Translations under genes and position numbers: made by a program | Source: Gaiellales bacterium | Lineage (GTDB): Bacteria; Actinomycetota; Thermoleophilia; RBG-16-64-13 | Reading direction: 5' to 3' | Length of the DNA stretch: 33,281 bases | NCBI GenBank assembly: GCA_012719395.1 | Contig: JAAYAL010000083.1 | Span: forward strand, 1-33,281 | Notes under the pieces: generated by a model | Databases searched by the model: none | What the model saw: the letters and a program-made list of their open reading frames with translations, nothing else | What the model was told of the DNA's origin: nothing | Part shown: piece after piece, positions 1 through 33,281 of the stretch | How positions within the stretch are numbered: position 1 is the stretch's first letter | Layout of the letters: the number at the start of each line of letters is the position of its first letter

Positions 1-108
1 CGCCGGAGCGCGCTGGGCGGCGCCATTCTGTGTCCTCGGTCACGCAAATAGCGCTGCTATTCGCGCTCCCTGCGTTCGAGACTGGCGCGTACCCAGCACG
101 CTCCGGCG
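1..108. repeat. Long imperfect palindrome (large hairpin element)
   Basis: The two halves (1-52 and 56-108) are reverse complements at roughly 38 of 53 aligned positions around a 3-nt centre (GCT at 53-55). The outer arms 1-17 and 92-108 match at 16 of 17 positions, and the inner AATAGC/GCTATT arms are perfect. It lies just past the 3' end of the ABC transporter operon, so as RNA it could act as a terminator or 3' stabiliser. The size and symmetry also fit a dispersed palindromic element (REP- or MITE-like). It touches the window edge and may extend further left. The structure is seen directly; the function is inferred. Confidence 0.6.
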
Positions 109-136
109 GCGAAGCGGTCATTCTTCATCCCATCTG

Positions 137-859
137 TTAGAGGACCATCCCCAGGAACTTCTTGGTCCGTTCCTCCCGTGGGTTGGCGATCATGGTACGC
201 GGGTCGCCTTCTTCCACCACCACACCTTCATCCATGAAGATGAGGCGCGAGCCCACCTCGCGGGCGAACCCCATCTCGTGCGTGACCACGACCATGGTCA
301 TTCCAGCCAGGGCCAGGTCTTTCATCACGTTGAGCACCTCCGCCACCAGCTCTGGGTCCAGTGCTGAGGTGACTTCGTCGAAGAGCATCATATCGGGGTG
401 CATGGCCAAGGCACGGGCGATGGCAACGCGCTGCTGTTGCCCACCCGACAGCTGGTCGGGATAGCTGCCGGCCTTGTCGGCCAAGCCGACTCTCGCCAAG
501 AGCTCGAGGGCCGTGGCCTGCGCTTCGGCTTTGTCCTGCTTCTGCACCTTGAGGGGTGCCATGGTGACGTTATCGAGGACCGTCCGGTGCGGGAAGAGGT
601 TGAAGCTCTGGAAGACCATACCGATGCGCTGCCGGATCTTGTTCTCGTCTGTCTTGGGATCCGTGAGATCGTCGCCTTCGACGAGGATCTTGCCTTTCTG
701 GATCTTCTCCAGTCCGTTGATGCAGCGAAGCATGGTGGATTTCCCCGAGCCCGACGGCCCGATGACCACTACCACTTCGCTCTTGGACACATGTAGATTG
801 ACTCCGTTGAGCACCTGCAGGTGGCCGAACTGCTTGTAGACATCGATGAGTTGAATCAC
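137..859 (-). CDS. glnQ: Polar amino acid ABC transporter, ATP-binding subunit (GlnQ/HisP family)
   Basis: This is the cytoplasmic ATPase that powers import of a polar amino acid. All ABC motifs are intact in the 240 residues: Walker [10 protein letters not shown] (34-42), Q-loop Gln84, signature LSGGQQQR (137-144), Walker B MMLFDE (157-162) and the switch His194. The length is normal for the GlnQ/HisP/ArtP group. It is the last gene of a minus-strand operon whose order is binding protein, permease, ATPase, and it starts 5 bp after the permease stop. The family assignment is firm, but the substrate (Gln, Glu, His, Arg, Cys or other) cannot be read from the sequence. Confidence 0.95.
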
Positions 860-864
860 CGCGA

Positions 865-1620
865 TTACCCCTTGGGTAGTTGGCCGAGCAGATCCGCCGA
901 CATCTCGGCATCGGCTTTAGGCCGGGCCTTTTTGCCGCGACTCTGACGTGTTTCCAGGCGGCTCGCCACCCGGATGAGGGGGATGGTGAACACCAGATAC
1001 ACGATGGCGGCGGCCGACAGGGGCGTGGGGTTGGCCTTGACTCCCATGATCTCGCGGGCGCGGAAGAGGATCTCCGGGGTGGTGATCACCGAAGCCAGCG
1101 CAGTGTCCTTGATCATGGCGATCAACTCGTTGGTCAGCGCCGGGATGACGACCCTGACCGCCTGGGGCAACACGACGAAACGCATGGCCTGACCATAGGT
1201 CATACCCAATGAGCGGGCCGCTTCCATCTGCCCCTTGTGGATCGACTGGATACCGGCACGGAAGATTTCGGCCGAGTAGGCCGCATAGCAGAGACTCAAA
1301 CCAAGGACGGCGGCGGGGATGGGGCCAAGGATCAGTATGCGCAGCCCGGTCTGCGATCCCACCAACGCCAAACCGTAGTAGATGAAGGTGAGGAGCAACA
1401 GGAGAGGGAGGCCGCGGATGAAATCGATGTAGATGGCGGATAGCCAACGCAGGATGCGAACCCGAGATATCCGCATCAAGGAGATGAGGAGACCGAGAAC
1501 GAAGGCGAACGTGAGAGAGAGCACGAGCAGTTCGATGACCACTCCTACGGCCCTTACCAGAGTGGGAAGGGTCTCGCCCAGGATTTCCATGTTGAAGTAG
1601 TACTTGATGAACTGCCCCAT
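865..1620 (-). CDS. Polar amino acid ABC transporter permease
   Basis: Inner-membrane channel subunit of the HisM/GlnP family, 251 residues. Hydrophobic segments lie near residues 20-50, 70-105 and 185-215. The cytoplasmic EAA loop that docks on the ATPase is visible in the middle ([17 protein letters not shown]), followed by the usual family stretch ending LIKDTAL-like (here [11 protein letters not shown]). Only one permease gene is present, so the channel is probably a homodimer. The C-terminal 30 residues are basic and cytoplasmic. The gene sits between the ATPase (5 bp downstream) and the binding protein. A strong hairpin separates it from the binding-protein gene. Confidence 0.93.
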
Positions 1621-1650
1621 CGGCTCTCCCTACTGTGGAGAAGTGAATAA

Positions 1651-1684
1651 GAAGGGGGTCAAAGCGTATGCCTTGACCCCCTTC
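1651..1684 (-). terminator. Hairpin between binding-protein and permease genes
   Basis: A perfect 12-bp stem (GAAGGGGGTCAA at 1651-1662 with its complement at 1673-1684) has a 10-nt loop. Read on the minus strand it follows the binding-protein stop by about 22 bp and is trailed by a mildly T-rich run (TTATTCACTTCT). It probably acts as a leaky terminator or RNA-stabilising stem that keeps binding-protein mRNA in excess over permease and ATPase, an arrangement known from other ABC operons. The role is inferred. Confidence 0.65.
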
Positions 1685-1706
1685 ACGCTCTGAGTGCTGG
1701 GGATTC

Positions 1707-2651
1707 CTACTGGGCCTTCCCGAACCACTTGGCTCGGATCAGGTCGTAGGTGCCGTCCGCCTTGATCTCTCCGAGGGCCGCGTTGATTGCCTCGAGGAGC
1801 TCAGTGTTCTCCTTCTTGATGCCGAACCCGTAGTCATCGTCAACGACGATCTTGCCGGTGTTGGCCAGGTTGGGCTTGTTGCGGATCTGGTAGGCGTTGG
1901 AGGGCTCGTCGTTGACCACGGCCTCCGTGCGCCCGGCCTCGAGGTCCTGGATGGCAAGGATGATGTTCTCGTACTTCTTCATCTCTTTGATGCCTTCGAT
2001 CTTCTCAACCGCAAACTGGCCGGTGGTGTCCACCTGCACGCCCACGATCTTGCCCACGAGGCCGTCGGCGTTCTCAATGGGCTTGTCGACGGGGGTGGTG
2101 ATGGCCAGGTCATTCTGGTAGTAGGCATCCGAGAAGTTGATCTGTTCCTTGCGCTCGTCCGTGATGCTCATGGCCGAGCCGATGATGTCGAAACGGTCGC
2201 TCACGAGTGCCGGGATGATACCGTCCCAAGCGGTGGAGACCATCACAAGCTCAAGGCCCATCTTCTTGCAGAGAGAGGTCAGGATATCGACGTCGAAGCC
2301 GATGTAGCCACCCTTGCCGTCAGAGTACTCGAAGGGCGGGAATGCGGTGTCCGAACCGGCCTGCAGCTTTCCGGGCACGAGCGTCTTTGGGGTCTCAATC
2401 TTGTCAGACTTGGTGACCGCGGCAATGGCGGCGTCGGCGGCTTCAGCGTTGGGACCGGTGGCGCCCACTTCCTCCTCCGCCGCGGTGGTTGTTGTCTGCT
2501 CCGCCGCAGTAGTTGTGGTATCCCCCGCTGCGGTGGTTGTGCTCTCGGGTGTCGCAGTAGTTGTGGTGGTCTCACCGCAGCCGGTCGCCACGGCAACGAG
2601 AGCCACTGCGAGAACAAAGAAGACGATTATGGGCAACCAGTGTTTCTTCAC
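1707..2651 (-). CDS. Amino acid ABC transporter substrate-binding lipoprotein
   Basis: Extracytoplasmic solute-binding protein (SBP family 3) that captures the amino acid and delivers it to the permease. I start it at GTG 2651, giving 314 residues, because a GGGGAGGA ribosome site lies just upstream and the product then begins with a clean lipoprotein signal: a VKKHW basic head, a hydrophobic core, and lipobox VATG-C with lipidated Cys25. The longer ATG at 2747 would add 32 unlikely residues. After the Cys comes a flexible Thr/Ala/Glu linker with repeated TTTTAA blocks, then a type-3 binding fold (SDTAFPPFEY, GFDVDI, TAWDGIIPAL). It is the first gene of the operon. Confidence 0.93.
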   Translation of the reverse strand: MKKHWLPIIVFFVLAVALVAVATGCGETTTTTATPESTTTAAGDTTTTAAEQTTTTAAEEEVGATGPNAEAADAAIAAVTKSDKIETPKTLVPGKLQAGSDTAFPPFEYSDGKGGYIGFDVDILTSLCKKMGLELVMVSTAWDGIIPALVSDRFDIIGSAMSITDERKEQINFSDAYYQNDLAITTPVDKPIENADGLVGKIVGVQVDTTGQFAVEKIEGIKEMKKYENIILAIQDLEAGRTEAVVNDEPSNAYQIRNKPNLANTGKIVVDDDYGFGIKKENTELLEAINAALGEIKADGTYDLIRAKWFGKAQ

Positions 2652-2737
2652 TCTGCCATCCTCCCCAGATCGATGATGCGCTGTAGCCGTTCCATGGCTC
2701 AAGCGCCGGCGGGCCGAGGTGCCCGCGGAACCTCCTA

Positions 2738-2766
2738 TTGATAGCACAATGCCATCCGCCTGTGAA
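2738..2766 (-). promoter_or_regulatory. Candidate promoter of the ABC transporter operon
   Basis: On the minus strand TTCACA (2761-2766) is separated by 17 nt from TATCAA (2738-2743), a reasonable sigma-70-type pair about 87 nt upstream of the GTG at 2651. It lies back-to-back with the plus-strand TATAAT box at 2778-2783. Prediction by eye only. Confidence 0.4.
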
Positions 2767-2777
2767 TAGCCGACCTG

Positions 2778-2783
2778 TATAAT
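2778..2783 (+). promoter_or_regulatory. Candidate -10 box of the radical SAM operon
   Basis: A perfect TATAAT stands 11 nt before the ATG at 2795, with no ribosome-binding site between. No good -35 is visible. A transcript from here would have almost no leader, so the mRNA may be leaderless. Confidence 0.4.
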
Positions 2784-2794
2784 GAACGCCCGCT

Positions 2795-3466
2795 ATGCCC
2801 GGCCATTGCACTTCTGAGCCACAGCACCTTGTTCCCTTCCCCGCCCCCAATTATGTCTATTGGGGCGGCGATGGTCTGTACGTGAACCTGACCAGCCGTT
2901 GCTCTGCCGCGTGCGAGTTCTGCCTCCGCACATTCACGTGGCAGATCTTCGGCTACGATCTTCTCCTGCGGCCGGAGCAGGAGCCCTCGGCGGAGCAGGT
3001 GATCCAGGCTGCTGAGGCGGAACTGGTTTCTCGCCGGGCCGCGGAAATCGTGTTCACCGGCCTGGGTGAGCCCACGATTCGTCTGGATGAGCTGCTGGGG
3101 ATACTCGCTTGGGCTAAGGCACGCGGCGCAGTCACCCGTCTCGACACCAATGGTCACGGTAAGCTTCTCCATCCGGGTAGGCAGGTGGTGTCCGAACTGG
3201 CCCATGCCGGGCTGGACGTTGCTTCCGTGAGTCTGAACGCGCCGGATGCCGCCACGTACGACCGCATCTGCAGCCCGTCTGTCAATGGAGCCTTCTCGGC
3301 CGTTGTCTCCTTCATCCGGGAGGCCGTCGCGGCCGGTGTTCGCGTGACGGCGACGGCGGTCATGCTTCCCGGGTTGGATGTCGCCGCCATCCGGCAACTG
3401 GCGCTGAATCTGGGCGCTGAGTTCCGGGCTCGGCCTCTACTCACGGCGCGGCAGGGCGTCTCGTGA
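2795..3466 (+). CDS. Radical SAM protein, TatD-linked type
   Basis: Small (223 residues) radical SAM enzyme. The cluster motif C36-x3-C40-x2-C43 sits inside NLTSRCSAACEFC, followed by the SAM-contacting GLGEPT stretch at about 89-94 and the LDTNGHG segment. This layout matches the short radical SAM family often found beside TatD nucleases, whose reaction is unknown to me. No TatD gene is present here. It is first in a plus-strand series and its TGA overlaps the next gene's GTG (GTGA). No Shine-Dalgarno precedes the ATG. It should need an anaerobic or low-oxygen cytoplasm to keep the [4Fe-4S] cluster. The family call is firm; the substrate is unknown. Confidence 0.85.
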   Translation: MPGHCTSEPQHLVPFPAPNYVYWGGDGLYVNLTSRCSAACEFCLRTFTWQIFGYDLLLRPEQEPSAEQVIQAAEAELVSRRAAEIVFTGLGEPTIRLDELLGILAWAKARGAVTRLDTNGHGKLLHPGRQVVSELAHAGLDVASVSLNAPDAATYDRICSPSVNGAFSAVVSFIREAVAAGVRVTATAVMLPGLDVAAIRQLALNLGAEFRARPLLTARQGVS

Positions 3467-4434
3467 GCTATTGGGGACCTCCGGAGGATTGGGTGCGCGA
3501 ACTGGCCGACTCACTGGCGGCCGAACTCCGGCAGATCGTGTTGCCACGTTTGGGGAGGCCTTGGTCACGAGGACTGGCCGGTCGCGCGGTGGGGGGCGAT
3601 ACCACCTTTGCCGTTGACGCCGAGGCTGAGGCGCATGTCCAGCGGAGGCTCAAGGGCTTCGCGCGGCCGGTTGCGTACTACTCCGAGGATCAGGGCCTCG
3701 TCGGGTCAGAAGGTGCGGACTGGGTGTTCATCGTGGACCCCATAGACGGTACTCGTCCCGCCATTGCCGGCTTGGAAGCCGCGTGCGTCAGTGTGGCGGT
3801 GGCCCGTCTCACGCACCGCCCTGCCATGGAGGATGTCTGGTATGGAGTGATCCTGGAGATCAAGGAGGGCGGGGTCTTCCGCGCGGTGCGGGGAGGTGGG
3901 GTGGAGATACTGGACGCATCCGGGCGCAGACGTGAGGTGTCCATCTCCATGCACAGCGACCTGTCCCGCTTGTTCTGGACCATTGGCTTCAGAGGACGGC
4001 CGGCAGCGGAGCTGGTGGCCGTCCTCGGGGGCCTCATCGACCGCTCTTCGGTGAACGGAGGGGTTTTTGATTTGGGAAGTGCCACCTACACCATGACTCG
4101 GATTCTCACGGGGCAACTCGATGCGTACGTGGACGTCGGCCCTCGGATGATCGAGCGGTCGCCCTGGGTGGAGAGGCGCTTTCGGCAGGTGGGTAACGGC
4201 AGCGTGCTCAACAACTGCCCGTACGATGTGGCGGCCGCTGCGCTGATACTGGAGGAAGCGGGTTGCGTGGTAACCGATGCCGCGGGGAACAGTCTTGACA
4301 AGCGGCCGCTGCTCGGTTCCGATGTGGCGCATCAGCTCAGCGTGGTGGCCGCTGCCAACCGGGAGATGCACGCGGCCATCCTCCAAGTGGTGGAGGAGGG
4401 ACTGGAGCATCTGGAGCGGACGGGAGCCGGATGA
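3463..4434 (+). CDS. Inositol monophosphatase family protein
   Basis: Metal-dependent sugar- or inositol-phosphate phosphatase fold, 323 residues. The visible ligands are Glu75 in the SED segment, the signature DPIDGT (Asp92, Asp95), and the second motif PYDVAAA with Asp255 followed by EEAGC. The usual Trp of motif two (WDxAA) is Tyr here, and the protein is longer than the typical 260-residue IMPase. This suggests a divergent substrate such as another phosphorylated polyol, fructose bisphosphate or a nucleotide. The GTG start overlaps the radical SAM stop, and its own stop overlaps the amrS start (ATGA), so the three proteins are probably made together. Phosphatase is the likely class; the substrate is open. 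Confidence 0.85.
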   Translation: MSYWGPPEDWVRELADSLAAELRQIVLPRLGRPWSRGLAGRAVGGDTTFAVDAEAEAHVQRRLKGFARPVAYYSEDQGLVGSEGADWVFIVDPIDGTRPAIAGLEAACVSVAVARLTHRPAMEDVWYGVILEIKEGGVFRAVRGGGVEILDASGRRREVSISMHSDLSRLFWTIGFRGRPAAELVAVLGGLIDRSSVNGGVFDLGSATYTMTRILTGQLDAYVDVGPRMIERSPWVERRFRQVGNGSVLNNCPYDVAAAALILEEAGCVVTDAAGNSLDKRPLLGSDVAHQLSVVAAANREMHAAILQVVEEGLEHLERTGAG

Positions 4435-5465
4435 CCGCTGGGCGCCAAGAGCGAAAAGCACTGTTCGCCGAGCGGGATGGCGCCAGAGTGCGCTGCACGC
4501 TCTGCCCGCACCTGTGCCTGCTCGAAGAGGGGCGGGATGGCATCTGCAGGGTTCGCGGAGTGCGAGACGGGAGCCTCCGTACCCTTGTGTACGGCCGCCC
4601 GGCCACGGTTGCCGTCGACGACATCGAGAGCAAGCAGCTGTACCATTTCCGCCCCGGGACTCGAGTGATGTCGCTTGGGACCCTGGGGTGCAATGTATTG
4701 TGTTCCGGTTGCCAGAATTGGCAGATATCTCATGCGGGCGCCGGTAAAGGTGAAGCCGAGAAGCTCACATACCTTTCGCCGGGCAAGGCCGTGCAGGCGG
4801 CCAAGCGCTACAAGGCAGCCGGCGTTGTGTTCACCTACAACGAACCGGTGGTCTGGCTGGAATACGTGCGGGACGTGTTTGTCGTCGGCAAAGAGGCCGG
4901 TCTCTACACTGCGTTGGCCACAGCCGGCTACATGAGCGATGAAGCGTTTTGTTGTGTGGCCTCGCACGTTGATGCCGTTCGCTTTGACCTCAAGGCCCCT
5001 GACGAACATGGGTACCAGCAGTTCACCAAGGCCAAGGAGGCGGGTCAGGCGCTGTCCATAGCCATTCAGGCCAAGGAAGTCTACGGCTGCCACATGGAGG
5101 TGGTCTCCAACATCATCCCCGGCATGAATGACGGCGACGAGGGTCTCCATGCCATGGCCTCGTGGATCGTGGGGCATCTGGGCCCAGATACGCCTTGGCA
5201 TGTCACCCGCTTTTCACCGGATTTTGAACTCTCGTATATCCTCCCCACGCCGCTGGCCACTCTGGAGCGTGCGGCCGCGATCGGTCGCAAGGAGGGGCTC
5301 CGTTTTGTCTATGTGGGAAACGTGCAGGGGCATGCCTCGCGGCAGACCGTATGCCCCAGCTGTGGGAGGACGGCTATCCACCGCGATGACCGTACGGCTA
5401 CCCAGATCCTGGTCAAGGGGGGGTGCTGCGCGTTCTGCGGTGAAGACTTGAACGTAGTTCAGTGA
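4431..5465 (+). CDS. amrS: AmmeMemoRadiSam-type radical SAM enzyme (AmrS)
   Basis: Radical SAM protein of 344 residues related to pyruvate formate-lyase activase. The cluster motif is C87-x3-C91-x2-C94 in TLGCNVLCSGCQNW. It is preceded by an N-terminal Cys-rich segment (Cys22, 25, 29, 39) and followed by VVFTYNEP, a family hallmark. A C-terminal zinc-ribbon-like tail (CPSCG and CAFCGE) closes the protein. The family is named for co-occurrence with AMMECR1-domain and Memo-like proteins, neither of which is in this window. Its reaction is not established to my knowledge. Translation is coupled to the phosphatase-like gene through ATGA. A 45-bp gap separates it from the anti-sigma gene. Confidence 0.9.
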   Translation: MTAGRQERKALFAERDGARVRCTLCPHLCLLEEGRDGICRVRGVRDGSLRTLVYGRPATVAVDDIESKQLYHFRPGTRVMSLGTLGCNVLCSGCQNWQISHAGAGKGEAEKLTYLSPGKAVQAAKRYKAAGVVFTYNEPVVWLEYVRDVFVVGKEAGLYTALATAGYMSDEAFCCVASHVDAVRFDLKAPDEHGYQQFTKAKEAGQALSIAIQAKEVYGCHMEVVSNIIPGMNDGDEGLHAMASWIVGHLGPDTPWHVTRFSPDFELSYILPTPLATLERAAAIGRKEGLRFVYVGNVQGHASRQTVCPSCGRTAIHRDDRTATQILVKGGCCAFCGEDLNVVQ

Positions 5466-5510
5466 CTGAGTTATAAAGGCTGCGGAGGCCGTTCTCCACG
5501 GGAGCAGGTC

Positions 5511-5972
5511 TTGAGCGAAAAGCATGATCCACACATCGTTGCAGCGATGACGGGGCCGGAGCGGCCGCGGGGTGCGGGGCTGAGTGGCGGAGCAGGTGAC
5601 GTGGTCCTGTTGTCCATCCCCTCGAAGCCGGAATACGTGGGGCTCTCCCGTCTTGCCGTCGCCGGAGTGGCGAGAGTGTCGGATCTTCCGGAAGAGGCGG
5701 TTGCGGACCTCAAGCTGGCTGTGACGGAGGCGTGCACTTTTGCCCTGCAGCACGTGCAGGGGCAGCGTGACGCCTGCCTGGCGGTGGGGTTCCGGGTGAC
5801 CCCCCACAGTTGGGTGATCGACGTGACGTGGCCCTCGGGGAACCCGGGGGGGGATGCGGCGCTTGCGGATGGTGGTCTCGGTCTGGCGGTCATGCGTGCG
5901 CTGGTTGATGGAGTGGACCTGGAGTCCTCGTTCGACGGGCGTTCACTGCTGCGGCTCACCAAGCAGCTGTAG
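5511..5972 (+). CDS. Anti-sigma-factor-like GHKL ATPase domain protein (degenerate)
   Basis: A 153-residue protein resembling RsbW/SpoIIAB-type HATPase_c_2 kinases. The segment DLKLAVTEACT (67-76) aligns with the N-box helix and GGLGLAVMRALVD (121-133) with the G2 box. The Mg-ATP-binding Asn expected four residues after Glu73 is Phe77, and the D-x-G-x-G of the G1 box is not visible. It may therefore have lost kinase activity and work as a binding protein only. TTG 5511 was chosen for the GGAG site upstream and the lack of a better start. It sits 3 bp before the exported-protein gene, suggesting a shared envelope-related role. No sigma factor or antagonist gene is adjacent. Confidence 0.75.
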   Translation: MSEKHDPHIVAAMTGPERPRGAGLSGGAGDVVLLSIPSKPEYVGLSRLAVAGVARVSDLPEEAVADLKLAVTEACTFALQHVQGQRDACLAVGFRVTPHSWVIDVTWPSGNPGGDAALADGGLGLAVMRALVDGVDLESSFDGRSLLRLTKQL

Positions 5973-5975
5973 CAG

Positions 5976-8033
5976 GTGAGGCTGCCGGCGGGAATGCCCG
6001 AGCGGCGTCCACGCGGCTCGGGCCTGCTCTCTGGCCCTCTCTTCCTCGTCGCCTGTCTGCTGGGCTGTGTGCTGCTACTGGTGGTGCCCGGCCCTTCCTG
6101 GGCGTTGGCTTCGTCCCTCGCCGTGACGCCGGCCACGCCGTTCTGCGTGGTTGGTGAGACTGCCCGCCTCCACGTCACGGGGACCATGGCGGGACCCGTG
6201 GGAGCGGTCACGGCGCGTATTCAGGTGTGCGGCCCGGGGCGCCCGAGCTCTGGGGCGGAGGATTGGCCTATCACCGCGGAGCTCACTGTTCCCATGGGTG
6301 ATCTCGAGGGGGAGGTGGACTATACAATCTCTCTGCCCGCGCGGGCCCTTCCCCAGGCGGGGGCTTTTGAGGCACGCGTTACGGTGGGGGCGGGGGACAC
6401 CCAGCTGGGTCTGATGTCCACGTGGCTGGCAGCGGTGGTCTCCGACCAAGCGAATGTCGACTTGGCCCTCGTGTTGCCGCTGATACGTGGTGTGAGACAG
6501 GATCCATCCGGGGCCTTCGTGGATTCCGTCATCAGAGAGACGGCGGCTCCCTTCTCGGATGCGGGGGGAAGTCTCTACTTGCCGGCCTCTCTCCTGCGAG
6601 ACTTCCCCGGTTGGCATTTCTCGCTGGCAGTGGAGCCGGCGCTGCTCTCTCAGCTTGAGTCACAGACCGGCGGGTTCAGCGAGGTCTCAGGCGGCTCTCT
6701 CACGGAGTACAGTGCCGAGTCGACGGAAGCGCGCCAAGCGGCGGGAGGACTTGCGGTCCTGCGGGGGTTGGCCCGGGAGCCGGCCGTGGAAATCATCCCC
6801 ACGCCCTATGCGGCGCCCGCCGCCGCCGTTCTGGCGGAACAGGGCTGGCAGGAAGGCCTGGAGCAGATGCGGTTGGGGAGAGCCACGCTCCAACGGGTGT
6901 TGCAGCCCGGGCAGATATCCGGGGGTGCCTACGTGCCCGGCCAGGATCTGACCACACGCTGTCTGGCCTATTTCAGCCAAGCCTCCGTGGAGTATGTGGT
7001 GGCATCGGCGATGGTGACGAAGGACTTGGCCGAATCGTCTCAGGACCCGCTGCTCCCCGTACGTATCGCGGACAGTGAGAACAACCGCGTCACCCTGATG
7101 CCGGTGTCCAGCGAACTGTCCTCGGCCCTGGCCGACACCTGGGATGTCCCTCGCTTCTTCGCTGCCGTGGCCAGTCTCCTGGCCGACGGCCGCTCCGTGC
7201 TGATCGCCGCGCCGGCGCACGACTACGCGCAACTGGATCCCGCCGGCCTCAGAGCGCTGGGGCTTGGTCTGTCGCAGACAGAGTTCATCTCCACCCTGAC
7301 CTTGGCGGAACTGCTGGAGAAGCACCCTCCCAGCAGCCGCCCAGTCTTCTTGAGCCGTTTCGGAGGGCATCAGCCGGGGCTGATGGCACACACTCTGATA
7401 GAGAGGATCCGGGAAGCGCGCGGGCCCATCGCGGATCTGGTCGTGGCGGCAGGGGAGAGGGCTGGGCCGGTCTCGGCCGCCCGGGTGGCGCTCTTTCACG
7501 CCGAGAGCCGCCTATGGCTTCGGGAGGGGGCGGATCCGGCCCACGTCAATCTGGGCCTCTCATGGGCACGGGAAGCCCGGCGAGTGGTCGAGGGGGAGTT
7601 CGCGGCGGTGCACGTGGGCAAGGTGAACGCGAGGGAGAGGGAGGGACGGGCGGTGGATGTCGCGGTGGCTGTGGACAACGCCGCTGGGCAGCCGATGTCG
7701 CTGGCATTCGAGGTGGCACCGTCTGAGGGAGGGGAACCGCTGACCGTGGTGGAGCGGACGGTGGAGGTGGGTGGCGGTACGGTCGTGCTGGAGGGGATCG
7801 CGGTCCCCACAGGGCGCTACCTTCTGGCAGTTCGGGCAGGTAGCACGGAGTTGGCGTCCGTTCCTTTCTCCGTGCGGTGGGGATGGGCGGCAGAGTGGTG
7901 GCTGTGGACAGCCGCCGCCCTCGTCCTGTGCACCGCGGCGGTCGTGACAGCCAAGTGGTGGCGCCGTCGCACGGCGTCGCCACCACCCAAAGGTGAACCG
8001 GCGGTCAGGAGAGTGCGGCGTGGACCTTCTTGA
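5976..8033 (+). CDS. Exported, C-terminally anchored protein, DUF6049-like
   Basis: A 685-residue protein with an N-terminal signal or anchor helix (about 18-45), a large extracytoplasmic part, one C-terminal membrane helix (about 640-660) and a basic tail. The order is a beta-rich region (48-160), then an alpha/beta section beginning LALVLPLIRGV and containing SLAVEPALLSQL. This recalls the actinobacterial DUF6049 proteins and their GH57/deacetylase-like fold, but I recognise no catalytic motif with confidence. A second beta domain (about 560-635) precedes the helix. GTG 5976 is used; ATG 5994 is an alternative. Its 3' end overlaps the convergent CoA-binding gene by 29 bp. Envelope location is well supported, function unknown. 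Confidence 0.75.
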   Translation: MRLPAGMPERRPRGSGLLSGPLFLVACLLGCVLLLVVPGPSWALASSLAVTPATPFCVVGETARLHVTGTMAGPVGAVTARIQVCGPGRPSSGAEDWPITAELTVPMGDLEGEVDYTISLPARALPQAGAFEARVTVGAGDTQLGLMSTWLAAVVSDQANVDLALVLPLIRGVRQDPSGAFVDSVIRETAAPFSDAGGSLYLPASLLRDFPGWHFSLAVEPALLSQLESQTGGFSEVSGGSLTEYSAESTEARQAAGGLAVLRGLAREPAVEIIPTPYAAPAAAVLAEQGWQEGLEQMRLGRATLQRVLQPGQISGGAYVPGQDLTTRCLAYFSQASVEYVVASAMVTKDLAESSQDPLLPVRIADSENNRVTLMPVSSELSSALADTWDVPRFFAAVASLLADGRSVLIAAPAHDYAQLDPAGLRALGLGLSQTEFISTLTLAELLEKHPPSSRPVFLSRFGGHQPGLMAHTLIERIREARGPIADLVVAAGERAGPVSAARVALFHAESRLWLREGADPAHVNLGLSWAREARRVVEGEFAAVHVGKVNAREREGRAVDVAVAVDNAAGQPMSLAFEVAPSEGGEPLTVVERTVEVGGGTVVLEGIAVPTGRYLLAVRAGSTELASVPFSVRWGWAAEWWLWTAAALVLCTAAVVTAKWWRRRTASPPPKGEPAVRRVRRGPS

Positions 8034-8394
8034 TGCACCTGTCCTGGACGAATTGCAGGCCGCCTTCCTGCGCGATCCTTGCCGCCTCCTCGCTGCGCAC
8101 GCCCTCCTGTAGCCACAGGCACGAGGCGCCTGCCGCCACGGCCTGCCGGGCCAGATCCGGCGCCGCCGAACCAGCGCGGAACACATCCACGATGTCGATT
8201 GACCCCTCAACAAGAGTCAGGGAGTCCACGCACTTCCTTCCCAGGATGGTCTCGCCCCCGGGGCGTACGGGAATCACATCGTAACCGTGAGAGAGCAGAT
8301 AGCGCATCACGGTGTGGCTGGGCCGGTAAGGATTGGGTGAAGCTCCCACCAGGGCGATGGTCTTGGCTTTGCGGAGCAGTTCGCCTACTTCCAC
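8005..8394 (-). CDS. CoA-binding domain protein (YccU type)
   Basis: A 129-residue stand-alone CoA-binding Rossmann domain. The nucleotide loop is ALVGASPNPYRPSH near residues 14-27, followed by VIPVRPG, SIDIVDVFR and the LWLQEGV segment typical of the YccU/Acyl-CoA-synthetase N-terminal-like family. Such proteins bind CoA or an acyl-CoA; no enzymatic role is established. The start is GTG 8394, supported by AAGGAGG upstream. The tail overlaps the convergent exported-protein gene by 29 bp. It is transcribed alone, divergently from the sirtuin, which is another acyl-group-related protein. Confidence 0.9.
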   Translation of the reverse strand: MEVGELLRKAKTIALVGASPNPYRPSHTVMRYLLSHGYDVIPVRPGGETILGRKCVDSLTLVEGSIDIVDVFRAGSAAPDLARQAVAAGASCLWLQEGVRSEEAARIAQEGGLQFVQDRCIKKVHAALS

Positions 8395-8413
8395 GTCAAC
8401 CCTCCTTACGACC

Positions 8414-8444
8414 GTCGGCCGCGGCGTCGGCCACCGCGGCCGAC
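8414..8444. other. GC-rich hairpin in the divergent intergenic region
   Basis: GTCGGCCGCGG (8414-8424) and its exact complement (8434-8444) form an 11-bp stem with a 9-nt loop, between the divergent CoA-binding and sirtuin genes. As RNA on the minus strand it would lie in the 5' leader of the CoA-binding gene. There is no T-tract. It could be a regulatory stem or a protein-binding palindrome. Confidence 0.4.
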
Positions 8445-8506
8445 TACCAGTGAAAGATGCGTCTGCTTACCCATCCTACACCGGCCAAATGCCTTGGGGC
8501 GGATGG

Positions 8507-8512
8507 TAGACT
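8507..8512 (+). promoter_or_regulatory. Candidate -10 box of the sirtuin gene
   Basis: TAGACT lies 6 nt before the GTG at 8519. There is no Shine-Dalgarno in that gap, so the transcript may be leaderless. No convincing -35 was found. Confidence 0.3.
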
Positions 8513-8518
8513 GTCCAC

Positions 8519-9265
8519 GTGGACTCGATTGAACGCATAGCCGGCCTCTTGCGTGAGGCCAGCTTCGCTGTGGCGCTCACCGGCGCGGGTAGCAGCACCG
8601 GGTCGGGCATCCCGGATTTCCGGTCTCCGGCCACGGGGCTGTGGACCAAAGTGGATCCCATGAAAGCCGCCAGCATCGATGCGTTTTTGGAGGACCCGGT
8701 GGAATTCTGGTCCTTCTATCGCCATCGGCTGGGATCGTTGGACTCGGCTTCCCCCAATCCCGCCCACTACGCGCTCGCCCGCTTGGAAAAGGCCGGTTTC
8801 GTCAAGGCCCTGGTTACCCAGAACATCGACCGTTTGCATCGTAGGGCAGGCAGCCAGAATATTGCGGAGGTACACGGTTCCATCGAGACCGGCGTCTGCC
8901 TCTCGTGTGGCAAGGAGTACACGCACTCATACATGGTGGAGGCCCTCGCCGAGCCGGAAGGCGTACCGCGTTGCGTCTGTGGCCGGGTGATCAAGCCCGG
9001 CGTCATCTTCTTCGGAGAGGGCCTACCTGAGGAGGAGTACGGGTTGGCGGTGAGTTGGTCCCAACGGGCGGATCTCATGCTGGTGGCGGGGTCCTCGCTG
9101 GTGGTATGGCCGGTAGCCGGTCTGCCGGGCATCACCCTCCGCTCCGGCGGCAAGCTGGTGATAATGACGGCCTCCGAGACTCCCTATGATGACCAGGCCA
9201 CGGTTCGGGACGGAGGTCGCATAGAGGAGACCCTGCCTCGTCTCGCCGATCTGCTGGGTGCGTAG
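8519..9265 (+). CDS. cobB: NAD-dependent protein deacylase, Sir2 family
   Basis: Sirtuin of 248 residues that removes acetyl or other acyl groups from protein lysines using NAD. The motifs are complete: GAGSSTGSGIPDFRS (22-36) for NAD, TQNIDRLH (100-107), catalytic His119 in VHGS, and zinc cysteines 127, 130, 152 and 154 (C-x2-C and C-x-C). FFGE follows at about 164-167. The close C-x-C spacing of the second zinc pair is noted but occurs in the family. It is followed after 9 bp by the gamma-carbonic-anhydrase-like gene, probably an operon. The start GTG 8519 has a TAGACT box 6 nt ahead and no ribosome site. Confidence 0.93.
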   Translation: MDSIERIAGLLREASFAVALTGAGSSTGSGIPDFRSPATGLWTKVDPMKAASIDAFLEDPVEFWSFYRHRLGSLDSASPNPAHYALARLEKAGFVKALVTQNIDRLHRRAGSQNIAEVHGSIETGVCLSCGKEYTHSYMVEALAEPEGVPRCVCGRVIKPGVIFFGEGLPEEEYGLAVSWSQRADLMLVAGSSLVVWPVAGLPGITLRSGGKLVIMTASETPYDDQATVRDGGRIEETLPRLADLLGA

Positions 9266-9274
9266 GGGCGGAAG

Positions 9275-9904
9275 GTGCCTCTCTACGCGTTCGGCGGAGC
9301 GCAACCGCTCATCGACCCTTCGGCCTTCGTCCACCCTGACGCGGTGCTCGTTGGCCATGTGACCATTGGAGCCGGGTGCTACGTGGCGTCGGGGGCCTGC
9401 ATTCGGGGCGACTTCTGCTCCATTCGTGTGGGCGCCGGTTCCAATGTGCAGGATTGCTGCGTGATCCACGGCTACCCGGGCACGGAGGTCATACTGGACG
9501 ACGAATGCCATCTTGGTCATTGCTGCGTGATCCACGGCGCACGCTTGGAGCGTGACATCCTGGTGGGTATGAATGCTGTGATACTGGACAACGCCGTGCT
9601 GGGCGCCCAGTGTGTGATCGGCTCGGGGTGTGTAGTGCCGAGCGGCTTCGTTGTCCCACCGCGCAAGCTGGCGGTTGGTGTCCCCGCCCGCATCGTGGCG
9701 GACGTGAGTGAAGAGCGTGTGCGGGCCAAAGGTTTGGGTACTCGTTGGTATCAGCAGTTGGCCCAGGCCTCCCTGCGCGATATGCGCCCGGTGCGTCTGC
9801 AGGATTGCCTGGGGCAGATTCCAGGTCCCTCCGAAATGCCGCCGTTGTCGGAACGGCTGGCTTGGGTGCGGGAATTGGAGGCATACACGGAGCCTTCCTC
9901 CTAG
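9275..9904 (+). CDS. Gamma-carbonic-anhydrase-like hexapeptide-repeat protein (PaaY/YrdA type)
   Basis: Left-handed beta-helix protein of 209 residues built from hexapeptide repeats ([LIV]GxGxx pattern), visible from DPSAFVHPDAVLVGH through GSGCVVPSGFVVPP. Candidate zinc His residues are in VIHG, GHCCVIHGA and neighbouring turns, as in trimeric gamma-class carbonic anhydrases. The C-terminal extension (about 140-209, including GTRWYQQLAQ) resembles PaaY of phenylacetate metabolism, which acts as a thioesterase in some bacteria. The nearby acyl-CoA genes would suit either role. GTG start, 9 bp after the sirtuin. It converges on the TetR gene. The fold is firm; carbonic anhydrase versus thioesterase activity is not settled. 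Confidence 0.85.
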   Translation: MPLYAFGGAQPLIDPSAFVHPDAVLVGHVTIGAGCYVASGACIRGDFCSIRVGAGSNVQDCCVIHGYPGTEVILDDECHLGHCCVIHGARLERDILVGMNAVILDNAVLGAQCVIGSGCVVPSGFVVPPRKLAVGVPARIVADVSEERVRAKGLGTRWYQQLAQASLRDMRPVRLQDCLGQIPGPSEMPPLSERLAWVRELEAYTEPSS

Positions 9905-9931
9905 GATCCGAGCCGGCTCGGCAGGCAGCCT

Positions 9932-10618
9932 TCAGTCCTGGGGTGGCAACGCCAAGTGGGAGGCCAGGGCATCTGCACCCGGCTGAAGCCCGCTCTCCGG
10001 CTTGGCGGCAACGGCCAACTCCGGTGGGAGCAGGTATGCCTCCATGAAGTCTACGCAGGTCTGATAGGCCTCGTCCAGGTTGAAGCCCTTCTTGTCGAAG
10101 AACCATTGCAGGATCAGCCCTTCCATCAGGGCCATCAGGAGCGAGGCACAGCGCCCCGGGTCCAGTTTGCGGAACTCGCCGGACGCGATGCCCTCTGAGA
10201 TCACCCTCTCCATGTAGGTTCGATATGAGTCGTAGATGCGCTGTGTGTATTCCTGAACGGCTCGCTGGCGAATGGCTTGAGCCATGTAGTCTATGACCAC
10301 GGTGTAGTAGCGGCGGGCTCTCTTCTCGTTGCCGAACAGGTTGACGAAGAACATGGTCAGCTTCTCGGGCGCGCGCGCGGTGCTGGAGCAGTAGCGCTCA
10401 AACTGGACGTCCATTCGCTCCACCACCCGGTCCAGGACGGCCAAGAAGACATCCTCTTTGCGCGGGAAGTAGTAGGAAATGAGGCCCTTGCTCACGCCGA
10501 CTTGGTCTGCGATGTCGGCGAGGGTCACCTGGTTGTATCCCACTCGCAGAACGAGCTGCAGGGCTGCAGAGATTATCTCTTCACGCCGCTCGTCTTCCTT
10601 GGTTCTGGGACGCGCCAT
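9932..10618 (-). CDS. TetR family transcriptional regulator
   Basis: Dimeric repressor of 228 residues. The N-terminal helix-turn-helix covers about residues 13-55 (VTLADIADQVGVSKGLISYYF, with the tell-tale YYF), and a ligand-binding helical domain follows with a YxxxxxDYMAQA section. I use ATG 10618, where the product starts MARPRTKEDERR as TetR proteins usually do; the upstream ATG at 10726 would add 36 implausible residues. A 22-nt inverted repeat directly upstream is a probable operator, so autoregulation is likely. The effector is unknown. Fatty-acyl-CoA-responsive regulators are common among TetR proteins of similar build, and acyl-CoA genes occur in the window, but that link is only inference. 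Confidence 0.92.
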   Translation of the reverse strand: MARPRTKEDERREEIISAALQLVLRVGYNQVTLADIADQVGVSKGLISYYFPRKEDVFLAVLDRVVERMDVQFERYCSSTARAPEKLTMFFVNLFGNEKRARRYYTVVIDYMAQAIRQRAVQEYTQRIYDSYRTYMERVISEGIASGEFRKLDPGRCASLLMALMEGLILQWFFDKKGFNLDEAYQTCVDFMEAYLLPPELAVAAKPESGLQPGADALASHLALPPQD

Positions 10619-10627
10619 GCCTCGTTT

Positions 10628-10649
10628 ATTGATTGGGTGACCAGTTAAT
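10628..10649. promoter_or_regulatory. Candidate TetR operator (inverted repeat)
   Basis: The half-sites ATTnAnTGG and CCAnTnAAT are exact mirror images with a 4-nt spacer, 9 bp upstream of the TetR start codon. A repressor dimer bound here would block its own transcription and could also reach the plus-strand gene starting at 10756. Confidence 0.55.
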
Positions 10650-10755
10650 GAAGGATACCATGTGCGACCGGAGTGTTGGGGACTGCCGAGGATGTCGAGT
10701 TGATGGCCGGACGGGCACGGAGCCATACTGCGGATGATAATCGAGGGAGGACCAC

Positions 10756-10953
10756 ATGGAACTGGCGTTGGTCGGCTCGGGAGAGGGACGCTGGACAGTG
10801 GCGGAGGCTATCGAGAGGGATCTCGCCACTCCCGTCCTCACGCTTGCGTTGCTTGTGCGTCTGGCCGGCAGAGACCAGGAGGACTTCGGCGCCAGATTGC
10901 TGGCCGCACTTCGACGTGAATTCGGTGGCCGCCAACTGCCGGTGTCCCGCTAA
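10756..10953 (+). CDS. Small hypothetical protein upstream of the YfcE-like gene
   Basis: A 65-residue ORF that I do not recognise. It is likely real: GGGAGG lies 5 nt before the ATG, and its TAA shares a base with the next gene's ATG (TAATG), giving tight translational coupling. The product is helical and moderately hydrophobic (TPVLTLALLVRLAG in the middle), ending in a basic Arg-rich tail (LLAALRREFGGR), with no signal peptide and no Cys. It could be a regulator or partner of the phosphoesterase. Confidence 0.6.
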   Translation: MELALVGSGEGRWTVAEAIERDLATPVLTLALLVRLAGRDQEDFGARLLAALRREFGGRQLPVSR

Positions 10954-11429
10954 TGCCCGTGCTCGCCGTTGTCTCCGACACGCATGGAAAGCTCTACCCG
11001 GAAGTCGTCGCGGCCTTGGCCGGCTCGGACCTGATTGTCCATGCCGGAGATCTTGGTGGGAGTGAAGTACTCGATACTCTGGAAGGTATCGCACCGCTGG
11101 TGGCGGTGCGCGGCAACACGGACACCGGGGCTTGGTCTCTGCGACTGCCTCCCCGCGCCGAGTTTGAGTGGGCAGGCGTCAAGTGCCTGGTGGTTCACAA
11201 TCTGGCGGGTCTGGGCCGAGAGCGTCGCTTGATCGCGCAGGGTCTGGGAGAGGTGCGCGTGGTCATTCACGGCCACAGCCACCGCGCGGAAGCCGTCTGG
11301 AGCGGCGGAGTGTTGTTCTTCAACCCCGGTTCCGCCGGGCCGCGCCGTTTTCTCCTGCCTCGCACAATTGGGCGGCTGCGTGTGGTGGACGGGCGCGTGG
11401 TAACGGAGATCGTGGAGATGGAGCGATAA
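10953..11429 (+). CDS. YfcE/MJ0936-type metallophosphoesterase
   Basis: Calcineurin-like phosphodiesterase of 158 residues. Metal ligands are visible in order: SDTHG (Asp9, His11), GD (Asp33), GNTD (Asn55), VVHN (His82), and HGHSH (His106, His108). The family also ends with NPGSAGPRR, present here at about 124-132. Members hydrolyse phosphodiester model substrates; the natural substrate is unclear. It is coupled through TAATG to the 65-residue upstream ORF. Transcription ends at a 22-bp hairpin shared with the convergent GAPDH-like gene. Confidence 0.92.
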   Translation: MPVLAVVSDTHGKLYPEVVAALAGSDLIVHAGDLGGSEVLDTLEGIAPLVAVRGNTDTGAWSLRLPPRAEFEWAGVKCLVVHNLAGLGRERRLIAQGLGEVRVVIHGHSHRAEAVWSGGVLFFNPGSAGPRRFLLPRTIGRLRVVDGRVVTEIVEMER

Positions 11430-11458
11430 CGGGCCGGCCTGAGGCTACGAGGTGCTCA

Positions 11459-11506
11459 GGAGAAGCGGCGGAGCCGGGGCAGATGCCCCGGCTCCGCCGC
11501 TTCTCC
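11459..11506. terminator. Perfect 22-bp hairpin, bidirectional terminator
   Basis: Arms 11459-11480 and 11485-11506 are exact reverse complements with a 4-nt loop (AGAT). It lies 29 bp past the YfcE stop and 34 bp past the convergent GAPDH-like stop, so it can serve both strands. There is no T-tract on either side, and the stem is mostly G/C. Confidence 0.75.
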
Positions 11507-11540
11507 CGACTCCGTGCCGGCTGAGAAGCGGGCGTCCTGC

Positions 11541-12755
11541 TTAGAACTGCTCCGCGATGTAGGCGGTCAGCTCTCCCATACGATGCGTGTAGCTTCCCAG
11601 CTCGTTGTCATACCAGCCAAAGATCTTGGCGTGCGTCACCGGGATCTCGACTGTCTCTGCTGTACCGGGCAACTTGACCGGGATGAGACCGGTGCGGGTG
11701 TGGGTTTCCAGCGCTTCGATCACGGTTGCTGCGTTCTCGCCGATCATGTCGCTGGACACGTTCTGCTCATAGCTGACTTTGAGGAGGTTCTTGGCCGGGC
11801 CGGCGGCCGCTTCCTCGTAGATCTTGTTGATGACATCCTGGGTGATCTTGGGCCGGCCGCCCGCGTCCATCTCTGTCTGGAAAGTGGCGTTCAGCACGAT
11901 GAGGCTGGCGGTGTTGGTGGGGATGCGCAGGGAATCCGCCATGAAGCCGATGCTGCCCATCTGCGGCATCACCGGTTCCAGCGCCTTGGCGGCGTTGGTG
12001 GAGGTGATGATGATGTTGTTGAGGATGGACCGTTTCTTGCGGAGGTCCTTCTCGTCTTCCTTGGGAACGGAGTCAAGCACCGACTGCGTGTTGGTGACGG
12101 CGTGAACGGTACCCATCCCCGCGGTCATCATGTTCTTGGTCAACTCGTTGTTGAGCAGCGGGCGCATCATGTGAGCCAGGCCCGTGGTGGTGCAGGATGC
12201 TGCCGAGACCATGGTGTGCGTGCCGGGTACGAACTGCTCGTGATTGATGCCGTAGATGAGCATGACAGCGTCATCCGGCATGCTCTTGGACTTGTCTTTG
12301 ATCTTGAAGGCCGAACTGTTCACCACGACCTTGGCGCCGCCCAGCAGGTGTCCGCGAATGGAGCCTTTCTTGGCATCATCAGCAGGGGTGGTGGGGTCTT
12401 TGAACTTGCCGGAGCAGTCGACCACGATATCCACACCGTAGTCCCGCCACGGGATGTCCTTGGGGTTGCGCTCCGAGCGCAGGATGGTGACGTCCTTGCC
12501 GGCGATGCGCAGGAGGCCTTTCTCTTCGTCCACCACGCGGCACTCGAGCTCGCCCTTCTGCCCGTAGAGGTATCGGCTCAGGGGACCGTAGGTACTGTCC
12601 TTCTTGAGGTACTGGGCCACGGCATCGAGCGACTTCCCGATCCCGCGACCAGCGTTCATGACAAACGAATCGAAGGCGTCGCGGTCGAGGTGGTACCAGA
12701 GTGTCAGCTTACCGATCCGGCCGAGCGCGTTGATACCCAGAACTCGACTTGCCAT
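11541..12755 (-). CDS. Divergent glyceraldehyde-3-phosphate dehydrogenase-like protein
   Basis: NAD(P)-dependent phosphorylating GAPDH fold, but 404 residues against the usual 330-340. The Rossmann start reads GINALGRIGK (normally GINGFGRIGR). Catalytic Cys188 lies in SAASCTTTG, with partner His218 in TVHAVTN. GWYDNELGSYTHRM (380-393) replaces the canonical WYDNEWGYS, changing the conserved second Trp to Leu. Extra residues sit between 35 and 60, around 120-135 and near 151-160. The catalytic pair is intact, so dehydrogenase activity is plausible, but the substrate may differ from glyceraldehyde 3-phosphate. AAGGAGG precedes the start. It is the gene after the orphan dikinase in the same operon, 52 bp downstream of it. 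Confidence 0.88.
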   Translation of the reverse strand: MASRVLGINALGRIGKLTLWYHLDRDAFDSFVMNAGRGIGKSLDAVAQYLKKDSTYGPLSRYLYGQKGELECRVVDEEKGLLRIAGKDVTILRSERNPKDIPWRDYGVDIVVDCSGKFKDPTTPADDAKKGSIRGHLLGGAKVVVNSSAFKIKDKSKSMPDDAVMLIYGINHEQFVPGTHTMVSAASCTTTGLAHMMRPLLNNELTKNMMTAGMGTVHAVTNTQSVLDSVPKEDEKDLRKKRSILNNIIITSTNAAKALEPVMPQMGSIGFMADSLRIPTNTASLIVLNATFQTEMDAGGRPKITQDVINKIYEEAAAGPAKNLLKVSYEQNVSSDMIGENAATVIEALETHTRTGLIPVKLPGTAETVEIPVTHAKIFGWYDNELGSYTHRMGELTAYIAEQF

Positions 12756-12807
12756 TGAGAGTCCTCCTTGTTCCGAAACATGTTCCCCGGATGCGTCCCC
12801 CTGCAGA

Positions 12808-15800
12808 CTATCCCCGGTTGGCCTGTGTTGTGGCGGAGATCACCTCCCGCTTGCCTAAGAAGATGTGGCCCGTGCGGCCGTCGATGCTGAGCCAATCGCC
12901 CACACGCAGTTCTTGTCCGTTCAGGCGGGCGGTCCCGGCTCCTTCGTTGACTTCAAGTCCGCGGCAATCGACGACGGCGTTCTTGTGCAGGCGCTTCGCG
13001 GTCACCGCTGCGTGGGAAGTGGCTCCACCGCGTGCCGTGAGGATACCTTGCACGCGAACAATCATAGCGATTTCCTCGGGCACTGTGTCAGGTCTTAGCA
13101 GCACGATGTGGTCGCAGGGTGTTTCCGTGGCCAACCTGTCGATCTGTTCGGCGTTCACCGCCACCCGACCGGCGTATGCACTGCCGGAGACCCCCATTCC
13201 CACGGCGTCAGGCTTGGGTGCGCGCTCGTCGGGAGCGCGGGCGAATGTCATGACACCTTCGGGCACCTCCTCTACCATCGAGCGCTTCTGCAGCACATAG
13301 ACATCCTGGGCGTGCGGGGATTCAAAGGCGAACTCGATCTCCTGCGGGTCGTGCTCCCGGGTGCTCACCAAGTCTTTGGCCACCTCCAGGAGTTGGTTGT
13401 ACACTTCAGGGAACTCTGTCTCCAGACTGCGGCGCACTCCCCGGTATGTCGCGCTGGCCCGGCGTTGGGCTTCAGACATGGGCAGTGGATTGACCAGCCC
13501 GCCCACGAGGTCCTCGCCCTGCGCCCCAATGGCGAAGTCGCCGAACAGCCGCACCTGCCCACTGCGCGGTTCCACGAGGCTGCGGGTGAACGTCACCCCC
13601 GCGCCCGACTGGCGGCCACGGTTGCCGTAGATCATCCGCTGGATGATGACGGCGGTTCCCCATTCCTCGGCCAGGCCCATGTAGCGGCGGTAGAAGCGGG
13701 CCTGCGGGGAGTAGTAGGAGGCGAGCACCCGGCCGACGGCGGCCACCACCTGCAGCAGTGGGTGGTCGATGAGGACGACGCCCAGTTCTTGCGAGCGGGC
13801 GCGGTACGCCAGCGCGATCTCCTTCATCTGCTCCGCGGTGAACTCCAGCTTCTGTCCCACGCCGTAGCGAGATTTGTATCCGGCGATGATCTCGTCGAAA
13901 ACGTCCCGGTCGATCCCGGCGGTCATGGCCCAGGACTGAAGGAACCGCCGGTACGAGTCCCACGCCGTCCAGGCCATGCCTGGTTGCTGGGCGAGGGCCT
14001 CGGCGAGCTCGTCATTGAGGCCCACGTTGATCAAGGTGGCCATGAGCCCGGGCATTGAGATGGCGGCACCGGAGCGGATGGCGAGCGTGAGCGGCCGGCT
14101 GGGGTCGCCCAGCCCCAGTCCCGTCTTGTCCTCCAACTCCGCAAGAGCGTGGCGTATGCGGGCCAGCGTGTGCTCGTACAGCGGGCGGTGGCTCATGGCG
14201 GGAAAGACTCCGAACAGCTCGGTGGTGAGCACGAAACCTTCAGGTACGGTGTAGCCGTACTCAGTCATCCTCTTGAGCCCCAGAGCCTTGTAGCCCAGGG
14301 TCATCTGATCGTCGACGTTGGGATTCGGCCTGTCCAGCCACGATACCAGTCGATCTGGATCGTAGGCCATCATGCGCGCGAGGTCGCGGGTATCCACCTT
14401 CTCCGCCAGGGCCGACAGGTGGCTCCGAGCGTTGGCCACATAGCGGTCCAGGCTCTGCAGACCCAGCGTGGCCACCAGGATGTCCCGCAGGAAGCCCTCG
14501 ATCACCGCGTCCAGGCCAAGCCGCCGGCAATCCAGCTGCCGGCTGTCGTCGGTCAGTATGCGGCGCAGGGCATCGTCGTAGCCCTGCATGGTCAGGCGCA
14601 CAAGATTGGTCACATCGCCGGCCAAGAACTGGAAGACGTTGCGGCACTGATTGAAGGTGAAGCCGGCGTGTGCAGCCCCATCGCGCAGCATGATGAGGTC
14701 GGAATTCAGGCTCTGCGACCTCAGCCCGTCAACCTCCAGGGCTCGCTTGAAGCACTCCAGGTTGCCTGCGAAGCGCCGGAGCGAGGCGCGGCTGACATAC
14801 TGGTCAGTTATCTCGGTGGCGATCTCATCCAGAAGCTGAGCCACGAGGCCCTCAATGCGGAACGAAAGCCCGAGGGCATCGAATTTGGGTTCTCGATAGG
14901 TGCCGTACATGGAGGGGATACCGGCGGCGATATGCCGTTTGTGAAAGATGTTCTCCTGCCCCTCCGAGTGCTTGCCGCTTAGGATTGTGGTCTTCAGTTC
15001 GGCAAGAGCCCTCAATCCCTGCTCGAGCAACGCCTCACGGCTGCGAGATCGGGAGTAGCGAGTGATGGCGGCCAGCACGCCCCGTTGCGGCGAGCGCAGG
15101 CATGTCTGCCATGTGTCCAAGGCGGCGGTGAACTCCCGACGGGTCTCGGCGGATAGCGTCAGCGAAGCGGACACCAGGGGCCCCAGGTTGCGAGGAGCGA
15201 TGGAGTACTTCTGCTCCAGCAGATCGCGCATGCGGCGCATCAGCTCCACTTTGCGATAGTCCTCAGGGGCCGCCGGCAGGTTGGCCAGCACTTTGTGGGG
15301 CCCCTCCGCCTGGGAGCGCTCGCTGGTCACGGCGGCCAGCACGCGCTCTGAGAGGAACGGTGCCAGGGGCCCGGGATCCAGCGTGGACCAATAGTCGAGC
15401 ACCGCGGTGCTGAAGGGGATGAGACGGTTGGAGGACTCCGCGTGCACCTGTTTGCGGATGAAATGCATGAGGGAGTCCTTGCGGCCACCGATCTCGTCGA
15501 TCTCGGTGGAGACGGAGCGCAACTCGCCTTCTGCCCCGACCTCGTTGAAGTAGACAGGGAAGCAGCGTAGAAGCTGCTTGATAACGGAGTAAACCGGTTC
15601 GATGTTGGCGTTGAGCAGGTCGGTGATGTCTTTCTGAAAGAGGTCGGTATCGGCGATGAAGGCGCCGCCCAGTCTCAGTTGCGCGGTGAGCCCGGCGGCC
15701 AGGCGTTCAAAGAGTTGGGGATTGGAGCGGATGATGCGCAGCCAACAGCGGATGTTGGGCAGGTGGTGGCGATTGGCCAGCGTCCGCCATTCATCGTTGG

Positions 15801-16941
15801 CCCCACAGACATCTTGGTACTCGAAGTGCCAGTGCAGAAGATCATCCGTGAGCCGATCAGCGGCCCCCACCGCTCCCGCTTCGCCAATGGCGACCCCGAT
15901 GGCTTCGTAGCACTGGAAGCGCATCTCCGGGAACAGCCCCTCCCTCTCCTGAAAGAACCGGGCCAGACGACGCAGTATGCGGTGGAAGTGCACGATGCGC
16001 GAGGGGCGGATGATCTCCCGCACTACCGACAACAACTCCACCATCACTTCACGCTGGCGGAGACCGAGAGACGTGTCCTTGAGCAGGAACAGACAGACGG
16101 CGAAGCGGTCATCCAGCGCTGAGATGCGGAAGAGTCTCTGCACCACCTCCTCCAGCATCTGGCTGAAGGTGGGGTGTTCCGGACCAACCAGTTCCATCGC
16201 AGCCGCTCCCGCCGCCGCCGACAGGTGGTGGCGGATGGCATTCGTGCCTGTGGATGCGAAAAGACCCGCCACCTCTTGGGGCGAGTGCACGCGGGCCTCG
16301 CGAGTTAGGGCCCAATCGGCCACATCGAGATGCTTTGCCACGATGGTGTAGCCTCGGAGCAGCACACGCCGGTAGGTTTCGGCCAGGCGCAGTGCCGGCA
16401 ACTCGGCGGCGGCGTGACCCGCGCCGACGAGGTCCAGCGCCACTTGTGTGACGTCTCTCAGCGCCTTGTCCCTCTCGAGCAGCGCCGACTCCAGCCGGGG
16501 GTACAGACGCTCGATGAGCGATGCCGCATCGGCGACAGGTTGCAGATACTCGTCCGCGTGAGAGCCGGTGATGGCCGCTTTCATCCAGACCAGCAATTGG
16601 CGTAGCAGCTGAGAGGCGCGGTCCTCAGGCAGTACACCCTGGAACAGGCCCTCCATGATTTCGAGGACGAGAGAGAAGAGGAGGGCTCTGTCGGCGGAGC
16701 GATCGAAGTAGTTCCAGTCGCGGAGCAACAACGTCTGCAGGCCGTCAATCACCGTGCCCGCGTGCCGGTAGCTGTGGAAGTACTCCTCCAGCGTCTCTCT
16801 CAGCAACTCGTGGGCACCATACGCGTCGGCCACGGCCTCAAGCATGACGTTGAACCTGTCGGGAATGATGGGGGCTTCCGCTGTGCCCGCGATGTTGGCC
16901 CTCAGGGCGTCCGAGTCCAGTGGCAGGAGGGAGGCGCTCAT
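12808..16941 (-). CDS. Large PPDK-like dikinase with unknown 870-residue N-terminal region
   Basis: A 1377-residue protein. Residues 1 to about 870 are mostly helical and unrecognised. From about 880 to 1255 comes a pyruvate-phosphate-dikinase-type ATP-grasp domain (GYKALGLKRM, then IRSGAAISMPG near 955, IYGNRGRQSGAGVTFTR near 1105, QGEDLVGG near 1140, and DPQEIEFAFE with LQKR at its end). The swivelling phosphohistidine domain follows, with catalytic His1310 in GGATSHAAVTAKRL. The protein stops about 68 residues after that His, so the PEP/pyruvate-binding barrel of PPDK and PEP synthase is absent. The acceptor may therefore be bound by the N-terminal region. AAGGAG lies about 10 nt before the ATG. 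It lies between a CorC-like gene (20 bp upstream) and the GAPDH-like gene. Confidence 0.85.
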   Translation of the reverse strand: MSASLLPLDSDALRANIAGTAEAPIIPDRFNVMLEAVADAYGAHELLRETLEEYFHSYRHAGTVIDGLQTLLLRDWNYFDRSADRALLFSLVLEIMEGLFQGVLPEDRASQLLRQLLVWMKAAITGSHADEYLQPVADAASLIERLYPRLESALLERDKALRDVTQVALDLVGAGHAAAELPALRLAETYRRVLLRGYTIVAKHLDVADWALTREARVHSPQEVAGLFASTGTNAIRHHLSAAAGAAAMELVGPEHPTFSQMLEEVVQRLFRISALDDRFAVCLFLLKDTSLGLRQREVMVELLSVVREIIRPSRIVHFHRILRRLARFFQEREGLFPEMRFQCYEAIGVAIGEAGAVGAADRLTDDLLHWHFEYQDVCGANDEWRTLANRHHLPNIRCWLRIIRSNPQLFERLAAGLTAQLRLGGAFIADTDLFQKDITDLLNANIEPVYSVIKQLLRCFPVYFNEVGAEGELRSVSTEIDEIGGRKDSLMHFIRKQVHAESSNRLIPFSTAVLDYWSTLDPGPLAPFLSERVLAAVTSERSQAEGPHKVLANLPAAPEDYRKVELMRRMRDLLEQKYSIAPRNLGPLVSASLTLSAETRREFTAALDTWQTCLRSPQRGVLAAITRYSRSRSREALLEQGLRALAELKTTILSGKHSEGQENIFHKRHIAAGIPSMYGTYREPKFDALGLSFRIEGLVAQLLDEIATEITDQYVSRASLRRFAGNLECFKRALEVDGLRSQSLNSDLIMLRDGAAHAGFTFNQCRNVFQFLAGDVTNLVRLTMQGYDDALRRILTDDSRQLDCRRLGLDAVIEGFLRDILVATLGLQSLDRYVANARSHLSALAEKVDTRDLARMMAYDPDRLVSWLDRPNPNVDDQMTLGYKALGLKRMTEYGYTVPEGFVLTTELFGVFPAMSHRPLYEHTLARIRHALAELEDKTGLGLGDPSRPLTLAIRSGAAISMPGLMATLINVGLNDELAEALAQQPGMAWTAWDSYRRFLQSWAMTAGIDRDVFDEIIAGYKSRYGVGQKLEFTAEQMKEIALAYRARSQELGVVLIDHPLLQVVAAVGRVLASYYSPQARFYRRYMGLAEEWGTAVIIQRMIYGNRGRQSGAGVTFTRSLVEPRSGQVRLFGDFAIGAQGEDLVGGLVNPLPMSEAQRRASATYRGVRRSLETEFPEVYNQLLEVAKDLVSTREHDPQEIEFAFESPHAQDVYVLQKRSMVEEVPEGVMTFARAPDERAPKPDAVGMGVSGSAYAGRVAVNAEQIDRLATETPCDHIVLLRPDTVPEEIAMIVRVQGILTARGGATSHAAVTAKRLHKNAVVDCRGLEVNEGAGTARLNGQELRVGDWLSIDGRTGHIFLGKREVISATTQANRG

Positions 16942-16961
16942 GTGGTCAGTGTCTCCTTGGC

Positions 16962-18287
16962 TCAGGACGCATCTTCGCTTCCGGGAGTGCCGTTGGCTTT
17001 CACCTCAGAGACAGGGCTCATGAGGACTCGGGCTACGCGCATGCCATCTACCTCGAGGATGCGCACCTGGTAGTTGCCGAGGACCACCTCGTCGCCTGCC
17101 CGCGGTCGGCGCTGCAACTGCTCGAAGACGCGGCCGCCGAGAGTGGGGAACCCCGGCTCGGTAAGGGTCAGCCCCAGCGCCTCCTCTAGATACTCCAGCC
17201 GGGCGCCCCCGTCAACCGAGTACGTTCCGTCGGAGAAAGCCTCAACCAGAGGGGCTTCGTGGTCGAATTCGTCTTGCACCTCGCCAATGAGTTGCTCCAC
17301 CACGTCTTGAACCGTGACGAGGCCGCTGGTGCCCCCGTGCTCGTCCACCACAATGGCCAGAGGGGTGCGGGCCGATTGGAAACGCGCCAGTGCCAGCTCG
17401 ACACTTGCGGTCTCCGAGATGAATCCCACCTGGCGCAGTACCGACCGCACCGTTCGCACCCGGTCCGCCCGGTACAGGTCTTTTACGTGCACGTAGCCGA
17501 TGGTGTCGTCCAGATCGTCCTCGAACACTGGATAGCGGGTATGGTTGGAGAGTGCCACCTCGTCCAAGGCTTCGCTGACGGGAGTGTTGGCCGACAACGC
17601 CGCCATCTCGGTACGGGGTACCATGACTTCGCCCACTGTCACTTCGCCCAAAGTGAGCGCGCGGCGCATGATGGTTTGTTCCACTTCGTCGATGTGGCCC
17701 CCTTCTGCGCTGGCGCTAAGGATCATGCGCAACTCGTCCTCGCTGTGGGCCAGATCCGCCGCCGTGGCGGGCTTGACCCGTAGGAGAGCAAGAATGCCTT
17801 TGGTCAGGGAGTTGAGCACCCAGACGATGGGCCAGAACAGCCAATAGAAGAAGCGCAGGGGGACGGCCAGCACCAAGGTGGCGCCCTCCGCTTTGCGGAT
17901 AGCGATGGACTTGGGGACCAGTTCTCCCAAGACGATAGTGAACCCCGTGGCCAGCACGAAGGACAGCACGGCGGCGACGGTGGTGCGCAGTTCCGGCGAG
18001 CTGATGCCGAGCCAGTCGAGCGGGTCGGAGATGAGCTTCGAGAGGACGGGCTCGCTCGCCCAGCCCAGGCCAAGGGTGGCCATGGTCACGCCCAGTTGGA
18101 TGACCGGCAGGTAGGACTCCACCTTGTCAAGGATCGGCAGGGAGATCCGCGCGATGCGGCTCCCGGCCTCTGCCATCTCGATGATACGGGTGGGGCGAAC
18201 CTTGACTATGGCGAACTCGGCTGCCACGAACACGCCGTTGACGACGATCAGCAGAACAATCAGCAGGACACCCAGCGCTGTGCTCAT
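16962..18287 (-). CDS. CNNM/CorC-HlyC family membrane protein
   Basis: A 441-residue protein with the CorC/hemolysin-C layout. An N-terminal DUF21/CNNM transmembrane domain (helices near 4-26, 65-85, 103-123 and 137-165, with GELVPKS at 121-127) is followed by two CBS domains (about 218-335, with MVPRTEM and DEHGGTSGLVTVQDVVE). A C-terminal CorC_HlyC domain covers about 345-430. Members are linked to Mg2+ or Co2+ transport or efflux and bind nucleotides through the CBS pair. It heads the three-gene minus-strand operon with the orphan dikinase and the GAPDH-like protein. The shared Mg-nucleotide theme is suggestive but unproven. Confidence 0.92.
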   Translation of the reverse strand: MSTALGVLLIVLLIVVNGVFVAAEFAIVKVRPTRIIEMAEAGSRIARISLPILDKVESYLPVIQLGVTMATLGLGWASEPVLSKLISDPLDWLGISSPELRTTVAAVLSFVLATGFTIVLGELVPKSIAIRKAEGATLVLAVPLRFFYWLFWPIVWVLNSLTKGILALLRVKPATAADLAHSEDELRMILSASAEGGHIDEVEQTIMRRALTLGEVTVGEVMVPRTEMAALSANTPVSEALDEVALSNHTRYPVFEDDLDDTIGYVHVKDLYRADRVRTVRSVLRQVGFISETASVELALARFQSARTPLAIVVDEHGGTSGLVTVQDVVEQLIGEVQDEFDHEAPLVEAFSDGTYSVDGGARLEYLEEALGLTLTEPGFPTLGGRVFEQLQRRPRAGDEVVLGNYQVRILEVDGMRVARVLMSPVSEVKANGTPGSEDAS

Positions 18288-18441
18288 CTCAGGGCAACAG
18301 CGCCAGGGTCACGAGCCGGTGCGTGTGAGGTACTTGGGGGGTCTTCTGCTTGGCCCATATGGTGCCTCTAGCATAGCAGAAGAGTCGGTGGCCGCGTGGC
18401 TAGAGCCCCGCGGGTAAGGACATGGTGGGCGCGACAGCCAG

Positions 18442-18471
18442 CGGCCCCCGGCAAAGTGTCGCCGGGGGCCG
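18442..18471 (-). terminator. Hairpin downstream of hydroxyacyl-CoA dehydrogenase
   Basis: CGGCCCCCGGC and its exact complement form an 11-bp stem with an 8-nt loop, 20 bp past the dehydrogenase stop on the minus strand. There is no T-tract. It separates that gene from the CorC-dikinase-GAPDH operon, which begins downstream at 18287. Confidence 0.65.
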
Positions 18472-18490
18472 AGAACTGTGTCTGCTCAGT

Positions 18491-19360
18491 TCAGTGCTTC
18501 TCGGCGTAGTCGTAGAAGCCCTTGCCGCTCTTCCGACCCAGGTAGCCGGCCATGACCATGTTGCGGACAAGGTCTGGCGGGTTGAAGCGGGCTTCCTTCG
18601 TGTACTCGTAGAGCATGTTGCCGATGTGGTACACGATATCGATACCGACGAAGTCGGCCAGCTCCAGCGGCCCCATGGGTAGGTTGGCGCCCAGCTTCAT
18701 GGCGGTGTCAATGTCGGCGGCGGTGGCCACGCCGCTTTCGTACACGCGCGCCGCGTCAATGATCATGGGGATGAGGATGCGGTTGACGATGAAGGACGGC
18801 GTGTCCTTGCAGGGCACGGGCGTCTTGCCCAGCTTCTTGGTCAGCTCGATGGTGACGTCAACCACGTCCGGGGTGGTCTGCAGCGCGGGGATGATCTCCA
18901 CCAGTTTCATGACCGGCACCGGGTTGAAGAAGTGCATACCCACCACCCGGTCCGGCCGCGCCGTTAGTGCCGCCAGCTGCGTCACAGAGATGGACGAGGT
19001 GTTGGTGGCGTAGATGGTGTCGGGGCCTACCACCGGCTCCAGGCTCTCGAACAGGGCCTTCTTGGCAGAGACCTCTTCCAGGATGGCCTCGATGATGAAG
19101 TCGGCCTCCGCCATGACGGCTGGGTCGGTGGACATGGTGATGCGATCCAGGACGGCCCGCCGCGCGTCCGCCGTGATCTTCTCCTTGGACAGCAGCCGGT
19201 CCAGGCTCTTGGTGATGATGTTCATGCCGCGCTCTAGGAAGGCGTCCTGCACGTCCAGCACCTTGACCTTGTACCCGGATTGCGCCGCCTGCTGTACGAT
19301 GCCGGCGCCCATGGTGCCTGCGCCGCACACGCCGATGGTCTTGATCTCGTCGACTTTCAT
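18491..19360 (-). CDS. hbd: 3-hydroxyacyl-CoA (3-hydroxybutyryl-CoA) dehydrogenase
   Basis: NAD(P)-dependent oxidoreductase interconverting 3-hydroxyacyl-CoA and 3-ketoacyl-CoA, 289 residues, the normal length for Hbd/PaaH. The Rossmann loop GVCGAGTMGAG is at 10-20. The substrate loop TNTSSIS is at 119-125. Catalytic His143 lies in HFFNPVPVMKLVE, and the family signature CKDTPSFIVNRI at 184-195 is followed by the C-terminal helical domain. ATG 19360 is chosen because AAGGAG sits 6 nt upstream; the ORF could extend 11 residues further. It is a single gene with its own hairpin. The enoyl-CoA hydratase and thioesterase elsewhere in the window could act in the same pathway. Confidence 0.94.
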   Translation of the reverse strand: MKVDEIKTIGVCGAGTMGAGIVQQAAQSGYKVKVLDVQDAFLERGMNIITKSLDRLLSKEKITADARRAVLDRITMSTDPAVMAEADFIIEAILEEVSAKKALFESLEPVVGPDTIYATNTSSISVTQLAALTARPDRVVGMHFFNPVPVMKLVEIIPALQTTPDVVDVTIELTKKLGKTPVPCKDTPSFIVNRILIPMIIDAARVYESGVATAADIDTAMKLGANLPMGPLELADFVGIDIVYHIGNMLYEYTKEARFNPPDLVRNMVMAGYLGRKSGKGFYDYAEKH

Positions 19361-19430
19361 GTCCACTCCTTGTTCCGGACTAATCCCGATCACCGCGAGG
19401 TGCTGAGAGGCGAGTAGGACGCTAGTCTAC

Positions 19431-19447
19431 CGCCACAGGCCGTGGCG
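19431..19447 (-). terminator. Short hairpin after nth
   Basis: CGCCAC (19431-19436) and GTGGCG (19442-19447) form a 6-bp stem with a 5-nt loop, 3' of nth on the minus strand. It overlaps the region just after the nth stop by position only. A weak terminator candidate with no T-tract. Confidence 0.3.
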
Positions 19448-19450
19448 CCG

Positions 19451-20122
19451 CTAGAAGGCACCGGCCGTGGGGCAGATATCCGCCAGTCGGCACCGCCCAC
19501 ACCCCGGCTTCTTTGCGGTGCACACTGCACGGCCGTGCTCGATCAGCAGGTAGGAGATCTGGAACCAGTCCTGCCGCGGCACGATGGCAAGCAGGGCCTG
19601 TTCCGTCTTCACTGCATCCTTGCTGTGGGCAAGTCCCAGTCGGTTGGCCAGTCGGTGCACATGTGTGTCCACGGCGATCCCGGCGCCCGGGTCGCGCGCG
19701 AAGGCCTCGGGGTAGGCGTTGCCCAAGATGATGTTGGCCGTCTTGCGGGCCACGCCCGGCAGGCGCAAGAGTTCGGCCATGGAATCCGGGACGCGGCCGC
19801 CGAACTCGGCCAGGATCATGCGGGCGGAGGCCAGGATGTGCGTGGTCTTGTTGCGGAAGAAGCCGGTGGCGTAGATGTCCTGCTCGAATTCCGCCGGATC
19901 GGCGGAAGCGTAGTCCTCAATACTGTGGTACTTCTGGAAGAGCCGCTCGGTGACTTGGTTGACGGTCTTGTCTGTCGATTGCGCCGACAGTATCACCGCC
20001 ACGGTGAGCTGCCAGGGGTCATGATGAGTGAGGACAATGCCGGCGTCCGGAAAGTCGCGGCGCAGGCGCATCACGATCTCACGCGCCTGCTCCGCTGGAG
20101 GCTCCAAAGGTGTTCCGGCCAC
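19451..20122 (-). CDS. nth: Endonuclease III
   Basis: DNA glycosylase/AP lyase that removes oxidised pyrimidines in base-excision repair, 223 residues. The helix-hairpin-helix LPGVARKTAN carries catalytic Lys127. The general acid Asp152 lies in VDTHVHR, and the [4Fe-4S] cluster loop C201-x6-C208-x2-C211-x5-C217 is exact. The start is GTG 20122, whose G is the last base of the iorB stop (TAGTG), so nth is translated by coupling to the iorAB messenger. This is unusual company for a repair enzyme. A start at a later codon would lose the N-terminal helix. Confidence 0.95.
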   Translation of the reverse strand: MAGTPLEPPAEQAREIVMRLRRDFPDAGIVLTHHDPWQLTVAVILSAQSTDKTVNQVTERLFQKYHSIEDYASADPAEFEQDIYATGFFRNKTTHILASARMILAEFGGRVPDSMAELLRLPGVARKTANIILGNAYPEAFARDPGAGIAVDTHVHRLANRLGLAHSKDAVKTEQALLAIVPRQDWFQISYLLIEHGRAVCTAKKPGCGRCRLADICPTAGAF

Positions 20123-20757
20123 TACTCTGCGCTGCGCCCCAGCCCGAACGCCAGCATATTGGCCTCCACGGTCTTGGGCGGGACCACGTCGGCGATAATC
20201 CTCGCCCAGGTCTCGTCGCTGAACGGAAGGCTGTTGGCCGCTGCGCCCAACATGACCATGTTGGCCGCCTTGGGGTTGCCGGCCTTGACGGCCAACTCGG
20301 TGGCGTTGACTCCCCGCACGCGGTCCCAGGCGGCGGCGATCTGGCTGTGCACGCCTGTGGGGTATTCGGCCAGCCCGGAGGAGACGGTGCTGGGGTTCAC
20401 CTGCAGCGTATTGTAGACGAGCATGCCTCCGGGTCGCAGCCAGGTGACGTACCGCAGCGCCTCAAGCGCTTCGAAAGAGAGCAGCAAGTGGGCCGTGCCC
20501 TGCGTCACCAGTGGCGACCAGATCTTGCGGCCGAAGCGCAGATGGCTGAGCACGCTGCCGCCCCGCTGGCTCATGCCGTGAACCTCGCTCTGCTTGACGT
20601 CAAAGCCATCTGCCAAAGCCGCCTGGCCCAGCACGTAGCTGGCCATGATGACGCCTTGGCCGCCCACGCCGGTGATGATGATGTTGGTGGTCCCGGCCGG
20701 TGCAGCCTTGTCAACACCGCTGGGATCCACGCACGTATCGCTCTTCATCTCAGTCAT
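20122..20757 (-). CDS. iorB: Indolepyruvate:ferredoxin oxidoreductase, beta subunit
   Basis: Gamma-type (POR_N-like) subunit of the 2-oxoacid:ferredoxin oxidoreductase that oxidatively decarboxylates aryl pyruvates from Trp, Phe and Tyr to aryl-acetyl-CoA. In 211 residues the typical GVGGQGVIMASYVLG near 31-45 and the QSEVHGMSQRGGSV segment near 56-69 are clear. The first 25 residues are a low-complexity extension; Met4 is an alternative start. It lies 18 bp after iorA. The stop TAG overlaps the nth GTG. The subunit pairs with IorA in the cytoplasm and passes electrons to ferredoxin. Confidence 0.93.
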   Translation of the reverse strand: MTEMKSDTCVDPSGVDKAAPAGTTNIIITGVGGQGVIMASYVLGQAALADGFDVKQSEVHGMSQRGGSVLSHLRFGRKIWSPLVTQGTAHLLLSFEALEALRYVTWLRPGGMLVYNTLQVNPSTVSSGLAEYPTGVHSQIAAAWDRVRGVNATELAVKAGNPKAANMVMLGAAANSLPFSDETWARIIADVVPPKTVEANMLAFGLGRSAE

Positions 20758-20775
20758 CTCCGTATCCTCAAGCGG

Positions 20776-22569
20776 CTAGCCGTTGACGGCGGCCGGCGCC
20801 TTGATCGCTTCAAACTTGCACATCTGGGCGCAGACACCGCAGCCGTTGCACTGCGTCTGGTCAATCTGGACAACGGTCTTGCCGTCCTCCCTGTTCACGA
20901 GCCCCAAGGCAATGCAGGCCACGCGCAGACAGCGCCTGCATCCCGTGCACTCCTCGGCGTCAATGACCCAGGGCTCGTGCTTCACCTTGTACTCGAGCAC
21001 ACAGGGCGCCTGGGCGATGATGACCACCGGCCCTGGGGTGGCCAAGGCCTCGCCGATTGACTTCTCCACCTGGGCCAGATTGTAGGGGTCCATCTTGATG
21101 ATGGTGGGAACTCCGAAGGCCTCACAGATCTTCACCAAGTCCACCGCCGGAGTCAGAGCACCGCTGAGGGTCTTGCCCGAACCGGGGTTGTCCTGACCGC
21201 CCGTCATGGCCGTGGTGCGGTTGTCGAGGATGAGGGTGACCGTCTCTCCCCGGTTCCACACCGTGTTGAGCAGAGGCGTCATGCCGCTGTGCAGAAAGGT
21301 GGAATCGCCGATGACCGCTACGGGGCGGTCCTTGGTCTTGGTCTCGGCGTCTTGGACTTTGGCCATTCCGTGGGCCATGCCGATGCCGGCTCCCATGCAG
21401 ACGCACGAGTGCATTGACGCCAGCGGCGGAAGCGCACCGAGGGTGTAGCAACCGATGTCACCACTCACGAAGATCTTCATACGGTTGAGCACCGTGAAGA
21501 CACCACGGTGCGAGCAGCCGGGGCATAGCGTGGGTGGCCGCAGGGGCAGATCAGTGCGGTCAGGTGTTGGGACTGCTGCGAGCTCTTCATTGACGCCCGG
21601 CAGTCCATCGCAGGCCAACGAGCGGGCCACCAGACCGGGGTCAAACTCGCCCAGGAGGGGCAGCAGGTTCTTGCCGCCGTCCACCTTCACTCCGGTGGCC
21701 CTGAGGTGCTCTTCGAAGAACGGGTCCAGTTCCTCCACCACGTACAGCTTCTCCACCTTGCCCCGGAACTCGGCGATGAGCGCGTCCGGCAGTGGGTAGC
21801 TCATGCCCAGTTTCAGGAAGCTGGCTTGAGGATAGGCCTCGCGGGCGTACGCATAGGCGGCGCCGGAAGCCACGATCCCCACGCGAGGGTCGCCCATCTC
21901 GATGCGATTGAGCGGGGTGTGGTTGGAGTAGACCTGTAGCGCTGTGAAACGCTTCTCCACCGCCACATGCCGTGCGCGGGCGAAACCGGGCAGCATGGTG
22001 TACTTGGAGGCCGTCTTCTCCAGGCCTGTGATGTTGCCTGGTTCGCGTCTCTCTCCCAGCTCCACGATACTCTTGGAGTGGGAGATGCGTGTGGTGGTGC
22101 GCAGCATGACAGGGGTGTCGAACTCCTCGGAGATATCGAGCGCCTGCATCAGGAAGTTCTTGCACTCCTGACTGTCGCTGGGCTCCAGTAGCGGAATCTT
22201 GGAGAATTTGGCGTAGTTGCGGTTGTCTTGCTCGTTCTGCGAGCTGTGCATGGCCGGGTCATCGGCGGAGATGAGCACCAACCCGCCCTTGATCCCCACG
22301 TATGAGGCGGTCATAAGTGGATCGGCCGCCACGTTGACGCCCACGTGCTTCATAGAGCAGATGGCGCGGGCACCGGCCACGGCTGCGCCCAGTGCCGTTT
22401 CCAGCGCCACCTTCTCGTTGGTGCACCATTCGCTGTAGACATCCGCATAGTCGGCGATAGTCTCCAGGATCTCTGTGCTGGGGGTGCCCGGGTAGGCGCT
22501 GGCAAATCGGACGCCCGCCTCCCACGCTCCGCGAGCTATGGCCTCATTGCCTGAAAGGATCTCCCGCAT
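20776..22569 (-). CDS. iorA: Indolepyruvate:ferredoxin oxidoreductase, alpha subunit
   Basis: Catalytic subunit with thiamine diphosphate and two [4Fe-4S] clusters, 597 residues. The N-terminal pyrimidine-type domain starts GNEAIARGAWEAG and includes YPGTPSTEI. The ThDP domain contains CPGCSHRG, GDIGCYTLG and GDSTFLHSGM, followed by LDNRTTAMTGGQ. The C-terminal ferredoxin domain has Cys541, 544, 547, 552 and Cys574, 577, 580, 584. ATG 22569 is preferred over 22575 and 22596 because GGAGGA then lies 7 nt upstream. It is first in the operon iorA-iorB-nth. Its presence implies anaerobic, ferredoxin-linked amino acid fermentation or the reverse, reductive, synthesis. Confidence 0.95.
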   Translation of the reverse strand: MREILSGNEAIARGAWEAGVRFASAYPGTPSTEILETIADYADVYSEWCTNEKVALETALGAAVAGARAICSMKHVGVNVAADPLMTASYVGIKGGLVLISADDPAMHSSQNEQDNRNYAKFSKIPLLEPSDSQECKNFLMQALDISEEFDTPVMLRTTTRISHSKSIVELGERREPGNITGLEKTASKYTMLPGFARARHVAVEKRFTALQVYSNHTPLNRIEMGDPRVGIVASGAAYAYAREAYPQASFLKLGMSYPLPDALIAEFRGKVEKLYVVEELDPFFEEHLRATGVKVDGGKNLLPLLGEFDPGLVARSLACDGLPGVNEELAAVPTPDRTDLPLRPPTLCPGCSHRGVFTVLNRMKIFVSGDIGCYTLGALPPLASMHSCVCMGAGIGMAHGMAKVQDAETKTKDRPVAVIGDSTFLHSGMTPLLNTVWNRGETVTLILDNRTTAMTGGQDNPGSGKTLSGALTPAVDLVKICEAFGVPTIIKMDPYNLAQVEKSIGEALATPGPVVIIAQAPCVLEYKVKHEPWVIDAEECTGCRRCLRVACIALGLVNREDGKTVVQIDQTQCNGCGVCAQMCKFEAIKAPAAVNG

Positions 22570-22901
22570 TTCCATTCCTCCGCGCTTCCGGGACAAACTT
22601 CGCTATTGTAGCCATCGGGAAAGGCTGCGAACAATGTGTGGATGTGTAGCCGGCCGGTGAGGGATACACAGGAAAGGGAGATGCCGGTAGCATTGGGCTG
22701 AAGCACGGGAGGCGACGGCAGCGCCGGGAGGACGGCTGAGGTCGTGAGCAGGTGCAGGTTGGTGACAGCGACAGCGGGTGTGCCGGGGATTCCACGCTGT
22801 TTGCCCGCGCATACAGCCACGCGCGAGGGAAGGGGCGTCGTGACCGAGGCACTCGGGGCCTGCGCACGTTGTACCCCCGGTCCTGCAAGAGGGCAACGGG
22901 C
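22570..22901. other. Gene-free stretch between iorA and the xanthine dehydrogenase remnant
   Basis: About 330 bp between divergent units. It holds the iorA ribosome site and candidate promoter at its left end. I find no credible gene, repeat or RNA in the rest. Because it borders a decayed operon, part of it may be eroded coding sequence, but no homology to the missing subunits is visible in any frame. Confidence 0.5.
22605..22634 (-). promoter_or_regulatory. Candidate iorA promoter
   Basis: Minus strand TTGTTC (22629-22634), an 18-nt spacer, then TACAAT (22605-22610), about 35 nt upstream of the chosen iorA start. Five of six -10 positions match the sigma-70 consensus. Confidence 0.45.
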
Positions 22902-23081
22902 GTGACGCGGGAGTTACGCTTCTCGCTCAACGGGGACGTGGTCCAGGTCGGCATACAGGACCAGGAGACGCTTCTGGAAGTGCTGTGGGAACGCCTGCGC
23001 CTGACCGGCACCAAACGCGGCTGTGACCAGGGGGCTTGTGGGGCCTGCACCGTTCTCTTGGATGGCTCTCCGGGTCGTATC
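22902..23081 (+). pseudogene. Remnant of xanthine-dehydrogenase-type 2Fe-2S subunit
   Basis: From GTG 22902 about 60 residues match the N-terminal ferredoxin domain of XdhC/CoxS-type small subunits: FSLNGDVVQVGIQ, ETLLEVLWERL, then C41-x4-C46-x2-C49 in GCDQGACGACTVLLDG. The fourth cluster Cys and the entire second [2Fe-2S] helical domain (about 90 residues) are missing, and the frame runs on into unrelated Pro/Arg-rich sequence until a stop near 23207. The cluster cannot form as in the family. I call it a truncated pseudogene rather than a short ferredoxin. Confidence 0.75.
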
Positions 23082-23133
23082 GGCGTCCGCAACTGGCGGC
23101 CGGATACTGCGGCGGGGGTGTGGGGCCTCAGCC

Positions 23134-23271
23134 CCGCACAGCCTCCACCCGGCGCTTCCGGCCATAGCCAACGCCGTTTTCGACGCGGTCGGGGTGTGGG
23201 TCCATGAGGTACCCTTGATAGGGCAAGCGCTTTGCCAGGCACTACAGGGACAAAGCAGCATCAAGGAATGA
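23134..23271 (+). pseudogene. Remnant C-terminus of molybdenum hydroxylase large subunit
   Basis: In a different frame from the 2Fe-2S remnant, about 45 residues read LHPALPAIANAVFDAVGVWVH followed by EVPL and a short tail. This is the end of xanthine/CO-dehydrogenase-type molybdopterin subunits, which close with PAIANAxxDAxGvR and a short helix. The other 700 or so residues are gone. Its TGA (23269-23271) overlaps the ATG of the FAD-subunit remnant (ATGA), so the original gene order small-large-FAD subunit can still be read. Confidence 0.65.
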
Positions 23272-23816
23272 TGGTATTACCACCGACAGAGCTGCATGGG
23301 CCGCGGACGGTGCGGGAGGCGCCTCTCCTGCTTGGTGACGACCCGGCCGGCCCCCGGCCGCTTGGGGGTGGCACCGACCTGCTGCCGGTGGCTGAACTGT
23401 GCGGAGAGGATGGTAGAGCCTTGCGCCCACCGCCGGTGTCACTGGTGACGGGCGTGTCCCTGCCCGCGTCGTCCACCGGGTATCGCACCGGGTGCGCGAA
23501 GTACCGGCTGCGCGACTCCGTCGATTTCCCTTTGGCCGGGGTGGCGGCCGGATTGCGTGTAATGGACGGCGCGGTGAGAGAGGTACGGATCGTGCTGGGG
23601 ACGATGGCGCCGCATCTTGTGCCGGCGGAGGAGGCATCCGCTGCACTCAAGGGGCGCGAGCCGAGTGCCGCGGCATTTGCGGAGGCGGCCTCCCTTGCGG
23701 TCGGCTTGGGCCACCCCGTGGGCAACCTGCAGGTCCCTGCACAACAGCGGCGCCATGTTCTGGAGGTGCTCATACGGCGACTACTTACCGGATTGGCCGC
23801 GGGAGATGGAGCATGA
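23268..23816 (+). pseudogene. Internally deleted FAD-binding subunit of xanthine dehydrogenase type
   Basis: An open frame of 182 residues against about 290 for the family. Residues 1 to about 45 match the N-terminal FAD domain (GGGTDLLPVAEL). The sequence then jumps directly to the C-terminal domain (KYRLRDSVDFPLAGVAAGL, VREVRIVLGTMAPHLVPAEEA, and a final helical LEVLIRRLL). The central part with the conserved QIRNxxTxGGN loop that grips FAD is absent, so FAD binding should fail. The frame is still open, suggesting an in-frame deletion that is fairly recent. The stop overlaps the adenine deaminase start (ATGA). A shortened functional protein is possible but unlikely. Confidence 0.7.
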
Positions 23817-25588
23817 GTCGGCGACGGCTCATGGAGGTGGCGCTGGGGAACGCGGACCCGGACATACTGATCGTCAACGCGCGACTGATCAACGTCTACT
23901 CCGCCGAGATCATTGCCGGAGCCACCGTTGCCGTGGCGGACGGCCGCATCGCGTGGGTGGGTCAGGGAGAGCGTCGCGCCGGCTCCGGGACCCACGTCAT
24001 TGACGCGCAGGGGGACTTCCTCTCCCCCACCTTCGTGGACATGCACGGCCACGCTGATTTCTTGGCCAGCCCCGTGGCCTTGGCCGAAGCCTTGGTCCCG
24101 TTGGGTACCTCGGCCATGCTCACCGACACGCATGACGCAGTGGGCGCCTTGGGGCGTCGTGGGCTGGAGCTCATGCTGGAGGCCACAGAGTCCCTCCCCT
24201 TCCACTACTACGTTACCGTCCCGGCGCACTGCCCGCCGCTCCCTGAGGTGGAAGGAGAGGACCTTCTCCCGCTCGAGGACTTCCGGAGTTTCTTCCGCCA
24301 TCCCCGGGTGCTGGCTGTCAGCGAGCTCTCCGGCTGGACCCGGCTGGTCCAGGGGGACCCCGTGTTGCTGGCGAAGGTGGAAGCCGCCCGCGAAGCCGGG
24401 CTGCGGTTGGAAGGGCACGCGGCCGGGTGCTCGCGGGACAAGCTGGAGAGCCTCGTGGCGGTGGGGGTGTCCTCCTGTCACGAGAGCATATCCGCCGGGG
24501 ACGTGCTCGAACGCCTTCGGCTGGGGATGGCCACCGCTCTGCGTCACGGCTCCATCCGCGCCGACCTCGATGACCTGGGCCCCGCGTTTGCGGAGAACCC
24601 ACATCTGGATACTTCGCGGGCCATGCTGACTCCGGACTGGATGAGCCCACAGGACGTGCTGCGCGACGGTTACATGGAGCACGTGGTGGCCAAGGCTATC
24701 GCCGTGGGGATACCACCTCTGAAGGCATACCAGATGGCCACCATCAACCCGGCCACGTACCTGCGTGTGGAGCATGAGATCGGAGGGATCGGGCCGGGGC
24801 GGCAGGCGGACATGATGCTGCTTCGCGATATGGCGGCTCCTCGTCCCCACCTGGTGGTGCTGGGCGGGCGGGTGGTGGCGCGTGACGGCGTGCTCCTACA
24901 GAGGTTCAGACCGGCTCTGCCGGTGCCGGTGAGTGACTGGCCTGTGCACCGCAAGCCTTCCCTGCCCGTTCTGCCCTGTGCCTTCCGCATAGCAGGGGGA
25001 GAGTACCAGGCCGAGATCCCGGGCATGCTGATGGTCAACAAGACCATCACGCGGCCCGTGCGGCTCCGAGTGAGTCTGCGTGAGGGCTTCCTGGAGTCTC
25101 GTGAAGCGCTCTGTCTGGAGGGCCCCGGGGAGGGTGGCCCGGTGTCTGTCATCTACCTCAGCATGTGGTCCCATATTCGCCAGCGTTGGCTGACTGTGGT
25201 GCTCAGCGGGTTTGGGGCAGAGGTGGGGGGGCTGGCCACTTCTGTGGTCCACGAGACCCACGCACCGCTGGTGCTGGGTTCCGACCCCTCGGACATGGCG
25301 CTGGCGGTCAACCAAGTGTTCGCGCAGGGTGGAGGCGTCACTCTGGTCGAGGCCGGACGGGTCCGGCAGCGGGTGGTGCTCGACGGGGGCGGGTTGCTGA
25401 GCTCGGGAGCGCTGGAGCAGGTGGCCGGTGAGATGCAGCAGTTGAACGACTACCTCCGCGAACGGGGATGCCCCTGGGATGACCCCTTCTTTGGGCTCAA
25501 CTTCCTCAGCTTCACCGGGCTTCCGTACGTGAGGCTCACGCCATCGGGGTTGCTGGACTCGAAACGTGGGCTGGTTGGCTATCCCTAG
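23813..25588 (+). CDS. ade: Adenine deaminase-like amidohydrolase
   Basis: Metal-dependent deaminase of 591 residues, the length of bacterial Ade (adenine to hypoxanthine plus ammonia). Metal and catalytic residues align with the family: HGH (His78, His80), Glu171 in AVSELSG, His202 in EGHAAG, His223 in SCHES (usually DHE), and Asp275 in LTPDW (usually TDD). The C-terminal part, from about 400 on, is the adenine-deaminase-specific beta domain. ATG 23813 overlaps the stop of the FAD-subunit remnant; the frame is open further upstream but without homology. Context suggests a former purine-oxidation operon: deaminase, then xanthine dehydrogenase. The Cys-for-Asp change next to His223 leaves substrate identity less certain. 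Confidence 0.85.
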   Translation: MSRRRLMEVALGNADPDILIVNARLINVYSAEIIAGATVAVADGRIAWVGQGERRAGSGTHVIDAQGDFLSPTFVDMHGHADFLASPVALAEALVPLGTSAMLTDTHDAVGALGRRGLELMLEATESLPFHYYVTVPAHCPPLPEVEGEDLLPLEDFRSFFRHPRVLAVSELSGWTRLVQGDPVLLAKVEAAREAGLRLEGHAAGCSRDKLESLVAVGVSSCHESISAGDVLERLRLGMATALRHGSIRADLDDLGPAFAENPHLDTSRAMLTPDWMSPQDVLRDGYMEHVVAKAIAVGIPPLKAYQMATINPATYLRVEHEIGGIGPGRQADMMLLRDMAAPRPHLVVLGGRVVARDGVLLQRFRPALPVPVSDWPVHRKPSLPVLPCAFRIAGGEYQAEIPGMLMVNKTITRPVRLRVSLREGFLESREALCLEGPGEGGPVSVIYLSMWSHIRQRWLTVVLSGFGAEVGGLATSVVHETHAPLVLGSDPSDMALAVNQVFAQGGGVTLVEAGRVRQRVVLDGGGLLSSGALEQVAGEMQQLNDYLRERGCPWDDPFFGLNFLSFTGLPYVRLTPSGLLDSKRGLVGYP

Positions 25589-25600
25589 GCCGATGATTCG

Positions 25601-26545
25601 CTAGGGGGTCTCAGCGCGCCACCGGAGTTGGGCGGCCTCCAGACACGGTGCGGATTGGCCTTTCTCGCTGAGGTAGGTGAGCACGGCCTGCACCGTGGCT
25701 CGACCCAGGAAGTACTCGGGGATGTCTATCGGCGTGATGGCCAAGGAAGCCGACACTCGCTCTAGAACCTGCTCGAGCGTCAGTCCCGCGGGCTCTTCGC
25801 TCAAGGCGCTGCTGACGGTACGTGCCAGACCTTGAATTCCCTGCCGGTTGACCTCGACCAGCTCGAGCAGTTGCTCCCGGTTGCGGGCGGGCGACCCGTG
25901 TGCGGGTAACACCGTGCGGATACGCTCGACCATTTCGACCAGCCGGTCGCACGTGTCGAGGGCTACGCCCATGTCGGAGAAGTAGGTCAGGCGGTACTTG
26001 CGCCAGGTCTTCTCCGGGAGGAGCGCGTCTCCGGCGAACAGCACGCCGTCCACCAGCAGTCCCACCTGGCCGGGTGAGTGGCCGGGGAGCGCGATCACTT
26101 CCAGAGCCGGGAGCTCCGCGCCGAGCGACTCTGCTTCCATTGCCGGTCTCCAGGTGCCCGGCGACACGTACTGCGTGACCTCGATGCCGGCAGGCATGAG
26201 GAACTTCTTCCTCATGATGTCGGGGGGGTGGGCCCCGCCACAGAGGCCATGGGGTTCCCAGTATGGGTGGCGGATGAGGGAGGCCTCCACCGAGGACGCC
26301 GCTACTGCACTGATCCCTTCGCGAGCCAGGCGCGGGGCTCCCCCCGTGTGGTCCGCGTGATGGTGGGTGAGGAAGAGAGCCGCAGGCTTCAGTCCCGCGG
26401 GCGTCAACTCCCGGATCAAACGGCGCGCGCTGCCGTCATCCAGCCCGGCATCCACAACCACAACCTGGTCGCCGAAACGTATCAGGCCAAGATTCACGGG
26501 GCCGGGCAGGTATCCGGCGTGATTGGTGAGCCACACCAGAGGCAT
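25601..26545 (-). CDS. Metallo-beta-lactamase-fold hydrolase
   Basis: A 314-residue MBL-fold protein with a helical C-terminal extension. The dinuclear metal motif is THHHADHTGG (about 60-69). The further His and Asp ligands appear as LPGHSPGQ and FAGDALLP, and a final His in PAHGSP. Residues 230-314 form a mainly helical tail resembling those of glyoxalase-II-like or MBL hydrolases with a winged-helix end. The substrate is unknown; such proteins cleave thioesters, lactones or phosphoesters. No Shine-Dalgarno precedes the ATG, and a TAGAAT box lies 9 nt upstream. It is divergent from a second MBL gene and converges on adenine deaminase with a 12-bp gap. Confidence 0.88.
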   Translation of the reverse strand: MPLVWLTNHAGYLPGPVNLGLIRFGDQVVVVDAGLDDGSARRLIRELTPAGLKPAALFLTHHHADHTGGAPRLAREGISAVAASSVEASLIRHPYWEPHGLCGGAHPPDIMRKKFLMPAGIEVTQYVSPGTWRPAMEAESLGAELPALEVIALPGHSPGQVGLLVDGVLFAGDALLPEKTWRKYRLTYFSDMGVALDTCDRLVEMVERIRTVLPAHGSPARNREQLLELVEVNRQGIQGLARTVSSALSEEPAGLTLEQVLERVSASLAITPIDIPEYFLGRATVQAVLTYLSEKGQSAPCLEAAQLRWRAETP

Positions 26546-26554
26546 CGCCGTGCG

Positions 26555-26560
26555 ATTCTA
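26555..26560 (-). promoter_or_regulatory. Candidate -10 box of the minus-strand MBL gene
   Basis: TAGAAT on the minus strand stands 9 nt before the ATG at 26545, without an intervening ribosome site. It is consistent with a leaderless message. No clear -35. Confidence 0.35.
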
Positions 26561-26679
26561 TCACCGGGTGGGTGTGGTCCGCGGCGCGCCGCGTCCCCTC
26601 GCGGTCGCGCGCGGCGGTTAGGGTTGGGCCGTACGGCTCCGGCGCTCTGTTGACCCTGGCTCCAGACGCGGGTCTCTGC

Positions 26680-26685
26680 TAGCCT
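26680..26685 (+). promoter_or_regulatory. Candidate -10 box of the plus-strand MBL operon
   Basis: TAGCCT stands 8 nt before the GTG at 26694. GGGGAG also lies in that gap but very close to the start codon, so leaderless and led translation are both possible. TTGACC at 26650-26655 is too far (24 nt) for a normal -35. Confidence 0.3.
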
Positions 26686-26693
26686 GGGGAGCC

Positions 26694-27677
26694 GTGAAGG
26701 TTCACGAAGAAGCGGATGGCGTATTCCGTATCCCCGTCCATAATCCGTTCGGGGTGTACCCCACCAATGTCTATCTTCTTGTTGGGGACCGGATGGGGCT
26801 GTTCGATGTGGGCCCCGGCTACCGCCGCACGTGGGAAGACCTCAGCGGCGCCCTCTCCCAGCTGGCCATGCGGCCGGAGGACGTTGAGGTCGTCATCCTC
26901 AGCCACGGTCACGCCGACCACGACGGGCTGGCGCACCACTTCTCTTGGGCTTCCATCCTCATCCACCAAGCGGACCTGCTCAAGATCTCGGATTACAACG
27001 GCCACCTTGATCGCTACGAGGAGGCCGTGCGGGCCGTCATGCCCACGTGGGGGGTGAGCTCGGAGGTCTCCGAGACCATCCCTGGGTTCTTCACGTGGCT
27101 GCGTGCTGCAGGGGATCCGGCGCCCTGGGCGGAGACCATCGCGGACGGCGCGGACCTGCAGGGTCTGGGAGGTTCCTGGCAGGTGCTGGCGCTGCCCGGG
27201 CACACGGAGGGACTCATAGGACTCTATCGGGCCAGAGATCGCCTGCTCATCTCTTCGGACCAGCTGTTGGAGACCACGGTGCCCAATCCGGGCTTCTATC
27301 TGGTGGGTACCACGTACGCGGGGAACGGCATGGCGGACTATGAGCGCTCCCTGCACCGGCTTGCGCAGATGTCGGTGGGGCGTGTGCTTCCCGGTCACGG
27401 ACCGGCCTTTGCGGACTGTTCCGGGCGCGTGGCCCATTTCCTTGCGCAGTATGAAGAGCGCTTGGACCAGGCAGAAGCGGCCCTCCAAGGACCCAGCACC
27501 GTCCACCAGGTGGCGGAGCGTCTTTTCCCGGGCTGCGATGCCGGCAATCCTTACCACGTGTTCATTACGCACATGGAGGCGGTGGGGAGGCTCAGTGTCC
27601 TGGTGGAACGCGGGCGGGCACTGAGACTTGAAGGCCTCTCAGGGGGTCCTGACCGGTACTCGCGGAGCGGTCGATGA
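26694..27677 (+). CDS. Metallo-beta-lactamase-fold hydrolase
   Basis: A 327-residue MBL protein with metal motif SHGHADHDG (about 70-78), then LPGHTEG, an SSDQLLE segment in place of the usual GD ligand region, and LPGHGPAF near the C-terminal third. The helical C-terminal extension (about 245-327) fits the group of MBL hydrolases related to LACTB2 and acyl-CoA or lactone hydrolases. It is not closely similar to the divergent MBL neighbour, so this is not a recent duplication. It starts at GTG 26694. Its TGA overlaps the ATG of the M24 peptidase gene, placing it at the head of a coupled series ending in MeaB. Confidence 0.88.
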   Translation: MKVHEEADGVFRIPVHNPFGVYPTNVYLLVGDRMGLFDVGPGYRRTWEDLSGALSQLAMRPEDVEVVILSHGHADHDGLAHHFSWASILIHQADLLKISDYNGHLDRYEEAVRAVMPTWGVSSEVSETIPGFFTWLRAAGDPAPWAETIADGADLQGLGGSWQVLALPGHTEGLIGLYRARDRLLISSDQLLETTVPNPGFYLVGTTYAGNGMADYERSLHRLAQMSVGRVLPGHGPAFADCSGRVAHFLAQYEERLDQAEAALQGPSTVHQVAERLFPGCDAGNPYHVFITHMEAVGRLSVLVERGRALRLEGLSGGPDRYSRSGR

Positions 27678-28870
27678 CCGGGTACGTCACCATCCCGGCG
27701 GAGGAGTTGGCGCTCCGGGCGAAGAAGGTGCAGGTCGGCCTGCAACGCGACGGGATCGACCTGGCTCTGATCGTGCAGAGCGTGGATCTCTACTACCTGA
27801 CCGGAACCATCCAGCAGGGGCATCTTCTGCTGCCGGCTCGGGGTGAGCCGCTCTTCCTGGTGCGCCGGAACCTGGAACGGGCGCGCGCGGAATCCGCCCT
27901 GGAACGGATCGAGCCCATGATGGGCCTGGGCGATCTCCCGCGGGCGCTCGAGCAGTTGGGGATCCCCATGTCCGGCAAGTTGGGACTGGAACTGGATGTC
28001 CTCCCCGTGTCACTCTTTCGGCGCTATGAAGGCACGTTCCCGCAGGCTGTCCTCATGGATTGCTCTCCTGCCATCCGGCAGGCGCGCACCGTCAAAACCG
28101 CGCTGGAGGTGGAGTTCATTCGGCAGGCCGGGTGGCAGGTGGACCACATCTACCGCGAAGCAGCCCGCATCCTGAAGGCCGGCATGTCTGAGATAGAAGT
28201 GGCCGCTGAGCTGGAGGCCGTGGCGCGGAAGGCGGGCCACCATGGCATCGTGCGCTTCCGGGCATTCAATCAGGAGCTCTATCACGGGCATCTCATCTCA
28301 GGGCCGGATTCGTCGGTGGGCTCGCATGTGGATACACCTTTGGCGGGCAGGGGTCTCACACCGGCGGTGGCCCAAGGAGCGGGTTGGCGTGTCATCAAGC
28401 GGGACGAACCGGTGGTGATGGATCTCTCGGGGGGAGTGAACGGCTATCTTTCGGATCAGACACGTGTATTCGTGGTGGGTAGCCTTGCGCCGGAGATGGA
28501 GGAGGCATACCGGGTCTGCCGTCTCATCCAGGATGAGGTGGTGCAGCATCTGTTCCCCGGTGCATCCTGCGGGGAACTGCACCGGATGGCCGTTGACCTG
28601 GCGGACCGGCTGGGCTACGGCGACGCTTTCATGGGGGCGGCCCCCAATCAGGTGAGCTTTGTGGGGCACGGAGTGGGTCTGGAGATCGACGAGCCGCCGT
28701 ACATCGCTCGAGGTTCCGGGCAGGTGCTCATGGAAGGCACTGTGGTTGCCCTGGAGCCGAAGCTGGTGTTCCCGGGAGTGGGAGCGGTAGGCGTGGAGAA
28801 TACTTGGCTGGTGAAAGAGTCAAGGCCGGAGAGGCTCACTTTCACCACCGAGGAGATCATCGCGGTATGA
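27674..28870 (+). CDS. M24 family aminopeptidase (Xaa-Pro peptidase-like)
   Basis: A 398-residue creatinase/aminopeptidase-P-type protein. The N-terminal creatinase domain (about 10-140) is followed by the pita-bread metallopeptidase domain. The five metal ligands are visible: Asp250, Asp261, His332 in VGHGVGLEIDE, Glu361 in LEPKL and Glu375 in GVENTW. Family members release N-terminal residues before proline or hydrolyse related C-N bonds, usually with two Mn or Co ions in the cytoplasm. It overlaps the MBL gene upstream and the MeaB gene downstream by ATGA at both ends. A role in peptide use would suit the amino-acid-fermenting profile; the substrate is unknown. Confidence 0.92.
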   Translation: MTGYVTIPAEELALRAKKVQVGLQRDGIDLALIVQSVDLYYLTGTIQQGHLLLPARGEPLFLVRRNLERARAESALERIEPMMGLGDLPRALEQLGIPMSGKLGLELDVLPVSLFRRYEGTFPQAVLMDCSPAIRQARTVKTALEVEFIRQAGWQVDHIYREAARILKAGMSEIEVAAELEAVARKAGHHGIVRFRAFNQELYHGHLISGPDSSVGSHVDTPLAGRGLTPAVAQGAGWRVIKRDEPVVMDLSGGVNGYLSDQTRVFVVGSLAPEMEEAYRVCRLIQDEVVQHLFPGASCGELHRMAVDLADRLGYGDAFMGAAPNQVSFVGHGVGLEIDEPPYIARGSGQVLMEGTVVALEPKLVFPGVGAVGVENTWLVKESRPERLTFTTEEIIAV

Positions 28871-29877
28871 ACAGGGCTCAATCCTGGGAGGGCAGCGAAT
28901 TGGCACCAGATATTGCTCAGGCCAAGGACTTGGCCGATCGTACGCTGACCGGCGACCGCCGGGCCATCGCGCGTTCTATCTCGTTGGTGGAAGACGGAGA
29001 CCCGCTGGCCGGGGAAGTCATCCGGTTGCTGTTCCCTCACACGGGCAGGGCCATCCGCGTGGGTATCACCGGGCCGCCTGGGGTGGGCAAGTCCAGCCTC
29101 ATATCCGGCCTCATCAAGGCGGTCCGGGCCGAGGGCCGGTCGGTGGGAGTGGTGTCTGTGGATCCCTCCAGCCCCTTCACCAAGGGCGCGCTCCTGGGAG
29201 ACCGCATCCGCTTGACCGAGCATTTCCTGGATACGGGCGTCTTCATCCGCTCCATGGGCAGCAGAGGGCACCTGGGTGGTCTGGCCGAAACCACCATGGA
29301 AGCGGTCATGGTGTTGGACGCCGCCGGGAAGGACGTAGTGTTTGTGGAGACGGTGGGTGTGGGCCAGAGTGAGATCGAGGTCATAGGCATCTCGGACGTG
29401 ATTATTCTGGTTCTCATGCCGGGCTCCGGCGACTCGATCCAGGCGCTCAAAGCGGGCGTGATGGAAATCCCTGACATCATCGTGGTCAACAAGAAGGACC
29501 ATCCGCAAGCCGAGCAGATGTGTGATGAGATCGGGGCGATGCTGTGCCTCAGCGCGGCGCACAAGGAATGGATGCCTCCCATTCTCAGCACCCAGGCTCA
29601 GCTGGACGAAGGGGTGACGGAGCTCTGGCTGGCCGTGGAGGATTACGTGGCTCGGCAACGCGCCAGCGGAGAATTGGAGCGCCGAAGGGCACGCCAGCTG
29701 GAGCAGGAGGTCTTCGCCTTGGCGCTACAGCAGATGGAGCGCCATCTGCGCCGGGAAGCGGGCTCCAACCTGGTGCTGGCTGACATCTTGGCTCAGGTGG
29801 CCCGCCGGGAGGTGGATCCGCTGACGGCCCAGGAAAGGATCCTCACCGAGGTGTTTGGCGTCAGCCCCGTGGACTGA
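28867..29877 (+). CDS. meaB: Methylmalonyl-CoA mutase-associated GTPase MeaB
   Basis: G3E-family P-loop GTPase of 336 residues that guards and reloads adenosylcobalamin-dependent methylmalonyl-CoA mutase (or a related acyl-CoA mutase). Motifs are clear: Walker A GPPGVGKSS (69-77), the MeaB-typical VDPSSPFTKGALLGDRIR (98-115), GSRGHLGGLA (131-140), ETVGVGQSE (161-169) and the guanine motif NKKD (208-211). The C-terminal dimerisation helix region is present. ATG 28867 overlaps the peptidase stop; the frame is open 21 codons further but lies inside the peptidase gene. The mutase subunits are not in this window, so its client must be encoded elsewhere. Confidence 0.95.
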   Translation: MNRAQSWEGSELAPDIAQAKDLADRTLTGDRRAIARSISLVEDGDPLAGEVIRLLFPHTGRAIRVGITGPPGVGKSSLISGLIKAVRAEGRSVGVVSVDPSSPFTKGALLGDRIRLTEHFLDTGVFIRSMGSRGHLGGLAETTMEAVMVLDAAGKDVVFVETVGVGQSEIEVIGISDVIILVLMPGSGDSIQALKAGVMEIPDIIVVNKKDHPQAEQMCDEIGAMLCLSAAHKEWMPPILSTQAQLDEGVTELWLAVEDYVARQRASGELERRRARQLEQEVFALALQQMERHLRREAGSNLVLADILAQVARREVDPLTAQERILTEVFGVSPVD

Positions 29878-29954
29878 GGCCGGAGCACGGATAAGAGGCC
29901 TGATTGTGTTGTTCCCAGGCCTGCGCTGGCTCGCCCGGGGTCCTAGAGCATCGG

Positions 29955-30263
29955 ATGCGGTCTCCGTTCGTTGATACTCGCATGATGGTCAATGTGAAGG
30001 TCACCTGTCGCTGCGCCTACCTCGTTTGCCCGGACTGTGGGTCGGTGGTGAGGCTCCAGGAAGAGCACGTAATGGATCTGGGCTCCATGAGCACGGAGGA
30101 CAGAGCCAGAGTGGCCCGCGCGCTGTGCTCCTGCTATGTACGGTCGATGACCACGCTGGGCGCTGCGGGTCTTCTGGGTCGCCTTCTCTCCCTGTCTCCG
30201 GAGCATGCAGTCGAGCAGTCCTCTGGCTCTTCGCAGGCCGCGGTCACTGTTCTACAATCGTAG
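29955..30263 (+). CDS. Small Cys-rich hypothetical protein
   Basis: A 102-residue ORF in the 460-bp space between meaB and the enoyl-CoA hydratase. I do not recognise it. It shows a knuckle-like Cys pattern (TCRC, then CPDCG, then CSC further on) that could bind zinc or iron. In its favour, a small hairpin with a T-rich tail begins at its stop codon. Against it, the ribosome site is weak, the C-terminus is Ser-rich and the composition is ordinary. A 7-bp hairpin (29896-29902 with 29916-29922) lies just upstream and may end the meaB transcript. Treat it as a possible gene. Confidence 0.35.
   Translation: MRSPFVDTRMMVNVKVTCRCAYLVCPDCGSVVRLQEEHVMDLGSMSTEDRARVARALCSCYVRSMTTLGAAGLLGRLLSLSPEHAVEQSSGSSQAAVTVLQS
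30230..30258 (+). promoter_or_regulatory. Candidate promoter of the enoyl-CoA hydratase/thioesterase operon
   Basis: TTCGCA (30230-30235), a 17-nt spacer, then TACAAT (30253-30258). Transcription would begin near 30265, giving a leader of about 75 nt that starts with the small hairpin at 30263-30281. Confidence 0.4.
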
Positions 30264-30281
30264 GACCGCGTACCGCGGTTT
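30263..30281 (+). terminator. Small hairpin with T-rich tail
   Basis: ACCGCG (30265-30270) pairs with CGCGGT (30274-30279) around a 3-nt loop, extendable by two G-T pairs, and is followed by TTGCTTTTG. It may terminate the Cys-rich ORF. If the promoter just upstream is used, it instead sits at the 5' end of the hydratase mRNA. Confidence 0.35.
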
Positions 30282-30339
30282 GCTTTTGCCCGAAATCATC
30301 CCGTCTGTCCGGCCGGGTGAGAAGGAGGAGGATGCTCGA

Positions 30340-31113
30340 ATGGCTCTCGTGGAAACGTCGCTGGTGGGGCGTGTGGCCACCGTCACCATCAATCGCCCGG
30401 AGGCAATGAACGCCTTCAATTCGGAGCTTCTCGAGTGCCTGCTGGCGGAAATGCAGCAGATCGGCCGAGGGACCGAGGTGGGAGCGGTTGTGCTCACCGG
30501 TGTGGGCAAGTCCTTCGGTGCCGGCGCAGACATTGCGCAGATGAAGGACTACACGCCTGCTCAGGGGCGGGCATTCTCGGAGTTGGGGCAGAGGGTCACC
30601 CGCACCATCGAGCAGTTGCCTCAGCCGGTGGTGGCTGCCGTCAACGGATTCGCTCTGGGCGGAGGCTGTGAGATGGCCATGGCCTGCGATATCAGGCTGT
30701 GTTCGGACAACGCCCGCTTCGGCCAGCTGGAGATCAACCTGGGGATCATGCCGGGTTGGGGTGGGACGCAACGGCTGGCTCGGATCTGTGGTCCCTCCTT
30801 TGCCAACGAACTACTCTACACGGGGCGCATGGCGGACGCGCAGGAAGCACTGCGCTGGGGACTGGTCACCGCGGTATACCCCAGGGAGGAACTGCTGCCC
30901 AAGGCCCAAGAGACAGCCGGCACCATCGCCGCCAAGAGTCTGGCTGCGCTGCGCAACATCAAGTTGGCGGCTACTCGCTACCTGGAGCAGGATATCGATG
31001 GCGGCCTGCGCTTGGAGGCTGATCTGTTCGGTCTCTGTTTCAGCACGGAGGACCAGAAAGAGGGCATGAGTGCCTTTCTGTCCAAGAGGGATCCTGAGTT
31101 CAAGCATCGCTGA
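30340..31113 (+). CDS. Enoyl-CoA hydratase/isomerase (crotonase family)
   Basis: A 257-residue crotonase that hydrates trans-2-enoyl-CoA to 3-hydroxyacyl-CoA. The oxyanion-hole segments are GAGADI (60-65) and GFALGGGCE (103-111). Both catalytic glutamates are present, Glu111 and Glu131 (in QLEINLGIMPGWGGTQRL), which favours true hydratase activity over the other crotonase reactions. ATG 30340 is preferred because AGGAGGAGG lies about 8 nt upstream; the longer frame from 30205 has no homology. It is followed after 9 bp by the thioesterase gene. With the 3-hydroxyacyl-CoA dehydrogenase at 18491 it could carry out two successive beta-oxidation or butyrate-pathway steps. Confidence 0.94.
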   Translation: MALVETSLVGRVATVTINRPEAMNAFNSELLECLLAEMQQIGRGTEVGAVVLTGVGKSFGAGADIAQMKDYTPAQGRAFSELGQRVTRTIEQLPQPVVAAVNGFALGGGCEMAMACDIRLCSDNARFGQLEINLGIMPGWGGTQRLARICGPSFANELLYTGRMADAQEALRWGLVTAVYPREELLPKAQETAGTIAAKSLAALRNIKLAATRYLEQDIDGGLRLEADLFGLCFSTEDQKEGMSAFLSKRDPEFKHR

Positions 31114-31122
31114 GCCAGGGTG

Positions 31123-31632
31123 ATGACCCCTCCAGAGCCTGCCGGATCCGCCGATCCTGCGGTGCTGCAGTCGGGCGGTTGGTTCGATTGGGTGATCCGT
31201 GTTCGCTACTCGGAAACGGACGCTCAGCGGATCGTCCATCACGCCAACTACCTGGTCTACATGGAAGAGGCCCGGACCGAACTGGTTCGGGCCCTCGGTG
31301 TTCCCTACAAGGAGATGGAGGAGAGGGGCTGCAGCATCGTGGTGGCAGGAGCGGAATGCTCCTTCCGGGCCTCGGCCGTGTTCGATGACCTCATCCGGGT
31401 TCGCACGCGGGTGGAGCGGGTGAGGAGCCGCGAGGTGTCATTCCAGTTCCGGCTCGAAGATGCGCAGAACGGGCGTTTGCTGGCCGAGGGCCGCACGCGT
31501 CACGTCTTTGTCGATGGCTCGGGGAAGGTCATCACCGGGCCGGAATGGATAGTGCGCGGCCTGCAGGGCGACGGCCGGCCGCGCCGGTTCCAGCATCGCG
31601 AGAGCTTCGCTAGTAGAGATCCAGTTCGATAG
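31123..31632 (+). CDS. Acyl-CoA thioesterase, hotdog fold (YbgC/FadM type)
   Basis: A 4HBT-type single-hotdog thioesterase of 169 residues that hydrolyses acyl-CoA to free acid and CoA. The signature VRYSETDAQRIVHHANY contains catalytic Asp33; the usual Gly three residues later (DxxG) is Arg, a mild departure. EEARTEL and the central beta strands (IVVAGAECSFRAS, REVSFQFRLED) follow. An N-terminal Pro/Ala-rich stretch of about 20 residues and a 25-residue C-terminal tail are extra. Start ATG 31123, or GTG 31120. It is coupled in an operon with the hydratase. Its 3' end overlaps the convergent membrane-protein gene by 23 bp. Confidence 0.9.
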   Translation: MTPPEPAGSADPAVLQSGGWFDWVIRVRYSETDAQRIVHHANYLVYMEEARTELVRALGVPYKEMEERGCSIVVAGAECSFRASAVFDDLIRVRTRVERVRSREVSFQFRLEDAQNGRLLAEGRTRHVFVDGSGKVITGPEWIVRGLQGDGRPRRFQHRESFASRDPVR

Positions 31633-32494
31633 AGCTGACGCCTGCCTTGAGGCTCACCTCCAGTGCACTTCCGCCTCCCCTGTGCACGAGGACTCCCCCG
31701 CCCTGCGCATCGAAGCCCTCTGTGTCGAGAGACGTGAGCCCTGTCTCTCCTCTCACAGTGATGGAGAGGCTGCGGGGGAAACTGATGCGGTAGCTTCCTA
31801 CCCCTCCGGTGAGATCCAGTCGGGCGCCGGGCACCACGTTGGGTCCCACGACGACGGTGGCCGAACTGGCCCCGGTGTTGATCTGGAGGCTCCCCAGGGT
31901 GACGTTGGTCAAGTCCAGCTCATAGCTCGCGGCGCCACCGTTCACGGTGATGTCCCAGGGGATGCCCTGCCTCAGAGTGATGTGGATGCCCTCGTTCTTC
32001 GACCCTCCCCCAAATCCAGGCATCCACCAGCTCTCGCCTCTTGGCCTGACCTCGAGCCGATAGCGGCCACTCTCGGCGGACTGCTCCACCCGCAACTGAG
32101 GGCGCGTGCGGTAGGTGCCGGAGACGGTGGTGTCGATATCCTGCCCTTGCAGTGTCAAGCGTGAAGCCGCAACAGTCAGCTCGGCGCTGCCCTGGCTGAT
32201 TCCCGCGGCCGAAGGCCCGGTGATGGTCTGTTCCTCCGCGGCAGTCCAGCTTGTTCCCCACAGCCCCCATGCCGCTGCCACGGTTCCCACCAGGATCAGA
32301 GCCATGAGCACGGTGGCCACCACGGGCTTGGAGCGGCCCAGCAGGAGTTGGATGCCGATCATGACCAGGACGATGGGCCATAGCTGCAGGAGGGAGAGGA
32401 GAAACGCCCAATCGAGCCGGCCCAGGCTTGCTCCGAGCAACAGGGCACCGGCAACCATGATCGCGAGACCCCAGATGAACCTGCCCGGCTTCAT
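31610..32494 (-). CDS. LiaF-like membrane protein with extracytoplasmic beta domain
   Basis: A 294-residue protein with three predicted membrane helices (about 7-24, 30-52, 57-78). A long Thr/Ser/Gly-rich beta region follows (about 90-294), made of repeating strand motifs such as ASYELDLTNVTLGSLQINTG and GVGSYRISFPRSLSI, similar to the DUF4097/toast-rack solenoid of LiaF/YvqF-type and anti-sigma-linked proteins. Such proteins sense or modulate cell-envelope stress. ATG 32494 overlaps the upstream gene's stop (ATGA) and gives a clean membrane N-terminus, so the longer frame from 32551 is rejected. The final residues VSSIELDLY suggest the solenoid continues to the end. No two-component genes are adjacent. 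Confidence 0.8.
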   Translation of the reverse strand: MKPGRFIWGLAIMVAGALLLGASLGRLDWAFLLSLLQLWPIVLVMIGIQLLLGRSKPVVATVLMALILVGTVAAAWGLWGTSWTAAEEQTITGPSAAGISQGSAELTVAASRLTLQGQDIDTTVSGTYRTRPQLRVEQSAESGRYRLEVRPRGESWWMPGFGGGSKNEGIHITLRQGIPWDITVNGGAASYELDLTNVTLGSLQINTGASSATVVVGPNVVPGARLDLTGGVGSYRISFPRSLSITVRGETGLTSLDTEGFDAQGGGVLVHRGGGSALEVSLKAGVSSIELDLY

Positions 32495-32829
32495 TGCGTG
32501 CGGCCCCGCAACAGGATGTAGGCGCCCACGGCGATGAGCGCCACCGGCCACAGCCTGCTCCAGTCCCAGAAGGAACCCCAGAACTGCCGGGCCAGGAAGA
32601 GGAGACCCAGGATCACCACGACTATCCCCGCGATCATGCGGCGGCGGGCGGTGACACTCTGGTCTGTAACCTCCGGCTCCTGCCGCGAGGGAAGCGCCGG
32701 TGGCTCAGGCGGCGCGTAGGTTGGCGGCGGCTCCACGGGTGCCGATCCCGTGGGCGGGCCGTACGGCGCCGTGGGTGGCCCACCACTGTCAGGACGCTGT
32801 TCCTCGGGCGTTTCCGGTGCGACTGACAT
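32491..32829 (-). CDS. Pro-rich LiaI-like two-helix membrane protein (DUF5668-type)
   Basis: A 112-residue protein. The first 50 residues are Pro/Glu/Ser-rich and likely cytoplasmic, with PPPTYAPPEPPALP near the middle. Two membrane helices follow (about 66-82 and 90-107) separated by FWGSFWDWSRLWP, the aromatic turn typical of LiaI/LiaF-like membrane domains (compare LLQLWPIVLV in the neighbour). A strong GGAGGAG site precedes the ATG. Its stop overlaps the next gene's start, so the two proteins are made together and probably form a complex in the membrane. It lies 18 bp downstream of the disrupted PolX/PHP gene. Confidence 0.8.
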   Translation of the reverse strand: MSVAPETPEEQRPDSGGPPTAPYGPPTGSAPVEPPPTYAPPEPPALPSRQEPEVTDQSVTARRRMIAGIVVVILGLLFLARQFWGSFWDWSRLWPVALIAVGAYILLRGRTQ

Positions 32830-32847
32830 ACTCCTCCTCTCCTTCAG

Positions 32848-33158
32848 CTACCGCGTGTCCTTGGCCGCTTTGAGCATATCGCACAGCCGCGGCCATGGTG
32901 CGGTGTTCAGCACGTCACCTGCCTGCACCCAGCCCCTACGCGCTTGACCTACCCCGAAACGCAGCAAATCGAACCCCGCGGTGTCGTGCGCGTCGCTGTT
33001 GATGACGAGGGTGACCCCGTGATCGCGGGCGAGGCGGGAGGCGCGTGCGGGCAAATCGAGGCGTTCGAAGCTGGAGTTGATCTCCAAGGCCGTTCGGGTG
33101 GTGGCGGCGATCTGGACCAGCCGCTCCATGTCGAGGGCATACGCCGACCGTCGGCCTA
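32848..33158 (-). pseudogene. PolX-type PHP domain, C-terminal fragment cut by an insertion
   Basis: About 103 residues of the PHP phosphoesterase domain found at the C-terminus of bacterial/archaeal-type DNA polymerase X: LGRRSAYALDMERL, then ALEINSSFERLDL, VINSDAH (metal-binding Asp and His) and ARRGWVQAGDVLNT at the end. The frame is open upstream of ATG 33129 and continues as LGRR up to 33158, where sequence homology stops and an IS630-type end begins. The polymerase and the rest of the PHP domain are therefore separated from this fragment or lost. A stand-alone PHP phosphatase origin cannot be excluded. Confidence 0.75.
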
Positions 33159-33281
33159 GTGTCCTGCGTCTGAAGTCCTCTTACGCGGTCTCGCGTGACA
33201 GAGGATGTCGTCTGGTTGCTTGGTCCAGGTGAAGGGGTGACAGCGCTCGTTCCAGCCGTCGATGAAGCGGCGGATGGCGGC
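33156..33281 (-). mobile_element. IS630-family insertion sequence, transposase C-terminus (partial)
   Basis: The minus strand enters from the window edge with 41 residues that match the end of IS630-family DDE transposases: IRRFIDGWNERCHPFTWTK, then PDDIL and a basic tail ending SDAGH. The element's end is inferred to lie at 33159 beside the dinucleotide TA (33157-33158), since IS630 elements insert at TA, often inside CTAG, which is what is seen here. The rest of the element lies outside the window. Confidence 0.8.

Follow-up and report, generated by a model that had tools for sequence, protein, structure and literature searches.

Two radical SAM enzymes and a predicted phosphatase form a conserved gene set in a Gaiellales bacterium and its relatives

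In this work, we present evidence that three consecutive genes in a stretch of 33,281 nucleotides from a Gaiellales bacterium (the window; Table 1) genuinely belong together as a conserved set, with overlaps coupling them in the window's family (f1). The set brings together a TatD-linked-type radical SAM protein (ORF1), a predicted phosphatase of the inositol-monophosphatase fold (ORF2) and an AmrS-type radical SAM enzyme (ORF3), and it is quite probable that the three make up a functional module. The coordinates, the overlaps (GTGA at the ORF1/ORF2 junction and ATGA at ORF2/ORF3) and the family assignments all hold as the first-pass annotation had given them. A start producing a 4-base overlap is available at ORF1/ORF2 in six of the eight ORF1-bearing f1 loci, the others having -8 (n=1) and +20 (n=1), and at ORF2/ORF3 in 9/10 f1 loci and in all three loci of family f3. 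Chance or a gene-calling artefact is ruled out as the origin of the overlaps, because other genomes carry clear orthologues of all three genes in identical order.

Table 1. Features of the trio and its neighbours in the window.
Feature	Positions	Strand	Start and stop, or basis
Amino-acid ABC substrate-binding protein, divergent	1707-2747	-	Pfam and synteny
ORF1, TatD-linked-type radical SAM protein, 223 aa	2795-3466	+	ATG 2795, TGA 3464-3466
ORF2, inositol-monophosphatase-fold phosphatase (predicted), unnamed subfamily, 323 aa	3463-4434	+	GTG 3463, TGA 4432-4434
ORF3, AmrS-type (AmmeMemoRadiSam) radical SAM enzyme, 344 aa	4431-5465	+	ATG 4431, stop ends 5465
ORF4, RsbW-like HATPase_c_2 protein	5511-5972	+	profile matches
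ORF5, 685-aa protein	5976-8033	+	weak GH57-like match below cut-off

The trio is not confined to this genome. All three genes lie within about 2.2 kb in seven f1 genomes, they recur in family f3 with ORF1 in divergent orientation, and in family f6 they are no more than about 10 kb apart, contigs permitting; three different gene orders are found across the relatives. Among the 149 relatives surveyed, ORF2 and AmrS are adjacent in all 39 that have both, and every one of the 37 genomes with ORF1 also has AmrS (13.2 expected under independence), co-occurrence counts that are inflated by vertical inheritance. ORF1 and AmrS are within 2.2 kb of each other in 21 of the 22 f1 and f3 genomes; in f6 the distance is at most 10.4 kb for 9 of the 15 genomes, the others having split contigs. 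Moreover, a second ORF2-AmrS pair, found in family f15 of another lineage, falls in a different clade in both the AmrS tree (62 of the 69 AmrS ORFs) and the ORF2 tree (52 rows). L037, L044, L048, L054, L055, L060 and L062 were omitted by hand from both trees, to thin that of AmrS, and the identical rows L111, L112, L118 and L120 were removed from the ORF2 tree by script.

The linkage is looser elsewhere. ORF2 occurs without AmrS in 9/48 relatives and AmrS without ORF2 in 14/53; for these counts the ORF2 set comprises 50 places in 48 genomes, all matching at an E of 1.7e-26 or lower; rows for generic IMPases, which matched more weakly, and a 52-residue remnant in genome G024 (E 4.9e-6) were left out. 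When a sample of the phylum was compared by eye, 44 genomes carried the two genes, which were adjacent in 12, on different contigs in 31 and not visible in 1, and in most other actinobacterial lineages they are not adjacent. ORF1 is found without detectable AmrS in G386 and lies 288 kb from it in G308.

These exceptions bear on the strongest alternative, in which the genes are co-regulated and biochemically separate: ORF2 would be a housekeeping phosphatase (e.g. for phosphatidylinositol phosphate or a trehalose-type phosphate) that by chance is cotranscribed with anaerobic radical SAM genes, of which only ORF1 and AmrS belong together. We regard this as a real possibility, though well below even. 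It would account for the retention of ORF2 without AmrS and ORF1 in families f5 and f7, beside GT20 genes and, in some cases, TreT-like ones, and for its position next to PIM genes in other lineages. ORF1 still lies next to AmrS after ORF2 loss in G034 (L103), G044 and G074, and in G024 just the ORF2 remnant separates the two. Against such a separation stand the unbroken adjacency of ORF2 and AmrS in the relatives that have both, the 4-base overlaps in f1 and f3 and the renewed pairing in f15, in other clades. The earlier suggestion that the shared operon may hint at one pathway is supported in part, as regards the trio, its coupling and the idea of a shared function; a single pathway for all three stays a proposal, given the genomes keeping ORF2 or AmrS alone and the presence of ORF2 in lipid or trehalose loci elsewhere.

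Both radical SAM proteins pass the curated cut-offs of their families, ORF1 with 176.4 bits for TIGR04038 (cut-off 129.7) and ORF3 with 292.5 bits for TIGR04337 (cut-off 220). The cysteines of the CX3CX2C motif are invariant in 20 of 20 ORF1 proteins (Cys36, Cys40 and Cys43) and in 19 of 19 AmrS proteins (C87, C91 and C94). The AF2 model of ORF1 (pLDDT 90.7) has a radical SAM fold and matches many radical SAM enzymes with similar Z (NifB 18.1, Mmp10 17.2, PFL activase 17.0), a second look at 1000 chains leaving other families possible; therefore, the comparison gives no hint of the ORF1 substrate. The claim that both families lack an assigned reaction agrees with NCBIfam, which assigns none to TIGR04337, and with a literature search, mostly outside subscription papers and preprints, which found no paper that attributes a function to either AmrS or TIGR04038.

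The first-pass annotation had described the trio as lacking TatD, AMMECR1 and Memo. This is true of the 29 ORFs of the window that were run against Pfam, among which none of these domains was found, but the genome-wide search that it suggested did find AMMECR1. One copy is encoded in a separate AmrS-LigB-AMMECR1 cassette, with another AmrS, on contig C4, so that ORF3 (contig C79) is the second AmrS paralogue of the genome; a genome-wide profile search for Memo gave no match to PF01875 or TIGR04336. In the AmrS tree, a long stem (0.98 changes per site) leads to the f1 copies of the ORF3 type, and the AmrS of the cassette comes from a canonical clade apart from them. In f3 and f6, which are sister families, the genome has a single AmrS, the ORF2-linked one; it adjoins the ORF2 orthologue and is near ORF1 in most cases, and AMMECR1 is encoded elsewhere together with LigB (f3) or Memo (f6). 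AMMECR1 is present in 46 of the 149 relatives, all 46 with AmrS, and is on a different contig from AmrS in 29/29 of the f3 and f6 genomes having it (both compared by eye). Since in f3 and f6 the only AmrS lies beside ORF2 and near ORF1, with AMMECR1 and its partner elsewhere, the cluster can be read as the radical SAM part of AmmeMemoRadiSam plus two further components.

The long stem and the canonical clade serving the cassette could also mean that in the window's family ORF3 is no longer part of the AmmeMemoRadiSam system and has taken on a new role of its own alongside ORF1 and ORF2, as could eight f1 loci in which ORF1 and ORF2 are missing beside an ORF3-type AmrS. We consider this rather unlikely, as the AmrS signature residues are retained, including the three cluster cysteines, the ORF3 orthologues of f3 and f6 are the sole AmrS there, and f1 and f3 have the RsbW-like gene in synteny in common. 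By analogy with pyruvate formate-lyase activase and its glycyl radical enzyme, AmrS might instead be a protein activase acting on the LRGCIG loop of AMMECR1, with ORF1 and ORF2 as accessories, which would suit the AmrS profile match to the PFL-activating enzyme (E 2.6e-15), the LRGC(I/V/L)G motif in 14/14 AMMECR1 ORFs and the confinement of AMMECR1 to genomes with AmrS; this is improbable, as the AmrS encoded with AMMECR1 in the window's genome is not ORF3. To our knowledge, eukaryotes have no AmrS, which also counts against an activase. The same motif in human AMMECR1 (PMC5502304) is a further point against it.

ORF2 passes the Pfam model Inositol_P (PF00459; E 5.8e-27, 95.3 bits, cut-off 27), and its fold matches the archaeal IMPase/FBPase 6b64 with a Z of 30.6 and an rmsd of 2.1 over 252 residues. 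Residues D46, E75, D92, D95, T97 and D255 are invariant in 36 of 36 ORF2 proteins, and we take them to be the two-metal catalytic residues by their IMPA1 roles. ORF2 is very probably an active phosphatase. It fits no named IMPase/FBPase equivalog in NCBIfam, the best one, NF009321, giving 104.8 bits where 264 is the cut-off. ORF2 is neither the ordinary IMPase of the genome, a second, generic match being present at G000:C20 (E 2.5e-9), nor a generic IMPase, the ORF2 group being sharply apart from these in E-value across the 149 genomes.

In other actinobacterial lineages, ORF2 orthologues have PIP-synthase-, PatA- and PimA-like genes as neighbours, with the PIP-synthase match (119 of 170 bits) and the PIM-acyltransferase match (188.6 of 209) both below curated cut-offs; the window's copy is outside such a locus. 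Candidatus Geothermincola carries one such PIM-locus orthologue. Because orthologues adjoin phosphatidylinositol-mannoside or trehalose genes in other lineages, a substrate of the inositol- or sugar-phosphate type is indicated, and we tentatively propose an inositol or glycoside phosphate, at somewhat less than even confidence. GT20 is nearly universal (138/149 relatives), so GT20 neighbours neither favour nor disfavour ORF2 as a trehalose-6-phosphate phosphatase. According to a 2019 paper, the phosphatase converting PIP to PI was yet unidentified in mycobacteria (PMC6506517), and the ORF2 orthologues beside the PIP synthase/PatA/PimA cluster are candidates for this enzyme.

An ORF4-type gene lies directly 3' of AmrS in all 18 f1 and all 4 f3 loci and in none of the 15 f6 loci. 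An ORF5-like ORF is found downstream in 8/18 f1 loci, and ORF5 is probably on the same transcript. The ABC substrate-binding gene is outside the module, being a conserved upstream boundary in 16 of the 18 f1 loci, even where ORF1 and ORF2 are absent. Scans of the window gave no Rfam or tRNA match, no promoter and terminator sites at chance level only.

The explanation that we prefer joins the module with a history and a proposed chemistry and, taken whole, falls a little short of an even call. A foreign complete AmrS-LigB-AMMECR1 cassette would have been gained in the window's family, and the native AmrS (ORF3) would have diverged, giving the long stem, without parting from ORF2 and ORF1. In the mechanism that we find most probable, ORF2 would be a phosphomonoesterase that depends on Mg2+ and works on an inositol- or sugar-phosphate group, phosphatidylinositol phosphate being the foremost candidate, and ORF3, a relative of pyruvate formate-lyase activase, would work with ORF1 through 5'-deoxyadenosyl radicals in one anaerobic pathway. 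ORF3 could target either the phosphorylated compound of ORF2 or the LRGC(I)G loop of AMMECR1, and phosphate removal by ORF2 would follow the ORF3 step. The exact shared reaction is decidedly unlikely to be as proposed. The boldest form is a long shot. In it, AmmeMemoRadiSam, to which the bacterial relatives of human MEMO1 and AMMECR1 belong, would have two more components in these bacteria, namely the radical SAM enzyme of the TatD-linked type and a new subfamily of inositol monophosphatases. Its target would be an inositol- or sugar-phosphate compound, probably the head group of a lipid, and the missing actinobacterial PIP phosphatase would be among the members of the ORF2 family.

Two families of radical SAM enzymes that have no assigned reaction travel together here, accompanied by an unnamed phosphatase subfamily, and their linkage points to a few partners and one class of substrate that can be tested. 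The molecular function of human AMMECR1 and MEMO1 is described as unknown (PMC5502304, PMC11081632), so it is useful to have a bacterial setting in which the chemistry of their prokaryotic relatives is narrowed down; the bacterial partners of both proteins are now tied to new companions with testable chemistry.

Compared with known systems, ORF1 resembles the TatD-associated radical SAM family in passing its model and in its CX3CX2C motif but differs in its partner, the ORF2-AmrS pair, the tested window ORFs being free of TatD domains; a nearby TatD gene gave TIGR04038 its name and is not a requirement of the model. ORF2 shares its fold (Z 30.6 and 30.2) and its metal-site and catalytic residues with the archaeal IMPase/FBPase enzymes AF2372 and MJ0109 (PF00459), whereas identity in the structural alignment is 24-25% and ORF2 has subfamily motifs such as FRGRPA and VLNNSPYDLAA. 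Arginines R98, R177 and R179 of ORF2 are conserved too. The neighbourhood of its orthologues, with PIP-synthase-, PatA- and PimA-like genes, is what would be shared with a PIP phosphatase, but the phosphatidylinositol phosphate phosphatase of Bacteroides, BT_1525, is of another family, that of phosphatidylglycerophosphatase A (PMC9246714). Finally, ORF3 passes the AmrS model of the AmmeMemoRadiSam system (TIGR04337, AMMECR1 and Memo), in which clustering of AmrS with AMMECR1 and Memo/LigB partners is usual and not required, and the genome has AMMECR1 and a partner; however, this partner is of the LigB type and not a PF01875 Memo, and ORF3 is a diverged second copy, encoded apart from both and coupled to ORF1 and ORF2.

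The genes for ORF1 (TatD-linked-type radical SAM protein), ORF2 (inositol-monophosphatase-fold protein) and ORF3 (AmrS-type radical SAM enzyme) lie in the window, G000:C79:1-33281, of a 2.43 Mb draft genome whose nearest named relatives carry the labels Thermoleophilia, Actinomycetes or Actinomycetota. Coordinates and profile matches agree with the first-pass description of this trio, with ORF1 and ORF2 joined by a GTGA overlap and ORF2 and ORF3 by an ATGA overlap. ORF2 reached no NCBIfam equivalog (best score 104.8, cut-off 264). An RsbW-like gene begins 45 bases after ORF3 and is immediately followed by ORF5. This RsbW-like ATPase gene (5511-5972) is found directly 3' of AmrS in 18/18 loci of the window's family (f1) and 4/4 of sister family f3, and in 0/15 loci examined of sister family f6. 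Elsewhere in the window (12808-16941, minus strand), a 1377-aa protein has PPDK_N and PEP-utilizer domains confined to about its last third; Pfam matches nothing within its first 900 residues.

Location and profile matches of the trio and of the canonical cassette
Feature	Location	Context	Profile match
ORF1	2795-3466	same direction as ORF2 and ORF3	TIGR04038, 176.4 bits (cut-off 129.7)
ORF2	3463-4434	same direction as ORF1 and ORF3	PF00459, E 5.8e-27
ORF3	4431-5465	same direction as ORF1 and ORF2	TIGR04337, 292.5 bits (cut-off 220)
AMMECR1	C4:3052-3543	own genome, outside window	
LigB-family ORF		directly upstream of AMMECR1 on C4	PF02900, E 6.1e-43
Second AmrS	C4:1154-2113	upstream of AMMECR1, alongside LigB-family ORF	

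As first noted, TatD, AMMECR1 and Memo are absent among the 29 window ORFs searched with Pfam. At the genome level, however, the suggested absence of AMMECR1 from this system proved wrong: a search of the whole genome recovered AMMECR1 on contig C4, and instead of Memo, which PF01875 and TIGR04336 did not match in this genome, a LigB type. Since AMMECR1, the LigB-family ORF and another AmrS stand together on C4, the canonical set is complete outside the window, with a LigB-type partner, and the window AmrS is a second copy. In L064:833-6069, this cassette adjoins genes on the opposite strand at its 3' side, which we take to be RtcB- and archease-like; the order is identical in G005 (L102).

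Among 149 relatives, AMMECR1 occurs in 46, all of which have AmrS, and the LRGC(I/V/L)G motif is present in 14/14 AMMECR1 ORFs. The 29 AMMECR1-bearing genomes of f3 and f6 have a single AmrS each, always on a different contig from AMMECR1 (29/29); there, the trio's AmrS is the only AmrS candidate for the AmmeMemoRadiSam system. In f6 loci L084 and L087, a genuine Memo (PF01875, E 6.6e-68 and 1.8e-68) precedes AMMECR1 and comes directly after a presumed MiaB-like gene (L084:1101-3917, L087:3966-6899); in f3 (L085:5792-8550) the order is MiaB-like gene, also presumed, LigB-type gene, AMMECR1. The AMMECR1 partner thus switches between Memo and the LigB type at one conserved site.

When the positions of the three gene sets were combined in the 149 relatives, the ORF2 group was found in 48 genomes, AmrS in 53 and TIGR04038 in 37. 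ORF2 and AmrS, both present in 39 genomes, lie about 1 kb apart in 39/39 (947-1191 bases between listed positions). Within the class, the genes are thus truly associated, and their association is conserved. AmrS is present in 37/37 TIGR04038 genomes (13.2 expected under independence) and ORF2 in 33/37. ORF1 is within 2.2 kb of AmrS in 7/7 f1 and 14/15 f3 genomes (G039 has split contigs), and within 10.4 kb in 9/15 f6 genomes, the other six being split over contigs. Kinship inflates such counts, so we put weight on the changed gene orders and on an independent pair in family f15. The f1 genes form an operon on one strand, ORF1 is divergent in f3, and the f6 order, with domain checks run, is ORF1-PhoB-PhoR-HtrA-deacetylase-ORF2-AmrS-TreT-GT20 (PhoB, PhoR and HtrA being names we assume). 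With start codons inferred rather than mapped, a 4-base stop/start overlap is possible at ORF1/ORF2 in 6/8 f1 loci having ORF1 and at ORF2/ORF3 in 9/10 f1 and 3/3 f3 loci; the f6 genes are mostly spaced. A single pathway common to all three genes is a plausible hypothesis. G024 has lost ORF2 and retained both radical SAM genes, with a 52-residue ORF2 remnant between them (G024:C68:18249-18401). One draft genome, 78% complete, carries the trio twice (G011:C10 and G011:C102), which may reflect a mixed bin or duplication.

In a phylum sample of 396 genomes, TIGR04038 was found in 7, AmrS in 142 and ORF2 in 58. AmrS occurs in 44/58 ORF2 genomes (read by eye; 20.8 expected under independence), adjacent to ORF2 in 12/44 (10 in the class, two in f15), on separate contigs in 31/44 and without a listed place in 1/44. 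Outside the class, ORF1 is 288 kb from AmrS in G308, and G386 has ORF1 with no AmrS detected. Therefore, linkage is strong in this class and rare beyond. A 62-row AmrS tree places the f1 canonical cassette AmrS in a single clade (support 100/99) and the ORF2-linked AmrS of f1, f3 and f6 in a separate 38-row clade (100/99), where a stem of 0.98 changes per site carries the f1 members. AmrS copies from f15, starting 36 and 43 bases after the ORF2 stop, fall outside the 38-row clade, on the other side; in the ORF2 tree (52 rows) f15 is also apart and the AmrS-linked label requires two changes. Thus, either ORF2 and AmrS came together on two occasions, or their pairing is old and has frequently been broken up.

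Profile and fold matches of the radical SAM proteins (AmrS to the PFL-activating enzyme, 3c8f, E 2.6e-15; ORF1 weakly to MoaA, 1tv7, 2.5e-7, its model resembling many radical SAM enzymes) indicated no reaction, and the open-access literature searched yielded no described function for either AmrS or TIGR04038.

PatA-like and PimA-like genes adjoin ORF2 in 8/17 fetched loci (L108, L111, L114, L117-L121), six of them with a PgsA-like gene too. The sole such locus put through a profile test, L061 (same ORF2 as L120), scored below cut-off with both the PIP-synthase (119 bits, cut-off 170) and PIM-acyltransferase (188.6 bits, cut-off 209) models. In families f5 and f7, where AmrS is absent, ORF2 adjoins GT20 and partly a TreT-like gene as well. 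As inositol and sugar glycosides are the common theme of these neighbours, the ORF2 substrate is likely a phosphate on such a group. In L106 and L107 (G264, G284), a weak glucosyl-3-phosphoglycerate-synthase-like gene, a further glycoside-type neighbour, and a HAD hydrolase gene precede ORF2-AmrS.

The surroundings of the orthologues in L111, L114 and L117-L121, and also L108, comprise ProS, PgsA, PatA, PimA, LysE, LemA and HtpX. From this neighbourhood, these orthologues are candidates for the actinobacterial PIP phosphatase. A passage of PMC6506517 calls the mycobacterial enzyme yet-unidentified, and one of PMC9246714 identifies Bacteroides BT_1525, of the phosphatidylglycerophosphatase A family, as a PIP phosphatase.

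The ORF2 subfamily is distinguished in alignment by the motifs FRGRPA and VLNNSPYDLAA. Six residues (D46, E75, D92, D95, T97 and D255) are invariant among 36 members, with roles that we assume from IMPA1. The AF2 model (pLDDT 91.5) resembles the archaeal IMPase/FBPase AF2372 (Z 30.6, rmsd 2.1 over 252 residues, 24% identity) and MJ0109 (Z 30.2, rmsd 2.0 over 251 residues).

Follow-up and report, generated by a model that had tools for sequence, protein, structure and literature searches.

A PPDK-type dikinase without a PEP barrel and its GAPDH-like partner: a possible dikinase module at the phosphoglycerate step

Introduction

PPDK (TIGR01828; structure 1kbl) joins an ATP-grasp and a swivel phosphohistidine domain to a C-terminal PEP/pyruvate TIM barrel, and several dikinases that do not rely on PEP are already known. 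In rifampin phosphotransferase (Rph, PMC4844700) the dikinase reaction uses an acceptor domain that is not a barrel, HpeHI (PMC12167813) is a dikinase with ATP-grasp and His domains and a non-PEP acceptor, and VadK (Rv1127c of M. tuberculosis, PMC13400623) has a PPDK-derived ATP-grasp and His domain, no barrel, and a place near its pathway genes. The protein described here, DikX, is a variant of this phosphohistidine dikinase kind. An earlier note on this DNA had proposed a possible new dikinase class, which is too strong because the barrel-less VadK of PPDK type and the other-acceptor dikinases Rph and HpeHI have been described. In the open-licence literature we found no paper on a phosphoglycerate dikinase or on DikX, and no description of its N-terminal domain, of the position of that domain ahead of a PPDK-type ATP-grasp, or of a strict partnership with a GAPDH.

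Domain organization of DikX

The window, that is, the whole stretch of 33,281 nucleotides analyzed (contig JAAYAL010000083.1 of the Gaiellales bacterium assembly GCA_012719395.1), contains the following features of interest.

12808-16941, minus strand: DikX, whole gene, ATG start, 1377 aa, PPDK-type dikinase without PEP barrel
15922..16941, minus strand: DikX residues 1-340, helical in the model, poorly conserved across phyla in the identity comparison
15262..15921, minus strand: DikX residues 341-560, conserved block 1 (DTDLFQKD, YFNEVGAEGELR, STEIDEI, LMHFIRKQ, HAES), from identity to distant relatives
14782..15021, minus strand: DikX residues 641-720, conserved block 2, with a beta hairpin at 662-683 (ENIFHKRHIAAGIPSMYGTYREPKF), from the alignment and the model
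13267..14319, minus strand: DikX residues 875-1225, PPDK-type ATP-grasp, from Pfam, conservation, and PPDK residue mapping
12868..13107, minus strand: DikX residues 1279-1358, swivel phosphohistidine domain, His1310 codon at 13012-13014
11544..12755 (stop codon 11541-11543), minus strand: GapX, 404-aa divergent GAPDH, from Pfam, NCBIfam, and neighbor comparison

Pfam identified PPDK_N at residues 921-1221 (E 1.7e-24) and the phosphohistidine domain PEP-utilizers at residues 1279-1358 (E 9.9e-16), with no other significant match along the full protein; the PEP-utilizers_C barrel (PF02896) is absent, and the chain terminates at residue 1377 with no such barrel after the His domain. The best solved relative among PDB sequences is the PPDK of C. 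symbiosum (residues 875-1371, E 9e-71), and a second predicted model, covering residues 330-1377, aligns with PPDK across some 550 columns. The earlier description of a real open reading frame with a PPDK-type ATP-grasp, a phosphohistidine domain at His1310, and then the end of the chain is thus confirmed by Pfam and by the PPDK alignment, to which we add that the gene lies on the minus strand; the ATP-grasp limits given then, 880-1255, were roughly right and are better drawn at 875-1225.

The catalytic residues of the PPDK of C. symbiosum have their equivalents in DikX: K885 (K22), R956 (R92), R999 (R135), D1144 (D280), E1203 (E323), Q1218 (Q335), R1220 (R337), and H1310 (H455), the last one within a conserved GGATSHAA motif, while the D321 position is occupied by Glu1201. 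The equivalents of D321, E323, Q335, and R337 were aligned by eye, as HMMER misplaced that stretch. Apart from the D321 position, the mapped ATP-site residues and His1310 are invariant among 18 DikX homologues. With NCBIfam, DikX scored 342.6 bits against PPDK (TIGR01828), below the cut-off of 843.45, and 67 bits against PEP synthase, so by these scores the ATP half reads as PPDK-like rather than PEP synthase-like, which makes Pi as cosubstrate and the release of PPi the likelier first half-reaction.

A further 25 genomes, drawn from two phyla, contain homologues with the same architecture, at 31-66% identity to the window DikX where aligned, which rules out a truncation produced during assembly. 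In L026 the dikinase is split into two frames that meet near position 10937, by a frameshift or a sequencing error. Matches among plasmid records were restricted to the PPDK part, with no full-length relative.

The N-terminal region

Residues 1-874 matched nothing in Pfam or NCBIfam, and an alignment of 21 DikX sequences over this region gave no convincing Pfam match, only isolated single-member hits (E of at least 0.015). A profile of the conserved N-terminal part likewise found nothing convincing among PDB sequences (best E 0.08). The AlphaFold2 model (pLDDT 85, pTM 0.79) is essentially all-helical, with a single hairpin at 662-683, and Foldseek retrieved no solved fold at E<=0.001 with it. 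As global fold relatives, we found only weak and nonsignificant resemblances to alpha-solenoids (E of at least 4e-3, TM about 0.15). The all-helical model, together with the Pfam, PDB, and fold searches, rules out a TIM barrel hidden in residues 1-870, in agreement with the earlier view of this stretch as an unknown region; no family covers the full length of the protein either. No Rph-type acceptor domain was matched in residues 1-874 by Pfam, PDB sequences, or folds, and the NCBIfam Rph model scored 29 versus 999 bits on DikX, with its best stretch within the ATP-grasp. The same Pfam, PDB sequence, and Foldseek searches gave no sequence or fold link from this domain to any 3-phosphoglycerate-binding protein.

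Conservation is uneven along the protein. Compared with six distant relatives, the window DikX shows 12-18% identity over residues 1-340, 37-42% over residues 341-560, 38-48% over residues 641-720, 43-49% over the ATP-grasp, and 34-42% over the His domain. The two N-terminal blocks are as conserved across phyla as the ATP-grasp, which fits an acceptor site. Among the charged positions that never vary are D431, D438, R459, E471, R475, D482, E483, R487, D489, H493, R496, K497, and H500 in the first block and E663, K668, R669, H670, E684, R695, and E697 in the second. Conservation of this kind is what a functional site would show, and the many invariant Arg, Lys, and His residues suggest an anionic ligand. 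The earlier proposal that the N-terminal region supplies an acceptor site is therefore backed by the dense invariant Arg, Lys, His, Asp, and Glu residues that such a site would be expected to have, and the acceptor itself is still something that we infer. In the dikinases of L024, L025, L031, and L036, a low-complexity insert that varies in length and reaches about 100 residues lies between the two blocks, at about 555-640 (window DikX numbering), which suggests a flexible linker.

GapX and its pairing with DikX

GapX starts 52 bases downstream of DikX. It scores 279 against the NCBIfam model TIGR01534, below the cut-off of 367, and, compared with canonical GAPDH, it contains three inserts. 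Numbering after the GAPDH of B. stearothermophilus, with the reference sequence entered by hand, GapX C188, H218, and R277 correspond to Cys149, His176, and Arg231 and are invariant in 16 GapX sequences; T221 and T253, equivalent to T179 and T208 of phosphorylating GAPDH, are also kept. The equivalent of Asp32, which is NAD-selective in GAPDH, has been lost, and an NxGR motif is present in all GapX sequences. Loss of this Asp is associated with NADP use, as in the gluconeogenic GapB of Bacillus. A reference title in PMC4518329 gives GapB of B. subtilis as NADP-dependent. The replacement of the NAD-selecting Asp by NxGR suggests that GapX probably uses NADP(H).

We examined the distribution of both genes in 41 related genomes and in 794 sampled genomes (396 Actinomycetota and 398 Bacillota, the latter phylum added via a Clostridiales record). 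DikX homologues with the N-terminal region were present in 19 of the 41 relatives and in 5/396 Actinomycetota and 6/398 Bacillota, and high-scoring GapX occurred in exactly the same genomes (the same 19 of 41 and the same 11 of 794), so that none among the relatives and the sampled genomes of both phyla had DikX alone or GapX alone. By their record titles, related loci come from Actinomycetota, one of them a Thermoleophilia MAG. Of the 26 carriers, 25 have the two genes as immediate neighbors, and one (L025) has them separated by about 3 kb; where contig ends interrupt the dikinase, as in a few draft genomes, the fragment next to GapX served to judge adjacency. Even in the L033-L036 family, where GapX is transcribed divergently from DikX, the two remain adjacent. 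The distance matrices of the two proteins correlate with r 0.94 (0.90 within the closer clade), a figure to which shared species history contributes. GapX is apparently an obligate partner of DikX across the two phyla sampled, and for this reason DikX is not the orphan dikinase that the earlier note had described.

Genomic context

No transporter or catabolic genes conserved beside DikX-GapX were seen across families. In the L033-L036 family the next gene after DikX is a canonical gap, and L036 has the order dikX-gap-pgk-tpiA-gpmI. In the window, a gene for a CNNM/CorC-type CBS-domain membrane protein (16962-18287, minus strand) ends 20 bases upstream of the DikX start; the same gene is directly upstream of DikX in L021, L022, L024, L025, L028, L029, L031, and L032, all of the same family, and was not seen beside DikX in other families. 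Elsewhere in the window, an indolepyruvate ferredoxin oxidoreductase alpha subunit (20776-22596, minus strand; TIGR03336, above cut-off) fits an amino acid-using anaerobe, and a 685-aa open reading frame (5976-8033, plus strand) has no Pfam or NCBIfam match and a 36% relative in L028 at 18133-19884. A link with aldehyde:ferredoxin oxidoreductase was uninformative, as this gene is common in the same families but absent from the window genome and present in some noncarriers.

PGK is kept in all 41 related genomes and a canonical-type GAPDH in nearly all, and the window genome has canonical gap and pgk together on contig C33. PGK loss in carriers is therefore ruled out as the reason for DikX-GapX, no PGK bypass is required, and the pair is an extra module. 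The sole PEP barrel of the window genome belongs to an intact canonical PPDK, with a gene for a membrane pyrophosphatase two open reading frames away and one 351-aa open reading frame between them (L043, 3-5404; G000 contig 64), an arrangement that makes PPi use or disposal plausible in this organism. In ten other carriers, every PEP barrel was in a long open reading frame (559-1041 codons), as long as one for PPDK, PEP synthase, or enzyme I. None of the 11 carrier genomes has a stand-alone barrel, which rules out a barrel supplied in trans to DikX in them.

Possible function of the DikX-GapX pair

The most economical reading is a phosphate relay from the ATP-grasp through His1310 to an N-terminal acceptor, the product of which would be used or made by GapX. 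From the conserved PPDK residues, we can predict that the ATP-grasp would split ATP, place a phosphate on His1310, and release AMP and PPi, probably with Pi as a cosubstrate as in PPDK. The swivel domain would then ferry the phosphate to an acceptor bound at blocks 341-560 and 641-720, the presumed replacement for the TIM barrel of PPDK. In the last and weakest step, the acceptor would be 3-phosphoglycerate and the product 1,3-bisphosphoglycerate, a compound that GapX would reduce, NADPH being the probable cofactor, to glyceraldehyde 3-phosphate; the whole system could operate in the opposite direction as well. DikX would be to phosphoglycerate kinase what PPDK is to pyruvate kinase.

Our first candidate is 3-phosphoglycerate/1,3-bisphosphoglycerate, given that the triose-phosphate site is retained in GapX and that, in one family, the module lies among lower-glycolysis genes. 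We also count in its favor that R135 and D280 of PPDK are kept and that the N-terminal blocks, at 37-48%, are as conserved as the ATP-grasp (43-49%); against it, adjacency to a GAPDH is no less compatible with other phosphorylated aldehydes or with a regulatory role. We tentatively regard DikX as an AMP/PPi-forming dikinase of this step, coupled to a GapX that probably uses NADP(H), and a two-gene metabolic module made of DikX and GapX seems possible to the same limited degree. A more ambitious statement is rather doubtful: DikX would be the founder of a new dikinase class, its N-terminal helical domain would bind 3-phosphoglycerate (ATP + Pi + 3-phosphoglycerate <-> AMP + PPi + 1,3-bisphosphoglycerate), and the product would pass to a GAPDH partner that depends on NADP(H).

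The N-terminal site could instead receive another acceptor, probably a nonphosphorylated one such as glyceraldehyde, another short aldehyde, a sugar, or a hydroxy acid, with GapX oxidizing or reducing the phosphorylated aldehyde product in a small salvage or catabolic pathway that involves no PGK bypass. As Rph and HpeHI show, this superfamily phosphorylates hydroxyl groups on a variety of small molecules (PMC4844700, PMC12167813), and the low TIGR01534 score and the three inserts of GapX may mean a different substrate. However, GapX retains the triose-phosphate and phosphate-site residues, and conserved neighbors, where one family has them, are lower-glycolysis genes rather than transporter or catabolic genes. 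We consider such a pathway less likely but a serious rival.

The strict partnership could also be that of a regulator and its target, DikX being a VadK-like phosphohistidine kinase that controls flux by binding or phosphorylating GapX, or other enzymes of glycolysis, through its helical N-terminal scaffold. VadK, described as a PPDK without the pyruvate domain, autophosphorylates and interacts with the methylcitrate-cycle enzymes encoded nearby (PMC13400623), and the alpha-solenoid, which the N-terminal region weakly resembles, commonly serves in protein binding. The charged residues of the two blocks are nevertheless conserved like an active site, which would be unusual for a pure scaffold, and VadK has no domain like the DikX N terminus; a regulatory role is likewise a serious rival, if a slightly less likely one. 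A decayed or split PPDK, with the pyruvate barrel lost or encoded by another gene, is suggested by the homology of the C-terminal half of DikX and is very hard to reconcile with the lack of a stand-alone barrel in the window genome and ten other carriers, with the PPDK ATP-site residues and His1310 kept across two phyla, and with a conserved N terminus.

If DikX does act at the 3-phosphoglycerate/1,3-bisphosphoglycerate step, the PGK step would have a second enzymatic route, a PPi-linked alternative to phosphoglycerate kinase at a point through which nearly all central carbon metabolism passes. Even with another acceptor, a large uncharacterized conserved domain and its strict partner gene have been defined, and an anonymous annotation of the "PEP/pyruvate-binding" type becomes a testable two-protein system.

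Comparison with known systems

GapX resembles type I GAPDH (TIGR01534) and the NADP-dependent GapB in its catalytic Cys and His and most of the phosphate-site residues, and differs from them in its length (about 400 aa), its three inserts, the loss of the Asp32 equivalent, and its position always beside DikX, if at some distance in L025. On the dikinase side, DikX shares with PPDK the ATP-grasp and the swivel His domain, with about 30% identity over 490 residues and all of the mapped residues from K22 to H455, but it lacks the C-terminal PEP/pyruvate barrel and has some 870 extra N-terminal residues. Rph, which DikX is predicted to resemble in its dikinase chemistry and non-barrel acceptor, follows the order ATP-grasp, acceptor domain, and His domain, whereas in DikX the acceptor-like region precedes the ATP-grasp and the His domain. 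HpeHI is Rph-like, split into two proteins, and acts on phenolic compounds. VadK, also a PPDK derivative without a barrel, is reported to consist of the ATP-grasp and His domains only, to which DikX adds an 870-aa, partly conserved N terminus and a strict GAPDH partner.
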